64,000 bases of DNA from Jiangella alba (GTDB lineage Bacteria; Actinomycetota; Actinomycetes; Jiangellales; Jiangellaceae), in contig NZ_FNUC01000004.1 of the NCBI RefSeq assembly GCF_900106035.1, positions 2,542,001-2,606,000 of the forward strand, read 5' to 3'. A program made the translations under genes and the position numbers. Below are positions 1-64,000 of this stretch, in pieces. Every line of letters starts with the position of its first letter. Positions within the stretch are counted from its first letter, which is position 1. The notes beneath the pieces were generated by a model. That model saw nothing but the letters and a program-made list of their open reading frames with translations, was not told the origin of the DNA and ran no database searches.

Positions 1-305
1 TGCGCGACGCCGGCGAGGCGGCGGGGGAGCGGCTGTGGCGGCTGCCGCTGGTCGACGACTACCGGTTCGGGCTCGACTCCGCCATCGCCGATGTCGCGCA
101 CATCGACACCGAGCACCTCGGCGGCGGGTCGATCCTGGCGGCGCTGTTCCTGCAGCGCTTCGTCGGCGACGTGCCGTGGGCGCATCTCGACATCGCCGGC
201 CCGGGGCGGGCCGAGTCCGACAAGGCCGAGTTGGTCAAGGGTGGCACCGGGTTCGGTGTCCGGGCCCTGCTGTACTGGCTCGAGGCCGGCGCGCCGGTCG
301 CCTGA
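1..305 (+). CDS. Leucyl aminopeptidase (M17 family), C-terminal part
   Basis: Open from the window edge, reading frame starting at base 3, and ending at TGA 303-305. About 100 residues remain. They contain the M17 C-terminal signature (WAHLDIAGPGR, then KGGTGFGVRALL), so this is the catalytic-domain end of a cytosolic di-zinc leucine aminopeptidase that releases N-terminal residues from peptides. The metal-binding NTDAEGR motif lies upstream, outside the window, so completeness cannot be judged. A YdhR-like gene follows after 20 bp on the same strand and may be cotranscribed. Confidence 0.85.
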   Translation, partial: RDAGEAAGERLWRLPLVDDYRFGLDSAIADVAHIDTEHLGGGSILAALFLQRFVGDVPWAHLDIAGPGRAESDKAELVKGGTGFGVRALLYWLEAGAPVA

Positions 306-325
306 CGACCCACGAGGAGGAACCC

Positions 326-667
326 ATGTACGGACTGAGCGTGCGCTGGTCGCTGGCCGAGGCGCCCGACGGCGCCGACGCCGCGCTGCGCGAGTACGTC
401 CACGGCACGTCGCTGGCCCGGTTCACCGGCATGGACGGCCTGCGGTTCAAGACCTGGCGCACACGGCCGGGCGAGTGGTTCGAGGGCACCTACGTGTTCG
501 AGACCGCGGCCGCCCGCGACGCGTTCGCCGCGTCGTTCGCGCAGACGGCCGCGGAGTCGCCCGGTTCGCAGGTGATCGGGTCGGCGCCGGTGCTGCAAGA
601 GCCGTTCGACGTCGTCGCCGTGGCCGAGGGCGGCGCGGGCTTCGCCGCAGGACCGGGACCGGTCTAA
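326..667 (+). CDS. YdhR/ABM-type putative monooxygenase, small ferredoxin-like fold protein
   Basis: 113 residues, started at an ATG preceded by GAGGAGG. The N-terminal strand SVRWSLAEAPDG, the helix with GLRFKTWRTRPGEWFEG, and the final segment YVFETAAARDAFAASF resemble the antibiotic-biosynthesis-monooxygenase/YdhR dimeric alpha-beta fold. Its substrate cannot be inferred. The stop codon overlaps the stop of the convergent acetyltransferase gene by 4 bp. Fold assignment is by pattern only; it could also be an uncharacterised member with no oxygenase activity. Confidence 0.6.
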   Translation: MYGLSVRWSLAEAPDGADAALREYVHGTSLARFTGMDGLRFKTWRTRPGEWFEGTYVFETAAARDAFAASFAQTAAESPGSQVIGSAPVLQEPFDVVAVAEGGAGFAAGPGPV

Positions 668-1530
668 GCCTCCCGGACCCGGTCGTGGACCTCGGGGAGG
701 TCCTGGAAGCCGGCCGACCGGTAGGCGGCGACGGCGCCGACGTTGGAGCTGGGCGTGCAGACGAGTGCGCTCGACGACCCCAACTCGCGCAGGGCGGCCG
801 CCGCGGCGACGGTGAGGGCCCGGCCGTAGCCGCGGCCGCGGTGGTCGCGGTGCACGCCGACCGGCTCGAGCAGTCCCGGGCGCCCCGGCCCGGCGGACCA
901 CACCGTCAGCGCGCCCACGGCCGCGCCGCCGTCGTCGTACGCGATCAGGCACCGGGCGTCGGCGTACGGCGCCCCGCCGGCCATGGCGTGCCAGCGCTCC
1001 TCGGTGAACGTCGACCCGTCGAACGCGCCCTGCTGCATGGCGGCCCGCTCGCCCGCCCGCTCCGGGCCGATCGCCTCGACCCGCACCCCCGGGTCCTCGA
1101 CCGGCTCGGCGAGGTCGCGGCGCAGCGGCCGCCACGGCTCGTCGAGGCCCCAGCCGGCGTCGGCCAGCAGCTCCTGGAGCGGGGCGTCCTGCGGCGCCTC
1201 GACCGAGGCCTTGCCCTCGGGCAGGACGCCGCGGCCGGGACGGATGAGGTCGTCGGCCAGCTGCCGCGCCAGCTCGTCGTCGCGCCGGGCGGCGGGTGCG
1301 GTGGTCAGGCGCAGCAGGCTGGGCCCGTCGAGCATCCCGGCGGCGAGAACGCGGCCGTCACGGCTCCAGGTCCGGACGGCCGCGGCCGTGGCCTCGGCGC
1401 CGAACCGCCACAGCCACCCGACGTCGCCCGGGTGCAGCTGCATGGGCGCGGTGTCGTGCTGCCACTCCCGCAGCGCGCCGACCACGCCGGCCAGGTCGTC
1501 GACGGCGGGGGTGCCGAGCGTGATGGTCAT
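664..1530 (-). CDS. GNAT-family N-acetyltransferase
   Basis: 288 residues, long for a single GNAT domain. The C-terminal half carries the acetyl-CoA site (LEPVGVHRDHRGRGYGRAL, roughly residues 215-235) and ends with the typical GAVAAYRSAGF motif. The N-terminal half may be a diverged second GNAT domain. It acetylates an unknown primary amine in the cytosol. The start ATG overlaps the stop of the upstream GrpB-like gene by 4 bp (TCAT on the plus strand), so the two are probably translationally coupled. Confidence 0.8.
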   Translation of the reverse strand: MTITLGTPAVDDLAGVVGALREWQHDTAPMQLHPGDVGWLWRFGAEATAAAVRTWSRDGRVLAAGMLDGPSLLRLTTAPAARRDDELARQLADDLIRPGRGVLPEGKASVEAPQDAPLQELLADAGWGLDEPWRPLRRDLAEPVEDPGVRVEAIGPERAGERAAMQQGAFDGSTFTEERWHAMAGGAPYADARCLIAYDDGGAAVGALTVWSAGPGRPGLLEPVGVHRDHRGRGYGRALTVAAAAALRELGSSSALVCTPSSNVGAVAAYRSAGFQDLPEVHDRVREA

Positions 1531-2129
1531 CGGTCGAGCAGCCCCTGCTCGCGGAAGATCTTGTCGTAGATGTCGCGGATCACCGGCTCCTTGTGCCGGT
1601 TGTAGTCCGTGACGATGCCGCCGGACGCCGTCGTCTCGGCCGCCGCGCGCAGCTTGGCGTCGCGGTACCGGGCGAGGTCGTCGGGGTGCTCGATCAGCCA
1701 CTCGCGGAACAGCCGCTGACGGGTCACCTCGGGACACCCGGGACCGAACACGTGCAGGTTGGTGTTCGGGTCGGCGTGCTTGAGCGCACGGTGCTCGTGC
1801 CAGTCCGGCTCGCGGATGACCAGCATGAATCCCGCCGCCTCGAGGTCGGGGAGGTAGGCCGGTTCGTCGGCGGGGTCGGCGACCGTGAGGTCGACGTCGA
1901 TGACCGGCTTGGCCGGCAGCCCGGGCACCGACGTCGAGCCGATGTGCTGCAGTCCGAGGACGCGGTCGCCGAGCGCCGTGCGGATGCGGGCGGCGAGCAC
2001 CTCGTAGCGGGCCGGCCAGTCCGGGTCGTAGTCGACGACCTCGATGGGGCGCGCCTCGGGGCGGCCGTTCACCCAGATGTCGTCGCCGGGGTTGTCGCGG
2101 TGCTCGGTGAGGTCGTCCGCAGGAGGCAT
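1527..2129 (-). CDS. GrpB/UPF0157 family protein (nucleotidyltransferase-like fold)
   Basis: 200 residues. Family hallmarks are VDYDPDWPARYEVL near residue 32, the core LQHIGSTSVPGLPAKPVIDVDL near residues 60-80 (the GS-x10-15-DxD pattern of a nucleotidyltransferase fold), and a C-terminal NRHKEPVIRDIY. Enzymatic role is unknown; some members are fused to dephospho-CoA kinase. It is first in a two-gene unit with the acetyltransferase and begins 23 bp from the end of a hydrolase gene on the same strand. Confidence 0.85.
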   Translation of the reverse strand: MPPADDLTEHRDNPGDDIWVNGRPEARPIEVVDYDPDWPARYEVLAARIRTALGDRVLGLQHIGSTSVPGLPAKPVIDVDLTVADPADEPAYLPDLEAAGFMLVIREPDWHEHRALKHADPNTNLHVFGPGCPEVTRQRLFREWLIEHPDDLARYRDAKLRAAAETTASGGIVTDYNRHKEPVIRDIYDKIFREQGLLDR

Positions 2130-2152
2130 GCGGGCACCTTACCCGGGCGTTC

Positions 2153-3013
2153 TCACGGCGCGGTGTGGGCGACGATCTCGGTGGCGACGGTGTCCCAGAC
2201 GGCACGCGGCGGGTACTGGTGGCCCATCCCCTCGAGCGCGACCAGCCGGGCGCCGGGGATCTCGCGGGCCAGCGCCTCGCCGTGCGGGAACGGCAGCAGC
2301 GGGTCGGCGGTGCCGTGCAGCACCAGCGTCGGCGCGGTGATCTCGGCCAGCCGGCCGCGGTCCAGCTCGCCGCCCTCCAGGATCCAGTGGTTGGTCTGGC
2401 TGGCCGCGACGTCCGCGGTGCGGTCGTACATGCGGGTGACGACGGCGCGCTCCTCCGCGAGGTCGGGCGGCAGGGCGCCGTCGAACGGCCGCAGGCCCTC
2501 GATCATCGCCTCGACGGCGGCGTCGCGGTCGGACCAGTCCGGCGGCGGGGCCTCGGACGCGAACAACTCGGCGAGCTGCGGCGACATCGGCGGCAGATCG
2601 GGGCGGTCCGGTCCGCCGGGGCCGGCCGGGCTGGTCGACTGCAACGTCAGCGACAGCACCCGTTCCGGGTGCAGCACGCCCAGCGTCTGCGCGATGCCGG
2701 CGCCCATCGAGATGCCGTAGAGGTGCGCGGCGGTGATGCCGTATCCGTCGAGCACCGCCAGCGCGTCCGTCACGAGGTCGGCCCCGGTGTAGCCGGGCGA
2801 CCCCGCGGGGTAGCCGGTGGACCGGCCGGTGTCGCGCAGGTCGTAGCGGATGACGAATCGGCCCTCGCCCGCCAGGCGCGAGCAGAACTCGTCCTCCCAG
2901 TAGTCCATCGAGGCGGCCGCGCCGCCGATCAGCAGGATCGCCGGGTCGTCCGGCGACCCGAACGCCTCGGCGCACAGCTGCGCGTCGCCGGCCTGGATCA
3001 TCCGCTCGGTCAT
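2153..3013 (-). CDS. Alpha/beta hydrolase
   Basis: 286 residues. Nucleophile elbow GISMGAG (about residue 105), oxyanion region LLIGGAAASMDYW, acid region GTADPLLPFPHG and catalytic His in GMGHQYP. This arrangement resembles the doxorubicin-esterase (DnrP/RdmC-like) hydrolases, but the substrate is unknown. The ATG has a GAGGAG ribosome site. It is divergent from an HxlR regulator gene across a 66-bp AT-rich gap with an inverted repeat, so that regulator is the likely controller. Confidence 0.85.
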   Translation of the reverse strand: MTERMIQAGDAQLCAEAFGSPDDPAILLIGGAAASMDYWEDEFCSRLAGEGRFVIRYDLRDTGRSTGYPAGSPGYTGADLVTDALAVLDGYGITAAHLYGISMGAGIAQTLGVLHPERVLSLTLQSTSPAGPGGPDRPDLPPMSPQLAELFASEAPPPDWSDRDAAVEAMIEGLRPFDGALPPDLAEERAVVTRMYDRTADVAASQTNHWILEGGELDRGRLAEITAPTLVLHGTADPLLPFPHGEALAREIPGARLVALEGMGHQYPPRAVWDTVATEIVAHTAP

Positions 3014-3025
3014 CGCCGTCTCCTC

Positions 3026-3063
3026 ACTATGAAAAACGTAGCTAGTGCTATTCTTTCCATAGT
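3026..3063. promoter_or_regulatory. Divergent promoter with inverted repeat, probable HxlR operator
   Basis: An AT-rich island in otherwise very GC-rich DNA. The outer arms ACTATGAAAA and TTTCCATAGT form an imperfect inverted repeat around a TAGCTAGTGCTA core. TATTCT at 3048-3053 is a plausible -10 for the regulator gene. Symmetry, position between the two start codons and base composition suggest the HxlR protein binds here and controls both genes; this is inference. Confidence 0.55.
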
Positions 3064-3079
3064 TATGAAGGAGGCGCAA

Positions 3080-3722
3080 GTGACCCGGACCTACGGCGAG
3101 GGCTGCCCGATCGCCCTGTCGCTCGACATCGTCGGCGAGCGCTGGGCCCTGCTCGTCGTGCGTGAGCTGCGGCTGGGCCCACGCCGCTACCGCGACCTGC
3201 AGGCGGCGCTGCCCGGTATCACCCCGGCCGTGCTGTCGAAGCGGCTCAAGGAGCTGGAGGAGTACGGCGTGCTGCACCGCCGCGAGCTGCCGCCGCCCGC
3301 CGCGGCCAAGGTCTACGAGCTCACGGAGTGGGGCGCGGGCCTCGAGCCGGTGTTCCAGGCGCTGGCCCGCTGGGGCGTCCGCTCGCCGGTGCTGCCGCTG
3401 ACCGGCGAGGTCAGCGCCGACTCCGTCATGCTCGGGCTGCGCACGTTCTTCGCCGAGCTCCCGGCGGCGGACTGGTCGGCGACGTACGAGGTCACGCTCG
3501 ACCGCGACGTCTACCGGCTGCGGGTCGAGGCCGGCCGGCTGACGGAGCTGGCCCGCGGCCCGGCGGCGGCCGCGCCCGACGTCCTGGTCCGGGCGACGAA
3601 GGCGGCCTGGCAGGCGGTGCTCGACGGCGCCGACCCGCTCGACGCCGCCGTCGCGGCCGGCCGGCTCTCCGTCACCGGCGACGTCGAGGAGCTGCGCCGC
3701 CTGGTGGCCGCGCCGCGCAAGA

Positions 3723-3748
<26 letters not shown>
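3080..3748 (+). CDS. HxlR-family winged-helix transcriptional regulator with C-terminal SCP2-like domain
   Basis: 222 residues from the GTG at 3080, chosen because AAGGAGG sits 5-6 bases before it; an in-frame ATG at 3065 lies too close to the predicted transcription start. The N-terminus CPIALSLDIVGERWALLVVREL is the HxlR signature, followed by LSKRLKELEEYGVLHRRELPP. Residues about 120-215 (LGLRTFF to GDVEELRRLVAAP) resemble an SCP2 sterol-carrier-like ligand pocket, as seen in other actinobacterial HxlR proteins. It likely senses a small molecule and regulates the divergent hydrolase. Its end overlaps the oxidoreductase gene by 26 bp. Confidence 0.85.
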
Positions 3749-5999
<2,251 letters not shown>

Positions 6000-6116
6000 G
6001 GTCCGACGGTAACGCCCGGTGGACGCGCCCGCCGAGGGGTGGACCGGTCTGGACCAGTACGGGTCGGATCATCCGGAGTGGGTAATGAGGGGGAGACCAT
6101 TGCGGAGCCTGGACCT

Positions 6117-6122
6117 TACGGT
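6117..6122 (+). promoter_or_regulatory. -10 element of fdhD, probable leaderless promoter
   Basis: TACGGT matches the actinobacterial TAnnnT -10 and ends 6 nt before the fdhD ATG. No Shine-Dalgarno sequence is present. This is the leaderless arrangement; no convincing -35 was seen. Confidence 0.4.
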
Positions 6123-6128
6123 GGTGCC

Positions 6129-6929
6129 ATGGGGCAGATGACGACTCGACGGCCGGTGCTCCGGCTGCGGCCCGGCCGTTCGGCACAGCGCCCCGACACC
6201 CTGGCGGTCGAGGAGCCGTTGCTGGTCCGGGTCGGCGAGCGCATCCTCACCTCCACCATGCGCACCCCCGGCCACGACTTCGACCTCATCGCCGGCTGGC
6301 TGGTCGCCGAGGGCGCCGTCACCGACCGCACCGACGTCGCGGGCATGAAGGAGTGCGTCGACGAGCAGAACACCATCGAGGTGACGCTCGCCCACGGGGT
6401 CGAGCCGCCGCGGGCCCGCGCGTTCGAGACCACCAGCGCCTGCGGCGTCTGCGGCGCCGACCGCGTGGTCGACGTGCGCGCCTCGCTGCGCTGGCGGCTG
6501 GCCGACGACCCCACCCGCGTCGACGTCGGGGTCCTGTCCACGCTGCCCGACCGCATGCGCGCCGAGCAGCGGGTGTTCGACCGCACCGGCGGGCTGCACG
6601 CCGCCGGCCTGTTCACCACCACGGGGTCGGTGGTCACGGTCCGCGAGGACGTCGGCCGGCACAACGCCGTCGACAAGGTCATCGGGTCGGCGCTGATGGG
6701 CGGGTTGCTGCCGCTGTCGGGGCACGTGCTGCAGGTCAGCGGGCGGGCGTCGTTCGAGCTGGTGCAGAAGGCGGCCGCGGCCGGGCTGCCGGTGCTGGCC
6801 GCCGTCTCGGCGCCGTCCAGCCTCGCCGTCGACCTCGCCGACGAGTGCGGGCTGACGCTGGTCGGCTTCGTCCGCGGCGGCGGGATGAACGTCTACACCC
6901 ACCCCGAGCGGGTGCGCGTCGCGGTGTGA
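6129..6929 (+). CDS. fdhD: Formate dehydrogenase accessory sulfurtransferase FdhD
   Basis: 266 residues. The CGxCG-like motif SACGVCGADR (C105, C108) is the sulfur-relay site that passes sulfur from a cysteine desulfurase to the molybdenum cofactor. EDVGRHNAVDKVIG near residue 180 and VSGRASFELVQKA near 205 are family signatures for cofactor binding. It probably matures the divergently encoded YdeP-type oxidoreductase. Start chosen at ATG 6129; an in-frame ATG at 6138 is possible. A leaderless promoter seems likely. Confidence 0.93.
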   Translation: MGQMTTRRPVLRLRPGRSAQRPDTLAVEEPLLVRVGERILTSTMRTPGHDFDLIAGWLVAEGAVTDRTDVAGMKECVDEQNTIEVTLAHGVEPPRARAFETTSACGVCGADRVVDVRASLRWRLADDPTRVDVGVLSTLPDRMRAEQRVFDRTGGLHAAGLFTTTGSVVTVREDVGRHNAVDKVIGSALMGGLLPLSGHVLQVSGRASFELVQKAAAAGLPVLAAVSAPSSLAVDLADECGLTLVGFVRGGGMNVYTHPERVRVAV

Positions 6930-6935
6930 CCCGCG

Positions 6936-7445
6936 TCAGCTCGCCGGCACCCAGTAGCGCAGCTTGCCGTGCCGCTCGTCCTCGAAGACGCCGCCGGCGG
7001 CCTCGATGACCTTGCGCGACGCCACGTTGTCGACGTCGCAGGTGACCAGCGCGGGGTCGATGCCGAGCTTGGCCGACCACGGCATCGCCTGCTGCAGCAT
7101 CGCGGTGGCGTGGCCCTGGCGCCGCGCCGACGGGCGGACGTCGTAGCCGATGTGCCCGCCGTAGTCGCGCAGCCACGGCGTCAGGTGGTGCCGGATGGAC
7201 AGCCGGCCCAGGAAGAGCAGGCCGTCGACGTACCAGAGATGGGTCGACGGCACCATGCCGCGCGAGCGGTGGGCGTCCTCGCGCTCGTCGTCGATCTGCC
7301 GGCGCACGTACGCCGCGAACCCCTCGGGCCGGACCATGTCGGCCAGCTGCAGGTCGTCGGCCCAGCGCGGCTCGTAGCCGGGCTCGCCGACGGCCTCCAG
7401 CCACGACTCGTGGACCTCGACAGTAGGGCGGACCAGTTCCGGCAC
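6936..7445 (-). CDS. GNAT-family N-acetyltransferase
   Basis: 169 residues with a GTG start. IGYDVRPSARRQGHATAML is the acetyl-CoA-binding motif A and CDVDNVASRKVIEAAGG is motif B. The family with an LGRLSIRHHLT segment often acts on small-molecule or ribosomal-protein amines, but the substrate is not determined here. It converges on fdhD with a gap of 6 bp. Confidence 0.82.
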   Translation of the reverse strand: MPELVRPTVEVHESWLEAVGEPGYEPRWADDLQLADMVRPEGFAAYVRRQIDDEREDAHRSRGMVPSTHLWYVDGLLFLGRLSIRHHLTPWLRDYGGHIGYDVRPSARRQGHATAMLQQAMPWSAKLGIDPALVTCDVDNVASRKVIEAAGGVFEDERHGKLRYWVPAS

Positions 7446-7515
7446 GAGATCTATCGTGCCCGGTTACCGGCCGGTCATTCGCCCGGATGGGGGAATCGGC
7501 CGGATTTCGCCGGGG

Positions 7516-8244
7516 TCAGTCGGGGCGCTTGACCGCGGCGAGCAGGCCGTCGCCGACCGGCAGCAGCGCCGGCACCAGGTGGTCGTCCTCACGGACGAGG
7601 CGGACCAGTTCGCGGATCGCGACGGTGTCGGGGTCGCGCTGGGCGGAGTCGGCGACGCGGTCGTGCCAGAGCGCGTTGTCGAAGGCCACCAGGCCGCCCG
7701 GGCGCAGCAGCCGCAGCGCCTGCTGCAGGTAGTCGCTGTACTCGGTCTTGTCGCCGTCGCAGAAGACGAGGTCGTAGGCGCCGTCGGTGAGCCGCGGCAG
7801 CACCTCGAGCGCCGGGCCGGCGATGAGCCGGGTGCGGTTGGCCGGCACGTTCGCCTCGGTGAACGCCTCGCGGGCCAGCCGCTGGTGCTCGGACTCGATG
7901 TCGACGCTGGTGAGGACGCCGTCGGCGCGCATGCCCGACAGGAGGTACAGGCCGGAGACGCCGCAGCCGGTGCCGACCTCGACGACGGTGCGGGCGCCGA
8001 GCGCGGCGGCCAGCATGCGCAGTGCGGCGCCGGCGCCGCGGCCGACCGGGACGGCGCCGACTTCGGCGGCGCGCTGCCGGGCCCGGCCGACGATGTGGTC
8101 TTCGTCGAGGTACGCCTCGGCGTAGGCCCACGACTCCGGCGTGATGGCGGTGCTGCCCGTGGAAATGACGGCCTCCAGGTCGGAACGTCCTGTGTCGCGC
8201 GCGAACTGTGTCAGTCCTGAGCTTAGGCCGTCAAGCATCCGCAT
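7516..8244 (-). CDS. Class I SAM-dependent O-methyltransferase
   Basis: 242 residues. VVEVGTGCGVSGLYLL (about residue 88) is the SAM-binding motif I, TSVDIESEHQ is the acidic loop and LVFCDGDKTEYSDYLQ carries the metal-binding Asp of the cation-dependent caffeoyl-CoA/catechol O-methyltransferase group. The substrate is unknown. It lies divergent from sigE, a neighbourhood I recall from mycobacteria and streptomycetes. Start may be ATG 8244 or the ATG two codons later. Confidence 0.87.
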   Translation of the reverse strand: MRMLDGLSSGLTQFARDTGRSDLEAVISTGSTAITPESWAYAEAYLDEDHIVGRARQRAAEVGAVPVGRGAGAALRMLAAALGARTVVEVGTGCGVSGLYLLSGMRADGVLTSVDIESEHQRLAREAFTEANVPANRTRLIAGPALEVLPRLTDGAYDLVFCDGDKTEYSDYLQQALRLLRPGGLVAFDNALWHDRVADSAQRDPDTVAIRELVRLVREDDHLVPALLPVGDGLLAAVKRPD

Positions 8245-8254
8245 CGTGGGATCC

Positions 8255-8281
8255 GGAACCCCGTCGGCGTCCCGGATCGTT
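8255..8281 (+). promoter_or_regulatory. ECF-type promoter of sigE (GGAAC / CGTT)
   Basis: GGAAC at 8255-8259 and CGTT at 8278-8281 are separated by 18 nt, matching the GGAAC-N(16-18)-CGTT pattern recognised by SigE/SigH-type ECF factors. It sits 67 bp upstream of the sigE start. Autoregulation by the sigma factor is the likely meaning; not tested. Confidence 0.5.
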
Positions 8282-8347
8282 CTGGAGGACAGGGAACGTC
8301 GGGAATAGATGGGGGGCTTCCCTGATTGGCCACGAAAGGGGCGATGG

Positions 8348-8995
8348 GTGACGATGGACGTAGCGCTCGTGCCGACGAGCCGTGTCGAGGAAGGACCCCG
8401 GGTGGCCGACGTTGAGACCTGGACGCCGCCGAGCTGGGAAGAGATCGTCCGCGAGCACTCTGGACGGGTCTACCGGCTGGCGTACCGTCTGACCGGTAAC
8501 GCGCACGACGCCGAGGACCTCACCCAGGACGTCTTCGTCCGGGTGTTCCGTTCCCTGTCCTCCTACACGCCCGGCACGTTCGAGGGCTGGCTGCACCGCA
8601 TCACCACCAACCTGTTCCTCGACTCCGTCCGCCGCAAGCAGCGCATCCGGTTCGACGCCCTCGCCGACGACGCCGCCGAGCGGCTGCACGGCCGCGAGCC
8701 CACGCCCGAGCGCGTCATCACCGACAGCATGCTCGAGGCCGACATCCAGAAGGCGCTCGAGGCGCTGCCGCCCGACTTCCGGGCCGCCGTCGTGCTGTGC
8801 GACATCGAGGGCCTGTCCTACGAGGAGATCGCGGCCACGCTGGGCATCAAGCTCGGCACCGTCCGCAGCCGCATCCACCGTGGCCGCGCCCAGCTGCGGG
8901 CCGCGCTCGACCACCGTGCGCCCGACGACGCCAGCGCGCTCAGCGTCGGCGAGCACGAGGCCGAGGCGCCGCGTGAACACGGAGACTCCGCATGA
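8348..8995 (+). CDS. sigE: ECF RNA polymerase sigma factor SigE
   Basis: 215 residues from GTG 8348, picked because AAAGGGG lies 6 bases upstream. Sigma region 2 is [23 protein letters not shown]-like (about residues 35-60) with [15 protein letters not shown], and region 4 is the helix-turn-helix [20 protein letters not shown] (about 155-175). Followed with a 4-bp ATGA overlap by a zinc anti-sigma factor, then RseB-like, htrA and tatB genes: the envelope-stress layout known from mycobacterial SigE. It probably directs the response to surface and protein-folding stress. Confidence 0.93.
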
Positions 8996-9570
8996 AACAC
9001 CTCGACGAGCGGATCAGCGACCTCGTCGATGACCGCCTCGAACACCACGAACGCGACCGCGCCCTGGTCCACCTGACGGTGTGCGAGCAGTGCCGCGAGG
9101 CCGTCGAGCTCGAACGCGACGCCCGCAACGCGCTGCGCTCGCTGCCGGCCATGGCGCCGTCCGACAAGCTGGTCGCCAGCCTGCTGGCGCTGGCCGAGCC
9201 CGGCGAGCCGCTGCCGCCCGCCGGGCCGGCGTCGGCCACGCAGCCCGCCCCCGTGGCGGCGTGGCGTCCGCGCGACTCCCGGCCGCCGTCCGGCCCGTCC
9301 GGCTCGCGTCCCAGCGGGCGCGCCAGCCGCCGGGTCCGCGCCGTCCGCGTCGTCGCGCTGGGCATGTGCACCACCGGCGCCATGCTCATCCTGCTGGCCT
9401 CGCTCGGCGGCACCGGCAACCCGCCGGGCAGCCCCGACACCCCGGTCAGCGTGGTGCCGCCGCTCGAGCAGTTCACCGTCGAGCACGCCCGCTCCACCGG
9501 TGGACTGCCGTTCGTCGAGCCGGCGTCGCTGCTGGTCACCACCGACAGCTCCACGGGAGACGGCTGGTGA
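8992..9570 (+). CDS. Zinc-binding anti-sigma factor of SigE (RseA-type)
   Basis: 192 residues. The N-terminal H27-x3-C31-x2-C34 pattern (HLTVCEQC) is the ZAS domain that binds the sigma factor. A long Pro/Ser/Arg linker (about 65-112) leads to one membrane helix around residues 117-139 and a 50-residue extracytoplasmic tail. It should hold SigE inactive at the membrane until proteolysis or redox release. Coupled to sigE by 4 bp and to the next gene by 4 bp. Confidence 0.88.
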
Positions 9571-10673
9571 GCTTGGGCAACCGCGTCGGGCACGGCAGGA
9601 CCGGCGGGTTGGCCGCCCTGGTCGTGCCGGTCCTGGCCATGCCCCTGATCGTCGGCGCGCTGGCGGTGTTCGTGCAGGCGGTCCCGGCCTCCTCGCGCGA
9701 CGTCGGCGACGACCCACGGGCGGTCCAGCTGCTCCGGCAGTCGGCCGAGGCCGGAGAGCACGTCTCCTACAGCGGCACCCAGTACGTCTCCACCTGGTCG
9801 GCGCTGACCCAGTCCGGCGCGGCCACCAGCGCCGTCGTCCAGGTCCAGCATGCGGCCGGCGGCCAGACCTCGATCAGCCTGCACGACCGCCAGGCGGCCA
9901 TCCTCGACGGCCGCACCACGTCGCGGTGGCTGGCCGGCGACGACCCCGCCGACCTCCTGCTCGGCGCCTACACCGTCCGGCTGGTCGGCGCCGAGTCCGT
10001 CGCCGGGCGCCCCACCGACATCGTCGTGGCCTACCGCGGCGACGGCTCGATCGCGGCGAAGCTGTGGCTCGACCGCGAGACCGCGCTGCCGCTGCGCCGA
10101 GAGTCCTACACCAGCGACGGCTACACGCTGTCGGCCAGCGCGTTCGTGACCATCGCCGTCGGCGCGGCGGCCAACTGCTGCAAGGCCGGCGACGGCGTCG
10201 GGCCGGCCGCCACCTACGACGACACCGCCTCCATGCTGCGCTGGGACGACATCGAGCAGCTGCGCGAAGACGGCTGGCACTGCCCGAGCTCGCTCGGCGA
10301 GGGCCTCGACCTCTACGAGGCGCGGCGGGTCGGCGACGCCATCCAGCTCAGCTATTCCGACGGCGTCATGACGGTGTCGGTGTTCGAGCAGGCCGGGTGG
10401 CTCGACCCCGACCAGCTCGACGGCTACGGCACCGCCGACTACGAGGGCGGCGTCGTCTACACCCGCCCCGGCCCGCCGGCCCGGCTCACCTGGTCCAGCG
10501 ACGGCCGCGTCATCACCGTGGTCGCCGAGGCGCCGCTCGACGCCGTCCGCGACCTGCTGAAGAACCTCCCGCCCGACCCCGCCGCCACCCACGAGGAGAA
10601 GGACGACGGCTTCCTCGACCGCATCTCCCGGGGCGCGCAGCGGGTCGGGTCGTGGTTCAACCCGTTCGACTGA
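9567..10673 (+). CDS. RseB/MucB-like sigma-factor regulatory protein, exported
   Basis: 368 residues from a GTG that overlaps the preceding stop (GTGA), with GGGAGA upstream. A hydrophobic N-terminal segment (about residues 14-38) anchors or exports it. The body has a LolA-like beta fold: EHVSYSGTQYVSTW resembles the MucB/RseB entry strand, followed by LLGAYTVRLVG and a WLDRETALPLRRESYT segment typical of RseB. In proteobacteria RseB shields the anti-sigma factor from proteolysis and senses mislocalised lipid or lipoprotein. A similar gate on the RseA-like protein is inferred from gene order. Confidence 0.72.
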   Translation: MSLGNRVGHGRTGGLAALVVPVLAMPLIVGALAVFVQAVPASSRDVGDDPRAVQLLRQSAEAGEHVSYSGTQYVSTWSALTQSGAATSAVVQVQHAAGGQTSISLHDRQAAILDGRTTSRWLAGDDPADLLLGAYTVRLVGAESVAGRPTDIVVAYRGDGSIAAKLWLDRETALPLRRESYTSDGYTLSASAFVTIAVGAAANCCKAGDGVGPAATYDDTASMLRWDDIEQLREDGWHCPSSLGEGLDLYEARRVGDAIQLSYSDGVMTVSVFEQAGWLDPDQLDGYGTADYEGGVVYTRPGPPARLTWSSDGRVITVVAEAPLDAVRDLLKNLPPDPAATHEEKDDGFLDRISRGAQRVGSWFNPFD

Positions 10674-10731
10674 TCGTCATCACCGGCGGCCGGACGGTGC
10701 GTCCAGCGCCGACGACTGGGAGAATGTCGCC

Positions 10732-12132
10732 ATGAAGGCAGGCTGGAGCAGTCTCGGGCCGGCGCCCACCCCGGGCGCCGACCCCTGGGCGGGTGGCTCG
10801 TGGCAGTACTCCGACGAGACGAGCCGACCCGCCCCGGTGGCCGGCCCGGCCGCGGCGACGCGGCCCATCGGGCCCGTCGGCAACGGCGCGGCGCCCGACG
10901 GGACCACCCGACTCCTGGCGCCCAACGGCTCCCCGGCCACCGCTGCGGCCGGTGCGGGTGCCGGTGCGGGTGCGCCGCCGGTTCTGCCCGTCTTCTCGCC
11001 CGTTCCCGGTGCTCCGGGCTCGCCGGGCGCTGCGGGTGACGGCGCCGGGCACCGGCGGCCGCCGAAGAAGCGTCGCGGGCTGGCCACGCTGGGCATCCTG
11101 GTGCTGGCGGCGGCCGCGGGCGGGGCCGGCGGCCTGGTGGCCGAGGCCATCGACGACGACGACCCGGGCGGCGGTGGCACCGTCACCGTCATCGGGGCCG
11201 ACCCCGCGGGCGTGGTCGAGCGGCCGCCCGAGTCCATCGCCGGCGTCGCGGCCACCCTGCTGCCCAGCGTCGTGTCGGTGAGCGTGGCCGACGCGGGCGG
11301 GTCCGGCTTCGTCATCTCCGAGGACGGCTACGTCATCACGAACAACCACGTCATCGCGACCGCCGGCGACGACGGCATCGAGCTGGCGTTCACCGACGGC
11401 CGCCGGCTCGAGGCCGAGCTCGTCGGCACGAGCCCCAGCTACGACATCGCCGTCCTGCACGTCGACGCCGACGACCTCACGCCGGTCGTCTTCGGCGACT
11501 CCGGCTCCGTGGCCGTCGGCGACCCCGTCGTCGCCATCGGCAGCCCGCTGGGCCTCGACGCGACCGTCACCAGCGGCATCGTGTCGGCGCTGGAGCGGCC
11601 GGTCACCGCCGGCGGCGAGGACGACCAGTCGTACATCAACGCGTTGCAGACCGACGCCGCGATCAACCCGGGCAACTCCGGCGGCCCGCTGGTCGACGGC
11701 TCGGGCCGCGTCATCGGCGTCAACTCCGCCATCGCCAGCCTCGGCATGGGCGAGCAGGCCGGCTCCATCGGGCTGGGCTTCGCCATCCCGATCGAGCAGG
11801 TGCAGCGCACGGCGCAGCAGCTGATCGCCGACGGCGAGGCCGTCTACCCGGTCATGGGCGTGCTGCTCGACAACGGCTTCGTCGGCGAGGGCGCCCGGGT
11901 GGCCGAGAACGGCGACAACGGCCCCGGTGTCACGCCCGGCGGCCCGGCCGACGAGGTCGGCATCGAGTCCGGCGACGTCGTGGTGGCCGTCGACGGCACC
12001 GACATCCGCACCCCGGCCGAGCTGATCGTCCGGCTGCGCGCCCACGAGCCCGGCGACGACATCACCGTCGTCGTCGATCGCGACGGCGAGGAGCTGGAGT
12101 TCACCCTCACCCTCGGCTCGGCAGTCGGTTGA
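10732..12132 (+). CDS. htrA: HtrA/DegP-like membrane-anchored serine protease with PDZ domain
   Basis: 466 residues. A disordered Gly/Ala/Pro-rich cytoplasmic N-terminus (1-110), one membrane helix (about 115-138), a trypsin-like domain with catalytic H206 (NNHVIA), D238 (YDIAVL) and S316 (GNSGGP), and a C-terminal PDZ domain from about 375 (GVTPGGPADEVGIESGDVVVAVDG). Degrades or refolds damaged extracytoplasmic proteins. It lies 58 bp after the RseB-like gene and ahead of tatB, as in the mycobacterial sigE locus. Confidence 0.93.
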   Translation: MKAGWSSLGPAPTPGADPWAGGSWQYSDETSRPAPVAGPAAATRPIGPVGNGAAPDGTTRLLAPNGSPATAAAGAGAGAGAPPVLPVFSPVPGAPGSPGAAGDGAGHRRPPKKRRGLATLGILVLAAAAGGAGGLVAEAIDDDDPGGGGTVTVIGADPAGVVERPPESIAGVAATLLPSVVSVSVADAGGSGFVISEDGYVITNNHVIATAGDDGIELAFTDGRRLEAELVGTSPSYDIAVLHVDADDLTPVVFGDSGSVAVGDPVVAIGSPLGLDATVTSGIVSALERPVTAGGEDDQSYINALQTDAAINPGNSGGPLVDGSGRVIGVNSAIASLGMGEQAGSIGLGFAIPIEQVQRTAQQLIADGEAVYPVMGVLLDNGFVGEGARVAENGDNGPGVTPGGPADEVGIESGDVVVAVDGTDIRTPAELIVRLRAHEPGDDITVVVDRDGEELEFTLTLGSAVG

Positions 12133-12190
12133 CGCGGCACGTAGTCTTGCGGGGACGGATGCACGTACGTAACGGACGTGGGGGCCGACT

Positions 12191-12868
12191 GTGTTCGACA
12201 TAGGTATCGGCGAGGTGTTCGTGCTGCTCGTCGTCGCCCTGCTCGTCTTCGGCCCCGACCGGCTGCCCGACATGGCGCGACAGGCGGCCGGCTTCGTTCG
12301 TGACCTGCGCACCATGGTGGCCAACGCCCGGAAGGACCTCTCCGGCACGGTCGGCGACCTCGGCATCGACAAAGAGGATCTGAAGACCCTCTCCGACCTG
12401 CGCAACCCGAAGTCGTTCGTGCGCCAGAAGGTCCTCGACGGCATGGACCTCGGCCTCGACGACGATGACGAGTCGTCGCGGCACACCAACGGCAACGGCA
12501 ACGGCCGGCCCTCCGCCCGCTCCGCCGCCACCGGCGGCGACCGCACCGGCGAAACCGTCGACGTCCCCCCGGCGTCGGCCGACGTGCCGCCCGAGCCGGA
12601 GGCCGACATGCCTCCGCCGCCGATGGAGGACACCCCGGCCGGTCCGCCCGCCCAGCCTGCTGCCTCCGCGTCGGCCAACGGTGCGGCTGCCTCCGCGTCG
12701 GCCAACGGTGCGGCTGCCTCCGTGCCGGCCGACGGCGCCGCGGCCTCCGAGCCGTCCGGCGATGGCGCTGTCTCCGCGTCGGCCGCCGATGCCGCCTCGG
12801 ACCCCGAGCCCGCCCCCGTCCCCGCCGACGCGGCCCGCTCGCCCCGCTTCGACCCCGACGCCACCTGA
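12191..12868 (+). CDS. tatB: Sec-independent protein translocase subunit TatB
   Basis: 225 residues from GTG 12191. The first 20 residues FDIGIGEVFVLLVVALLVFG form the membrane helix, followed by the P-D-R-LP hinge and an amphipathic helix (LPDMARQAAGFVRDL), the TatB arrangement. A negatively charged stretch DLGLDDDDE precedes a long low-complexity Ala/Pro/Ser tail with nine-residue repeats. Partner of TatA and TatC in exporting folded twin-arginine proteins; tatA and tatC are not in this window. Confidence 0.9.
   Translation: MFDIGIGEVFVLLVVALLVFGPDRLPDMARQAAGFVRDLRTMVANARKDLSGTVGDLGIDKEDLKTLSDLRNPKSFVRQKVLDGMDLGLDDDDESSRHTNGNGNGRPSARSAATGGDRTGETVDVPPASADVPPEPEADMPPPPMEDTPAGPPAQPAASASANGAAASASANGAAASVPADGAAASEPSGDGAVSASAADAASDPEPAPVPADAARSPRFDPDAT
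12659..12739 (+). repeat. 27-bp tandem repeat in the tatB tail
   Basis: Two identical 27-bp units (12659-12685 and 12686-12712) and a diverged third (12713-12739) encode AASASANGA-type nonapeptides in the disordered TatB C-terminus. Copy number probably varies between strains through slippage. Confidence 0.8.
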
Positions 12869-13308
12869 CCCAGGCGGCGTGCGCCGACTTCGACAGCCAC
12901 CGTTGCGTCCCCGCCCGCCATCGGCCCGCGGAGCACGCTTCCCGCTGTCGAAGTCGGTGGCGGCGACGGTACGAACGCGGCCCACGGCCCGCCGGCCGCG
13001 CCCGGCAGCCGGCGCAGAGCCGGCCAGGCCGCGTGCGAGGTGGCCGGGACGCTCGCCAGCCGGACCTGCCGAGACCGCCGGACCTGCGGAGCCTGCCCGA
13101 CCTGCCGAGCTGGCCCGACCTGCCGAGCTCGCCCGACCTACCGCGTCCGCGGCGCCTGCCGAGCCTGCGCGCCAGCTGGATCCGCCGCGTCTGCCGTGGC
13201 CACCGTGCCACCACGCCCGCCGGTCCACGAACCCGCGCCGTCCGCTGCGGCCGGCCCGCAGCCACCATCACCGACCTGCGCCTTCGCCACCCCTGACCGG
13301 CCAACGAT
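12869..13308. other. Gene-free stretch after tatB with inverted repeat and 18-bp tandem repeats
   Basis: No credible gene. A perfect 13-bp inverted repeat (12884-12896, 12945-12957; arm CCGACTTCGACAG) with a 48-nt spacer begins 16 bp after tatB and may act in termination. From about 13090, 18-bp units (cctgccgagctggcccga and variants) repeat; in one frame they read Pro-Ala-Glu-rich, like a TatB-style tail, but no start, ribosome site or conserved domain is attached. Confidence 0.6.
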
Positions 13309-13369
13309 CGTGACTCGAGGGTCACGACAGGGTCACGACTATCGACAGCAAAGTGATTTAGTGATCTAA
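13309..13369 (+). promoter_or_regulatory. Upstream region of the GntR gene with operator-like repeats
   Basis: CGTGAC (13309-13314) and GTCACG (13321-13326) form an inverted repeat, and GGGTCACGACA follows as a direct repeat. Next comes an AT-rich segment with AGTGAT repeated at 13352 and 13360 and the palindrome TTAG-TGAT-CTAA (13358-13369). These sit 40-100 bp before the regulator start and are candidate GntR or core-promoter sites. Confidence 0.45.
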
Positions 13370-13410
13370 TCTCTCCCAACGCCGCTAACGACGTCGAAGG
13401 GGACGGGGCT

Positions 13411-14118
13411 GTGACTGCTGGGGAAGCGGGTCGCCGGACGCTGGCTGACGAGCTGGCTGCTGGTGTCGTCGCGCTGATCCGGGAGCGCCGCCTCGAGGCG
13501 GGTGCGCAGATGGACACCGTCCGGTCGATGGCCGAGCGGTTCGCCGTCGCGGTTCCGACCATGCGCGAGGCGTTGCGCCGGCTCGAGGCGATGGGCGTGG
13601 TGGTGCTGCGGCACGGGTCCGGGGTGTACGTGGGGGAGAACGTGCGCCGATCGGTGCTGCCGAATCCACACGGACCGTTACTGACCAGCGAGAGCCTGGT
13701 CGACCTCCTGCTGGCGCGCAGCACCATCGAACCGCCGATCGCGGCCATGGGCGCCACCGTCCGTGACCCTGACGGCGTCGAGCTGATCACCGAGACGCTG
13801 CGGGAGGCGGAGCGCTGTCTCGTCGAGCGCAACGAGCGGCTCTGGCTCGTCAACCTCGACTTCCACCGGGCGGTCGCGCAGGCGTCCGGCAACACGGTGC
13901 TGGCCGAGGTGGTCGACTCGATCGTGCTCGTACACGCCCAGGAACAGCGCGAGATCCTGCGGTTGCACGGGGACGAGGGCGAGGACTTCGAGGAGCATCG
14001 GCGCATCGCGCGGGCCGTGCTGGACGGCGACGCCGACGAGGCGTTCCGTGCCAGCAAGGAGCACCTCGACAACGTCATCGAGGCCATTCGCAGCAGGAGA
14101 CCCGATTCCGGGCGGTAA
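13411..14118 (+). CDS. GntR/FadR-family transcriptional regulator
   Basis: 235 residues from GTG 13411 with AAGGGGA upstream. Winged helix about residues 12-75 (VRSMAERFAVAVPTMREALRRLEAMGVV) and an all-helical FCD effector domain about 85-225 with the metal-ligand style residues D of FHRAVAQASGN and H of EEHRRI. It lies 87 bp upstream of a sugar importer operon on the same strand and is the obvious candidate regulator, probably released by a sugar-acid intermediate. Confidence 0.88.
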   Translation: MTAGEAGRRTLADELAAGVVALIRERRLEAGAQMDTVRSMAERFAVAVPTMREALRRLEAMGVVVLRHGSGVYVGENVRRSVLPNPHGPLLTSESLVDLLLARSTIEPPIAAMGATVRDPDGVELITETLREAERCLVERNERLWLVNLDFHRAVAQASGNTVLAEVVDSIVLVHAQEQREILRLHGDEGEDFEEHRRIARAVLDGDADEAFRASKEHLDNVIEAIRSRRPDSGR

Positions 14119-14205
14119 CCACCGATTGAGGCATACTGCCCTGTCATGGGCACATGCTGCACGGTTACACCCGATGTCATACCTGAATGCTAAGAGGTGA
14201 GTCAC

Positions 14206-15468
14206 GTGAGATTGCGTCACACTGGGGTGGCGGCGCTGGCGGCGTCGACGCTCGTCCTGGCCGCGTGCGGGGGCGACGACGACGACGCCGAGGGCGCGAG
14301 CGGCCCCGGCCTGATCAACTTCTACACCGACAAGGGTGCCTGGGAGCCGCAGTTCCTGGAGGTGTCCGACGTGTCGGAGACCAGCCTGGGGCTGGGCCTG
14401 GAGTTCACCGGCTACTCCGACGCCGAGCAGTACTCGGCGTTCGTCCGGCAGTCCTTCCGCACCGACGACAAGCCCGACCTCTTCACCTGGCACACCGGCA
14501 GTGAGCTGGAGGACCTCGTCGCCGAGGACCTGCTGGCGCCGACGTCGGACATCTGGCAGGCCGCCATCGACAACGGCGACGTGCCCGAGGCCATGGAGGA
14601 GCACTTCACCGTCGACGGCGAGCAGTACTGCGTGCCGATGAACGCGGCCTACTGGGTCATGTACTACAACAAGCCGGTCTTCGACCAGTACGGCATCGCC
14701 GAGCCGACCAGCTGGACCGAGCTGATCGCCGCGGCCGACACCCTGGTGGCCAACGGCGTCACCCCGTTCTACGAGACGAACATCCTGTTCTCGTTCGTCT
14801 GGTTCCAGACGCTGCTCGCCGGCACCGACCCCGAGCTGTACAACGCGCTGTCGACGGGCGAGGCCAAGTACACCGACGAGGGCGTCGTCGCGGTGATGGA
14901 GCAGTGGCGCGGCATGCTCGAGGCCGGCTACTTCGGTGACCCGGGCGACCAGACCGCACCGCAGGACCAGCTGAAGGCCGGCACGGTCGCCATGATCAAC
15001 TTCGGCACGTTCCTGAGCGGCCAGCTCAACAGCGTCGACATGGTCTCCGGCACCGACTACGACTTCTTCGTCATCCCGAACGTCAACCCCGACCTCGGAC
15101 AGACGTCGCTGATCTTCGAGACCGGCCCCATGTGCACCGCGAAGGGCGCCGAGAACGAGACGTCCGCGCTGCAGTACGCGGAGTGGTGGATGACCGACGA
15201 GGCGCAGACGGCGTGGGCGAACGCCCGCGGCGACGTGTCGTTCAACCCGAAGGCGCTGGTGCAGGACCGCCTGCTGGCCGACCTGAACACGCAGTCCGGC
15301 AGCGGCGACCACCTGCTGCTCGAGCGGTACTTCGAGGCGACGCCGACGCCGGTGCTGACGGCGGCGCTGGACGGCTTCAGCGCGTTCGTCACCAACCCCG
15401 GCGACCCGATGCCGATTCTCGAGACGATCGAGGCCGAGGCCGAGGCGTACTGGGCCGAGCAGGGCTGA
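14206..15468 (+). CDS. ABC sugar transporter, substrate-binding lipoprotein
   Basis: 420 residues from GTG 14206 (ribosome site GAGGTGAG; an in-frame GTG at 14197 is less well placed). Signal peptide with lipobox LAAC, lipidated at C21, then an acidic linker. The body is a type-1 extracellular binding protein of the CUT1 class (TDDKPDLFTWHTGSELEDLV, later FNPKALVQDRL). It captures an oligosaccharide or sugar derivative at the membrane and delivers it to the next two permease genes. Confidence 0.9.
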   Translation: MRLRHTGVAALAASTLVLAACGGDDDDAEGASGPGLINFYTDKGAWEPQFLEVSDVSETSLGLGLEFTGYSDAEQYSAFVRQSFRTDDKPDLFTWHTGSELEDLVAEDLLAPTSDIWQAAIDNGDVPEAMEEHFTVDGEQYCVPMNAAYWVMYYNKPVFDQYGIAEPTSWTELIAAADTLVANGVTPFYETNILFSFVWFQTLLAGTDPELYNALSTGEAKYTDEGVVAVMEQWRGMLEAGYFGDPGDQTAPQDQLKAGTVAMINFGTFLSGQLNSVDMVSGTDYDFFVIPNVNPDLGQTSLIFETGPMCTAKGAENETSALQYAEWWMTDEAQTAWANARGDVSFNPKALVQDRLLADLNTQSGSGDHLLLERYFEATPTPVLTAALDGFSAFVTNPGDPMPILETIEAEAEAYWAEQG

Positions 15469-15496
15469 GGCCCGAGCAGCAAGAGAGGAACGAGCG

Positions 15497-16438
15497 ATGT
15501 CCGCGCCGGCCACGGCCGCACCCAAGACGCCGCCCGGCGGCTCGGCACCACCCGAGCCGTCGCGGCGCCGCCGGACCACGTACGGCTGGCCGGCGCGGGG
15601 CTTCAGCCTTCCCGCCGTCCTGGTGGTGGCGGTTCTGCTGTACCTGCCGTTCCTCTGGACGACGTGGATCAGCTTCACCGAGTACAACGGCCTCGGCTCG
15701 CCCGAGTGGGTCGGCCTGGACAACTACCGGGCGATGTTCGACGACCCGAACTTCGCCACGTCGGTGCGCAACACGCTGATCTGGGTCGTCGGGAGCATCA
15801 CCGTCCCGGTCGGGCTGGGTCTGCTCATCGCGGTGCTGTCGCACGGGACGCGGTTCGGCAGCTGGTTGCGGCTGCCGTTCCTCATCCCGTACGCGATCTC
15901 CGGCGTCGCGGTGGGCGTGGTCTGGAAGTTCGTGCTGCAGAACGGCGGCGGGCTGAGCCAGGCGCTGGACGCGCTCGGCCTGCCCGGCGCCGACCTGCGC
16001 TGGCTCAGCGACGCACCGCTGAACACGCTCGTCATGATCGGCGCGGCGGCCTGGCAGCAGAGCGGCGTCAACGCGCTGCTGTTCGTCATCGGGCTGCAGT
16101 CGATCCCGCGCGAGCCGATCGAGGCCGCCCGGCTGGACGGTGCGTCCGGCTGGCGGATGTTCCGGCACCTGACCTGGCCGATGCTGCGTCCGCTGACGAC
16201 GGTGGTCGTCGGGCTCAGCCTGGTGGCGAGCCTGAAGACGTTCGACATCGTCTGGGTCATGACGAAGGGCGGACCGGGCGGCAACGCCGACACCCTCGCG
16301 GTGACGATGTACGAGGAGACGTTCGTGAACAGCGCCTACGGTGCCGGGTCCGCGGTCGCGGTGTTCCTCAGCGTCGTGACGTTCCTCGCGGCCATCACCT
16401 ACCTGCGGCGGCAGCTGTCGCCCGAGCGGGCGGTGTGA
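15497..16438 (+). CDS. ABC sugar transporter permease, first subunit (MalF-like)
   Basis: 313 residues with six predicted membrane helices, first about residues 38-58 (LPAVLVVAVLLYLPFLW). The ATPase-contact EAA loop is EAARLDGASGWRMFRHLTWP. Arg-rich disordered N-terminus. Starts 28 bp after the binding-protein gene; forms a heterodimer with the next permease. No ATPase gene is present in the operon, so a shared MsiK-type ATPase elsewhere is likely. Confidence 0.92.
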   Translation: MSAPATAAPKTPPGGSAPPEPSRRRRTTYGWPARGFSLPAVLVVAVLLYLPFLWTTWISFTEYNGLGSPEWVGLDNYRAMFDDPNFATSVRNTLIWVVGSITVPVGLGLLIAVLSHGTRFGSWLRLPFLIPYAISGVAVGVVWKFVLQNGGGLSQALDALGLPGADLRWLSDAPLNTLVMIGAAAWQQSGVNALLFVIGLQSIPREPIEAARLDGASGWRMFRHLTWPMLRPLTTVVVGLSLVASLKTFDIVWVMTKGGPGGNADTLAVTMYEETFVNSAYGAGSAVAVFLSVVTFLAAITYLRRQLSPERAV

Positions 16439-16442
16439 CCCG

Positions 16443-17261
16443 ATGACCGCGCGCATCCTCCGTCCCACGATCCTGATCGTCCTCGGCCTCATCTGGCTGG
16501 CCCCGGTCTACCTGCTGCTGGTCAACGCCAGCAAGGATCCCGCGCAGTACGCCGCCGACCAGGTGTGGCGGCCGATCGGCGACTTCGCCCTGTTCGACAA
16601 CATGCGCGAGGCCTGGGAGATCGGCGGCCTGGGCGACGCCGTCACCAGCACTCTCATCTACAGCGTCGTCGGGCCCGGGCTGGCCGTGCTGTTCGGCGCC
16701 GCCATCGGCTTCGGCATCGTCGCGCTGCGGCTCAGGCACGGCTTCTTCTGGTTCGTGCTGGTCTTCGGTGGCACCGTCTTCCCGCTGCAGATGATCCTGA
16801 TGCCGCTGTTCGTCGGGTACGTCGAGGCCGGCGTGTACGACACCCGGATCGGCATGATCGCCGTCTACACAGCGATCACCGTGCCGTTCGCGGCGCTGGT
16901 CATGCGCAACTTCCTCGGCGGCATCGCGCACTCGGTGTTCGAGGCGGCGGTCATGGACGGCGCCAGCACCTGGCGGATCTTCTGGCGCATCTACCTGCCG
17001 ATGTCGCTCCCCGCCCTGGTGGCGGTGTTCATCCTGCAGGCCACGTTCGTCTGGAACGACCTGCTGCTGGGTCTGGCGCTGAGCCAGTCCAACGACGTCC
17101 GGCCACTGATGACGGCCGCGGCCGCGCTCCAGGACACCTACGGCGGCCTGCAGCTGACGGCGGTGCTGGCCGGCGGCCTGCTGGTGTCGCTGCCGACGGT
17201 GGTGCTGTTCCTGTCGACGCAGCGGATCTTCAGCCGGGGCCTCAACCTCGGCCAGTTCTAG
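16443..17261 (+). CDS. ABC sugar transporter permease, second subunit (MalG-like)
   Basis: 272 residues, six predicted helices, EAA loop EAAVMDGASTWRIFWRIYLP. Begins 4 bp after the first permease gene, so tightly coupled. Completes the membrane part of the CUT1-type importer. Confidence 0.92.
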   Translation: MTARILRPTILIVLGLIWLAPVYLLLVNASKDPAQYAADQVWRPIGDFALFDNMREAWEIGGLGDAVTSTLIYSVVGPGLAVLFGAAIGFGIVALRLRHGFFWFVLVFGGTVFPLQMILMPLFVGYVEAGVYDTRIGMIAVYTAITVPFAALVMRNFLGGIAHSVFEAAVMDGASTWRIFWRIYLPMSLPALVAVFILQATFVWNDLLLGLALSQSNDVRPLMTAAAALQDTYGGLQLTAVLAGGLLVSLPTVVLFLSTQRIFSRGLNLGQF

Positions 17262-17278
17262 GCCCTTGGAGGGTTCCG

Positions 17279-18073
17279 ATGAGAGTGGCCGTGGTCACCG
17301 GCGGTGCCGCCGGCATCGGCCGGGCGGTCGTCGAACGGCTGGCCGGCGACGGCGAACTGGTGGTCGCGCTCGACCGCGACGCCGCCGCGCTGGACCGGCT
17401 GGCGGCCGACGCCGCCGAGCGCGGCTGGCAGGTGCGGGTCCGGCCACTGGACGTCACCGACGCCGCCGACGTCGAGCGGTGCGCCGCGGAGCTGACGGAG
17501 CGGCACGGCAGCATCGACACCCTGGTGTGCGCCGCCGGCATCCAGCGCTACGGCACCGTCGAAGAGACCAGCATGGAACTGTTCGACGAGGTCATCGCCG
17601 TGAACCTGCGGGGCGTCTTCGCGGTCTGCCACCACCTGATGCCGCTGCTGCGCGCCGGTGACGGCGGCGCCGTCGTGGTCGTCGCCTCGGTGCAGTCGTA
17701 CCAGTCGCAGACCCGGGTCGCGGCGTACGCGGCGTCGAAGGGCGCCCTGGTCGCGCTGGTCCGGTCGATGGCACTGGACCACGCGGCCGACGGCGTCCGC
17801 GTCAACGCCGTGCTGCCCGGCTCGGTCGACACCCCGATGCTGCGCTGGGCCGCCGGCCTGCACGCCGACGGCCGCCCGGCAGACGACCTCGTCGCCGAGT
17901 GGGGCCGGTCGCATCCGCTGGGCCGGGTCGCGCACCCGTCCGAGGTGGCCGACGCCGTCGCCTACCTGGCCGGGCCGCACGCGAGCTTCGTCACCGGCAC
18001 CGACCTCGTGGTCGACGGCGGCCTGCGGGCCGGCCTGCCGGTGGCCCTGCCCGAGCACGTGAAGGAGACCTGA
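17279..18073 (+). CDS. Short-chain dehydrogenase/reductase (SDR)
   Basis: 264 residues from ATG 17279 with GGAGGG upstream. Cofactor motif TGGAAGIG near residue 8, CAAGI near 86, catalytic YAASK near 160 with an upstream Ser, and terminal VVDGGL, all of the classical SDR type. D in VALDRD after strand 2 favours NAD(H). Within the sugar operon it probably oxidises a sugar or polyol to a lactone or keto product before the dehydratase step; the exact substrate is unknown. Confidence 0.9.
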
Positions 18074-18077
18074 GCTC

Positions 18078-19322
18078 GTGAAGATCGTCGACGTGCGCGC
18101 CACCACCGTGACGGTGCCCCTGCAGGCGCCGCTGCGGCACAGCAACGGCGCGCACTGGGGCCGGTTCGTCCGCACCATCGTCGAGGTCGAGGCCGACAAC
18201 GGCCTGGTCGGCCTGGGCGAGATGGGCGGCGGCGGGCAGAGCGCCGAGGAGGCCGTGCGCGGCCTGCGCGACTACCTCGTCGGACACGACCCGGCCCGCA
18301 CCGAGACGCTGCGGTTCATGCTGGCCAACCCGACGGCCAGCCTCTACAACAACCGCACCCAGCTGCTCGCGGCCATCGAGTTCGCCTGCCTGGACCTCCA
18401 GGGCCGGCACCTCGGCGTGCCGGTGCACGAGCTGCTCGGCGGCCGGGTCCGCGACCACGTCGAGTTCGCCAGCTACCTGTTCTTCCGCTATCCGGCGGTC
18501 GACGGCAGCGGCGAGGTCCGCACGCCGGAGCAGCTGGTCGCGCACGCCCGCGAGCTGAAGGAGCAGCACGGCTTCACCGTGCACAAGCTCAAGGGCGGCG
18601 TCTTCCCGCCCGACTACGAGCTGGAGTGTTACCGGGCACTGGCCGAGGCGTTCCCCGGCGACCGGCTGCGCCACGACCCCAACGGCGCGTGGTCGCCGGA
18701 GGAGTCGATCCGGTTCGCCGCGGGCATCGAGGGCCTGCGCAACGACTACCTGGAAGACCCGACGTGGGGCATGAACGGCCTGCGCCGGGTGCGCGAGCGG
18801 ACCGCGATCCCGATCGCCACCAACACCGTCGTGGTCAACTTCGAGCAGCTGGCCGCGAACGTCCGCGACCCCGCCGTCGACGTCGTCCTGCTCGACACCA
18901 CGTTCTGGGGCGGCATCCGCCCGTGCGTGAAGGCGGCCGGGGTGTGCGAGACGTTCCAGCTGGGCGTCGCGGTGCACTCGTCCGGCGAGCTGGGCATCCA
19001 GCTGGCCACCATGCTGCACCTGGGCGCCGTCGTGCCGAACCTGGCGTTCGCGGCCGACGCCCACTACCACCACCTGACCGGCGACGTCATCGCCGGCGGC
19101 CCGTTCCGGTACCACGACGGCGGCATCGACGTGCCGTCAGGGCCCGGGCTGGGCGTCGAGCTGGACCGCGACAAGGTCGCCGAGTACGCCGAGCTCTACC
19201 GCGAGCTGGGCGGCTACCCGTACGACCGCGACCCCGGCCGGCCCGGCTGGTACCCGCTGCTACCCAACTCCGACTGGGCCGACCCGTCGGCGGCCGGCCC
19301 GGTCGATCTCGGAGGACGCTGA
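18078..19322 (+). CDS. Enolase-superfamily sugar-acid dehydratase, glucarate-dehydratase-like
   Basis: 414 residues from GTG 18078. The catalytic set of the glucarate dehydratase subgroup is visible: K170-x-K172 (HKLKGG), D200-x-N202 (HDPNGAW), E226 (LEDP), N249 (ATNT), D273 and H300 (VHSSGELG), with a C-terminal GPGLGVELD segment. It should abstract a proton alpha to a carboxylate and eliminate water from an aldonate or aldarate in the cytosol, needing Mg2+. Substrate is not settled by sequence. Lies 4 bp after the SDR gene and 4 bp before the glycosidase. Confidence 0.88.
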
Positions 19323-19326
19323 ACCG

Positions 19327-21423
19327 ATGCGGCTCATCCCCACGGTCGAGGACTTCGCCTCCGACCCGATCGCGCAGTACTACGACGACATGGTCAACCC
19401 GCCGGGCCTGACCAACTTCCTCGGCGCCGTCCAGGCCGACCACGACATCACGGCCGTGCGCAGCGTGAACTTCGCCCCGGTCTCGCACGGTGACACCGTC
19501 ACCGGTTCGCTGTGGGTCGACGGCCGGCTGTTCCGCTCCTTCGGCGTGCCGGTCACGCTGCAGTGGCGCCCGGACCGCGTCGTCCGGTCGGCGCGGCTCG
19601 GCGACCTCGACCTCGAGTCGACGACGGTGACCCCGCCGGGCGTCGACGGCGTCGTCGTCGACATCGCGGTGACGAACACGTCCGGCGCCGAGCGGACGGT
19701 CCGGCTGGGCCTGTCGATCGCGTCGACGGTGACCCAGGCCGGCCCGTGGCGGGTGCCGGAGCCGCCGTCCGAGCCGAACACGCTGGCCGCGCTGCCCGGC
19801 CGCGCCGCCCTGCTGGGCCGGGCCGCGACCACGGCCGCGGTGAGCGTGCAGGGGCTGGACGCCGACGGCGCGCGGGCCGGCGACCGCTCGCTGGAGCTGG
19901 ACGTGTCGCTGGCGCCGGGGGAGCGGTACCGGTTCGGCTACGTGCACGTGATCGGCGCCGACGCCGAGGGCGCGCTGGCCACGTACGACTCCGTCGTCGC
20001 GGACGTGCCCGGGCAGGTCGCCGCCGCCCGCACGCTGTGGGACGACACCCTGCGCGCCGCGTTCACACCCGGGAACGACCAGTTCAGCGGGCACGTGCCG
20101 ACGCTGGAGACGTCGAACGACGCGCTGCGCCGGCTGTACTGGTGGGGCGTGTTGGGCGTCATCTGGTTCCGCCGCGACAGCCCGGCCAGCCACCTCGGCC
20201 GCGTCTACGACACGCTGATGCCGCGGTACTGGCAGGCCACCACGTTCATCTGGGACTTCAGCCTCAGCTCGATGATCCACGCGCTGCTCGACCCGGTGCC
20301 GATGCGCCGGCAGATCGAGCACTGGATCGCGCTGGACATCCACCGCCACTTCGGCACCGAGTGGCAGACCGGCGGGCCGGCCGGTTACTGGTACTCCGTC
20401 AACGACTACGCGATGATCCGGCTGGTCCGCGACTACGTGCGGTGGAACGGCGAGCCCGGCTTCCTCGACGTCGAACTGGCCGCGCACGACGGCCCGGCGC
20501 AGCCGGTGGCGGCGCACGTCGCCGACTGGGCGACGGCCTGGGAGGGGTTCCGCAAGGAGCACGCGCTGGCCGACTACGGCGGCATCGACAACCTGCTCGA
20601 GTGCGTCAGCTCGTACGTGCACGAGGTGGCCAGCCTCAACGCCGCCAACGTGTGGTGCATGCGGGCCGCCGCCGACGTCGCGGCGCTGCGCGGCGACGAC
20701 GGCCTGGCCGACGACCTGCGGAAGAAGGCCGACGCGCTGGTGCCGCACGTCGGCGAGCTGTACGTCGAGGGCCAGGGGTTCTGGCACGCGCGGCAGCCGG
20801 ACGGGCGCCTGCTGCCGGTGCGGCACTGCTACGACTTCACCACCGTCGGCATGACCATCGCCGCCGACCTGCCCGAGCGGCGACGCGAGGAGATGGTCGA
20901 GTTCTTCGTGCGCGAGCTCCGGACGCCGTCCTGGATGCGGGCGCTGTCGCCGTACGACGACGACGCCGCGTTCAGCGTCCGCCCCGACCACCAGTGGAAC
21001 GGCGCCTATCCGGCCTGGCCGGCCGACGCCGCGCGGTCGCTGATCGAGCTGGGCCGCCCCGACGTCGCCGCCGACTGGCTGACCGGGCTGGCGCGGACGG
21101 CCAACCAGGGCCCGCCCGGGCAGGCGCACTTCGTCGAGGAGGCGGCCGAGCCGCTGAACGGCGGCGCGGTGAAGTCGCCGCCGCAGTTCCCGTACCTCAT
21201 CGACTGGTCCTGCTCGTCGGCCGGTTCGTGGTCGGCGCTGGTGGTCGAGGGGTTCTTCGGGGTCCGCCCGGACGTCGACGGGTCGCTGACGGTGTCGTCG
21301 CGGCTGACCGCGGTCGACTCGGACGCGAAGCTGCGCGGCCTGCGCGCGGGCGGCCGGCTGGTCGACGTCGACGCGTCCGGCGTCACCGATGCACAGGAGC
21401 CGCACAGCTCCGGCGTGGTCTGA
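19327..21423 (+). CDS. (Alpha/alpha)6-barrel glycoside hydrolase, trehalase/GH63-like
   Basis: 698 residues, no signal peptide, so cytosolic. An N-terminal beta-sandwich (about 1-230) precedes a six-hairpin toroid with YWQATTFIWDFSLSSMIHAL, GTEWQTGGPAGYWYSVNDYAM and DDDAAFSVRPDHQWNGAYPAWP, resembling the glycosidase folds of GH37, GH63 and MGH-type enzymes. Acid and base residues cannot be assigned with certainty. Last gene of the operon; it likely cleaves the imported glycoside to release the acid handled by the preceding enzymes. Confidence 0.75.
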   Translation: MRLIPTVEDFASDPIAQYYDDMVNPPGLTNFLGAVQADHDITAVRSVNFAPVSHGDTVTGSLWVDGRLFRSFGVPVTLQWRPDRVVRSARLGDLDLESTTVTPPGVDGVVVDIAVTNTSGAERTVRLGLSIASTVTQAGPWRVPEPPSEPNTLAALPGRAALLGRAATTAAVSVQGLDADGARAGDRSLELDVSLAPGERYRFGYVHVIGADAEGALATYDSVVADVPGQVAAARTLWDDTLRAAFTPGNDQFSGHVPTLETSNDALRRLYWWGVLGVIWFRRDSPASHLGRVYDTLMPRYWQATTFIWDFSLSSMIHALLDPVPMRRQIEHWIALDIHRHFGTEWQTGGPAGYWYSVNDYAMIRLVRDYVRWNGEPGFLDVELAAHDGPAQPVAAHVADWATAWEGFRKEHALADYGGIDNLLECVSSYVHEVASLNAANVWCMRAAADVAALRGDDGLADDLRKKADALVPHVGELYVEGQGFWHARQPDGRLLPVRHCYDFTTVGMTIAADLPERRREEMVEFFVRELRTPSWMRALSPYDDDAAFSVRPDHQWNGAYPAWPADAARSLIELGRPDVAADWLTGLARTANQGPPGQAHFVEEAAEPLNGGAVKSPPQFPYLIDWSCSSAGSWSALVVEGFFGVRPDVDGSLTVSSRLTAVDSDAKLRGLRAGGRLVDVDASGVTDAQEPHSSGVV

Positions 21424-21453
21424 GCACAGGAACTCCGCCGAGGGTCGGGAGGA

Positions 21454-21473
21454 CGTGCACCGCCCGGTGCACG
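21454..21473. terminator. Perfect 9-bp dyad after the sugar operon
   Basis: CGTGCACCG and CGGTGCACG flank a 2-nt centre, 30 bp after the glycosidase stop and 24 bp before the next start. It could fold as a terminator hairpin with a loop opened to 4 nt or act as a protein-binding site; no T-run follows. Confidence 0.4.
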
Positions 21474-21497
21474 CTCCACCCACCACGGGGAGGTTCG

Positions 21498-21755
21498 ATG
21501 ACCACGACAGACACCCGCGACCGCCTGCGGCGCTGGCGCACGCCGATCGTGTCCGCCGCCGTCGCCGGCGGGCTGCTGCTCGGCGGCTATGGCATCGCCG
21601 CGGCCGCCGACTCCGGCTCGCCGTCGCAGTCGCCGTCGCCGTCGCCGGAGCAGACACAGCCGGAGCAGACGCAGCCCGATCAGACGCGGCCCGATCGGCC
21701 CGGCGAGGGCCACGGCTGCGACCAGGCCCCGGCCGAGTCGTCCGCGACCACCTGA
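21498..21755 (+). CDS. Small secreted or membrane-anchored hypothetical protein
   Basis: 85 residues with a GGGGAGG ribosome site. A charged N-terminus (RDRLRRWRTP) and hydrophobic segment about residues 17-36 ending AAAA look like a signal peptide, followed by a short Ser/Pro and EQTQPEQTQPDQT repeat region and one Cys. No family recognised. It lies between the sugar operon and a two-component system and is closed by a strong terminator, so it is probably a single transcription unit. Confidence 0.7.
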   Translation: MTTTDTRDRLRRWRTPIVSAAVAGGLLLGGYGIAAAADSGSPSQSPSPSPEQTQPEQTQPDQTRPDRPGEGHGCDQAPAESSATT

Positions 21756-21760
21756 CCGGC

Positions 21761-21790
21761 GAGGCGGAGCCGCCCCGGCGGCTCCGCCTC
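21761..21790 (+). terminator. Strong hairpin, perfect 14-bp inverted repeat
   Basis: gaggcggagccgcc pairs perfectly with ggcggctccgcctc across a 2-nt centre, 5 bp after the small secreted protein stop. High stability suggests a transcription terminator insulating the following regulator operon, although no U-tract follows, as is common in actinobacteria. Confidence 0.7.
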
Positions 21791-21845
21791 TCACAGGAAC
21801 TTCACAGGGTCGTCTCAGCCGTCCCTCAACCACGGCCCGTAGACC
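21791..21845 (+). promoter_or_regulatory. Promoter and direct repeats upstream of the response regulator
   Basis: TCACAGG occurs at 21791 and 21802, an 11-bp spacing typical of OmpR/PhoB-family binding sites, suggesting autoregulation. TAGACC at 21840-21845 fits a -10 and ends 6 nt before the ATG, a leaderless layout. Confidence 0.5.
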
Positions 21846-21851
21846 GGACGC

Positions 21852-22562
21852 ATGACAGAGACGCTGCCGCCGCGGATCCTCGTCGTCGACGACGAGCCGA
21901 ACCTCGCCGAACTGCTCACCGCCGCGCTCCGCTACGAGGGCTGGGCCACGACGACGGCGCTGACCGGGCAGGACGCGATCCGGTCCGCCATCGACGAGGC
22001 GCCGGACGCCGTCGTGCTGGACGTCATGCTGCCCGACGTCGACGGGTTCGGCGTGCTGCGGCGCATCCGGGCGCACCGTCCCGGCGTGCCGGTGCTGTTC
22101 CTCACCGCTCGCGACGCCGTCGAGGACCGGGTGGCCGGGCTGACCGCCGGCGGCGACGACTACGTGACCAAGCCGTTCAGCCTGGAGGAGCTCGTGGCCC
22201 GGCTGCGCGGCCTGCTCCGCCGGGCGGGGGCGGCGCTCCCCGCGGAGGTGTCCGTGCTGGCCGTCGGCGATCTGGTGATGGACGAGGACGCGCACGAGGT
22301 GCGGCGGGCCGGCGAGCCGATCAAGCTCACCGCGACCGAGTTCGAGCTGCTGCGCTTCCTCATGCGCAACCCACGCCGGGTGCTGTCCAAGGCGCAGATC
22401 CTGGACCGCGTCTGGCAGTACGACTTCGGCGGTCAGGAGAACATCGTCGAGCTGTACATCTCGTACCTGCGGCGCAAGATCGACAGGGGCCGCGAGCCGA
22501 TGATCCACACCGTCCGCGGGGTCGGCTACCTGATCAAACCCGCCGCCGAGGCGGGTCCGTGA
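21852..22562 (+). CDS. OmpR/PhoB-family response regulator
   Basis: 236 residues. Receiver domain with acidic D14/D15 pocket (VVDDEP), phosphoacceptor D57 (VVLDVMLPDVDG) and K107 (YVTKPFS); winged-helix effector domain about 135-230 (LTATEFELLRFLMRNP, VRGVGYLI). Its stop overlaps the kinase start by 4 bp. Likely cognate partner of the next gene and possibly controls the coupled lipoprotein gene. Confidence 0.94.
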   Translation: MTETLPPRILVVDDEPNLAELLTAALRYEGWATTTALTGQDAIRSAIDEAPDAVVLDVMLPDVDGFGVLRRIRAHRPGVPVLFLTARDAVEDRVAGLTAGGDDYVTKPFSLEELVARLRGLLRRAGAALPAEVSVLAVGDLVMDEDAHEVRRAGEPIKLTATEFELLRFLMRNPRRVLSKAQILDRVWQYDFGGQENIVELYISYLRRKIDRGREPMIHTVRGVGYLIKPAAEAGP

Positions 22563-24073
22563 CCAGGCACCCGCTGCGCCGGCGGCTGGTCTGGATCGTC
22601 GTCGCGCTGGTGTTCGGCGTCACCGCGGCGCTGGCCGTCGTGTCGGCGGTGGCGCTGCGCTCGACGCTGTCCGAGCAGCTGGACGACCAGGTCCGGCTGG
22701 CCTCCGAGCGGGCCGCGACGACGCCGCAGGCGGGGCCGCCGGCCTCCGGCGGTCACGAGGGCCCGCCGGGCGGCTCGTCGCTGCCGCTCGGCCAGGCGGC
22801 CGGCACCGTCGGCGTCTACTACGACGACGGCGAGGTGGTCGACGCCGGGTACGTCGACGACGCCGGGAGATTCCAGCCGCTGGACGCCGAGCAGCTGGCC
22901 GCGCTGCAGGAGCTGCCGCTGGACGGCCACGTCCGCACCGTCGAGCTGCCCGGACTCGGCAGCTACCGGGCGGTGGCCGCGCAGACGCCGCGCGGCGACG
23001 CCGTCGTGACCGCACTCAGCACCGACGGCGTCTCCGGCACCGTCGGCTCGTACGTGACGGTCGAGGTGGCGCTGGCCGGGGCCGGCGTCGTGCTGGCCGG
23101 CGCCGCGGCGACGGTGCTGGTGCGGCGGGCGCTGCGGCCCCTGGACCGGGTCGCCGTCACCGCCCGCCAGGTGTCGGAGCTACCGCTGGACAGCGGCGCC
23201 GTCGGGCACATCCCGCGGGTGCCGCCCGCGCTCGCCGCGGAGCGCGGCGAGGTGGGTGCGGTCGGCGCCGCGTTCAACCGGATGATCGCGCACGTCGAGA
23301 CCGCGCTGTCGGCCCGGCACGAGTCCGAGCAGCAGGTCCGCCGGTTCGTCGCCGACGCCAGCCACGAACTGCGCACCCCGCTGGCCTCCATCCGCGGCTA
23401 CGCCGAGCTGGTGCGCCGCTCGCCCGACGACGTCCCGCCCGCCGCGACGCACGCCATCGGCCGGGTCGAGTCCGAGGCGCGCCGGATGACCGGGCTGGTC
23501 GACGACCTGCTGCTGCTCGCCCGGCTGGACGCCGGCCGGCCGCTGGAGCGGGCGCCGGTGGACCTCGCGAGCCTCGCCGTCGACGCCATCGCCGACGCGC
23601 ACGCCGCCGGGCCGGAGCATGCCTGGCGGCTCGACCTCGGCGCCCGCCCGGCGCCGCTGCTCGTCGACGGCGACGACGCCCGGCTGCGGCAGGTGCTGGC
23701 CAACCTGCTGAGCAACGCCCGCGTGCACACGCCGGCCGGCACGACGGTGACGGTGTCCGGCCACCGCCGCGGCCGCCACGTCGTGCTGAGCGTGGCCGAC
23801 GACGGCCCGGGCATCGCGCCGGACCAGCGGCCCGGCCTGTTCCAGCGGTTCAGCCGCGGCGACACCGCCCGCAACCGCACCGGCGGCTCGACCGGCCTGG
23901 GCCTGGCCATCGCCGAGGCCATCGTGCACGCGCACGGCGGGACGATCTCCGTCGCCGCGGCGGCGGCGGACGCGACCGGCGCCACGTTCACCGTCCGGCT
24001 GCCGGCACTCACAGCAGCCGCACAGGCGCGGCACAGCCCGGCCCGAGCCGGGTCCCCGACCGTGGCGGTATGA
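22559..24073 (+). CDS. Membrane sensor histidine kinase
   Basis: 504 residues from GTG 22559. Membrane helices about 10-33 and 165-188 enclose an extracytoplasmic sensor of about 130 residues with a Gly/Pro-rich patch. HAMP about 185-255, H-box with H269 (DASHELRTPLASIRGY), N-box (NLLSNARVHTP) and G-boxes (DDGPGIAP, STGLGLAI). Domain order resembles the TrcS/TcrY type of actinobacterial kinases. The ligand is unknown. Overlaps both the upstream regulator and downstream lipoprotein genes by 4 bp. Confidence 0.94.
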   Translation: MTRHPLRRRLVWIVVALVFGVTAALAVVSAVALRSTLSEQLDDQVRLASERAATTPQAGPPASGGHEGPPGGSSLPLGQAAGTVGVYYDDGEVVDAGYVDDAGRFQPLDAEQLAALQELPLDGHVRTVELPGLGSYRAVAAQTPRGDAVVTALSTDGVSGTVGSYVTVEVALAGAGVVLAGAAATVLVRRALRPLDRVAVTARQVSELPLDSGAVGHIPRVPPALAAERGEVGAVGAAFNRMIAHVETALSARHESEQQVRRFVADASHELRTPLASIRGYAELVRRSPDDVPPAATHAIGRVESEARRMTGLVDDLLLLARLDAGRPLERAPVDLASLAVDAIADAHAAGPEHAWRLDLGARPAPLLVDGDDARLRQVLANLLSNARVHTPAGTTVTVSGHRRGRHVVLSVADDGPGIAPDQRPGLFQRFSRGDTARNRTGGSTGLGLAIAEAIVHAHGGTISVAAAAADATGATFTVRLPALTAAAQARHSPARAGSPTVAV

Positions 24074-24861
24074 CCACACTGCATGACGAAGTGAGCGCCA
24101 GCCGCCGCCTGATCGCGCGGCGACGGGCGCTGGGGATGGGCGGGACGATCGGGCTCGGGGCGCTGCTGGCCGCCTGCGGGGCGTCGGCGTCGGGAACGCC
24201 GTCGACGACCAGGACGGAGAACGACTTGGTGGCGATGCTCGACGCGGTCGACGTGGCCGGGACCTCGCCGGAAGCGACCGAGGGGCCGTACTGGTTCGAC
24301 GTCGACTCGATCCGCTCCGACCTGCGCGAGGACCGGCCCGGCGCGACGCTGACGCTGGCGCTGCGGGTGCAGGACGCTCAGAACACGCCGCTGCCCAACA
24401 GCGTCGTCGAGATCTGGCACTGCGACGCCGGCGGGGAGTACTCCGGGTTCGAGGTCGCGTCCGGCGGGCCACCTGGTGGCGGCGGGCAGACCACGTCCGA
24501 CGGCTCGTACAGTCAGGGCGACGCCGAGTCCGTCCCGTCCGACGACGGCACCTACCTGCGCGGCGCCCAGGTGGCCGGCGCTGGCGGCATCGTGGGGTTC
24601 ACCACGATCTACCCGGGCTGGTACCGCGGGCGGACGGTGCACATCCACGTCCGCGTGCACGTCGACCAGGAGACCGTCCTGACCAGTCAGTTGTTCTTCG
24701 ACGACGAGCTCAGCGACCAGGTCTACGCGGCGTCGCCATACAGTGCGCACAGCGGGCGGGACACCTTCAACGACGGCGACTCGATCTACACCGACGCCGG
24801 GCTGCTCACCGTCGTCGCCGACGGCGACGGGTGGCTCGGGTACGCCAACCTCGGGGTGTGA
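24070..24861 (+). CDS. Secreted lipoprotein with intradiol ring-cleavage dioxygenase fold
   Basis: 263 residues, ATG overlapping the kinase stop. N-terminus has RR residues (ARRRALG) and a lipobox LAAC with C36, so a Tat or Sec lipoprotein. The iron site of intradiol dioxygenases is visible: Y74 (GPYW), Y185 (GWYRGR), H191 and H193 (VHIHVRV), with VEIWHCDAGGEYSGF between. Cytosolic catechol enzymes are larger dimeric partners; extracellular members of this group are known in actinobacteria but poorly characterised. Coupling to a two-component system suggests inducible attack on an aromatic compound outside the cell. Confidence 0.8.
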   Translation: MTTLHDEVSASRRLIARRRALGMGGTIGLGALLAACGASASGTPSTTRTENDLVAMLDAVDVAGTSPEATEGPYWFDVDSIRSDLREDRPGATLTLALRVQDAQNTPLPNSVVEIWHCDAGGEYSGFEVASGGPPGGGGQTTSDGSYSQGDAESVPSDDGTYLRGAQVAGAGGIVGFTTIYPGWYRGRTVHIHVRVHVDQETVLTSQLFFDDELSDQVYAASPYSAHSGRDTFNDGDSIYTDAGLLTVVADGDGWLGYANLGV

Positions 24862-24865
24862 CGGG

Positions 24866-25752
24866 TCAGTCGTTGCAGCGGTCCAGCAGCAGGTGCTCGC
24901 CGGCGCCGGTGATCGTCACCGTGCCGGCGCCGGGACCGCTCAGCACCACCCGGCGCGTCTCGACGCCGTCGACCGTGGTGGTGACGTCGCTGTCCACGGC
25001 CGGAACGTCGGCGAAGGACTCCACGCCCAGGTGCTCGACCCACGCTGCGACGGCGTCGCCGGGCCGCTGGCCGTCGGTCGCCCGGACGACGGCGACGAAC
25101 CCGCCGGTCGCGCACGTCGGCGGGACGGGCGGGGCGAGCAGTACCCGTCGAGCAGCGTGTGCTCTTCGCCGGACGGCGCGAACGGCGCGCCGATCGGGTC
25201 GCCCGGCCCGGGCAGCTCGTCGGGGACCGGCGGCGGCGTGACCGGCGACTCACCGTCCGGGGTGGGCGCCTCGGTCTCCAGGTCAGGCAGCGGCGACGAC
25301 GGGCTGCCGGTGACCTCGGTGACCCGGACGAACGACTGGTACGGGTCGTCGTCCTCGCTGACCAGCAGGTTCAGGTCGAGGCGATAGCCGTCCGGCCCGA
25401 ACGCGTGCGTCTCGCACTCCAGCGTGGACGGGTCGTCGTCGCGGAGCCGGCAGGTCGCGGGCTCCGCGTCGTCGTCCGGGTGGTAGGTCAGCGGCTGCAG
25501 TCCGGCGGCGCGCAACTGGTCGACGAGGTCGCCGAACGCCGCGACCGGGTCGCCGTCGACCAGCAGCAGCGCCTCCGTCCCACCGGCGTGCGGGAACGGC
25601 GCGCCGAGCAGGACCGTGCCGGGCGGGACGGTGAGGTCAGCGGTGACGGGGCTGCCCGGCGGCTCGCCGGACGGGGTCGCGGAGCCGCCGCCGTCGCCGT
25701 CACCGCAGGCGACGACGAGCAGGGCGCTGAGCAGGACGGCGACACGACGCAT
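24866..25752 (-). pseudogene. Lipoprotein gene interrupted by a frameshift
   Basis: ATG at 25752 opens a signal peptide with lipobox VVAC (C16) and about 200 good residues ending near DGYC at about 25140. Beyond this that frame becomes Arg/Ser-rich nonsense, while another frame resumes with sensible residues (LLAPPVPPTCATGGFVAVV and so on to GEHLLLDRCND, stop 24866-24868). Both halves have the normal codon bias. Either one base is missing (or two extra) near 25135-25145, or the gene is decayed. No family recognised. Confidence 0.7.
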
Positions 25753-25768
25753 GCCGCCGACCCTTCCA

Positions 25769-26917
25769 TCAGCCGGCGGGGGAGAGGCTCAGCGACATGC
25801 CGGCCAGGCCGCGCTGGCGGTGCGACAGCCGCTTGGCCACCTGGCGCAGCGTGGCCGCCGCCGGGGCGTCCGCCTCGGCCAGCACCAGCGGCGTGCCGGC
25901 GTCGCCGCCTTCGCGCAGCCGGGTGTCGATGGGGATCTCGCCGAGCAGCGGCACCGCGGCGCCGAGCCGCTTCGACAGGCCGTCGGCCACACGCTGCCCG
26001 CCGCCGCTGCCGAACAGCTCGAGGCGGTGCTCGGGGCCGCAGTGCGGGCACGGCAGGAACGACATGTTCTCGATGACGCCGGCCACCTGCTGGTGCGTCT
26101 GCATGGCGATGGACCCGGCCCGCTCGGCCACCTCGGCGGCCGCCAGCTGCGGCGTCGTGACCACCACGATCTCGGCGTTGGGCAGCAGCTGCGCCAGCGA
26201 GATGGCGACGTCGCCGGTGCCGGGCGGGAGGTCGAGCAGCAGGACGTCGAGGTCGCCCCAGTAGACGTCGGTGAGGAACTGCTGCAGCGCACGGTGCAGC
26301 ATGGGCCCGCGCCAGGCGACCGGGATGTCGCGGTCGGGCTTGAACATCTCCGTCGAGATCAGCTTCACGCCGTGCGCCGGCACCGGCATGATCATGCGCT
26401 CGACCACAGTCGGCTGCGACCCCTCGACCCCGAACATGCGCGGGATGGAGTGGCCGTAGATGTCGGCGTCGACCAGCCCCACGCGGACGCCGTCGGCGGC
26501 CATGGCGGCGGCGAGGTTGGCCGTGACGGACGACTTGCCGACGCCGCCCTTACCGGACGCCACCGCGTAGACGCGGGTGAGGGAGTCGGGCTTGGTGAAC
26601 GGGATCTCCCGCTCCGGCGCGCCGCCGCGCAGCTGCTGCGACAGCTCCTTGCGCTGCTCGGCCGACATGACGTCGAGCACCACCTCGACGGACGTGCTGC
26701 CCTGCAGCGCCATGACCGCAGCGGTGACGTCGCGGGTGATGGTGTCGCGCAGCGGACAGCCGGCCACCGTGAGGTAGACCGCGACCGTGACCCGCCCGTC
26801 GGCCGCGACGTCGACCGATTTCACCATGTTCAGCTCGGTGATGGGTCGCTTGATCTCCGGATCCTTCACCCCGGCCAGGGCCGCGGTGACGTCGTCGACG
26901 GTGGGAAGCGCACTCAT
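25769..26917 (-). CDS. mrp: Mrp/ApbC/NBP35-family Fe-S cluster carrier ATPase
   Basis: 382 residues. N-terminal MIP18/DUF59 domain (1-90), deviant Walker A GKGGVGKS at 122-129, DADIYG, LPPGTGD, and CPHC (PCPHCG) for the bridging cluster. It assembles or transfers Fe-S clusters in the cytosol. Start ATG at 26917; -10 TAGCAT on this strand (plus-strand 26925-26930) ends 7 nt upstream, so the mRNA is probably leaderless. Confidence 0.93.
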   Translation of the reverse strand: MSALPTVDDVTAALAGVKDPEIKRPITELNMVKSVDVAADGRVTVAVYLTVAGCPLRDTITRDVTAAVMALQGSTSVEVVLDVMSAEQRKELSQQLRGGAPEREIPFTKPDSLTRVYAVASGKGGVGKSSVTANLAAAMAADGVRVGLVDADIYGHSIPRMFGVEGSQPTVVERMIMPVPAHGVKLISTEMFKPDRDIPVAWRGPMLHRALQQFLTDVYWGDLDVLLLDLPPGTGDVAISLAQLLPNAEIVVVTTPQLAAAEVAERAGSIAMQTHQQVAGVIENMSFLPCPHCGPEHRLELFGSGGGQRVADGLSKRLGAAVPLLGEIPIDTRLREGGDAGTPLVLAEADAPAAATLRQVAKRLSHRQRGLAGMSLSLSPAG

Positions 26918-26924
26918 GGTGTCG

Positions 26925-26977
26925 ATGCTACGTCCGCCGCGCTTCTGCGCCGTCCGGCGGGCACCGGCGTCTAGGAT
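26925..26977. promoter_or_regulatory. Divergent leaderless promoters of mrp and the MarR gene
   Basis: On the minus strand TAGCAT (26925-26930) lies 7 nt before the mrp ATG. On the plus strand TAGGAT (26972-26977) lies 9 nt before the MarR ATG. Neither gene has a ribosome site, so both transcripts seem to start at or next to the start codon. Confidence 0.5.
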
Positions 26978-26986
26978 CTGGACACC

Positions 26987-27442
26987 ATGACGGCCAGCAA
27001 GGACACCGATCAGTGGGTCACGCCTGAACAGCTCGAGGTGTGGCGGCTGTTCATCCGCGCCCAGTCCCGGGTCATGCGGCGCCTCGAGGCCGACCTCCTC
27101 GCCAGCAACGACCTCCCGCTCGCCTGGTACGACGTGCTGGCGCGCCTGCTCGAGGCCGACGGCCGCCGGTTGCGGATGAGCGAGCTGGCCGACCGCGTCA
27201 TGCTCTCGCCCAGCGGCCTCACCCGCCTGGTCGACCGCATGGTCGACGAGGGCCTGCTCGAACGCACCCAGGCCGAACGCGACGGCCGCGGCTTCTACGC
27301 GGTGCTGACGGACGCGGGGTACGAGCGGCTGCGCGAGGCCACCGGCACCCACCTCCGCGGCGTCCACGACTACGTCGTCGGCCGCTTCGACGACGTGGAA
27401 CTGGCGACGCTGTCGCAGCTGCTCCGGCGCATCGAGCCCTGA
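26987..27442 (+). CDS. MarR-family transcriptional regulator
   Basis: 151 residues. Winged helix about 45-110 with RMSELADRVMLSPSGLTRLVDRMVDEGLLER and wing DGRGFYAVLTDAG. Dimerisation helices at both ends. Targets unknown; divergent from mrp across 69 bp and alone in its unit. Confidence 0.9.
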   Translation: MTASKDTDQWVTPEQLEVWRLFIRAQSRVMRRLEADLLASNDLPLAWYDVLARLLEADGRRLRMSELADRVMLSPSGLTRLVDRMVDEGLLERTQAERDGRGFYAVLTDAGYERLREATGTHLRGVHDYVVGRFDDVELATLSQLLRRIEP

Positions 27443-27669
27443 CGCCGGTCCGCCGGCCCCTCCTGCCCGTTTCTCCGCCGCGAGAGGTCGGTGTGGGGCT
27501 GGTGACGCCCGGGAATCCGGCGGACGCCCGGGACACCGGCGTGTTCGGCCTGATTCACGCCCGCAAGCGTCGGTTTCCGGGGCGTCGGCCGGTCACCGGG
27601 GCGTCACGGGGGCGTCACCGGCCTGCCGCCGTGCCCCGCGTCGACGTGCGGTACGTCAGCGCGCGGACG
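27443..27669. other. Gene-free stretch after the MarR gene
   Basis: No start with ribosome site or conserved reading frame. It holds a direct repeat ggggcgtcac near 27609-27628 and, about 110 bp upstream, its inverted counterpart gtgacgccc, possibly termination structure. Nothing else recognised. Confidence 0.5.
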
Positions 27670-27723
27670 TTGTCGGTGCCCGCCCCTAGGGTGGGAAGCC
27701 CTCCCAGCCGGGCGGGGACCGTA
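27670..27723 (+). repeat. Dispersed repeat, copy 1, with DNA-damage promoter-like motif
   Basis: TTGTCGGTG (27670-27678), 8 nt, then TAGGGT (27687-27692): a match to the RecA-independent damage (RecA-NDp/PafBC) promoter pattern. It continues with a shared hairpin-forming body in which CGGT-g-CCCGCCC pairs with GGGCGGG-g-ACCG. The same unit occurs at 32173-32225 and, inverted, at 58744-58791. Confidence 0.75.
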
Positions 27724-27802
27724 CTCCGCCAGCTGCGACGTCACCCGCACGATCTGCGGCGTGACCCGTGAGGTGCGCGAACCGCACGGCGCCGGCGGAC
27801 TA

Positions 27803-27832
27803 TTGACGGCGGCCGGCGAAAGCCCCTAGCGT
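27803..27832 (+). promoter_or_regulatory. Promoter of the ThuA/PKD protein gene
   Basis: TTGACG (27803-27808), 18-nt spacer, TAGCGT (27827-27832). Good fit to a housekeeping-sigma promoter, leaving an 80-nt leader that contains a LacI-type operator. Confidence 0.55.
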
Positions 27833-27881
27833 ACGCGGGAAAGCCCTTACCAATCCATCCACCTGCCACTCTCCGGCTCGT

Positions 27882-27897
27882 GGGAAGGCGCTTTCCC
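27882..27897. promoter_or_regulatory. LacI-family type operator
   Basis: GGGAAGGCGCTTTCCC is a near-perfect palindrome around a central CG, the pattern used by LacI-type sugar repressors in actinobacteria. A half-match GGGAAAGCCC sits at about 27837. It lies between the predicted promoter and the start codon, suggesting repression by a sugar regulator encoded outside this window. Confidence 0.6.
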
Positions 27898-27912
27898 GGT
27901 CAAGGAGGCCCG

Positions 27913-30900
27913 ATGTCCCGGAGCACCCGCCGCCTCACCTCGATCGTCACCGCGCTGGCCCTGCTGCCGACCGCCCTGGTCGGCGTGGCCGCGGCCGGCA
28001 CTGCCGGCGTCACCGCCGCCGCGGCCGGCAGCACCGCCGCCGCGGCCACCGTCACCGCCGCTGCCGCCACCGCAGCACAGCCGGAGCCGGCCGAGTCGGC
28101 CGAGTCGGCGGCGCCGCGGTTCCGCGCGCTCGTGTTCTCCAAGGTCACGAACTTCTACCACCAGTCGATCCCCGCTGGTCGGGCCGCCATCGAGCAGCTC
28201 GGCGCGGAGCACGACTTCGAGGTCGTCAGCACCGACGACGCCGCGATCTTCAACGACGCGGACCTCGCGACGTTCGACGTCGTGATCTTCAACAACACGA
28301 ACTCGACGCCGCAGAGCGGGGACCTGCTCAACGCGGACCAGCGGGCCGCCTTCCAGCGCTACGTCCAGGCCGGCGGCGGCTTCACCGGCCTGCACGCGGC
28401 GACGGCCGCCGAGCGGGACTGGGCGTGGTACGAGGGACTGGTCGGGTCGATCTTCACCAACCATCCGCCGGGCACGAACCCCGACGGCACCATCAACGGC
28501 CGGGTGAAGGTGACCGACCGGGTGCACCCCTCCACGACGAATCTGCCGGAGCTCTGGGAGTTCGAGGAGGAGTGGTACAACTGGAACCAGCGCGTCGTCG
28601 GCGACGCACACGTCCTGGCCTGGGTCGACACCAAGGTCGGCATCGCCGGTCTCACCGAGGGCCCGAACCACCCGTTCTCGTGGTGCCAGATCTACGACGG
28701 CGGCCGGTCCTGGTACACCGCGGGCGGCCACAGCCCCGCGGCGTTCGACGACGCCGAGTTCGTCGAGCACCTCAGAGGCGGCATCGAGTGGGCGGCCGGA
28801 GTCGCGGACGGCGACTGCGGCGGCACCGTCGAGGACAGCTTCGACAAGGTGCAGATCGCCTCGAACCCGGCCGACCCGATGGCGCTGGGCTTCCTGAACG
28901 AGAACGAGGTCGTGTTCGTCGAGCGGGGCGGCGCGGTGAAGATCATCGACCAGTCGACGCTCGGGGTGACGACGGCGGGGACGGTGCCGGTCTACACGCC
29001 CGACTCCGACGGCCTGCTGGGCGTCGCCGTCGACCCGGACTTCGCGGCGAACCGGTGGATCTACCTCACCTACTCGCACGCCACGGAGGCGAAGATCCAG
29101 ATCTCGAGGTTCGATCTGACGACGGAGAACCAGCTCGACCTCGCGTCGGAGCAGGTGCTGGTCGAGATCCCGACGTACCGGCAGCGCAACCGGTCCGGTG
29201 TGCACATGGGCGGCGCGATGGACTTCGACGCGGCCGGCAACCTGTACGTGGCCATCGGCGACAACATCGACCCGTTCGAGTCCGGCGGCTACGCGCCGAC
29301 CGACGAGCGCGGCGGCCGGGCGCACTACGACGCGCAGTCGACGTCGGCGAACACGAACGACCTGCGCGGCAAGCTGATCCGCATCACGCCGGCCGACGAC
29401 GGCGGCTACACCGTGCCGGACGGCAACCTGTTCGCGCCGGGGACGGCGGGCGCCCGCCCGGAGATCTACGCGATGGGCTTCCGCAACCCGTTCCGGTTCC
29501 GGGTCGACGACGCCACCGGCGCCGTCCTGCTCGGCGAGCACTCGCCGGACGCGCGCAGCGACAGCGCGACCCGCGGGCCGCAGGCGCACGGCGAGTGGAA
29601 CCTCATCACCGAGGCGGGCAACTACGGCTGGCCGTACTGCATCGGCCCGAACCGGCCGTTCCACGACTACGACTTCGCGACGTCGACCGCCGGCGCGCCG
29701 TTCGACTGCGCGAACCCCGTCAACGACTCGCCGAACAACACCGGCCTGCGCGAACTGCCGCCGGTGGTGGGCGCGACGATGTACGAGAACTACGGCGCCA
29801 CTCCGGCCTGGCCGGAGTTCGGCACCGGCGGCATCGCCCCGCACGGCGGCCCGATCTACGACTACGACCCGGAGCTGGACTCCGACACCAAGTTCCCCGC
29901 CTCCTACGACGGCAGGTGGTTCATCGCCGAGTGGGACCGGCGCTGGATCAAGACGGTGTCCGTGCTGGCCGAGGAACACGTCGGCGACCGCTACCCGTCG
30001 GCGTCGGCGGGTGACGTCTACTCCGTCGACCCGTGGGGCATCGACCAGACCTGGATCCGGCCGATGGACATGGACTTCGGCCCGGACGGCTCCCTCTACG
30101 TCATCGAGTGGGGCAGCAACTTCGGCGGCGCGCTGCGCGGCGAGCCGAACGACGACTCCGGCATCTACCGCATCGACTACGTCGCCGGCGACCGGCCGCC
30201 CACGGCGCGCGCCACGGCCACCCCGTCCGACGGCCAGGCGCCGCTGACCGTCCAGTTCTCCAGCGCCGGCAGCGGCCACCCGCAGGGCCTGCCGGTGACG
30301 TACGCCTGGGACTTCGGTGACGGCGCCGGCGCCACCGACGCGAACCCCAGCCACGTCTACACCGCGAACGGCACCTACCAGGCCCGGCTCACCGTCACCG
30401 ACGAGGAGGGCCGCGAGGCGCTGGCCGCGGTGCAGGTGGTGGTCGGCAACACCCGGCCGGTCGTGACGGTCGAGCTGCCGCCGGACGGCGGGTTCTTCGA
30501 GTTCGGCGACGAGGTCCCGTACCGGGTGTCGGTGGAGGACGCGGAGGACGGCTCGATCGCCGACGGCGGCATCGCCTGCGAGGACGTGCTGGTGCAGACG
30601 CTGCTCGGCCACGACGAGCACGCCCACCCGCTGGACACCGTCGAGGGCTGCGAGGGCGTCGTCCCGACCATGACCGACGGCGGCCATGGCGGCGACGTCA
30701 ACCTCTACTACGTGCTCGAGGGCGTCTACGTCGACCGCGGCGGCGACGGCGTCGGCACGCTCACCGGCGCGTCCGGCGTCCAGCTGCGCACCAAGCGCAC
30801 CGAGGCGGAGTACTTCGACGGCAACAGCGGCGTCACGCCGCTGGCCCGGTCCGGCTCCAGCGCCGGGGTGCGGCTGGGCGAGATCCGGCCCGGCGACTGG

Positions 30901-32103
30901 GTGTCGTACGACCCGGTGAGCTTCCACGGCATCGACGGGGTCACCGTCGGGGCGTCGTCGGCGGGCCAGGGCGGCGTCGTCGAGTTCCGCAAGGACGCGC
31001 CGGACGGCGACCTGCTCGGCAGCGTCGAGGTGCTCAGCAACGGCAGCTGGGACGTCGTGCAGGAACTGGACGTGCCGCTGACCGACCCGGGCGGCTCGTT
31101 CGAGCTGTTCATGGTCTTCCAGGCACGCGACGGCTACAACCCGACCGGCCCGGACCTGCTCTCCGTCGACTGGCTGCGCTACAACGGCGACGGCGTGGCC
31201 GAGCCGCGGCCGCAGTGCCCCGTCGGCGACGACGAGTTCGACGGCGCCGAGCTGGACACCTGCCGGTGGTCGCGGATCGTGCGCGAGGTGGCCACCGACC
31301 ACCGCGTCGCCGACGGACGGCTCTGGGTGAAGACGACGTCGGGCGGCAACTTCGGCGCCAACAACACCCCGCCGGTGCAGAACCAGTTCCTGCAGCCGAT
31401 CGGGCCGGACGAGGACTGGCTGATCGAGACCAAGGTGCACGCGCCGCTGGAGCAGCGCTACCAGCAGGTCGGGCTGCAGTACTACGAGGACGACGGCGAC
31501 TACGTGAAGCTCGACCTCGTCGCCGACAACCTGCCCGGCCAGCCGCGGACGCTGCGGGTGGAGCTGCGCTCGGAGACGAACGACGTGCCGTCGGCGACCC
31601 AGCCGAACCTCCAGCCGGCGCCTGCCAACCCGGGCGACGAGTGGTGGTTCCGGCTGCAGAAGTCCGGGTCGACGTTCACCGGCTGGGTCAGCGTCGACGG
31701 TGTCACCTGGATCGAGCTGCCGGGCACGGTCGAGAACACCGGCATCACCGACGGCGGCGTCGGGCCGCTGCACCAGGGGCGGGGTCAGACGACGCCGGTC
31801 GAGGTCGGGTTCGACCACTTCAGGGTGAACCCGGACGACGAGCCGGCCGCCTGCCCGACGCCGGACACCCGGTCGACCATCGTCGTCGGCGACGTCGACA
31901 GCGGGGTGCCGAACCGGGCGCTGTCCGACGGCTGCACCGTCGGCGACCTCATCCTCGACGACGCGGACTGGGCCGACCACGGCGAGTTCGTCCGCCACGT
32001 CGGCGAGGTGCTCGACCAGCCCGAGGTCGCGGCGCTGATCACCGCGCGGGAACGCGGCGCCGTCCTCCGCGCCGCCGCCCGGTGCACCGTGGGCACCGGC
32101 TGA
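27913..32103 (+). CDS. Secreted multidomain protein: ThuA, PQQ-type sugar dehydrogenase propeller, PKD, CBM6, DUF1349
   Basis: 1396 residues, AAGGAGG before the ATG. Signal peptide 1-30 and an Ala/Thr linker; ThuA-like domain about 75-300 (FNNTNSTPQSGDLL, GGGFTGLHAAT); a six-bladed glucose/sorbosone dehydrogenase-like propeller about 310-760 (GLLGVAVDPDF, YAMGFRNPFRFRVD, GNYGWPYC); PKD about 775-855 (YAWDFGDG, VYTANGTYQARLTVTD); a CBM6-type carbohydrate module about 965-1070; DUF1349 about 1105-1310; a C-terminal helical tail. Likely exported and bound to carbohydrate, oxidising or processing sugars. Domain limits are by eye. Confidence 0.85.
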   Translation: MSRSTRRLTSIVTALALLPTALVGVAAAGTAGVTAAAAGSTAAAATVTAAAATAAQPEPAESAESAAPRFRALVFSKVTNFYHQSIPAGRAAIEQLGAEHDFEVVSTDDAAIFNDADLATFDVVIFNNTNSTPQSGDLLNADQRAAFQRYVQAGGGFTGLHAATAAERDWAWYEGLVGSIFTNHPPGTNPDGTINGRVKVTDRVHPSTTNLPELWEFEEEWYNWNQRVVGDAHVLAWVDTKVGIAGLTEGPNHPFSWCQIYDGGRSWYTAGGHSPAAFDDAEFVEHLRGGIEWAAGVADGDCGGTVEDSFDKVQIASNPADPMALGFLNENEVVFVERGGAVKIIDQSTLGVTTAGTVPVYTPDSDGLLGVAVDPDFAANRWIYLTYSHATEAKIQISRFDLTTENQLDLASEQVLVEIPTYRQRNRSGVHMGGAMDFDAAGNLYVAIGDNIDPFESGGYAPTDERGGRAHYDAQSTSANTNDLRGKLIRITPADDGGYTVPDGNLFAPGTAGARPEIYAMGFRNPFRFRVDDATGAVLLGEHSPDARSDSATRGPQAHGEWNLITEAGNYGWPYCIGPNRPFHDYDFATSTAGAPFDCANPVNDSPNNTGLRELPPVVGATMYENYGATPAWPEFGTGGIAPHGGPIYDYDPELDSDTKFPASYDGRWFIAEWDRRWIKTVSVLAEEHVGDRYPSASAGDVYSVDPWGIDQTWIRPMDMDFGPDGSLYVIEWGSNFGGALRGEPNDDSGIYRIDYVAGDRPPTARATATPSDGQAPLTVQFSSAGSGHPQGLPVTYAWDFGDGAGATDANPSHVYTANGTYQARLTVTDEEGREALAAVQVVVGNTRPVVTVELPPDGGFFEFGDEVPYRVSVEDAEDGSIADGGIACEDVLVQTLLGHDEHAHPLDTVEGCEGVVPTMTDGGHGGDVNLYYVLEGVYVDRGGDGVGTLTGASGVQLRTKRTEAEYFDGNSGVTPLARSGSSAGVRLGEIRPGDWVSYDPVSFHGIDGVTVGASSAGQGGVVEFRKDAPDGDLLGSVEVLSNGSWDVVQELDVPLTDPGGSFELFMVFQARDGYNPTGPDLLSVDWLRYNGDGVAEPRPQCPVGDDEFDGAELDTCRWSRIVREVATDHRVADGRLWVKTTSGGNFGANNTPPVQNQFLQPIGPDEDWLIETKVHAPLEQRYQQVGLQYYEDDGDYVKLDLVADNLPGQPRTLRVELRSETNDVPSATQPNLQPAPANPGDEWWFRLQKSGSTFTGWVSVDGVTWIELPGTVENTGITDGGVGPLHQGRGQTTPVEVGFDHFRVNPDDEPAACPTPDTRSTIVVGDVDSGVPNRALSDGCTVGDLILDDADWADHGEFVRHVGEVLDQPEVAALITARERGAVLRAAARCTVGTG

Positions 32104-32160
32104 GGTCGGCCGGGCGCGGTCCTCCGCATCGCCGCCCGGTGCACCGACAGCGTCGGCTGA
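32044..32160 (+). repeat. 57-bp tandem duplication across the gene end
   Basis: The last 57 bp of the ThuA/PKD gene are repeated after its stop, with the segment tcctccgc to ggctga at 32063-32103 recurring at 32120-32160 with a few changes. The period is 19 codons, so the second copy carries a second in-frame TGA at 32158. Confidence 0.6.
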
Positions 32161-32172
32161 GTTCGTCCGGCG

Positions 32173-32225
32173 CTGTCGGTGCCCGCCCGTAGGGTGGGTG
32201 CCCTCCCAGCCGGGCGGGGACCGTA
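32173..32225 (+). repeat. Dispersed repeat, copy 2, between convergent genes
   Basis: CTGTCGGTG (32173-32181), 8 nt, TAGGGT (32190-32195), then the same hairpin body and ACCGTA tail as copy 1. It lies between the ends of two convergent genes; if active as a promoter it would transcribe antisense into the EcfT gene. Confidence 0.75.
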
Positions 32226-32242
32226 CCCCGGCTCAGCCGGCC

Positions 32243-32310
32243 GGGTCCGTCACCTCCTCCGCGGATGGCGGACCCGCTCGGCCCGCCACCTCCTCCGCGG
32301 GCGGCGGGCC
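32243..32310. terminator. Two tandem hairpins between convergent genes
   Basis: GGGTCCG/CGGACCC (32243-32275) and GGCCCGCC/GGCGGGCC (32280-32310), each with a loop containing cacctcctccgc as a direct repeat. Position 8 bp beyond the EcfT stop suggests bidirectional termination. Confidence 0.55.
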
Positions 32311-32317
32311 CGGCCGG

Positions 32318-33124
32318 TCAGGACAGCACGGGCGACCACGCGCCGGTCGCCAGGGCCACCCCCACGGCCACGGCGGTCAGCAGGGCCGACGCGGCGAGCA
32401 GGGCCGCGTCCGCCCGCCCGAACACCGGCCGCCGGGCGCAGGTGCGGTGCGCCGACGCCGCGAAGCCGCGCGCGTCCATCGCGACGGCCAGGTGCGTCCC
32501 CCGCCGCACCGCGCCCACCAGCAGGGCGAACAGCCGTCCGCCGAGCACCGTCAGCGCCCGCAGCGGGTTCCGGTCGCCGCCGAGACCGCGGGCGCGCCGG
32601 GCCCGGCCCAGCACCTCCCACTCGGCCGCCAGCAGCGGCGCCAGCCGGAACGCGGCCAGCGACCCGTAGGCGAACCGGGCCGGGACGCGCAGGTACCGGA
32701 CCAGCGAGTCGGCGAGGTCGACGGGGTCGATGGTCAGCACCGCCAGCACTCCGGGCAGCGCGATGGCCGCCACCCGCAGGCCGGCCGTCGCGCCGGTGGC
32801 CAGGCTCTCCGACGTGATCAGCAGCGGCCCGGCCTCCAGCAGCGTCGCGCCGCCCTTGCGTGCGGTGAACACGGCGTTGCCGAGGCTCACCATGACGACC
32901 GCGACCCCGAGCGGCCACATCCGGCGCAGCAGCCCGGACCAGCCGACGCCCCATGCCGGGACGGACGCCAGCCAGGCCGCCAGCAGCAGCCCGGCCGACA
33001 CCGGGTCGACGCTGACCAGCAGCAGCATTGACGGAATCAGCGCGGCGGCCAGCTTCGCGACGGGGTTCCGGCGGGCCAGCGGTGCGGTGGGGTCGGTGGA
33101 CAGGTGGGTCTGCAACAGCGTCAC
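32318..33124 (-). CDS. ykoC: ECF transporter transmembrane protein EcfT (YkoC-like)
   Basis: 268 residues, five to six hydrophobic helices. The cytoplasmic coupling motifs are EVLGRARRARGL near residue 165 and AMDARGFAASA near 215, the two Ala-Arg-Gly signatures that contact the ATPases. Last gene of a three-gene importer unit, overlapping the ATPase gene by 4 bp. Role as thiamine-precursor transporter comes from the upstream TPP riboswitch and YkoE partner. Confidence 0.88.
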   Translation of the reverse strand: MTLLQTHLSTDPTAPLARRNPVAKLAAALIPSMLLLVSVDPVSAGLLLAAWLASVPAWGVGWSGLLRRMWPLGVAVVMVSLGNAVFTARKGGATLLEAGPLLITSESLATGATAGLRVAAIALPGVLAVLTIDPVDLADSLVRYLRVPARFAYGSLAAFRLAPLLAAEWEVLGRARRARGLGGDRNPLRALTVLGGRLFALLVGAVRRGTHLAVAMDARGFAASAHRTCARRPVFGRADAALLAASALLTAVAVGVALATGAWSPVLS

Positions 33125-34596
33125 GACCGCACCTCCACCACGTCGCGCAGCGCACCGTCAGACACCGTCACCCGCGCGTCGGCCAGGGCCCCCGCGAACG
33201 CCTCGTCGTGCGTCACCGCCACGATCGCCGTCCCGCCCACCCGCAACCTCACGAGCAGCTCGAGCAGCTCCGCCCACGTCCGCGCGTCCTGCCCGAACGT
33301 CGGCTCGTCCAGCACCAGCAGGTCCGGCGCGGTCGTGAGCATCGCCGCGACCGACAGCCGCCGCTTCTCGCCACCGGACAGCGTGAACGGGTTCGCGCCG
33401 GCCAGCCGGGTCAGCCGCAGCCGTTCCAGCAGCTCGTCCGCCCGCCGTTGCGCCGCGTCGTGCGCGACGCCGGCCCGCCGCGGACCGACCAGCAGCTCGT
33501 CGCGGGCGGTGCGGGTGACGAACTGGTGCTCCGGGTCCTGGAACACCGTCCCGACCCGGCGGCACAGGTCGCGCGCCCGCCACCGGTGCAGCGGCCGCTC
33601 CGACCCACCGAGCAGCACCGACCCGGTGTCCGGCGGCAGCAGCCCGGCCAGCAGCATCGCCAGCGTCGACTTGCCGCTGCCGTTGGGCCCGGTGACGGCG
33701 ACGGCGGTGCCGTGCCGCACCGTCAGTGACGCCGACGACAGCGCCGGTCGCCGGGTGCGCGGGTAGGTCAGGGTGAGGTCGGCGGCCGTCAGCACGACGT
33801 CGCCGCCGGGGCCGGGCCGGAACGGGGGTGCGGCCGGGCCCCACGGCGCCGGCACCCACACGCCCGCCGCGGCGAGCGCGGCGCCGCGCCGGCCGAACAC
33901 CTCCTCGGGCGGCCCGTCGTCGAGCACGCCGCCGCCCGGCTCCAGCACGACGACGCGGTCGACCAGCCCGGCCGCGGCGTCGACCCGGTGCTCGACCAGC
34001 AGCAGCGTCGTGCCCGCGCCGCTCAGTGAGGCCGCGACGGCGCCGAGCACCGTCGCCGTGCCGTCCGGGTCGAGGTTGGCGGTCGGCTCGTCCAGCACCA
34101 GCACCGACGGGCGGCGCACCAGCGCGCCGGCCAGCGCCAGCCGCTGCTGCTCGCCGCCGGACAGCGCCGCCGTCGGCCGGTCTCGTCCGTGCCGGAAGCC
34201 GACCCGGGCGAGCGATTCGTCCACCCGCGGCCAGATCTCGTCCGCCGGCACCCCGGCGTTCTCCAGCCCGAACGCGACGTCGTCGCCGGAGCGCGACATC
34301 ACCAGCGACGCCTCGGGGTCCTGCAGCAGCATGCCGACGCGGTCGCGCGCGGCCGCCGCCGGGACGCCGTCGACGAGGACGGAACCCTCCTGCTCCGCCG
34401 CCGTCTCGGGGTCCAGCAGCCCGGCGACCGCGCGCAGCAGCGTCGACTTGCCCGCACCCGACGGCCCGACCAGCAGCACCCGCTCACCGGCCGCGACGTC
34501 CAGGTCGACGCCGCGGCAGGCCCATGCCTTGCGGCCGGCGTAGCGCCAGCCGAAGCCGCGGATCCGGACCGCGGCGCCGCCGTCTGACACCGTCAT
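33121..34596 (-). CDS. ykoD: ECF transporter ATPase, two fused ABC domains (YkoD-like)
   Basis: 491 residues with two complete ATPase domains. First: Walker A GPSGAGKST (44-52), signature LSGGEQQR, Walker B VLVLDEP, H-loop LLLVEHR. Second: Walker A GPNGSGKST (about 315), signature LSGGEKRR, DLLVLDEP, VTHDE. It energises the importer formed with EcfT and the YkoE-type substrate component. Start ATG shares one base with the upstream stop. Confidence 0.92.
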   Translation of the reverse strand: MTVSDGGAAVRIRGFGWRYAGRKAWACRGVDLDVAAGERVLLVGPSGAGKSTLLRAVAGLLDPETAAEQEGSVLVDGVPAAAARDRVGMLLQDPEASLVMSRSGDDVAFGLENAGVPADEIWPRVDESLARVGFRHGRDRPTAALSGGEQQRLALAGALVRRPSVLVLDEPTANLDPDGTATVLGAVAASLSGAGTTLLLVEHRVDAAAGLVDRVVVLEPGGGVLDDGPPEEVFGRRGAALAAAGVWVPAPWGPAAPPFRPGPGGDVVLTAADLTLTYPRTRRPALSSASLTVRHGTAVAVTGPNGSGKSTLAMLLAGLLPPDTGSVLLGGSERPLHRWRARDLCRRVGTVFQDPEHQFVTRTARDELLVGPRRAGVAHDAAQRRADELLERLRLTRLAGANPFTLSGGEKRRLSVAAMLTTAPDLLVLDEPTFGQDARTWAELLELLVRLRVGGTAIVAVTHDEAFAGALADARVTVSDGALRDVVEVRS

Positions 34597-35195
34597 CAGA
34601 TCTCGCCCTGCGCACGCCCGGCCGCGAACGGCGCCAGTGCGCCCGTCCGCGCCAGCGCCCGCATCAGCAGCCACGCGAGCCCGCCCGCGACCACACCGGC
34701 CACGACGGCGCAGCCCACGTAGATGACCTTCCAGTCCGCGGAGTACGTGGGGACGTACGCGACGATCTCGTACAGCCCCATCGCCAGGCCCGCGCCGCCA
34801 CCGGCCAGCAGCGCCGCGCCGGCGCCCCAGCGGCGGTAGACCAGCAACGCCAGCACGACCTCGGCCCCGAGCCCCTGCCACATGCCGGACAGGAACACCG
34901 ACAGCCCCCACGCCGAGCCGAAGAACATCGACACCACCGCCGCCAGCACCTCCGTGTACAGGGCGGCGCCGGGACGGCGCACCACCAGCGCGCCGAGCAC
35001 GGCCGGGATCAGCCAGACGCCGGAGGCCAGCGGCGCGATCGGCATCGAGCCCAGTGGCGCGTTGATGACCGAGTACAGCAGGTTGTTCCAGATGGCGAAG
35101 ACCACCCCGAACACGACACCGATGACGGACGCGACGACGATGTCGACGGTGCGCCAGCGGTGCCGTCGCAGCTGGACGGTACCCGGCTCGCTCAT
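34596..35195 (-). CDS. ykoE: ECF transporter substrate-specific component, YkoE family
   Basis: 199 residues, about six hydrophobic helices. Family signatures TVDIVVASVIGVVFGVVFAIWN and LASGVWLIPAVLGALVVRRPG. YkoE members bind hydroxymethylpyrimidine or related thiamine precursors. First gene of the unit and immediately downstream of a TPP riboswitch, which fits repression when thiamine diphosphate is plentiful. Ribosome site AGGAG precedes the ATG. Confidence 0.9.
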   Translation of the reverse strand: MSEPGTVQLRRHRWRTVDIVVASVIGVVFGVVFAIWNNLLYSVINAPLGSMPIAPLASGVWLIPAVLGALVVRRPGAALYTEVLAAVVSMFFGSAWGLSVFLSGMWQGLGAEVVLALLVYRRWGAGAALLAGGGAGLAMGLYEIVAYVPTYSADWKVIYVGCAVVAGVVAGGLAWLLMRALARTGALAPFAAGRAQGEI

Positions 35196-35295
35196 CGGAC
35201 AGCTCCTCTCGTACGAGTACGACGAGGGGCCCTCGAAGACGTGACACAGCGCGCCGCCACGGGAACTCCCGTGGGACGCGCTGCTGCGGTCGAGG

Positions 35296-35388
35296 TGTCG
35301 ACTTCCTGCGCCGGCATTACCCGGATCAGGTTCGAGGGTCTGCGGGGCCATCCCGCACTCTCAGCGCTGCAGCGCTCCCCTGTCGTGG
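35296..35388 (-). promoter_or_regulatory. TPP riboswitch (THI element)
   Basis: On the minus strand the conserved parts appear in order: a P1 arm near CGACAGGGGAGC, the CTGAGAGTGCGG pyrimidine-sensor side, ACCCTCGAACCTGATC-CGGGTAATGCCGGCG, and a closing arm near AGGAAGTCG. It lies 100 nt upstream of ykoE. A -10 TAATCT on this strand (plus-strand 35411-35416) is properly placed for its transcript. Mechanism is probably sequestration of the ykoE ribosome site or termination; not resolved. Confidence 0.95.
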
Positions 35389-35497
35389 GTCTTCAGTTGT
35401 CTCGTGAACGAGATTACACCCTTTCGTCACACCCGCGTTGATCAGGGGTGACGTCCCGATACGGGTGGTCGTGCCACCTTGATCAGGTCACGTTTCG

Positions 35498-35527
35498 GTG
35501 ACGACGTGCCCGGAGCGTGGGTATGCT
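35498..35527 (+). promoter_or_regulatory. Promoter of the lipoprotein gene
   Basis: GTGACG (35498-35503), 18-nt spacer, TATGCT (35522-35527). Just upstream TTGATCAGG occurs twice (35438 and 35479), a possible regulatory direct repeat. Confidence 0.4.
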
Positions 35528-35602
35528 CCATCAGGCGCTCCAACCGGAGCCGCCTCGTGCTCGACACCGAGCCGACCCTTGAACCGAAGAGGTCAGCCGC
35601 TC

Positions 35603-36373
35603 ATGCAACTGGTCGTTCGCCGACTGGCTGCAGCCGGTTCCGCCGCGCTCGTGACCATCGCCTTGACGGCGTGTGCATCGGGGCCGGAGCACCCGGCGGT
35701 CTCGCCGTTGGCTCAGCTCAGCGTCGAGGAGGGCCTCACCGAGGCGCCCAACGGCATCGACGAACTGGCGGCCACCGAGGTGCTTGCGCAGTCGCTGGCG
35801 GCCATGCGCGCCACCGGCTCGTACCGCGTCACCGGCACCACGGTCAGCGGCAACACCATCGACATCGCCTTCAAGGACGGCGTCGGCTCCACCGGCTCGG
35901 TCGGCGCCGAGAACCCGGTCCAGCTGGTCGCCACGCCCGGCGCCGTCTACGTCACCGGCGACGAGTCGCTGGCCGAGGTGGTGGGCGCCGACGTCGGCAC
36001 CACGCTGGCCGGCAAGTGGCTGCTCATCTCGCCCGAGGCGGCCGCCGACTTCGCCATCTTCTCCGACGGGTCCACGTTCGCGACCGCGGTGCTCGGCGCC
36101 GACGACCCCGACGGCCTCACCGCCGTCCGCGAGGTCGACGGCCAGCCGGCGGTCGGCCTGCTGTTCCCCGAGACCGGCGGCACGCTGTGGGTCGCCGCCA
36201 CCGGCGAGCCGCTGCCGCTGCGGTTCGAGGAGAAGGGCGCGTCGGCCGGTGCCGGCGTCATCTCCTTCACCGACTACGGGACGGAGGTCGCGGTCACTCC
36301 GCCGGCCGAGGACGCCGTGGTCGACCTCACCAAGATCCCGGTGCCCACGCCGCCGGCCACCCCCGCTCCGTGA
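35603..36373 (+). CDS. Lipoprotein, LppX/LprG-LolA-like fold suspected
   Basis: 256 residues from ATG 35603. Signal peptide with lipobox LTAC, lipidated at C24. The body is mostly beta strands (SYRVTGTTVSGNTIDIAFKDG, QLVATPGAVYVTGDE, GKWLLISPEAAADFA) in the order of actinobacterial lipid-binding lipoproteins of the LppX/LprG type. A role in moving or sensing lipids at the membrane is inferred from fold alone. A leaderless acyltransferase gene follows after 44 bp. Confidence 0.65.
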   Translation: MQLVVRRLAAAGSAALVTIALTACASGPEHPAVSPLAQLSVEEGLTEAPNGIDELAATEVLAQSLAAMRATGSYRVTGTTVSGNTIDIAFKDGVGSTGSVGAENPVQLVATPGAVYVTGDESLAEVVGADVGTTLAGKWLLISPEAAADFAIFSDGSTFATAVLGADDPDGLTAVREVDGQPAVGLLFPETGGTLWVAATGEPLPLRFEEKGASAGAGVISFTDYGTEVAVTPPAEDAVVDLTKIPVPTPPATPAP

Positions 36374-36405
36374 CGCTGCTCCACCGGCTCGCCGGGCCGA
36401 TGGGT

Positions 36406-36411
36406 TAATCT
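36406..36411 (+). promoter_or_regulatory. -10 element of the acyltransferase gene, leaderless
   Basis: TAATCT ends 6 nt before the GTG start; no ribosome site is present. Confidence 0.45.
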
Positions 36412-36417
36412 TCCCCC

Positions 36418-37149
36418 GTGGAACTCGTGGGCGCGGTGGCCGTGGGTCTGACCAAGTGGTTCGGTCGCGTCGATCCCGACGGTCTGTCGCACCTGCCCAT
36501 CAAGGGGCCGGCCATCGTCGCCGTCAACCACACCACCATCGCCGACGTGCCGCCGGTGCTCTCCACGCTCTACAAGGCCGGGCTGCGGCCCAGCGTCCCG
36601 TGTCACCGCGACGGCTGCGGCGTCACCCACGGCCACGTCCGCTTCATGGCGTCGTCGCTGGTGTTCGAGAACCCGTTCATCGGCCCGCTGGCGCGGCAGG
36701 CCGGCATGATCGAGGTCGGCGGGCGGCAGGCCGGCGCCGCCGCCCTGAAGGCGGCGCACGACGCGCTCGACCGCGGCGAGGTCGTCGGCATCTACCCCGA
36801 GGGCGACGTCTCGGCCACGCCCGACGGCTCGCCGCGGCGGTTCCGTTTCGGCGTCGGCCGGCTGGCCGCCGACGCGAAGGCCCCGGTCGTGCCGGTGGCC
36901 CACCACGACGCCCGGCGCATCGGCTCCGGGTCCATCGCGCGCAGCCTCGGCGGCGCCATCACCTCCGTCGTCCGCCGTCCCACCATCAAGCTGCGGGTCG
37001 GCAAGCCGATCCTGCCCGACGAGTTCACCGGGCTGCCGCTGCGCGACGTCGTCGAGGTCATCCAGGACCGCGTCACCGACGTCTGGCGCTCCGTGTCGGG
37101 CGATTCGCTGCCCCGGCTCGACCTGGACCAGAAGGAAAATCCGTTGTGA
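36418..37149 (+). CDS. 1-acyl-sn-glycerol-3-phosphate acyltransferase-like protein (PlsC family)
   Basis: 243 residues from GTG 36418. Catalytic NH-x4-D motif NHTTIAD (H38, D43), the second block with FENPFIGPLAR, and YPEGD (substrate phosphate binding) near residue 122 are in family order. It transfers an acyl chain to lysophosphatidic acid or a related lipid at the membrane. The C-terminus (VWRSVSGDSLPRL) is polar without a membrane anchor. Confidence 0.88.
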   Translation: MELVGAVAVGLTKWFGRVDPDGLSHLPIKGPAIVAVNHTTIADVPPVLSTLYKAGLRPSVPCHRDGCGVTHGHVRFMASSLVFENPFIGPLARQAGMIEVGGRQAGAAALKAAHDALDRGEVVGIYPEGDVSATPDGSPRRFRFGVGRLAADAKAPVVPVAHHDARRIGSGSIARSLGGAITSVVRRPTIKLRVGKPILPDEFTGLPLRDVVEVIQDRVTDVWRSVSGDSLPRLDLDQKENPL

Positions 37150-37309
37150 AGCGGGCGGCGTCGTTGCACTGTAGAGGCGGGTCCGCGCGCGCGGACACCG
37201 CCAGCGATTGGTCCAGATTTTGCCGTTACGTTCCTTATCGAGCGCGTAGGCCACACTAGAGTCAGAGCGGCGAGCCCTGACGCGGGCTCGGGAAGGAGGC
37301 GTGTGCGCT

Positions 37310-37816
37310 GTGAACACACTCGTTCTGAACGCCTCCTACGAACCGCTGGCCGTCGTGTCGGTGCGCCGGGCCGTCATCCTCATCCTCACCGAGAAGGCCG
37401 TCGTCGAGCACGCCGACGCCGACAAGCTCATCCGCTCGGCCACGCGCGAGTTGCCGACGCCGCTGGTCGTGCGCCTGCTCCGGTTCGTCCGGGTGCCGTA
37501 CCGCCGCAAGGTGCCGTGGTCGCGCGGCGGTGTGCTCGAACGCGACGCCCGGCGCTGCGCCTACTGCGCCGGCCGGGCCAACTCCATCGACCACATCGTG
37601 CCCACGTCTCGCGGCGGTGCCCAGCGCAGCTGGCTCAACACCGTCGCGGCGTGCGTGTCGTGCAACCAGCTCAAGGCCGACCGCACCCCGTCCGAGGCGG
37701 GCATGTCGCTGCTCATCGAGCCGTTCGAGCCCAAGGCGCACCGTGCGCTGGTGCTGGCGCTCGGCGTCACCGCGGCGGCTGAGCTGCCCGACTGGCTCAT
37801 CGCCTCCACCGCGTAG
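37310..37816 (+). CDS. HNH endonuclease family protein
   Basis: 168 residues from GTG 37310, chosen by its 10-base distance from AAGGAGG; an upstream GTG at 37301 is too close. Starts with the conserved NTLVLNASYEPL. The zinc-HNH core is CAYCAGRANSIDHIVPTSRGG followed by ACVSCNQLKADRTP, with two CxxC pairs and the catalytic His. This short single-domain type is widespread in actinobacteria; its biological role is unclear, perhaps nucleic-acid repair or processing. Confidence 0.88.
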   Translation: MNTLVLNASYEPLAVVSVRRAVILILTEKAVVEHADADKLIRSATRELPTPLVVRLLRFVRVPYRRKVPWSRGGVLERDARRCAYCAGRANSIDHIVPTSRGGAQRSWLNTVAACVSCNQLKADRTPSEAGMSLLIEPFEPKAHRALVLALGVTAAAELPDWLIASTA

Positions 37817-37929
37817 CCGCACTCTGCCCGGTTCGCCCCGCTCAGCAGCGACGTTCCGGCGATGTCGTGCACGAATGTGCCGTGCGTTGATCGTCCACGC
37901 GGGTACTGTCGCCCACTAGGAGGTGTGTC

Positions 37930-38415
37930 ATGGTGAGTCCCATCCCTGGTCTTCCCACCGGCATCGTCGTCGGCAGCTACGACGACTACCCCGCGGCACA
38001 GAAGGCGGTCGACTACCTGGCCGACCAGAAGTTCCCCGTTGAGAACCTGGCCATCGTCGGCAGCGACCTCCGTCAGGTCGAGCGCGTCACCGGGCGGTTG
38101 TCGTGGGGCAAGGCGGCCCTCGGCGGCCTCGCCACCGGTGCCTGGCTGGGCCTGTTCGTCGGTCTCCTCCTCGGCCTGTTCACCGACGAGGGCTGGCTGG
38201 CGATCATCCTGCTCAGCGTGCTGTGGGGCGCCATCTTCATGATGATCTTCGGGCTGGTCGGCTACGCGCTGACCGGCGGCCGCCGCGACTTCACGTCCCA
38301 GAGCGTCACCGTGGCCGGCCGCTACGAGGTCTACTGCCAGCACCAGCACGCCGAGGAAGCGCGCAACCTGCTCGCCCGGCTCTCGTTGCAGACCGGCACC
38401 GGCACCGTCTCTTAG
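37930..38415 (+). CDS. YflT-like general stress protein, membrane-associated
   Basis: 161 residues, AGGAGG upstream. N-terminal IVVGSYDDYPAAQKAVDYLADQ and NLAIVGSDLRQVERVTGRL match the YflT/heat-induced stress domain; two hydrophobic helices (about residues 64-83 and 90-115) follow, then a short C-terminal region. Function unknown beyond stress association. The stop codon TAG (38413-38415) lies inside the terminal repeat of a palindromic element, and the last codon TCT is rare for this genome, so the original C-terminus may have been altered. Confidence 0.82.
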   Translation: MVSPIPGLPTGIVVGSYDDYPAAQKAVDYLADQKFPVENLAIVGSDLRQVERVTGRLSWGKAALGGLATGAWLGLFVGLLLGLFTDEGWLAIILLSVLWGAIFMMIFGLVGYALTGGRRDFTSQSVTVAGRYEVYCQHQHAEEARNLLARLSLQTGTGTVS

Positions 38416-38578
38416 GGTGTGTCTCCCGGGTCCGTGGCCTACTGCGCGACGCCCAGGCGGCGCCTCGCGGCGTTCTCGTCAGTCGTCATAGAACCCCGCT
38501 ATGACTCCTTCCTCGGCCTTGCGAGGCATCCACCTGGACGCCGCTCGCTACGGCCGAGACCCGGGAGACACACCCTAA
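38412..38578. repeat. 167-bp palindromic element with perfect 21-bp terminal inverted repeats
   Basis: The ends 38412-38432 and 38558-38578 are perfect inverted repeats beginning TTAGGGTGTGTCTCCC. The arms stay imperfectly complementary (about 70 percent by eye) to a central stem GTCATAG / CTATGAC (38485-38491, 38499-38505) whose loop is the exact centre of the element. Both outer ends contribute TAG stops to the convergent genes. No coding potential or transposase. MITE-like, REPIN-like or a bidirectional terminator are the options. Confidence 0.85.
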
Positions 38579-39540
38579 AGCCAGTCGCGCCGCTTGAAGT
38601 TGACGTAGAGCATCCAGCACAACGCCGCCATCAGCAGCATCACGCCGGGGTAGCCGAGCCTCCAGTGCAGTTCGGGCATGTGGCGGAAGTTCATGCCGTA
38701 GATGCCGGCGATCGCCGTGGGCACCGCCACGATCGCCGCCCACGACGTGATCTTGCGCATGTCGTTGTTCTGCGCCACGGACAGCTGCGCCAGGTTCGCC
38801 TGCAGCATCGAGCTGATGATCTCGTCGTAGCCGCCCAGCTGCGCGTGCAGCCGGTCGACGTGGTCGCCGACGCCGCGGAAGTAGGTCTGCACCTTCGGCG
38901 CCACGAGGTCCGGCGCCCGCTGCGTCAGCGACCGCACCGGCAGCCCCAGCGGCGCGATGGCCCGCTGCAGCTTCAGCAACTCCCGCTTGGCGTGGTAGAT
39001 GCGGCCCGCCTGGTTGCCGCTGACCTCGTCGAACACGGCCGCCTCGATCTCGGTGAGGTCGGCCTCGAACGCCTCCGCCACCTCGACGTACTCGTCGACG
39101 GTGGAGTCGGCGGCCACGTACAGCACGGCGGCCGGGCCGTGGCCGAGCAGCTTCGGCCGGCTCTCCAACTGCTCCGCGACGGCCTGGACGGGATCCGGGT
39201 CGCCCTCGCTGACGCTGACGACGACGTCCGGCCCGGCCAGCATCGTCAGCCGCCCGGCGTCGCGCACTCCGCCGTCGTACCGGACCCTGCGCAGCACCAG
39301 GTAGACCAGGCCGTCGTAGTGGCCGATCTTGGTGCCCTGCCGCGGGTCCAGCGCGTCCTCGACGGCCAGCGGGTGCAGGCCGAAGTCGGACGCGATGCCG
39401 CGCAGTTCGTCCTCGTCCGGCTCGTGCAGCCGGATCCAGACGAAACCCTGCCGCCGGCGTGCCTGCGCGACGGCGTCGTCGTAGTCCTGACCGGCCTGCC
39501 GCCGGCCGTCGCGGTAGAACGCCCACTCGGTCATGGTCAC
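38575..39540 (-). CDS. corA: CorA-family magnesium/cobalt transporter
   Basis: 321 residues. A long cytoplasmic alpha/beta funnel domain (1-255), then two C-terminal membrane helices flanking the selectivity motif YGMNF (about residue 278), ending with the basic KRRDWL typical of CorA. Homopentameric divalent-cation channel. Its stop TAG falls inside the palindromic element and the last sense codon is CTT, unusual here. Confidence 0.92.
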   Translation of the reverse strand: MTMTEWAFYRDGRRQAGQDYDDAVAQARRRQGFVWIRLHEPDEDELRGIASDFGLHPLAVEDALDPRQGTKIGHYDGLVYLVLRRVRYDGGVRDAGRLTMLAGPDVVVSVSEGDPDPVQAVAEQLESRPKLLGHGPAAVLYVAADSTVDEYVEVAEAFEADLTEIEAAVFDEVSGNQAGRIYHAKRELLKLQRAIAPLGLPVRSLTQRAPDLVAPKVQTYFRGVGDHVDRLHAQLGGYDEIISSMLQANLAQLSVAQNNDMRKITSWAAIVAVPTAIAGIYGMNFRHMPELHWRLGYPGVMLLMAALCWMLYVNFKRRDWL

Positions 39541-39584
39541 GGTTCCTCCTCGCCGAGCCGATCCTCAGCGCTAGCGTTACCAGC

Positions 39585-40184
39585 ATGGCGACCCTCCGGC
39601 AGCCGGACCCGCAGACTCACCGTCCCGAGATCTGGCTGGTCCGGCACGGCCAGACCGAGTGGAGCCGCGACGGCAAGCACACCAGCGGCACCGACCTCCC
39701 GCTGACGCCGGAGGGCGAACGGGCCGCCCGGTCCCTGGCCGACCGCCTCGACGGCGCCGCGTTCGACCTCGTGCTGTCCAGCCCACGGCAACGTGCCTGG
39801 CGGACGGCGGAACTGGCCGGCTTCCCGGGTCCGGAGATCGACGACGACCTGCGCGAATGGGACTACGGCGAGTACGAGGGCGTCACGACGGCGCAGATCC
39901 GCGAGACCCACCCCCACTGGTCGCTCTGGACCGACGGCGCACCCGGCGGCGAGCGCCCCGCCGACGTCGAGGTCCGGGTCGACCGCCTGATCGCCCGGCT
40001 GCGGTCGGTCGAGGGGGAGCGCGTGCTGGTCTTCGCCCACGGCCACGTCCTGCGGGTGGTCGGCGCGCGGTGGAGTGGCTGGCCGGTGGGGGCGGGCGCC
40101 CACCTGCGCCTCGACACCGCGACCGTGTCCGTGCTCGGCTGGGAACGCGAGACGCCGGCGATCGGTCGCTGGAACGCGCCCTGA
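39585..40184 (+). CDS. Histidine phosphatase family protein (phosphoglycerate mutase-like)
   Basis: 199 residues. Catalytic LVRHGQTEWS with H21, acid in REWDYGEYEG and the second His in VFAHGHVLRV. Similar actinobacterial proteins act on small phosphate esters (for example maltose- or glucosylglycerate-phosphates) but the substrate is not determined here. -10 TAGCGT (39572-39577) ends 7 nt before the ATG, consistent with a leaderless mRNA. Confidence 0.9.
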   Translation: MATLRQPDPQTHRPEIWLVRHGQTEWSRDGKHTSGTDLPLTPEGERAARSLADRLDGAAFDLVLSSPRQRAWRTAELAGFPGPEIDDDLREWDYGEYEGVTTAQIRETHPHWSLWTDGAPGGERPADVEVRVDRLIARLRSVEGERVLVFAHGHVLRVVGARWSGWPVGAGAHLRLDTATVSVLGWERETPAIGRWNAP

Positions 40185-40552
40185 CCTTCCCCGTTGTGCC
40201 GCGTTCGCCGTCGTGCACCAGTTCGCCGCTTGGCGCGAGTGGGCCGTCCCCCTGCTGCCCATTCTCTTAGCCGCGGCACCGCGCCTCAAGCGGAGCCTGA
40301 TCGGCGCTTCGCGCGGGCGGGGCACCGCTTGACCCGCGGCACCTCGGCCTAAGAACTGGCAGCTATCAGGGGGACGGGGGAATTGCGGGTACAGGCCGCG
40401 CGGTGTAGCGCCAGCCGCCGGCCGGTCTGCGCCGCCGCCAGCCCCCCGGGCAACTCGGCGGAGGGGGCGACGGCGGTGGTTGCCGAGGGGCAGAAACCCC
40501 GGCGAACGTGATCATTCCGGTCCAGGCGGACCCACGCGTTGGCGGGAGGTGC
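40185..40552. other. Gene-free stretch
   Basis: No reading frame with a start signal or recognisable domain. Contains GC-rich segments that could fold (around 40270-40335) but no clear terminator or repeat. Confidence 0.5.
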
Positions 40553-40582
40553 TTGACGGGGCGGGCGGTGAGGCGTCAGCGT
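40553..40582 (+). promoter_or_regulatory. Promoter of the DUF6758-like gene, leaderless
   Basis: TTGACG (40553-40558), 18-nt spacer, CAGCGT (40577-40582), then 7 nt to the GTG start. No ribosome site. Confidence 0.5.
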
Positions 40583-40589
40583 CGGTCGG

Positions 40590-41231
40590 GTGAGAGGTGA
40601 ACGAACCTGTCCACGGTGCGGCGCAGCGGCGCGTCCGCCCGGCGCGTGGTCCAGCCGCTGGCTCTGCGACCTGCACGGCGAGGTGTACCCGCTGGCGCCG
40701 GTCACGACGCCCAGTGCGCCGCTGGTGCATCAGCTGGCGCGCGACTCCCACGTGCCGCTGTGGCTGCCGTGGCCGCTGCCGCGCGGCTGGGTCGTCGGCG
40801 CGGTGATCCATGCCGGTGACGACGCCGGCGGGGTGCGGGCGTGCGGGGTCGGCATCAGCGGGCCGAATCCGCTGGGCGGCCCGGGCGATTTCCTGCTCGT
40901 CGCCGAGGAACAGGGCGTCGGGCTGGGGGCGGGGCTGGCCGGGCTCGAGGGCGTCGACCCGGGCAAGGCGGTCGAGGGCGAGCCGCGGGCGAAGCTGCTG
41001 GTGCAGGGCCGCACGGTGCCGCTGTGGTTCGTCGAAGGGCCCGCCGACCGCGCCGTCTACGCAGGTCACTGGGGTGGCAGTTGGCTGTGGGCGATCCTGT
41101 ACCCGCAGACCGCCGGCGTGCTGCTGCTGGAGGACGTCGAGGTGGTCGATCTACGTGATCTCGGCCACGAGGCCGACCTCTTGCCGTACGGAACGCCCCC
41201 GCCGTGGCTGACGCCGGGCTACGATCAATGA
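40590..41231 (+). CDS. DUF6758-like conserved actinobacterial protein with zinc-ribbon start
   Basis: 213 residues from GTG 40590. An N-terminal CPRCG and later C in WLCDLHG suggest a zinc ribbon. The body has conserved Trp/Pro-rich segments (PLWLPWPLPRGWVVGAV, GHWGGSWLWAILYP) and the Gly-rich GISGPNPLGGPGDFLLVAEE. Function unknown. Usually adjacent to a PHP phosphoesterase gene, as here. Confidence 0.75.
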   Translation: MRGERTCPRCGAAARPPGAWSSRWLCDLHGEVYPLAPVTTPSAPLVHQLARDSHVPLWLPWPLPRGWVVGAVIHAGDDAGGVRACGVGISGPNPLGGPGDFLLVAEEQGVGLGAGLAGLEGVDPGKAVEGEPRAKLLVQGRTVPLWFVEGPADRAVYAGHWGGSWLWAILYPQTAGVLLLEDVEVVDLRDLGHEADLLPYGTPPPWLTPGYDQ

Positions 41232-41262
41232 GGTCATCGGACGTCCACCGATCACATCGAGG

Positions 41263-42111
41263 GTGCCCCGGTTGCGCATCGATCTGCACGCCCACAGCAG
41301 CGTCTCCGACGGCACCGACCGGCCGGAAGACCTGGTCCGGCGGGCCAAGGAGGTCGGCCTCGACGTCGTCGCGCTGACCGACCACGACACCTTCGACGGC
41401 TGGACGGCGGCGCTCGCGGCGGGCGACGAGACCGGCGTCGAGGTGGTGACCGGCGCGGAGATCTCCACCGAGCTGCGCGGCCACGGCGTGCACCTGCTCG
41501 CCTACCTCGTCGACCCCGGGTACGAGCCGCTGGCCGACGAACTGGGCCGGGTCCGGCACGACCGCCGCACCCGGCTGGCCCGCATCGCCGCCGCGCTCAC
41601 CGCGTCGGGGCTGCCGATGGACGTCGCCGACATCCTGACGCACTCGCCCGACGCCGCCACCGTCGGCCGCCCGCACGTGGCCGACGCGATGATCGCCAAG
41701 GGCTATGTGCGCGACCGCGAGGAGGCGTTCGCCTGGTGGCTCGGCCAGGGCCGGCCGGGCTGGGCGGCGAAGTACGCCCCGCCCGTCGACGAGGCGATCC
41801 ACCTGGTGCACGCCGCCGGCGGGGTGTGCGTGCTGGCGCACCCGTGGGGCCGCGAGGGCGCCCGCCGTGCGCTGACGCCGTCGGGCATCGAGGCGCTGCG
41901 CGACGCCGGGCTCGACGGCATCGAGGTCGACCACCAGGACCACGACGACGCCAGCCGGCGCACGCTGCGCCGCGTCGCGCAGGACCTCGACCTGGTCGTC
42001 ACCGGCTCCAGCGACTACCACGGCACCGGCAAGCTCGACCACGAGCTGGGCGTCAACACGACGGCGCCGGAGGAGTGGGAGCGGCTACGATCGCTGGCCG
42101 GCGGGCACTGA
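41263..42111 (+). CDS. PHP-domain metallo-phosphoesterase (YciV/RnaAM-like)
   Basis: 282 residues from GTG 41263. Metal-binding motifs in order: HAHSSVSDG, TDHDTFDG, E in VTGAEIS, H in LLAYL-adjacent GHGVH, H in RPHVADAM, H in AHPWG, and SSDYHG near the end. Homologues hydrolyse 3',5'-nucleotide bisphosphates (pAp) or trim RNA 5' ends. Cytosolic. Follows the DUF6758-like gene by 31 bp and is likely cotranscribed with the MarC gene. Confidence 0.88.
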   Translation: MPRLRIDLHAHSSVSDGTDRPEDLVRRAKEVGLDVVALTDHDTFDGWTAALAAGDETGVEVVTGAEISTELRGHGVHLLAYLVDPGYEPLADELGRVRHDRRTRLARIAAALTASGLPMDVADILTHSPDAATVGRPHVADAMIAKGYVRDREEAFAWWLGQGRPGWAAKYAPPVDEAIHLVHAAGGVCVLAHPWGREGARRALTPSGIEALRDAGLDGIEVDHQDHDDASRRTLRRVAQDLDLVVTGSSDYHGTGKLDHELGVNTTAPEEWERLRSLAGGH

Positions 42112-42147
42112 CCCCGCCGCTCACCCGAGCCCACCCGGAGCGCAGCG

Positions 42148-42753
42148 ATGAACTGGCAGCTGTTCGGCGAGGTCGTCGTGACGCTGTTCGTGATCATGGA
42201 CCCGCCGGGCACGGTGCCGGTGTTCCTCGCGCTGACGGGCAACCGGCGGCCGGCCGAGCGCACCCGGGCCGCCTGGCAGGCGGTCGCCGTCGCCGGCGGG
42301 GTCATCACGATCTTCGCGCTGTTCGGCCGCACCCTCCTCGACTACATGCACATCAGCCTGCCCGCGCTGCAGGGCGCCGGTGGGCTGCTGTTGCTGCTGG
42401 TCGCGCTGGAGCTGCTGACCGGGAAGGCGGACCAGCCGGACACCGCGTCCGCCGGCAACGTCGCGATGGTGCCGCTCGGGACGCCGCTGCTGGCCGGGCC
42501 GGGCGCCATCGTCGCGACGATGGTGTTCGTGCAGGACTCCGACGGCGGCTGGGACTTCCTCGCGCTGGGGCTGGGCATCGCGGTGGTGCTGCTGGCGATC
42601 TGGGCGTCGATGCGGTTCAGCGTGCTGCTGCTGCGGGTGCTGAAGGAGTCGGGCATCCTACTGGTCACCCGCATCGCGGGTCTGCTGCTGTCGGCCATCG
42701 CCGTCCAACTGGTGGCCGACTCCGTCCGTGCCTTCGTGGAGGGCGCGGGGTGA
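42148..42753 (+). CDS. MarC-family integral membrane protein
   Basis: 201 residues with about six membrane helices. Signatures VTLFVIMDPPGTVPVFLALT at the start and VAMVPLGTPLLAGPGAI in the middle. Function unresolved; an earlier link to multiple antibiotic resistance was not upheld in E. coli. Ends 34 bp before a RecB-like nuclease gene. Confidence 0.9.
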   Translation: MNWQLFGEVVVTLFVIMDPPGTVPVFLALTGNRRPAERTRAAWQAVAVAGGVITIFALFGRTLLDYMHISLPALQGAGGLLLLLVALELLTGKADQPDTASAGNVAMVPLGTPLLAGPGAIVATMVFVQDSDGGWDFLALGLGIAVVLLAIWASMRFSVLLLRVLKESGILLVTRIAGLLLSAIAVQLVADSVRAFVEGAG

Positions 42754-42759
42754 CGACTG

Positions 42760-42781
42760 TGTCGGTGCCGGGCGGAAGAAT
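42760..42781 (+). promoter_or_regulatory. RecA-NDp/PafBC-type promoter-like motif upstream of RecB-like nuclease
   Basis: TGTCGGTG (42760-42767), 8 nt, AAGAAT (42776-42781), then 6 nt to the ATG. The spacing fits the RecA-independent DNA-damage promoter of actinobacteria; the -10 deviates from TAnnnT in its first base. A damage-induced leaderless mRNA is inferred. Confidence 0.5.
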
Positions 42782-42787
42782 GGTCCC

Positions 42788-43621
42788 ATGAGCCAGCCCA
42801 TCCTCGACGGCATGCCGCGGCGTCTGTACGGCGCCACGCCCACGCGGCTGAACACCTGGCTCGACTGCCCGCGGCGCTACCGCTTCAACTACCTCGACCG
42901 CCCGCCGCCGCCCAAGGGCCCGCCGTGGGCCCACAACACGCTCGGCGCGGTGGTGCACAACGCGCTGGCCGGCTGGTGGCGGCTGCCCCGCGACGCGCGC
43001 ACGCCGCACCGCGCCGGCGCCATGGTCGACGAGTACTGGACGGCCGAGGGGTTCCGCGACGCCGACCAGGCCGGCCTCTGGCGGGTCCGGGCCTGCGACA
43101 TGGTCACCGGCTACGTCGGCAAGCTCGACCCCGACGACGAGCCACGCGGCGTCGAGCGCACGGTCGGCCTCATCCACGGCGGCACGTCGCTCACCGGCCG
43201 CATCGACCGCGTCGACCAACGCGGCGACGACCTCGTCATCGTCGACTACAAGACCGGCCGGCACGTCCTCACCACCGACGACGCCCGCAGCTCGCTGGCG
43301 CTGGCCGTCTATGCCGCCGCGGCCGCCCGCACGCTGCGCACCCCGTGCCACCGGGTCGAGCTGCACCACCTGCCGTCCGGCACCGTCGCGGTGTGGGAGC
43401 ACGACGACCGCACCCTCACCCGTCACCTCGACCGCGCCGACGCCATCGCCGCCGAGTGCGCCGCGGCCGACGCCGCGTTCAAGGCCGGCGACACCGGCGA
43501 CGAACGGTTCCCGGCACGGCCGTCGTCGCTGTGCGGCTGGTGCGACTACCTCCAGCACTGCCCCGAGGGCCGGGCGTCCACCACCACCCGCGCGTCCTGG
43601 GCGGGGCTGGAACCCTCCTGA
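42788..43621 (+). CDS. RecB-family PD-(D/E)XK nuclease with Fe-S cluster cysteines
   Basis: 277 residues. Nuclease core GRIDRVDQRGDDLVIVDYKTG carries the D, D and K of the motif (about residues 138-158), with H in GAVVHNALAG upstream. Four cysteines C27, C249, C252 and C258 (CP, CGWC, C) have the AddB/Cas4 spacing for a 4Fe-4S cluster that staples the domain. No helicase domain, so a stand-alone DNA exonuclease-like protein. Probable role in DNA repair; a damage-type promoter motif precedes it. Confidence 0.88.
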   Translation: MSQPILDGMPRRLYGATPTRLNTWLDCPRRYRFNYLDRPPPPKGPPWAHNTLGAVVHNALAGWWRLPRDARTPHRAGAMVDEYWTAEGFRDADQAGLWRVRACDMVTGYVGKLDPDDEPRGVERTVGLIHGGTSLTGRIDRVDQRGDDLVIVDYKTGRHVLTTDDARSSLALAVYAAAAARTLRTPCHRVELHHLPSGTVAVWEHDDRTLTRHLDRADAIAAECAAADAAFKAGDTGDERFPARPSSLCGWCDYLQHCPEGRASTTTRASWAGLEPS

Positions 43622-43749
43622 TCGCGTTTGTCCGCTCCGTCACGTTTATCCGGGCGCTCCCGAGAGCATGATCATGCGGGCGCGGCCACAGCGACGGTGC
43701 GGTGGCGTACGCTGATTTGGCGGCTACCCACCGACCCGAAGGAGCGCGG

Positions 43750-44496
43750 ATGGCAGGGCGCTACGGCGTCTCGTCCCGATCGGCCACGCGGCACTCGCCG
43801 CGCCGGCGTTCCCGCGTCCGCCGCCGATCCCGCATCCACGGGGTGCGGGTGACGTTCCTCAGCTGCTCGTTCGCGGTCACCGCCGGCCTGTTCGGGCTGG
43901 CCGGCACCGCCACCGGGCCGGATGTCCCGGCCAGCGCCGGTGTGCTGCCGCCGCTGTCCGACCGCGACGGCGACGACACCTCCCGCGGCGAGGCGCGCGT
44001 CCCCTCCGCGAAGACCGCCCGGCCGGTCATGGAGAAGGTCGTCCCGCCGCCCGCCGACCCGAACGTCAAGCCGGTCGCCACCGCGCCGCTCCCGGCCGGC
44101 AGCGGCTCCGGCCACCGCGTGGTGTTCGACATCACCCAGCAGGTGGTCTGGCTGGTCGACGCCGACGAGACCGTGCTGCGCACCTACTACGTGTCGGGCA
44201 GCCGCTACGACCAGCTGCCCACCGGCACCTTCGACGTCTTCTCGAAGTCGCGCGACGCCGTCAGCTGGCACGGCACCGAGACCATGGAGTACATGGTGCG
44301 GTTCTTCCGCGGCGAGAACTCCAACATCGGCTTCCACGACCTCCCGGTGGCCACCGCCACCGGCGCCGAGGTGCAGACGTTGTCGCAGCTCGGCACGCCG
44401 CTCTCCGACGGCTGCATCCGCCAGGACCTCGACGACGCCGTCGCGCTCTGGGAGCACACGGAGGTCGGCACCCCCGTGGTCGTCGTCCGCAGCTGA
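43750..44496 (+). CDS. L,D-transpeptidase (YkuD), membrane-anchored
   Basis: 248 residues, AAGGAG before the ATG. Very Arg-rich N-terminus, one hydrophobic segment about 33-54, a Pro-rich linker, and the YkuD catalytic domain from about 115: H196 (GFHDLP) and C222 (SDGCIR). It cross-links peptidoglycan or anchors wall proteins outside the membrane. Short version lacking the Ig-like domains of mycobacterial Ldt proteins. Confidence 0.9.
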   Translation: MAGRYGVSSRSATRHSPRRRSRVRRRSRIHGVRVTFLSCSFAVTAGLFGLAGTATGPDVPASAGVLPPLSDRDGDDTSRGEARVPSAKTARPVMEKVVPPPADPNVKPVATAPLPAGSGSGHRVVFDITQQVVWLVDADETVLRTYYVSGSRYDQLPTGTFDVFSKSRDAVSWHGTETMEYMVRFFRGENSNIGFHDLPVATATGAEVQTLSQLGTPLSDGCIRQDLDDAVALWEHTEVGTPVVVVRS

Positions 44497-44509
44497 GTCC
44501 AGCCGCCCG

Positions 44510-44529
44510 CCGCCCGTCACCGCGGGCGG
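44510..44529 (+). terminator. Terminator of the L,D-transpeptidase gene
   Basis: CCGCCCG, 6-nt loop, CGGGCGG, followed by TTT, 13 bp after the stop codon. Confidence 0.65.
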
Positions 44530-44543
44530 TTTCGGCACGCCCA

Positions 44544-44582
44544 CAGATTTGAACGCACGTTCTGAACGCCCGTTCAAATCTG
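44544..44582. promoter_or_regulatory. Nested TetR operator in front of tetR-dnaE
   Basis: Perfect 12-bp outer arms CAGATTTGAACG and CGTTCAAATCTG enclose two overlapping-register palindromes GAACG-NN-CGTTC at 44551-44562 and 44564-44575, 13 bp apart. The -10 TACGCT (44586-44591) follows immediately and ends 7 nt before the tetR ATG. Binding would block the promoter, so TetR autorepression is likely. Confidence 0.8.
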
Positions 44583-44598
44583 GGGTACGCTGCCGCCC

Positions 44599-45180
44599 AT
44601 GGGACATCGCGAACAGCTCATGACCGCCGCCAAGCGGTGCCTGGAGGAGCGCGGCTACGCGCGCACGACCTCGCGCGACATCGCCGCCACGGCCGGCGCG
44701 CCGCTGGGCACCATCAACTACCACTACGGCTCCAAGGACGCGCTGCTCAACCGCGCGCTGCTGGAGTCGCTGTGGGAGTGGGGCGACCGTGCGGCCGCGA
44801 CGTCCGGCGACGAAGACGCGGCCGGCACGCCGGGGGAGCGGATCGTCGCGATGTGGGCCCGGATGATCGACTCCCAGCTCACCGAGCGGGCGCTGATGGT
44901 GGCCAGCGTCGAGGCGATGGCCCAGGCCGAGCGGTCGCCGGAGATCCGCCAGCAGCTGGCCGACGCGCTCGAACGGTCGCGCACGGGCCTCGCCGCGCAG
45001 TTGCACGGCCTGGACGGCATCGAGCCAACGGAGGAGACGCGGGCGGTCGGGTCGGTGCACTCGGCGCTGGTCGCGGGGCTCACCCAGCAGTGGCTGGTCG
45101 ACCCCGAGCGGGCGCCGTCGGCCCGGGAGGTGGCCATCGGGTTGCGGGCCATCGCCCGCGACCTCGAGGGCGACGCCTGA
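44599..45180 (+). CDS. TetR-family transcriptional regulator
   Basis: 193 residues. N-terminal helix-turn-helix TTSRDIAATAGAPLGTINYHYGSKDALL, then a helical ligand domain. A double palindromic operator overlaps its promoter, and its message is probably leaderless. It lies only 12 bp upstream of dnaE, so a DNA polymerase gene may be under its control; the ligand is unknown. Confidence 0.9.
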   Translation: MGHREQLMTAAKRCLEERGYARTTSRDIAATAGAPLGTINYHYGSKDALLNRALLESLWEWGDRAAATSGDEDAAGTPGERIVAMWARMIDSQLTERALMVASVEAMAQAERSPEIRQQLADALERSRTGLAAQLHGLDGIEPTEETRAVGSVHSALVAGLTQQWLVDPERAPSAREVAIGLRAIARDLEGDA

Positions 45181-45192
45181 CCGGGGGCCGGA

Positions 45193-48100
45193 GTGCCCGA
45201 ACCGTTCACCCACCTGCACGTCCACACGCAGTACTCGCTGCTCGACGGCGCCGCCCGGGTCAAGGACCTGCTCACCGCCGCCCGTGACCACGGCATGACG
45301 CACCTCGCGATGACCGACCACGGCAACCTGCACGGCGCCTACGACTTCCACCAGCAGGCCGCCGCGACCGGCGTCACCCCGATCATCGGCATGGAGGCCT
45401 ACGTCGCGCCTGAGTCGCGGCGGCACAAGGCCCGGGTGCTGTGGGGGCAGCCGCACCAGAAGCGCGACGACGTTTCGGGCTCCGGCGCGTACACGCACCT
45501 GACGATCTGGGCGGCCGACCGCACCGGCCTGCACCACCTGTTCCGGCTCTCGTCCGACGCCTATCAGGAGGGCTGGCTGCAGAAGTGGCCGCGGACGGAC
45601 AAGGAGGCGCTGGCCGCGCACGCCGAAGGGCTGATCGGCTCGACCGGCTGCCCGTCCGGCGAGGTGCAGACGCGGCTGCGGCTCGGCCAGGACGACGCGG
45701 CGCTGCGGGCCGCCGCCGACTACCGCGACATCTTCGGCGCCGACCGGTTCTTCCTGGAGCTGATGGACCACGGCGTCGAGATCGAGCGGCGGGTCCGCGA
45801 CGGCCTGCTCGACCTCGGCCGGCGCCTCGGCATCGCGCCGCTGGTCACCAACGACTCGCACTACACGTACGCGCACGAGGCGGCCGCGCACGACGCGCTG
45901 CTGTGCATCCAGACCGGCGCCACGGTGTCCGACCCGAACCGGTTCCGCTTCGACGGCACTGGCTACCACCTCAAGTCCGCCGCCGAGATGTACGCCGTCG
46001 ACTCCTCCGACGCCTGGCAGCAGGGCTGCCGCAACACCCGGCTCGTCGCCGAGCAGATCGACCCCGCCGGCTGGTTCGAGAAGCGCGACCTCATGCCGCG
46101 GTTCCCCGTCCCGGCCGGGTACACCGAGGTGACCTGGTTCCGCGAGCAGGTGGAGGCCGGGCTGCGGCGGCGCTACCCGGACGGCGTCACGGACGAGTAC
46201 CGGCGGCAGGCCGAGTACGAGATGGACGTCATCGTCCAGATGGGCTTCCCCGGCTACTTCCTCGTCGTCGCTGACTTCGTCATGTGGGCGAAGGAGCACG
46301 GCATCGCGGTCGGGCCGGGACGCGGGTCGGCGGCCGGGTCGCTGGTGTCGTACGCGATGGGCATCACCGACCTCGACCCGCTGGTGCACGGACTGATCTT
46401 CGAGCGCTTCCTCAACCCCGAGCGGGTCTCGATGCCCGACGTCGACATCGACTTCGACGAGCGCCGGCGCACCGAGGTGATCCGCTACGTGACGCGGAAG
46501 TACGGCGCCGACAAGGTCGCGCTGATCGGCACCTACGGCACCATCAAGGCGAAGAACGCGATCAAGGACTCCGCCCGCGTGCTCGGCTTCCCGTACGCCG
46601 TCGGCGACCGCATCACCAAGGCCATGCCGGCCGACGTCGGCGGCAAGGGCATCACGCTGTCCGGCATCACCGACCCGAAGCACCCGCGCTACGCCGAGGC
46701 CGCCGAGGTGCGCGGCATGTACGAGAACGAGCCGGACGTGCGCAAGGTGGTCGACGCGGCGAAGGGCGTCGAGGGCCTGGTGCGTCAGATGGGCGTGCAC
46801 GCGGCCGGCGTGATCATGTCCAGCGAGCCGATCGTCGACCACGTGCCGGTGTGGGTGCGCCACTCCGACGGCGTCACCATCACGCAGTGGGACTATCCCA
46901 CCTGCGAGTCGCTCGGCCTGCTGAAGATGGACTTCCTCGGGCTGCGCAACCTCACCATCCTCGACGACGCGGTCGCCCTGGTCCGGCGCGACACCGGAAC
47001 CGGTCTGGACCTGCTGGCGCTGCCGCTGGACGACCGCCCGACGTTCGAGTTGCTCGGCCGCGGCGACACCCTCGGCGTGTTCCAGTTCGACGGCAGTGCC
47101 ATGCGGTCGCTGCTGCGGCTGATGCGCCCGGACCAGTTCGAGGACATCACCGCCGTGACCGCGCTCTACCGGCCCGGCCCGATGGGGATGAACTCGCACG
47201 TCAACTACGCGCTGCGCAAGAACGGGCAGCAGGACATCACGCCGATCCACCCGGAGCTGGAGGCGCCGCTGAAGGAGGTGCTCGACCTCACCTACGGCCT
47301 GGTCGTCTACCAGGAGCAGGTGCAGAAGGCGGCCCAGGTGCTGGCCGGGTACACGCTGGGCCAGGCCGACCTGCTGCGCCGGGCGATGGGCAAGAAGAAG
47401 CAGGAGGTGCTGGACCAGGAGTTCGGCTCGTTCCGCGACGGCTGCCGGGACCGCGGCTACTCCGACGGGGCCATCCGCGCGGTGTGGGACGTCCTGGTGC
47501 CGTTCGCCGGCTACGCGTACAACAAGGCGCACGCCGCCGCGTACGCGCTGGTCTCGTACTGGACCGCCTACGTCAAGGCGAACCACCCGGCCGAGTACAT
47601 GGCCGCGCTGCTGACGTCGGTGCGCGACGACAAGGACAAGTCGGCGGTGTACCTCAACGAGTGCCGGCGGATGGGGATCACGGTGCTGACACCGGACGTC
47701 AACGACTCGGTGGCCGACTTCACGCCGCGCGGCGACGACACCATCGTGTTCGGGCTCAGCGCGGTGCGCAACGTCGGCACGTCGGTGGTCGACGCGATCG
47801 TCCGCGCCCGCGACGAGCAGGGCCGGTTCGCGTCCTTCCCCGACTACCTGGCCAAGGTCGACGCGGCCGCCTGCGGCAAGCGGACGGTCGAGTCGCTGAT
47901 CAAGGCCGGCGCGTTCGACGCCCTCGGACACACCCGCAAGGGCCTGGCCGCCCGGTTCGAGCCGCTGGTCGACACCGCCGTCGCGGTGAAGCGCAAGGAG
48001 GCCGAGGGCCAGTTCGACCTGTTCGGCGACCAGGGCACCGGCGACGGCGACCCGGCCGCCGCCACGCCGGCGGACTTCCCGGACGACGAGTGGGACAAGG

Positions 48101-48714
48101 CGTTCCTGCTGGCCCAGGAGCGGGAGATGCTCGGCCTCTACGTCTCCGACCACCCGCTGTTCGGCATCCAGCACCAGCTCGCCGAGCGGGCCGACGCGGC
48201 GATCTCGGCGCTGACCGGCGGCGATCACCCCGACGGCGCCGTCGTCACCATCGGCGGCATCGTGTCCGGGCTGCAGCGCAAGGTGACCAAACGGGGCGAC
48301 GCCTGGGCCATCGCCACCGTCGAGGACCTGGCCGGCTCGATCGACTGCATGGTCTTCCCGGCGACCTACCAGCTGGTCGCCGCGGGCCTGGCCGAGGACG
48401 CGATCGTGCTGGTCAAGGGCCGTCTGGACAAACGCGAGGACGTGCCCCGCCTGGTCGTCTCCGAGCTCACGACACCGGACCTGAGCAGCGCCGACGCGCC
48501 GGTCCGGCTGGACGCGCTGGCGGCGCACGTGACGCCGGAGTGGGCCCGGCGCCTGGCGGAGGTGCTGGCCGCGCACCGCGGACCCACGGAGGTGCACCTG
48601 TGGGTGCGCGGGCGGGCCCGGACCCGGGTCTACCGGCTCGGGCCGCGGGTCACCGTCCGGCCGGAGCTGTGGGCCGACCTCAAGGCGGCGGTGGTCCTGA
48701 CGCCGCCGGACTGA
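45193..48714 (+). CDS. dnaE: DNA polymerase III alpha subunit
   Basis: 1173 residues from GTG 45193. PHP domain 1-280 keeps its metal ligands (HLHVHTQYSLLDG, TDHGN, E of GMEAY, C of STGCPSG, TNDSH), so it can serve as proofreading exonuclease as in mycobacterial DnaE1. Polymerase aspartates D416, D418 and D420 (PDVDIDF) follow GRGSAAGS. Helix-hairpin-helix and OB domains lie beyond 840. A short QFDLFGD beta-clamp-binding motif is at about residue 940. Position behind tetR is unusual for an essential replicase, so this may be a second copy. Confidence 0.93.
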   Translation: MPEPFTHLHVHTQYSLLDGAARVKDLLTAARDHGMTHLAMTDHGNLHGAYDFHQQAAATGVTPIIGMEAYVAPESRRHKARVLWGQPHQKRDDVSGSGAYTHLTIWAADRTGLHHLFRLSSDAYQEGWLQKWPRTDKEALAAHAEGLIGSTGCPSGEVQTRLRLGQDDAALRAAADYRDIFGADRFFLELMDHGVEIERRVRDGLLDLGRRLGIAPLVTNDSHYTYAHEAAAHDALLCIQTGATVSDPNRFRFDGTGYHLKSAAEMYAVDSSDAWQQGCRNTRLVAEQIDPAGWFEKRDLMPRFPVPAGYTEVTWFREQVEAGLRRRYPDGVTDEYRRQAEYEMDVIVQMGFPGYFLVVADFVMWAKEHGIAVGPGRGSAAGSLVSYAMGITDLDPLVHGLIFERFLNPERVSMPDVDIDFDERRRTEVIRYVTRKYGADKVALIGTYGTIKAKNAIKDSARVLGFPYAVGDRITKAMPADVGGKGITLSGITDPKHPRYAEAAEVRGMYENEPDVRKVVDAAKGVEGLVRQMGVHAAGVIMSSEPIVDHVPVWVRHSDGVTITQWDYPTCESLGLLKMDFLGLRNLTILDDAVALVRRDTGTGLDLLALPLDDRPTFELLGRGDTLGVFQFDGSAMRSLLRLMRPDQFEDITAVTALYRPGPMGMNSHVNYALRKNGQQDITPIHPELEAPLKEVLDLTYGLVVYQEQVQKAAQVLAGYTLGQADLLRRAMGKKKQEVLDQEFGSFRDGCRDRGYSDGAIRAVWDVLVPFAGYAYNKAHAAAYALVSYWTAYVKANHPAEYMAALLTSVRDDKDKSAVYLNECRRMGITVLTPDVNDSVADFTPRGDDTIVFGLSAVRNVGTSVVDAIVRARDEQGRFASFPDYLAKVDAAACGKRTVESLIKAGAFDALGHTRKGLAARFEPLVDTAVAVKRKEAEGQFDLFGDQGTGDGDPAAATPADFPDDEWDKAFLLAQEREMLGLYVSDHPLFGIQHQLAERADAAISALTGGDHPDGAVVTIGGIVSGLQRKVTKRGDAWAIATVEDLAGSIDCMVFPATYQLVAAGLAEDAIVLVKGRLDKREDVPRLVVSELTTPDLSSADAPVRLDALAAHVTPEWARRLAEVLAAHRGPTEVHLWVRGRARTRVYRLGPRVTVRPELWADLKAAVVLTPPD

Positions 48715-48720
48715 CGGGGG

Positions 48721-51294
48721 TCAGCGCCCGCTCAGCGCGGCCGGCAGCTCGGCCCGGCTGGTGATGCCGAGCTTGGCGTAGATGCGGGCCAGGTGGCTCT
48801 CGACGGTGCGGGTCGAGATGGTGAGCCGGCGGGCGATGTCGCGGGAGGAGATGCCGGCGGCGGCCAGCGGGGCGATCTCCTGCTCGCGCCGGGTCAGCGC
48901 GACGGTCTGCTGCCGCGGCGGGTTGGCCCAGATGCCGAAGCCGGCCAGCGTCGCCTCGAACGCCGCGGCCAGCTCGGTGTCGCCGTCGGCCACGGCGCGG
49001 GCGTAACCGGCCATCGCGTCGGCGCGCAGCAGGCCGTCGCACTGCTTGGCGGCGGCGGCCATCCGCTCGGCGACGTGCGACAGCGTCAGCTCGCGCGCCG
49101 TCGGCAGCCCGTCGGCCAGCCCCAGCAGAGCGACGTGCAGCGAGTCGAGCTCGGCCGGCGGCAGGTGCGCGGCGGCCGCGGCGTCGGCGGCGTCCATGGC
49201 GTTGTCGACGGCGTCGCTCTCGCTGCGGGCCAGGCCCACCCACAGCAGCGTTCGGCGGCGCCGTCCGAACATCGTCGACGTCTCGTGCACCGGCTGGCGC
49301 AACGCCTCCTCGCGGAACCGGGCCGCGTCGTCGACGTCGCCGAGCCAGACCGCGGACTCCGCCGCCAGCGCCAGGACGGCCGGCAGCAACCCGCGCGGGT
49401 CGGCGTCGCGCAGCGCGGCGATGGCCCCGCCCAGGTGCCCGGACGCCTCCGACCAGCGGCCGCGGGCCATCGCCAGCTGGCCCTCGACCAGCCCCGGCAC
49501 GTTGCGGTGGTGGTGCACCTGACCGATGTCGAGGTCGGACTCGTCGGCGTGCATCCGCTCGGCGCCGTCGACGTCACCGGCGAACAGCCGGATCACGGTG
49601 ACGGCGGCGCGCAGCGGCATGAGGTACGCCGTCGCCTCGGACATCGACTCGCGGGCGGCGACCATGTACCGCTCGCCCAGCCGCAGCGCCTCGGCCACCC
49701 GGCCGGCCCGGGCCAGCGACAGCTGCACCGAGGCGGTCAGCTGGATGCGGGCCAGCAGCGGCAGCGTGGTGTCGCCGAGGAACTCGACCGCCTCGTCCAG
49801 CGCATCATCGGTGCGCCCGACGTTCATCAGCACGGCCAGCCGGTGCCCGCGCACCACGGCGGACGACTGCGTGCAGACGGCGACCCGCGGCAGCGCGTCG
49901 TCCAGCAGCCGCACCGCGGCCACGGGATCGGCCTGCCCATGGAACAGCACGTCGGCGCCGGTGATGGCGGCGTGCGCCACCAGCGGCGGCGTCAGCACCT
50001 CGTCCGGCAGCAGGTGCAGCTGGTCGAGGTCGGCCTGGGCGCGGTCGACGGCGCCGAGGACGCGGTGTGCGCGGGCCCGCTCGGCCAGCGCGCCGGCCAC
50101 CACGACGTCGTCCGGATCGGCCAGCAGCGCGAGATCGGCGAACCGCCGCCCGTCGGCGGCCTGCTGCAGCCGGTTGGCCAGCGCGGCCGCCTCGACCAGC
50201 AGCTCAGGCTCGGGCACCGAGCCCGCCTCCAGCGCCCACGACACCCACCGCAGCAGGTCCGGCAGCGACGCGTCGTGCGGTCCGGGAAGGTGCCGGACCA
50301 CGCGCTCGCGCAGCACCCGGCGCCGTCCGGGGGGCACCAGGCTGCGGATCGCCTCGCCGTACACCGGGTGCGACAGCGTGACCGTCGGCGGCGCCGCGGC
50401 GTTGTCGACGACCAGCATGCCCGCCTCGACCAGCGGGTCGACGGTGTCGGTGTCGGCCAGCTCGAACAGCAGCGGCAGCGGCAGCGACTCGGCCAGCGAC
50501 ACGATCTCCAGGACCTCGCGCTCGCCGTCCGGGCGGCGCCGCAGCTCCGCCGTCACCAACTCGATCAGCCGGCCCGGCACCACCGGCCCGGTCCACGTCC
50601 ACACGCCGTGGTTGTGCAGCAGCTCGTCCCGGCTCAGCGCCGAGCGGACCAGTTCGCGCAGGTAGAGCGGGTTGCCGAGGCTCGCCTCCCACATGCGGCG
50701 GTCGGTGTCGCGGCCGATGACGCCGCCGAGCGCCTCGCGCAGCAGCAGCGTCGTCTCGGCCCGGTCCAGCGGCGCGACGTCGATCCAGCGCAGCCAGCCG
50801 TCCTTCCACAGCGCCAGCAGGTCGTCCGGGATCGCGGGGTTCGGCCGGCTCGTCACCAGCAACCGCGCGCGCCGCGACATCGCCAGCATGCGCAGCACGC
50901 CCGCGCTCGCGCCGTCCAGCAGGTGGCCGTCCTCGACCCGCAGCACCACCGGCCGGCCACCGGAGTCGCGGGCAAGCCGGGTGGCGGCCGCCTGGAACAC
51001 AGAGATCGGGCTGGCGTCGGCATGAGCCCCGACGTCGGTCAGCAGCGGCGCCAGCGCGCCGAGCATGACCGGCTGGGCCCGGCTCGGCGATGTGACGGTC
51101 ACCACATGTGCGGTCTCGGCGACCGCCTCCTCGAGCCGGCTCGCCAACGTCGACTTGCCCACGCCCGACTCACCGATCAGCAGCACGCCGAACGCCGTCC
51201 CGGAATCGTTGCCGGTCAGGACCTGCAGCGCGGCCGCGTACTCGTCGTACCGGCCGACCAGCGGCCAGTGACTCAGCGCGTGAGTGGCGTGCAT
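48721..51294 (-). CDS. LuxR-family large ATP-binding regulator (LAL)
   Basis: 857 residues from the ATG at 51294. N-terminal AAA/NACHT-like ATPase with Walker A GESGVGKST (41-49) and Walker B VVLRVEDGH; a long helical repeat middle; C-terminal LuxR helix-turn-helix (LTRREQEIAPLAAAGISSRD, then RTVESHLARIYAKLGI). Such proteins are ATP- and ligand-gated activators of sugar or secondary-metabolism genes. Its targets are not obvious; it is divergent from a threonine-dehydratase-like gene, which is a candidate. Confidence 0.9.
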   Translation of the reverse strand: MHATHALSHWPLVGRYDEYAAALQVLTGNDSGTAFGVLLIGESGVGKSTLASRLEEAVAETAHVVTVTSPSRAQPVMLGALAPLLTDVGAHADASPISVFQAAATRLARDSGGRPVVLRVEDGHLLDGASAGVLRMLAMSRRARLLVTSRPNPAIPDDLLALWKDGWLRWIDVAPLDRAETTLLLREALGGVIGRDTDRRMWEASLGNPLYLRELVRSALSRDELLHNHGVWTWTGPVVPGRLIELVTAELRRRPDGEREVLEIVSLAESLPLPLLFELADTDTVDPLVEAGMLVVDNAAAPPTVTLSHPVYGEAIRSLVPPGRRRVLRERVVRHLPGPHDASLPDLLRWVSWALEAGSVPEPELLVEAAALANRLQQAADGRRFADLALLADPDDVVVAGALAERARAHRVLGAVDRAQADLDQLHLLPDEVLTPPLVAHAAITGADVLFHGQADPVAAVRLLDDALPRVAVCTQSSAVVRGHRLAVLMNVGRTDDALDEAVEFLGDTTLPLLARIQLTASVQLSLARAGRVAEALRLGERYMVAARESMSEATAYLMPLRAAVTVIRLFAGDVDGAERMHADESDLDIGQVHHHRNVPGLVEGQLAMARGRWSEASGHLGGAIAALRDADPRGLLPAVLALAAESAVWLGDVDDAARFREEALRQPVHETSTMFGRRRRTLLWVGLARSESDAVDNAMDAADAAAAAHLPPAELDSLHVALLGLADGLPTARELTLSHVAERMAAAAKQCDGLLRADAMAGYARAVADGDTELAAAFEATLAGFGIWANPPRQQTVALTRREQEIAPLAAAGISSRDIARRLTISTRTVESHLARIYAKLGITSRAELPAALSGR

Positions 51295-51639
51295 GCACGC
51301 CAACGGTAGAGGCAGATGACCATGATCGCGGTGATCCGCGCGGAAGAATTTGCGTAATCACTACGGATGTCGCCCGTACCCACCCCTTCGTAGCGTTGGG
51401 CCAGGGAAGACGGCGGGCTGGTACCACGTCGGACTCCCGCGCACGGCCGATCAGCAGGGGGCGCCTGCGACACGGCCGCGCAGCCTTCCGATGACCGTCG
51501 GCACCCTCCACCCCGAGGTCACACCACCCCTGCGCCGGCGGTCATCGGAAGGCGCACTCGGACCCGAAGGGATCCGGCGACTCCCTCCCCCGTGGGGTCA
51601 CCGGGTCCCTTCGCCGCGTCCGGGCTACGCTGCGGCATC
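51295..51639. promoter_or_regulatory. Divergent intergenic region with 19-bp inverted repeat
   Basis: No gene. 51484-51502 and 51534-51552 (arm CCTTCCGATGACCG) are inverted repeats with one mismatch and a 31-nt spacer. A smaller CTACG/CGTAG pair lies near 51350-51393. TACGCT at 51626-51631 is the -10 of the next gene. The dyad could be an operator for the LuxR protein or an RNA hairpin ahead of the start. Confidence 0.55.
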
Positions 51640-52608
51640 GTGCAGGAGACGCGCCTCGACACCGACCGCATCCGGGCGGCTCGCCGGCTGATCGACCCGC
51701 TCTTCCTCGACACCCCGCTGTACCCTGTCCAGGGCATGGAGCCCGGCCTGGGCTGCGCGGTGAGCGTCAAGCTCGAGACCGCGAACCCGGTCCGCAGCTT
51801 CAAGGCCCGCGGCACGGAGGTGATCGCCGGCCGGCTCGTCGCCGACGCCGCCCGAGAGGTGGTGTGCGCCAGCGCGGGCAACCTCGGCCAGGCCCTCGCC
51901 TGGTCCGGTCGCGACCGCGGACTCGACGTGACCGTCGTGGCGTCCCGGTTCGCGCCGGTGGCCAAGCTCGATCGCATCAGGGCGCTGGGGGCGAGGCTGG
52001 AGCTGGTGGACGGTGACTTCGACCTGGCCCGTGACCGGGCCGCGGCGATCGCGCGGCACGAGGGCATCCGGCTGGTCGAGGACAGCCTCGACCTCGAGAC
52101 CTGCGAGGGTGCGGCGACGATCGGCCTGGAACTGGTGGATGCCGCACCGTCGTTCGACGCCGTCCTGATCGCTCTCGGCGGCGGAGCGATGGCCACCGGG
52201 GTGGGTCAGGTGCTGAAGACGATGGCGCCCGGTGTCGAGGTGATCTGCGTCCAGCCGCTCGGCGCGCCGGCGATGACGCTGTCGTGGCGCCAGCGGCGCG
52301 TCGTCACCACGGACTCGACCGACACCATCGCCGACGGCGTCGCGGGCCGCCGTCCGATCCCGGCCGTCCTGGACGACCTGCTCGTGCTCGCCGACGACGC
52401 CGTCCTGGTCCGCGAGGAGTCGATCACCGCCGGCATGCGGATGCTCCTCGACCACGCCGGCCTCGTGGTCGAACCGTCGGCCGCGCTCGGCGTCGCGGCG
52501 ATCCTCGAGGACCGCGACCGCTTCGCCGGGCGGCACGTCGTCACCATCGTGTGCGGCGGCAACGTCGACCTCGCCCGTTACCACCGCTGGGTCGGCGCCG
52601 GCCGATGA
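51640..52608 (+). CDS. PLP-dependent threonine dehydratase/serine racemase-like enzyme
   Basis: 322 residues from GTG 51640, 8 nt after a TACGCT -10, so probably leaderless. PLP lysine K55 in SFKARG, the substrate loop ASAGNLGQALAW, phosphate-binding GGGAMATG, and C-terminal CGGN are the fold-type II markers. No ACT domain, so a short catabolic-type or threo-hydroxyaspartate/serine-type dehydratase. Substrate not decided. Confidence 0.87.
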   Translation: MQETRLDTDRIRAARRLIDPLFLDTPLYPVQGMEPGLGCAVSVKLETANPVRSFKARGTEVIAGRLVADAAREVVCASAGNLGQALAWSGRDRGLDVTVVASRFAPVAKLDRIRALGARLELVDGDFDLARDRAAAIARHEGIRLVEDSLDLETCEGAATIGLELVDAAPSFDAVLIALGGGAMATGVGQVLKTMAPGVEVICVQPLGAPAMTLSWRQRRVVTTDSTDTIADGVAGRRPIPAVLDDLLVLADDAVLVREESITAGMRMLLDHAGLVVEPSAALGVAAILEDRDRFAGRHVVTIVCGGNVDLARYHRWVGAGR

Positions 52609-52647
52609 CCCGATGCGCCGGGCGGGCCGGCGCATCGGGGCCTTGGG

Positions 52648-54162
<1,515 letters not shown>

Positions 54163-54398
54163 TCGTCGCAGGACCCCGGGGCCGCGAGACGGCGTGCACG
54201 CGACGCGCCAACCGGGCCGCGCGCCGGCGGTCATCGCCGGCGGGCCCAGAGGCCGCGTGGTACGCGTACGGACGTTCGGTTCGTCCCCAGGGGGCGCCCG
54301 TTTCGCCCGGACGCCATCTATACCATCGCCCAGTGTAACGGCAAGTGGAATGGAGTGCTGTTCACCGTCATCCGCGCCACGCCGATATCGTTGCCACC

Positions 54399-55082
54399 GT
54401 GAGCGCGAACGACGCCTTCGACGACCCCGCCTACCGGGCCGGCGTCGTCGATCTGCTCGGCCTGCTGGGGCTGGGTGAGCTGACGGGGTTCGAGCGCATG
54501 GCCGCCGACGCCGGACTGGCGCCGTCGCTGGCCGACAAGGCCGCGCTGGCCGGCATGGCGGTCACCGAGTTCCACCACTTCGAGCGCATCCGCGACCGCC
54601 TCGACGAACTCGGCGCGCCGGTCGACGACGCCATGGCGCCGTTCCGGGTGCCGCTGGAGCAGTTCCACGCCAACACCGCGCCGGCCGACTGGCTGGAAGG
54701 GCTGGTCAAGGCGTACGTCGGCGACGGCATCGCGGCCGACTTCTACCGCGAGGTCGCCGAGACCGTCGACCCCCGGACCCGCGAGCTGGTCATCGACGTG
54801 CTGGCCGACGCCGGCCACGCCGACTTCGCCGTCGGCCGGGTCCGCGACGCCGTCGACGCCGACCCGCGGCTGGCCGGACGGCTCGCGCTGTGGGCCCGCC
54901 GCCTGGTCGGCGAGGCGCTGGCCCAGGCCCAGCGCGTCGCCGTCGACCGCGACGCCCTGGCCGTACTCCTCGTGGGCGGTGTCGACCGCCCGGGTATGGA
55001 CCTCGCCGAGCTCGGTCAGCTGTTCGCGCGCATCACGAAGAAGCACACCGACCGCATGACCAAGCTCGGCTTGTCCGCCTGA
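54399..55082 (+). CDS. Ferritin-like-fold protein
   Basis: 227 residues from GTG 54399; -10 TATCGT (54386-54391) ends 7 nt upstream, leaderless. Four-helix-bundle pattern with carboxylate/His pairs GELTGFERM, EFHHFERIRD, and C-terminal EALAQAQRV. Resembles actinobacterial ferritin-like proteins and MiaE-type hydroxylases, but the second metal-ligand set is incomplete by eye. Found next to the helicase in other actinobacteria; role unknown. Confidence 0.75.
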   Translation: MSANDAFDDPAYRAGVVDLLGLLGLGELTGFERMAADAGLAPSLADKAALAGMAVTEFHHFERIRDRLDELGAPVDDAMAPFRVPLEQFHANTAPADWLEGLVKAYVGDGIAADFYREVAETVDPRTRELVIDVLADAGHADFAVGRVRDAVDADPRLAGRLALWARRLVGEALAQAQRVAVDRDALAVLLVGGVDRPGMDLAELGQLFARITKKHTDRMTKLGLSA

Positions 55083-55089
55083 GCGAGGC

Positions 55090-55323
55090 TCAGACGGTGC
55101 CGAAGCCGACCCGGCGCTCGACCGGCTCGCCGATCTCGACGTACGTCAGGTGCTCGGTGCGTACCAGCAGCCGACGGCCGCGCTCGTCGGTGAGGTCGAG
55201 CAGACCGTTGGCGTCGCTGAGCGCTGAACGGACGGTGCTCTCGATCTCCTTCGGCGTCTGACCGCTCTCGAGCACGAGCTCCCGCGTGGCGTTGTGCACG
55301 CCGATCTTGACCTCCACGGCCAC
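55090..55323 (-). CDS. DUF3107 family protein
   Basis: 77 residues from GTG 55323. Conserved pattern VEVKIGVHNATRELVLESGQTPKEIE, then LTDERGRRLLVRTEHLTYVEIGEP. Small, function unknown, strongly conserved in actinobacteria beside the helicase and TetR genes. Convergent with the ferritin-like gene, 7 bp apart. Confidence 0.85.
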   Translation of the reverse strand: MAVEVKIGVHNATRELVLESGQTPKEIESTVRSALSDANGLLDLTDERGRRLLVRTEHLTYVEIGEPVERRVGFGTV

Positions 55324-55425
55324 CCTGTTCTCCCCTCGGGCCCAAGGACCTGTTGTCGGTGATGGTCAACCGCAAGGCTAGTCGAGCCCATTCCGCCGCC
55401 GGCGTCGTGTGCGCCGCGAGCGTAA

Positions 55426-56049
55426 TCAGCCGTCGCGCTTGGGGAAGCCGCGGATGCCGCGCCAGCCGAGCGTGGCGACGAGTTCGGCGGCGGCCGCGCG
55501 CGGGATGGTGCCGCCGGACGACAGCCAGTACCGGGCCGTGACCTGCGCGATGCCCACCAGGCCGACGGCGAGCAGGTTGGACTCCTCGGGCGGCAGGCCG
55601 GTGTCGTCGGCGATGATCTGGCTGACCTCTTGGGCGCACAGCTCGGTCAGGCGGTCGAGCCGCTCGCGGACGGCCGGCTCGTTCGGCAGGTCGGACTCGA
55701 ACAGCAGGCGGTAGCCGCCGGAGTCGTTGTCGACGAACTCGAAGTAGGCGTTGACGGTGGCGATGACGCGCTGCTTGTTGTCGTCGGTGGACGCCATGGC
55801 CCGGTGCAGGGTGGTCAGCAGCTCGTTCTTGCTGGCGTCGAGGAGCGCGATGTACAGCTCCAGCTTGCCGGGGAAGTGCTGGTACAGCACGGGCTTGCTG
55901 ACGCCGGCGCGGTCGGCGATGTCGTCCATGGCCGCTGCGTGGTAGCCCTGCGCGACGAACACCTCGCGGGCGGCGCCGAGCAGCTGGGTGCGGCGCTGGT
56001 CCCGGGGCATGCGGATGCCGCGGGCCGGGATGGCGGGCACGGTCGTCAC
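55426..56049 (-). CDS. TetR-family transcriptional regulator
   Basis: 207 residues from GTG 56049 with CGAGGAG upstream. Helix-turn-helix AAAMDDIADRAGVSKPVLYQHFPGKLELYIALL; helical C-terminal domain. A palindrome at 56076-56092 in front is a likely self-operator. In mycobacteria the corresponding gene sits in the same helicase-MoeZ region. Confidence 0.88.
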   Translation of the reverse strand: MTTVPAIPARGIRMPRDQRRTQLLGAAREVFVAQGYHAAAMDDIADRAGVSKPVLYQHFPGKLELYIALLDASKNELLTTLHRAMASTDDNKQRVIATVNAYFEFVDNDSGGYRLLFESDLPNEPAVRERLDRLTELCAQEVSQIIADDTGLPPEESNLLAVGLVGIAQVTARYWLSSGGTIPRAAAAELVATLGWRGIRGFPKRDG

Positions 56050-56075
56050 GGCACTCCTCGGATTGGATATATGTC

Positions 56076-56092
56076 GGGATCGTATCGTTCCC
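56076..56092. promoter_or_regulatory. Palindrome upstream of the TetR gene
   Basis: GGGATCGTATCGTTCCC reads GGGAnCG-nnn-CGnTCCC, a 17-bp dyad 27 bp before the start and next to an AT-rich TATAT stretch (56067-56072) that can serve as -10. Probable autoregulatory operator. Confidence 0.5.
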
Positions 56093-56104
56093 GGCGCCGA
56101 ACCC

Positions 56105-56293
56105 TCAGCGGTAGTCGTCGTCGTCGAAGCCGACCGGCTGGCGTTGTTCCTGCGCATCGGCGGGGTCGACGTCGTCGGGGACGTCGCTCTCGGCGTCGTC
56201 GCCGGAGTCGGGATCGTCGACGAGGTCGCGGTGCTGCTCGGTCAGATCGCCCTCGGCGACCTCGGGATCGTCGTCGTGCCAACGTTCGGTCAC
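56105..56293 (-). CDS. Small acidic hypothetical protein
   Basis: 62 residues from GTG 56293 with a GGGAGG ribosome site 6 bases upstream. Very rich in Asp/Glu (DDDPEV, DDPDSGDD, DDVDPADAQE) and ends DDDDYR. No domain; probably disordered. Accepted because of its ribosome site and place between two genes; could still be spurious. Confidence 0.55.
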   Translation of the reverse strand: MTERWHDDDPEVAEGDLTEQHRDLVDDPDSGDDAESDVPDDVDPADAQEQRQPVGFDDDDYR

Positions 56294-56374
56294 CGTGCAC
56301 CTCCCGGGCCCGTGCCTCTCATCGACGGTACCCGCTCGCCGTCGCCGCAGTCGGCGGTGTGCCAACATCTCAGT

Positions 56375-57370
56375 GTGGAACGGATCGAGGCCTGGCCGGG
56401 TGAGCTGCGGACGCTCTCGACCGGGCGGCGCGTCTTCGTCCGCCACACCACGCCGCCCGCGACCGGCGGCGACGACGAGCGCACCCCGCTGGTGTACGTC
56501 CACGGCCTGGGCGGTTCGTCCACGAACTGGACGACGCTCATGCGCGAGCTGCGCGACGACGCCGAGCAGTGGGCGATCGACCTCCCCGGCTTCGGCGAGT
56601 CCCCGCCCGGCGACCACCACACCGTCGCCGAGTACGTCGCCGACGTCGTCGCGTTCCTCGAGACGTTCGACCGGCCGGTGCACCTGGTCGCGAACTCGCT
56701 CGGCGGCATGATCTGCGTCTACGTCGCCTCCCGGCGGCCCGACCTCGTGCTGACGCTGAGCCTCGTCTCGCCGGCGATGCCGCAGTACCGGCTGCCGTGG
56801 GCCGCGCAGGCGACCGCCGTCATGGCCGTGCCGTGGGTGGGCGAGCGCATCCTGCGCGCGGCGGCGGGCATCCCGACGGAGAAGCAGGCCGAGCGGCTGA
56901 CGGCCATGCTGTTCGCGAACGCGGCGGTGGTGCCGGTGGCCGAGCTGACGTTCGCGGCCGAGCAGCGCGACCGCTGGACCGGGAAGCCGTACGCCGACGC
57001 CGTCCTGCTGTCCGCCCTGCGCTCGATCGTCGCGCACTACACCCGGCCCGGACGGCAGTCCGCCTGGCGGGCGGCCGGGCACCTGCTGCGGCCGACGCTG
57101 GTGATCATGGGCGCGCGCGACGCGCTGGTCGGGCCGTGGGGACGCACCCGGTGGCGGCGGGCGCTGCGCTACGCCCGGCTCGTCTACATGCCCAACACCG
57201 GGCACGTCGCGATGATGGAGCACCCGGTTGCCGTCGCCGCCGTCATCCGCGAGTTCATCCGCGACGCGTCCAGAATCCGGACATCGGCGTCCACCAGGCG
57301 AACACTCGATCAGGGAATGCGGAATGCCGTGGCACCGTTGGCAGAGGAAAGAACCCACGCCTCGAACTGA
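56375..57370 (+). CDS. Alpha/beta hydrolase
   Basis: 331 residues from GTG 56375. Oxyanion motif VYVHGLGGSSTNW, nucleophile in VANSLGGM (an N-S-L-G elbow rather than G-x-S-x-G), acid region GARDALVGPWG and catalytic His in NTGHVAMME. Substrate unknown. Located between TetR and MoeZ genes; 11 bp separate it from moeZ so they may be cotranscribed. Confidence 0.85.
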   Translation: MERIEAWPGELRTLSTGRRVFVRHTTPPATGGDDERTPLVYVHGLGGSSTNWTTLMRELRDDAEQWAIDLPGFGESPPGDHHTVAEYVADVVAFLETFDRPVHLVANSLGGMICVYVASRRPDLVLTLSLVSPAMPQYRLPWAAQATAVMAVPWVGERILRAAAGIPTEKQAERLTAMLFANAAVVPVAELTFAAEQRDRWTGKPYADAVLLSALRSIVAHYTRPGRQSAWRAAGHLLRPTLVIMGARDALVGPWGRTRWRRALRYARLVYMPNTGHVAMMEHPVAVAAVIREFIRDASRIRTSASTRRTLDQGMRNAVAPLAEERTHASN

Positions 57371-57381
57371 CGGAGCCGATC

Positions 57382-58554
57382 GTGTCCCTGCCTCCTCTGG
57401 TGGAGCCCGCAGCTGAGCTCACAGTCGATGAGGTCCGCCGCTACTCCCGGCACCTCATCATCCCCGACGTCGGCATGGCCGGCCAGAAGCGGCTGAAGAA
57501 CGCGAAGGTGCTGGTCGTCGGCGCGGGCGGCCTCGGTTCGCCGGCCCTGCTGTACCTCGCCGCGGCCGGTGTCGGCACGCTGGGCATCGTCGAGTTCGAC
57601 GAGGTCGACGAGTCCAACCTGCAGCGCCAGGTCATCCACGGCCAGTCCGACATCGGCCGGTCCAAGGCGCAGTCGGCGCGCGACTCCGTCAAGGAGGTCA
57701 ACCCGTACGTCGACGTCGTCCTGCACGAGACGCGGCTCGACAACGACAACGTGCTGGACATCTTCTCCGGCTACGACCTCATCCTCGACGGCACCGACAA
57801 CTTCGCCACCCGCTACCTCGTCAACGACGCCGCCGTGCTGCTCGGCAAGCCGTACGTGTGGGGCTCGATCTACCGGTTCGAGGGCCAGGTCAGCGTGTTC
57901 TGGGCCGAGCACGGGCCGAACTACCGCGACCTCTACCCCGAGCCGCCGCCGCCCGGCATGGTGCCGTCGTGCGCCGAGGGCGGCGTGCTGGGCGTGCTGT
58001 GCGCGTCCATCGGCTCGATCATGGTCACCGAGGCGATCAAGCTCATCACCGGCATCGGCGACCCCCTGCTCGGCCGTCTGATGATCTACGACGCGCTCGA
58101 GATGAACTACACCACGCTGAAGATCCGCAAGGACCCCACGGCCGAGCCCGTCACCGAGCTGATCGACTACGAGGCGTTCTGCGGCACGCTCAGCGACGAA
58201 GCCGCAGAGGCCGCCGCCGACGCCACCATCTCGGTCGTGAAGCTCAAGGCCTGGCTCGACGAGCGCGAGGCCGGTCAGCGCGACTTCCTCCTCGTCGACG
58301 TGCGCGAGCCGAACGAGTACGAGATCAACCGCATCCCCGGCGCGGTGCTCATCCCGAAGAACGAGTTCCTCACCGGCGAGGCGCTGGGCAAGCTGCCGCA
58401 GGACAAGCAGGTCGTGCTGCACTGCAAGTCGGGCATGCGCTCGGCCGAGGCGCTGGCCGTCATCAAGGGCGCCGGCCTGGCCGACGCCGTGCACGTCGGT
58501 GGCGGAGTGGCCGCCTGGGTCAACCAGATCGACCCGTCGCAGCCTTCTTACTGA
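57382..58554 (+). CDS. moeZ: Adenylyltransferase/sulfurtransferase MoeZ
   Basis: 390 residues from GTG 57382. ThiF/E1-like domain 10-265 with nucleotide site VVGAGGLGSP and adenylation Cys C197 (VPSCAEGG), followed by a rhodanese domain about 285-388 with persulfide Cys C348 (LHCKSGMRS). No zinc CxxC pairs, as in the mycobacterial type. It activates the C-terminal glycine of MoaD-, ThiS- or CysO-like carriers and loads sulfur for molybdopterin, thiamine or cysteine formation. Confidence 0.93.
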   Translation: MSLPPLVEPAAELTVDEVRRYSRHLIIPDVGMAGQKRLKNAKVLVVGAGGLGSPALLYLAAAGVGTLGIVEFDEVDESNLQRQVIHGQSDIGRSKAQSARDSVKEVNPYVDVVLHETRLDNDNVLDIFSGYDLILDGTDNFATRYLVNDAAVLLGKPYVWGSIYRFEGQVSVFWAEHGPNYRDLYPEPPPPGMVPSCAEGGVLGVLCASIGSIMVTEAIKLITGIGDPLLGRLMIYDALEMNYTTLKIRKDPTAEPVTELIDYEAFCGTLSDEAAEAAADATISVVKLKAWLDEREAGQRDFLLVDVREPNEYEINRIPGAVLIPKNEFLTGEALGKLPQDKQVVLHCKSGMRSAEALAVIKGAGLADAVHVGGGVAAWVNQIDPSQPSY

Positions 58555-58565
58555 CCCGCTCACCC

Positions 58566-58605
58566 CCACCGGCCGCCCCGACCTCCGCGTCGCGGCGGCC
58601 GGTGG
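58566..58605. terminator. Terminator hairpin after moeZ
   Basis: CCACCGGCCGCC and GGCGGCCGGTGG are perfect 12-bp arms around a 16-nt loop, 11 bp after the moeZ stop. Confidence 0.7.
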
Positions 58606-58743
58606 CGGTTGCGGGCCGTCGGCGGTGTGGGCTCGTGTGCCGGGGACCCATGGTCGCCACCGGGCAGCAGCCACGTGGAGGCATGATGCCGTCACGGCGA
58701 TCCTGTGGAAGCTCAGTGTGCTCGGCCGTGAGCGTCTAGATGG

Positions 58744-58791
58744 CCCGCCCGGCTGGGAGGGCTTCCCACCCTATGGGCGGGTACCGACAGG
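58744..58791 (-). repeat. Dispersed repeat, copy 3, between convergent genes
   Basis: On the minus strand CTGTCGGTA, 8 nt, TAGGGT, then GGGAAGCCCTCCCAGCCGGG-type body as in copies 1 and 2; the distal ACCG arm is lost. It lies in the gap between the convergent moeZ and UPF0104 genes and would point antisense to moeZ. Confidence 0.72.
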
Positions 58792-58810
58792 GTCGGCGTT
58801 CGCGGCGCCG

Positions 58811-61213
58811 TCAGAGCATGTCGCGGCGCTGCATCTGGGTCCAGAAGACCCAGCCGGGCAGGATCGGCAGCCAGAACGACACCAGCCGGAACACCAGCAC
58901 CGCGGTCACGGCGGTGGTCGCGCCGACGCCGAGGGTGCTGACGCCCGCCGTGAGGGCGGCCTCGACGGCGCCCAGGCCACCGGGGGTCGGCACGGCCATG
59001 CCGAGCGTGTTGCCGACCAGCTGGACGACGGCCATGGCGGCGAGGTTCGCGGCGCCCCCGACCGCCTTCAGGCAGACGTAGAAGCAGAGGATCAGGCTGG
59101 CCGACTGCAGCACGATGCCGGCCAGCGCCACCAGCAGCTTGCGCGGGTTGCTGAGCACGTCCAGCAGCCGCGGCAGACCACGCTGGGCGAAGTCGCTCCA
59201 CAACGCCCGCAGCCGCAGCCGCACCGGCGGGATCAGCGCCAGCACGGCCGCGGCCGCCAGCACGATCAGCACGATGATCAGCGTGTTCAGCGACGGGTCG
59301 ATGTCGGGCGCCGCCGACGACCCGGACACGACGCCGAGGATGCCGATGACGGGGAACGTGATGGAGACGTTCGCCACCTGGTTCGCGGCGACGCTCGCCG
59401 CCGCCAGCGGGGCCGCCACGCCGGCCTTCGTCAGGACCCGGATGTTGATCGCGACGACGCCGACGGTGGCGGGCGCGAACAGCCGCAGGAAACCCAGTGA
59501 CACCTGCGCGCCGACCACCCGCCAGAACGGCACCTTCTCCGGCACGAACCCGAGCAGCGCGAACGCCGCGCCGAGGTAGCTGGTGAACATCAGCACGATC
59601 GCGATGAACAGCCACCGCCAGTCGGTCTGCGACCACAGCTGGGTGAGCGACACGTCGGACAGCTGGGTGCCGACGAGGTAGACGGCGAACACCGCGCCGA
59701 CACCGGTGAGCAGCGACAACGGCCGCAGCCGCTGCAGCCGCACCGGCTCGTCGGGCTCTTGGCCGGTGCTGCTGACCAGGCCGTCGCGCAGCTTGGTGAG
59801 GACGTCGCGGCGCCCCTTGAGGTCCATGCGGGTCGACCGGGCCAGCGCGACCGGCTGCAGCAGCGGGATGGCGGCGCTGACGACGTCGCGGCCGAGCACC
59901 CGGATGGCGGTGGCGATGGTGCGGTCGACGCCGACGACGAGGGCGCAGCCGACCAGCGCCTGGGCGAGGTCGGCGCGGATCGCCAGCTCCGGCGCGGCCA
60001 CCTCGCCACCGGACGGGTCGAGCAGCCACACCTTGCCGGCGTCGGAGACGAGGATGGTCCGGCCGGAGATGCGCCGGTGCGCCACCTCGTTGCGGCGCAG
60101 CCGCCCGAGCTGGCGCCACAGGTCCTCGAGCATGGCGTCGGTGACCTGGTCGGCCGGCATGTTGGCGAGGATGGTGCCGGGCACGTGGTCGTAGACGATG
60201 GCGGCGGCGTCGGACCCGATGCGCAGCACGTTGCGCAGCTTCGGCGTCCGGGCGCCGGCCCGCGAGACGGCGAGGGCCTGCAGCGTGATCTGGTTGACGG
60301 CGTTGCGCATCGTCACCATCTGCCGCGGCAGCACCTCTTCGCGGGTGCGGATCTGGTCGGCGGCGCGGACGACGAGGCCTGCGCCGTCGTTGTCGCGGTC
60401 CAGGACGAGGATGCCGAGAGTGCCCTGCGTGCTCTCGGCGATGTAGCGGCGGTACTTGTCGACGGGGTCGGCGCGCAGCGTGGTGACGTCGTAGCCGTTG
60501 TCGCGCAGGACGGCGGCCACCTTGTGCCCGTTCGGCGCCAGCGACGGCTGCCCGCTGATCAGCCGGACCAGCAGGCCCATCGCGCGGCCGAGGGCGAGGG
60601 AGACCAGCAGGCCGCCCACGGTGACCTCGCCCTGGAACAGCCAGACGGCGAAACTGCCGGCGATCGCGAGCCCGGCGACCTGACGAATGCGCGGCAGCTG
60701 CAGCCGCGACACCACCGTCATCATCGCGACCAGCAGCGTCGGCATCGCGGGCACGGCCGTGCCGTCGAACCCGTCGACGACCGGGACGAAGGTGTCGTGC
60801 AGCCGCTCCGGCGCCGACCCGGCCAGCCAGTTCGACAGCAGTGCCGCCGCGACGGAGGCCACCGCGCCGGCGGCCAGCAGCTCGACCGTCGTCCGCATGC
60901 GGCCGCGGACCATCAGCAGGAACACCAGCACCGGCGGCAGCAGCAGGCTGGCCAGCTCGGACGCCAGCGCGATGAAGTCGACCGGGCCGCTCGGGACGAC
61001 CCGGTTGAGAGCGGCGAGGTCGGCGGTCAGGCTGGTGAGCGTGCGCTCTGCCACGACCGCGAGCGCTGCCAGCGCCGTCATCAGCACCAGCATGAACACC
61101 AGGCGCAGGAGGTCGATGGGGCGCCGGGTACGACGAGGCAGCGGGGGCTCCTCGACCACGATCTTGCCGGCCGGGACCCGCCGCGCGCGTGTCGCCTCGG
61201 TCGTCTCCGTCAT
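58811..61213 (-). CDS. UPF0104/lysylphosphatidylglycerol-synthase-type membrane protein with kinase-like domain, paralogue A
   Basis: 800 residues from ATG 61213 (MTETTEATRA; start shared in position with the neighbouring paralogue). Several N-terminal helices (about 30-230), a soluble part about 245-480 with GQPSLAPNGHK and a kinase-like HRRISGRTILV (H379) then DPSGGEV, and a UPF0104 membrane domain about 490-790 (FLRLFAPATVGVVAINIRVL, PTPGGLGAVEAAL). The catalytic Asp of kinases after the His is absent. Possibly a lipid flippase with a regulatory pseudokinase. Confidence 0.82.
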   Translation of the reverse strand: MTETTEATRARRVPAGKIVVEEPPLPRRTRRPIDLLRLVFMLVLMTALAALAVVAERTLTSLTADLAALNRVVPSGPVDFIALASELASLLLPPVLVFLLMVRGRMRTTVELLAAGAVASVAAALLSNWLAGSAPERLHDTFVPVVDGFDGTAVPAMPTLLVAMMTVVSRLQLPRIRQVAGLAIAGSFAVWLFQGEVTVGGLLVSLALGRAMGLLVRLISGQPSLAPNGHKVAAVLRDNGYDVTTLRADPVDKYRRYIAESTQGTLGILVLDRDNDGAGLVVRAADQIRTREEVLPRQMVTMRNAVNQITLQALAVSRAGARTPKLRNVLRIGSDAAAIVYDHVPGTILANMPADQVTDAMLEDLWRQLGRLRRNEVAHRRISGRTILVSDAGKVWLLDPSGGEVAAPELAIRADLAQALVGCALVVGVDRTIATAIRVLGRDVVSAAIPLLQPVALARSTRMDLKGRRDVLTKLRDGLVSSTGQEPDEPVRLQRLRPLSLLTGVGAVFAVYLVGTQLSDVSLTQLWSQTDWRWLFIAIVLMFTSYLGAAFALLGFVPEKVPFWRVVGAQVSLGFLRLFAPATVGVVAINIRVLTKAGVAAPLAAASVAANQVANVSITFPVIGILGVVSGSSAAPDIDPSLNTLIIVLIVLAAAAVLALIPPVRLRLRALWSDFAQRGLPRLLDVLSNPRKLLVALAGIVLQSASLILCFYVCLKAVGGAANLAAMAVVQLVGNTLGMAVPTPGGLGAVEAALTAGVSTLGVGATTAVTAVLVFRLVSFWLPILPGWVFWTQMQRRDML

Positions 61214-61265
61214 CGCAGACCGATCGTCGCATGCGCCCGGCTCGCTCATGGCGACGACCCGCGAG

Positions 61266-63653
61266 TCAGAGCAGGTCGCGCCGCCGCATCTGGGTCCACA
61301 ACACCCAGCCTGGCAGGATCGGCAGCCAGAACGACACGATGCGGAAGACCAGTACGGCGGTGACGGCCGCGGAGGCCGGGACGCCCAGGGTGCTGACGCC
61401 GGCGGTCAGCGCCGCCTCGACGGCGCCGAGGCCGCCGGGGGTCGGCACGGCGGTGCCCAGCGTGTTGCCGACCAGCTGGACGACCGCGAGCCCGGCCAGG
61501 TTCACCGTCTCGCCGACCGCCAGCAGGCAGGCGTAGAAGCAGAGGATGAGGCTCGCCGTCTGGCCCAGGATGCCGCCGACGGCCATGGCCAGCTTCCGCG
61601 GGTCGCTCAGCACGTCCAGCAGCCGGGGCAGGCCGCGCTCGGCGAAGTCGCTCCACAGCGTGCGCAGCCGCGACCGCACCGGCGGGATGATCGCGACGAC
61701 CGACGCCGCCAGCAGCAGCCCCAGCACCACGATCAGCGTGCTCGACGACGGCAGCCCCGGCAGGGCGTTGTACCCGGACACCACCGCCAGCACGGCCAGC
61801 AGCGGGAACGTGACGGCGACCTGGGCGACCTGGTTGGCCGCGACGCTCGCCGCCGCCAGCGGCGCCGCCACCCCGGACTTCGTCAGCAGCCGGATGTTCA
61901 TCGCGACGTTGCCGACCGTGGTGGGCGCCATCAGCCGCAGGAACCCGATGGCGACCTGCGCGCCGACGACGCGCCAGAACGGCACCCGCTCCGGCACGAA
62001 GCCGAGCAGGCCGAGCGCCATCGTCAGGTAGTTGGTGAACATCAGGCCGATCGCGAGGATCAGCCAGCGCCAGTCGGTGCGGTCCCACAACTCGGTGAAC
62101 GACACGTCCGACAGCTGGGTGCCGACCAGGTACACCGCGACGACCGTGCCCACGCCGGTGAGCAGCGACAGCGGCCGGATGCGCTGCAGTCGCAGCGGCT
62201 CGGCCGGCGCGCCGAGGCGGTCGACCAGCCGGTCGCGCAGCCGGATCAGCACCTCGCGGTGGCCCTTGACGTGCTGCCGGGTGCCCGGGGTCAGCGCGAT
62301 CGGCTGCAGCAGCGGGATGGCCGCGCGCACGACGTCCGGGCCGAGCACCTCCAGCGCGGTGTCGACGACGCGCTCCGGGCCGGCGACGATGCTGGTGGCG
62401 GTGAGTGCCTGCGCGAGGTCGGTGCGCATGGCGATGTCGGTGGCGGCGAGCTCGCCGCCGGACGGGCTGAGCAGCCAGATGCGGCTGCTGTCGTCGGCGA
62501 TGATGGTGCGCCCGGACAGCCGCCGGTGCGCGACCTGGCCGCGGCGCAGGTCGCCGAGCTGGCGCCAGAGGTCGACCAGCATGTCGTCGGTGACGTCGTC
62601 GGCGGTGAGGTCGCTCAGCGCGGTGCCGTGCACGTAGTCGTAGACCAGCGCGGCGGAGTCGCCGTCGATGCGCAGGACGGTGCGCAGCTCAGGCGTGCGG
62701 GCGCCGGCCCGGGCCACGGCGAACGACTGCAGCGCGATGCGGTCGATGGCGTCGCGCAGCGTCACCGTCTGCCGGGGCAGCACCTCTTCGCGGGTGCGCA
62801 GCTGGTCGACCGTCCGGGCGATGGTGCCGGCGCCCTCGTGGTTGCGGTCCAGCACGAGCACGCTGTAGCGGGCCTCGGGGGTCTCGGCGGTGAGCCGGCG
62901 GTAGTCGCCGGACGGGTCCGCGCGCAGCGCCTTCAGCTGGTAGCCGGCCGCCTCGAGCGTCGCGGCGATCTTCTGACCGCTCGGCGCCAGCGACGGCTGA
63001 CCGCCGACGATGCGCACCAGCAGCCCGGCCGCGACGCCGACGCTGGTGGCGATCAGCAGGCCGCCGACCGTGGCGTCGCCCTGCAGCAGCTCGACGGCGT
63101 ACGTGCCGGCGATCGCGAACAGCGCGACCTGCCGCAGCCGCCGCACGTCCAGCTGCGACACGACGGTGACGACGGCCACCAGCAGCGCCGAGTAGGCCGG
63201 CACCGGCGTGGCCTCGGCGCCGTCGACGATCGGGACCAGGCTGTCGTGCAGTCGCTGCGGCGCCGGCCCGGTCAGCCACTCGGACACCAGCGCGGCGGCG
63301 ACCGACGCGGTGACGCCGGCCAGCAGCAGCTCGACGGTGGTGCGCACGCGGCCGCGGATCATCAGCACCGCGACCAGCACGATCGGGATGACGACGCCGG
63401 CCAGGTTCGCGGTGAAGTCGACGATGCCGACGATGCTGCCCGGCACCCGGGTGTTGAGATCGGCCAGATCCTCGGTGATCGCCGTCATCGTCCGCTCGGC
63501 GATGATCGACATCGCGACCAGGCCGGTGAGCACGCCGCTCACGATCAGCAGCGAGACGACGTCGGCCGGTCGGCGGGTGCGTGGAGGCAGCGGCGGCTCG
63601 TCGACCACGATCTCGTCGGCCGACGTGTTGTCGCTGTCTCTGGGTTCCGTCAT
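61266..63653 (-). CDS. UPF0104 membrane protein with degenerate kinase-like domain, paralogue B
   Basis: 795 residues from ATG 63653. Same architecture as paralogue A and similar throughout (GQPSLAPSGQK, HRRLSGRTIIA, LMAPTTVGNVAMNIRLL, PTPGGLGAVEAALTAGVSTLG). In the DPSGG position it has SPSGG, so even more divergent from an active kinase. The two genes lie 52 bp apart in the same orientation, a tandem duplication. It is divergent from the alkyltransferase-like gene. Confidence 0.82.
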   Translation of the reverse strand: MTEPRDSDNTSADEIVVDEPPLPPRTRRPADVVSLLIVSGVLTGLVAMSIIAERTMTAITEDLADLNTRVPGSIVGIVDFTANLAGVVIPIVLVAVLMIRGRVRTTVELLLAGVTASVAAALVSEWLTGPAPQRLHDSLVPIVDGAEATPVPAYSALLVAVVTVVSQLDVRRLRQVALFAIAGTYAVELLQGDATVGGLLIATSVGVAAGLLVRIVGGQPSLAPSGQKIAATLEAAGYQLKALRADPSGDYRRLTAETPEARYSVLVLDRNHEGAGTIARTVDQLRTREEVLPRQTVTLRDAIDRIALQSFAVARAGARTPELRTVLRIDGDSAALVYDYVHGTALSDLTADDVTDDMLVDLWRQLGDLRRGQVAHRRLSGRTIIADDSSRIWLLSPSGGELAATDIAMRTDLAQALTATSIVAGPERVVDTALEVLGPDVVRAAIPLLQPIALTPGTRQHVKGHREVLIRLRDRLVDRLGAPAEPLRLQRIRPLSLLTGVGTVVAVYLVGTQLSDVSFTELWDRTDWRWLILAIGLMFTNYLTMALGLLGFVPERVPFWRVVGAQVAIGFLRLMAPTTVGNVAMNIRLLTKSGVAAPLAAASVAANQVAQVAVTFPLLAVLAVVSGYNALPGLPSSSTLIVVLGLLLAASVVAIIPPVRSRLRTLWSDFAERGLPRLLDVLSDPRKLAMAVGGILGQTASLILCFYACLLAVGETVNLAGLAVVQLVGNTLGTAVPTPGGLGAVEAALTAGVSTLGVPASAAVTAVLVFRIVSFWLPILPGWVLWTQMRRRDLL

Positions 63654-63708
63654 CGAAGGAGCATCGTCGCACGCCGGGCCGCGCGCGGCGGTCAGGCACG
63701 ATGGGCGG

Positions 63709-64000
63709 ATGGACGACGAGTACGCCGAGGCCGTGCTGAGCGTGGTCGAGCGCATCCCGCCGGGCCGGGCCATGTCCTATGGTGCCATCGCCGACGTCGT
63801 GGGCGAGACCCTCGGCCGTGGCGGCCCCCGCCAGGTCGGCACCGTCATGTCGACGGTCGGCGGGACGGTGTCCTGGTGGCGGGTGGTGACGGCGGCCGGC
63901 CGGCCGCCGCGGGGGCACGAGGTCCGGGCGCTGACCGAGTTCGCCGCCGAGGGAACGCCGTTGACGCGTGACGGTGAGCGGGTCGATCTGCGGCGGGCCG
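63709..64000 (+). CDS. Alkyltransferase-like (ATL/MGMT-family) DNA-binding protein, 3' end outside window
   Basis: 97 residues visible from ATG 63709; CACGAT ends 6 nt upstream, so leaderless. MSYGAIADVVG and GPRQVGTVMSTVGG are the MGMT recognition-helix region. Where the methyltransferase has PCHR, this protein has SWWRVV, so the acceptor cysteine is missing: an ATL that marks O6-alkylguanine for nucleotide excision repair. Runs off the window edge without a stop. Confidence 0.82.
   Translation, partial: MDDEYAEAVLSVVERIPPGRAMSYGAIADVVGETLGRGGPRQVGTVMSTVGGTVSWWRVVTAAGRPPRGHEVRALTEFAAEGTPLTRDGERVDLRRA

Follow-up and report, generated by a model that had tools for sequence, protein, structure and literature searches.

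The convergent genes for a YflT-like protein and for CorA are separated, in the window analysed here (a stretch of 64,000 nucleotides of Jiangella alba DNA, from the genome designated G000), by a 161-bp MITE that was very probably moved in trans by a transposase of the IS5/IS427 group and inserted silently into a site shared by both stop codons, recreating the two TAGs. In the mechanism that we propose, an IS5-family transposase of the IS427 group would target CTAG, perhaps also TTAA, and duplicate the central TA, and the insertion site would have been the four bases in which the stops of the two convergent genes overlapped. With an element whose first base is G and whose last base is C, TA plus G would remake TAG on each strand and both protein ends would be kept. 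The insertion would be silent at the protein level because the TA is duplicated and the G/C ends of the element recreate TAG on both strands, and insertions at stops would survive, since they do no coding harm and come to lie downstream of the genes. The features of the locus are collected in the table.

Re-measuring the locus reproduced the geometry that an earlier note on this DNA had described: 167 bp (38412-38578) symmetric about position 38495, with perfect 21-bp ends (38412-38432 and 38558-38578) and a central 7-bp stem. In this stem, 38485-38491 pair with 38499-38505 around a 7-nt loop centred on 38495. The source of the symmetry is a 161-bp element that sits between two copies of TA. 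The palindrome folds at -99.7 kcal/mol; 200 dinucleotide shuffles average -64.2 (sd 4.2), which puts it at z -8.4, far beyond chance. ORF coordinates place both TAG stops at matching positions of the two ends, as had been claimed, and the codons before them, TCT (Ser) and CTT (Leu), are indeed odd: in all eight relatives with an empty site, the base that precedes TAG is C in either gene. In the nearest of these, G009, the codons are TCC and CTC, so that both codon changes in G000 are synonymous against it.

Table. Features of the MITE insertion and of the facing genes (positions in the window)
Feature	Position	Strand	Basis or remark
YflT-like gene	37930..38415	+	left TAG (38413-38415) is its stop; PF11181, E 4.7e-24
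Left copy of duplicated target TA	38413..38414	.	with G38415 forms the TAG stop of the YflT-like gene; empty sites
MITE, 161 bp, imperfect palindrome	38415..38575	.	repeat copies; boundaries from 71 copies of 7 Jiangella genomes and from empty sites
Left terminal inverted repeat, GGGTGTGTCTCCCGGGTC	38415..38432	+	end-locating over 71 copies
Inner core common to other element families with different terminal repeats	38445..38546	+	matches in other actinobacteria
Putative core helix, left strand CCTCGC, pairing with 38521-38526	38463..38468	+	covariation, 35 elements
Conserved strand GCGTTCTCGTCA; bases 3, 6, 9 and 12 can pair with the opposite strand	38470..38481	+	core alignment
Apical hairpin, 7-bp stem, 7-nt loop	38485..38505	+	folding
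Conserved strand CTTCCTCGGCCTT, opposite 38470-38481	38508..38520	+	core alignment
Putative core helix, right strand GCGAGG	38521..38526	+	covariation, 35 elements
Right terminal inverted repeat, perfect match to the left one	38558..38575	-	end-locating over 71 copies
Right copy of duplicated target TA	38576..38577	.	with C38575 forms the minus-strand TAG stop of corA; empty sites
corA	38575..39540	-	right TAG (38577-38575) is its stop; CorA PF01544, E 7.1e-54

The history of the site is visible in the relatives. Among the 12 Jiangella genomes in which we compared the locus, the element is present in two (G000 and G010), and eight of the ten element-free genomes (G002, G004-G009 and G011) have an empty site in which both stops overlap in one CTAG; in one of these, G006, corA is broken further inside. 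The other two element-free genomes carry short inserts here, of about 30 bp with similar ends in G003 and of 8 bp in G001. G000, G010 and the empty relative G009 agree in the last residues of both proteins, GTGTVS in the YflT-like protein and FKRRDWL in CorA; the final WL of CorA is common to all 12 genomes, and GTGTVS is also found in G004 and differs by a few residues in other, more distant relatives. That an element had landed here, as the earlier note suspected, is supported by the empty CTAG site in relatives, the duplication of TA and the many copies in the genome. Its further suggestion that both gene ends had been rewritten has to be given up: the comparison of C-termini and gap in element-free strains, which it had called for, revealed a shared CTAG and the same last residues as in the nearest empty relative, and since the stops already overlapped in CTAG in eight of the ten element-free genomes, the insertion restored both rather than replacing them.

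The flanks of the element in G000 and G010 read TTA...TAA rather than CTA...TAG, with T and A as outer bases in place of C and G. Either the target was already TTAA in the lineage of these two genomes, or two C-to-T changes followed the insertion; whichever history applies, the duplicated TA together with the first element base, G on both strands, gives each gene its TAG back.

The element belongs to a repeat family. The 7.68-Mb genome G000 contains 16 full-length places at 94-100% identity, the window copy included and one other identical to it, as well as shortened forms of the MITE. A 12-base end pattern, allowing at most one mismatch, gave 51 matches in G000 versus nine for the reversed control, and a search of 60 genomes found matches to the element at E<=0.001 in 24. 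The end of the element, which the earlier note had proposed to look for, hence recurs in the genome and in relatives, and the single-copy case is ruled out. The element is repeated, short, devoid of a transposase gene and bounded by terminal inverted repeats, as expected of a MITE, and a target-site duplication with an empty site was found with TA here and with CTAG, in at least one relative, for five of 12 other copies queried (L016, L188, L002, L210 and L234). At the sites of L002 and L188, a further relative differed in sequence. The relatives' sites were not CTAG for a further five of the 12 (L008, L005, L003, L013 and L229), and no spanning site was retrieved for L207 and L228.

Element boundaries and flanks were determined from 71 full-length copies retrieved from seven Jiangella genomes (G000 16, G010 17, G008 11, G009 10, G011 10, G007 4 and G004 3), which are a subset of what those genomes contain; the set excludes short deletion forms (L198-L200) and two long variants (L222 and L223). 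The long variants, at G009:C4 and G009:C8, are about 270-286 bp long and have several CGATCAGGTGACG-type inverted repeat copies in their centre. The outer triplets of the 142 ends are CTA in 75 cases, CCA in 18 and TTA in ten, with others making up the remainder. CCA, the commonest after CTA, differs from it by a single T-to-C change, which removes both the CTAG and the stop, as a bias against CTAG might do. Intact CTA...TAG flanks, which all ten copies retrieved from G011 possess, are absent in 42 of the 71 copies, and 26 of those 42 have neither end used as a stop. The window copy, with its TTA...TAA flanks, is not among the 29 intact-flank copies.

Given that the element lacks a transposase gene, its mobiliser has to be sought elsewhere, and the genus offers candidates. 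G001 and G010 contain ISs of the IS5 family, IS427 type, with ends such as GGGCGTGTCTCCTAAGTC, GGGTGTGTCTCCCATAT and GGGAGTGTCTGACGGATC; they start with GGGxGTGTCT and are nearly always located in C/TA...TA/G, where the slashes mark the borders of the duplicated TA. Their ORFs carry DUF4096 and DDE_Tnp_1 domains (both ORFs tested on one IS, L179), and with the 2-bp TA repeat and the GGG-type ends this marks the ISs of G001 and G010 as candidate mobilisers of the IS5/IS427 kind. The left terminal repeat of the MITE is similar to, though not identical with, these IS ends. A direct connection is provided by an 87-bp hybrid in G011, flanked by CTA and TAG, of which one side is the right end of the G001 IS (60/62 bases) and the other a MITE end. 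An IS with exactly the terminal repeat of the MITE was not found in our searches, and G000 gave no match to PF13340, to PF13359 or, at the DNA level, to the G001 IS; PF13359 matched in G008 only (four loci). None of nine end-pattern matches examined outside the full-length copies of G000 had a second matching end at IS distance, and one of them, L053, is a short form. The earlier note's proposal of mobilisation in trans is well supported by the combination of these results, namely that no matching transposase was found in G000, that ISs of the genus have similar ends and the same target, and that a hybrid element exists; the transposase that moved the window copy would presumably have been of this group. 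A second MITE family in G000 (L020, L023, L025 and L027) has ends like those of a 1019-bp IS5/IS427-type IS of G010.

The closest known systems include the IS5/IS427 ISs and the MITEs derived from them, which the Jiangella MITE resembles in its terminal repeats (GGGxGTGTCT), the CTAG target, the 2-bp TA duplication and, as regards the autonomous relatives, the DUF4096/DDE transposase ORFs. In contrast, none of the ISs examined contains its inner core: eight cores gave no BLAST match at 1e-3 to 32 IS loci, and the MITE is therefore not a simple deletion derivative of those ISs. Excerpted descriptions of the IS5/IS427 group report 2-bp repeats for most members, and two overlapping ORFs (PMC3281130), and the excerpts of another account (PMC9241763) describe a mycobacterial IS that belongs to the IS5 group and whose repeats are CTAG.

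The use of element ends as stop codons is widespread. According to a codon-usage score for which 32 long ORFs from the window served as training set, and which is not a gene caller, at least one end TAG is used as a stop in 41 of the 71 copies (42 in a repeat run over all copies), and both ends are so used in eight. Among the copies with intact flanks, an end serves as a gene stop in 25 of 29 (15/19 without G011), as compared with 21/88 control CTAG sites in 400 kb of G000 and 10/45 in 240 kb of G008 (Fisher p 2.9e-9 against the G000 control and 3.1e-10 against both); a second version of the test gave 23/29 intact-flank copies and 18/86 control sites. Bare TA sites yield no usable control count, since insertion into a Tyr codon also creates TAG. 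CTAG itself is about ten times rarer in G000 than base composition predicts, with 93 occurrences in 400 kb (L241-L260) against 974 expected from base composition and about 303 from trinucleotides. It rarely lies inside genes (5/88 by one test, 8/86 by another), although 62 of the 88 control sites are neither at a stop nor in a detected gene and some of these may belong to undetected genes.

Autonomous ISs with the same target behave differently: 3/16 are located at stops, versus 25/29 MITE copies (Fisher p 1.2e-5), in a small sample that comes from G001 and G010 only, and thus from different genomes. This sample consists of 14 of the 30 loci of the PF13340 search plus L311 and L312, and leaves out the L151 and L165 groups, L177 and others; one of the three stop-located ISs, L173, is borderline with a score of 10.2. 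The contrast makes it less likely that the transposase itself favours stop codons, and we read the concentration of the MITE at stops as survival after insertion, not targeting.

Two insertions instead of one would also account for the presence of the element in both G000 and G010, if the stop site were a hotspot that had been hit separately in each lineage. We consider this less likely than a single insertion, though it is the likeliest of the alternatives. The two copies differ at five positions, of which four are mirrored between the terminal repeats as two pairs, as separate arrivals of different copies could explain, and the remnant-like short insert of G003, with similar ends at the same site, points in the same direction. 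So does the stop of one other gene, at which G008 (L210) and G011 (L230), two different species, have the element in opposite orientations. However, the unusual TTA...TAA flanks are common to G000 and G010, no other genome is closer to G000 here than G010 (96.4-96.9%), and the inner sequences of the two copies differ at one base. Mirrored changes also fit correction between the two arms, given that the end repeats of a copy generally agree: arms within a copy show 41/1260 mismatches, whereas shuffling the arms among copies gives a mean of 158 (the degraded L227 left out). The other two ortholog pairs seen on both flanks, L186/L225 and L191/L215, differ asymmetrically, which is counter to arm correction.

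It is improbable, in our assessment, that the palindrome is instead a bidirectional transcription terminator or 3'-end stabiliser that selection has kept between the genes. Such a role would agree with the very stable hairpin, with the tail-to-tail position and with the finding that genes converge on the element from both sides in 15/29 intact-flank copies as opposed to 9/86 control CTAG sites; the inner helix, moreover, does covary across the wider family described below. Yet the same positional bias is expected if insertions elsewhere are lost, and ten of the 12 Jiangella genomes do without the element at this locus. A simple intrinsic terminator, that is, a GC-rich hairpin followed by a U-tract, was rejected, as there is no U-tract and no terminator-like site in 38000-39000. 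Changes within the genus also argue against a terminator: among 63 distinct Jiangella copies, both-sided changes occur in 11/17 terminal pairs (73 cells) and in 0/32 inner stem pairs, where 13 one-sided and 20 broken cells were counted. Both-sided changes in the terminal repeats fit recognition of the ends by a transposase, or arm correction, better than they fit a kept inner RNA hairpin.

The remaining suggestion of the earlier note, fixation as a REPIN-like repeat, which would make the palindrome a REP/REPIN element spread by a RAYT transposase, captures its shortness, its many copies and its movement in trans and is nonetheless highly improbable in view of the TA duplication at the empty site (REP hairpins, to our knowledge, come without one), the IS5/IS427-type terminal inverted repeats and the 161-bp unit.

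Beyond the Jiangella MITE itself, its inner part leads to a larger set of elements. When a sample of 393 genomes of the class was searched with a 97-base core query, 52 matched at E<=0.001 (38 at E<=1e-6), eight of the 52 being Jiangella. In other actinobacteria, elements with a matching inner part have different ends, such as GTGTCGCGTGAGGG (L071) and GTGCCCCGTAAAGCC (L073), and further different ends on matching cores are AGAGGCCGCGCAGAATGGG (L334) and GTGGTCGGCGCCGG (L333); similar cores with clearly different terminal repeats often adjoin CTA or TTA. The loci of this wider family are L067-L077, L316-L355 and L357-L375, with unreliable end pairs in L340, L347, L319, L322 and L332 and in L341-L343 (masked bases). 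Two elements of G142 have identical inner parts (118/118), and their outer 22-base ends match at 16 and 19 of 22 positions. A search for the best hairpin found an apical stem of at least 4 bp in 44/44 elements, a few with large loops.

Covariation in these cores was assessed on a structure hand-written from motif anchors, and on the same sequences that provided the anchors. In 35 cores, picked from 44 anchored ones by thinning near-identical rows, the helix and four pairs three bases apart have 60 both-sided cells versus 18.5 in shuffles (0/500) and at most 17 in slid controls; two of the five measures were not above shuffles, namely the number of pairs with both-sided change (7 vs 6.3) and of further pair types (14 vs 14.4), and RNAalifold found almost no structure in the wide alignment. 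A search of 396 genomes drawn from the phylum with a model made from the cores gave matches in 18, G000 included. Eight of the 18 lie outside the class, five of these at E<=2e-5 (strict filters, rough E-values). Eighteen distinct model matches, in a model-fitted alignment, have 36 both-sided cells versus 10.6, and all five measures exceed nearly all shuffles. Among the model matches, L360, L367, L369 and L373 are without an anchored motif and L361, L371 and L372 have poor ends; the weakest, L371-L373, may be due to chance. Rfam gave no matches above the gathering score for 38300-38700 of the window or for seven loci holding related elements.

Judged from these comparisons, the core seems to change more slowly than the ends. 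Ends may be exchanged between elements, and the core may have a function. We tentatively put forward, at slightly less than an even chance, that the Jiangella MITE represents an undescribed family of mobile hairpins of about 165 bp, in and beyond the class, in which a structured, functional core would be retained and the ends would be exchanged to follow the available transposase. The core would then consist of a covarying helix, two conserved strands with G-C type pairs at every third base, and an apical hairpin in which the stem sequence varies and the pairing is kept. As the functional part, it could be, for example, a binding site or a fold that aids transposition or shields the host transcript.

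Small TA-targeting elements are known from other bacteria and include the Correia (NEMIS) elements. The RUP repeat, likewise short and with a TA target, is thought to be mobilised in trans by IS630-Spn1, according to excerpts of its description (PMC2229807). Compared with the RUP and Correia MITEs, the Jiangella element differs in transposase family, in sequence and in its actinobacterial host. Regarding stop codons, the closest parallel is found in pneumococcus with its BOX, RUP and SPRITE repeats: in the excerpted source, 36 of 58 genes that overlap BOX repeats have their stop codon encoded by the repeat, and repeats are over-represented between convergent genes (PMC3049150). In Jiangella, each strand regains its TAG at exactly the old position from the target plus the first element base, a feature that the excerpts do not describe for BOX. 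Among the matches listed from the open-licence literature, none described this MITE, the restoration of stops on both sides or the common core. We regard the MITE family as new, though of a kind already known, and the modular superfamily behind it as possibly new.

The insertion between the YflT-like gene and corA illustrates a simple route by which a mobile element can settle at gene borders without coding cost. One half of this route is a rare palindromic target that, in a GC-rich genome, is often a stop; the other half is provided by element ends that rebuild the target stop on both strands. This accounts for the matching TAGs of two convergent genes inside one palindrome, which an annotator could take for a designed terminator. 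Should the wider family prove real, one could also test whether small non-autonomous elements keep a functional core and swap their ends for new transposases.
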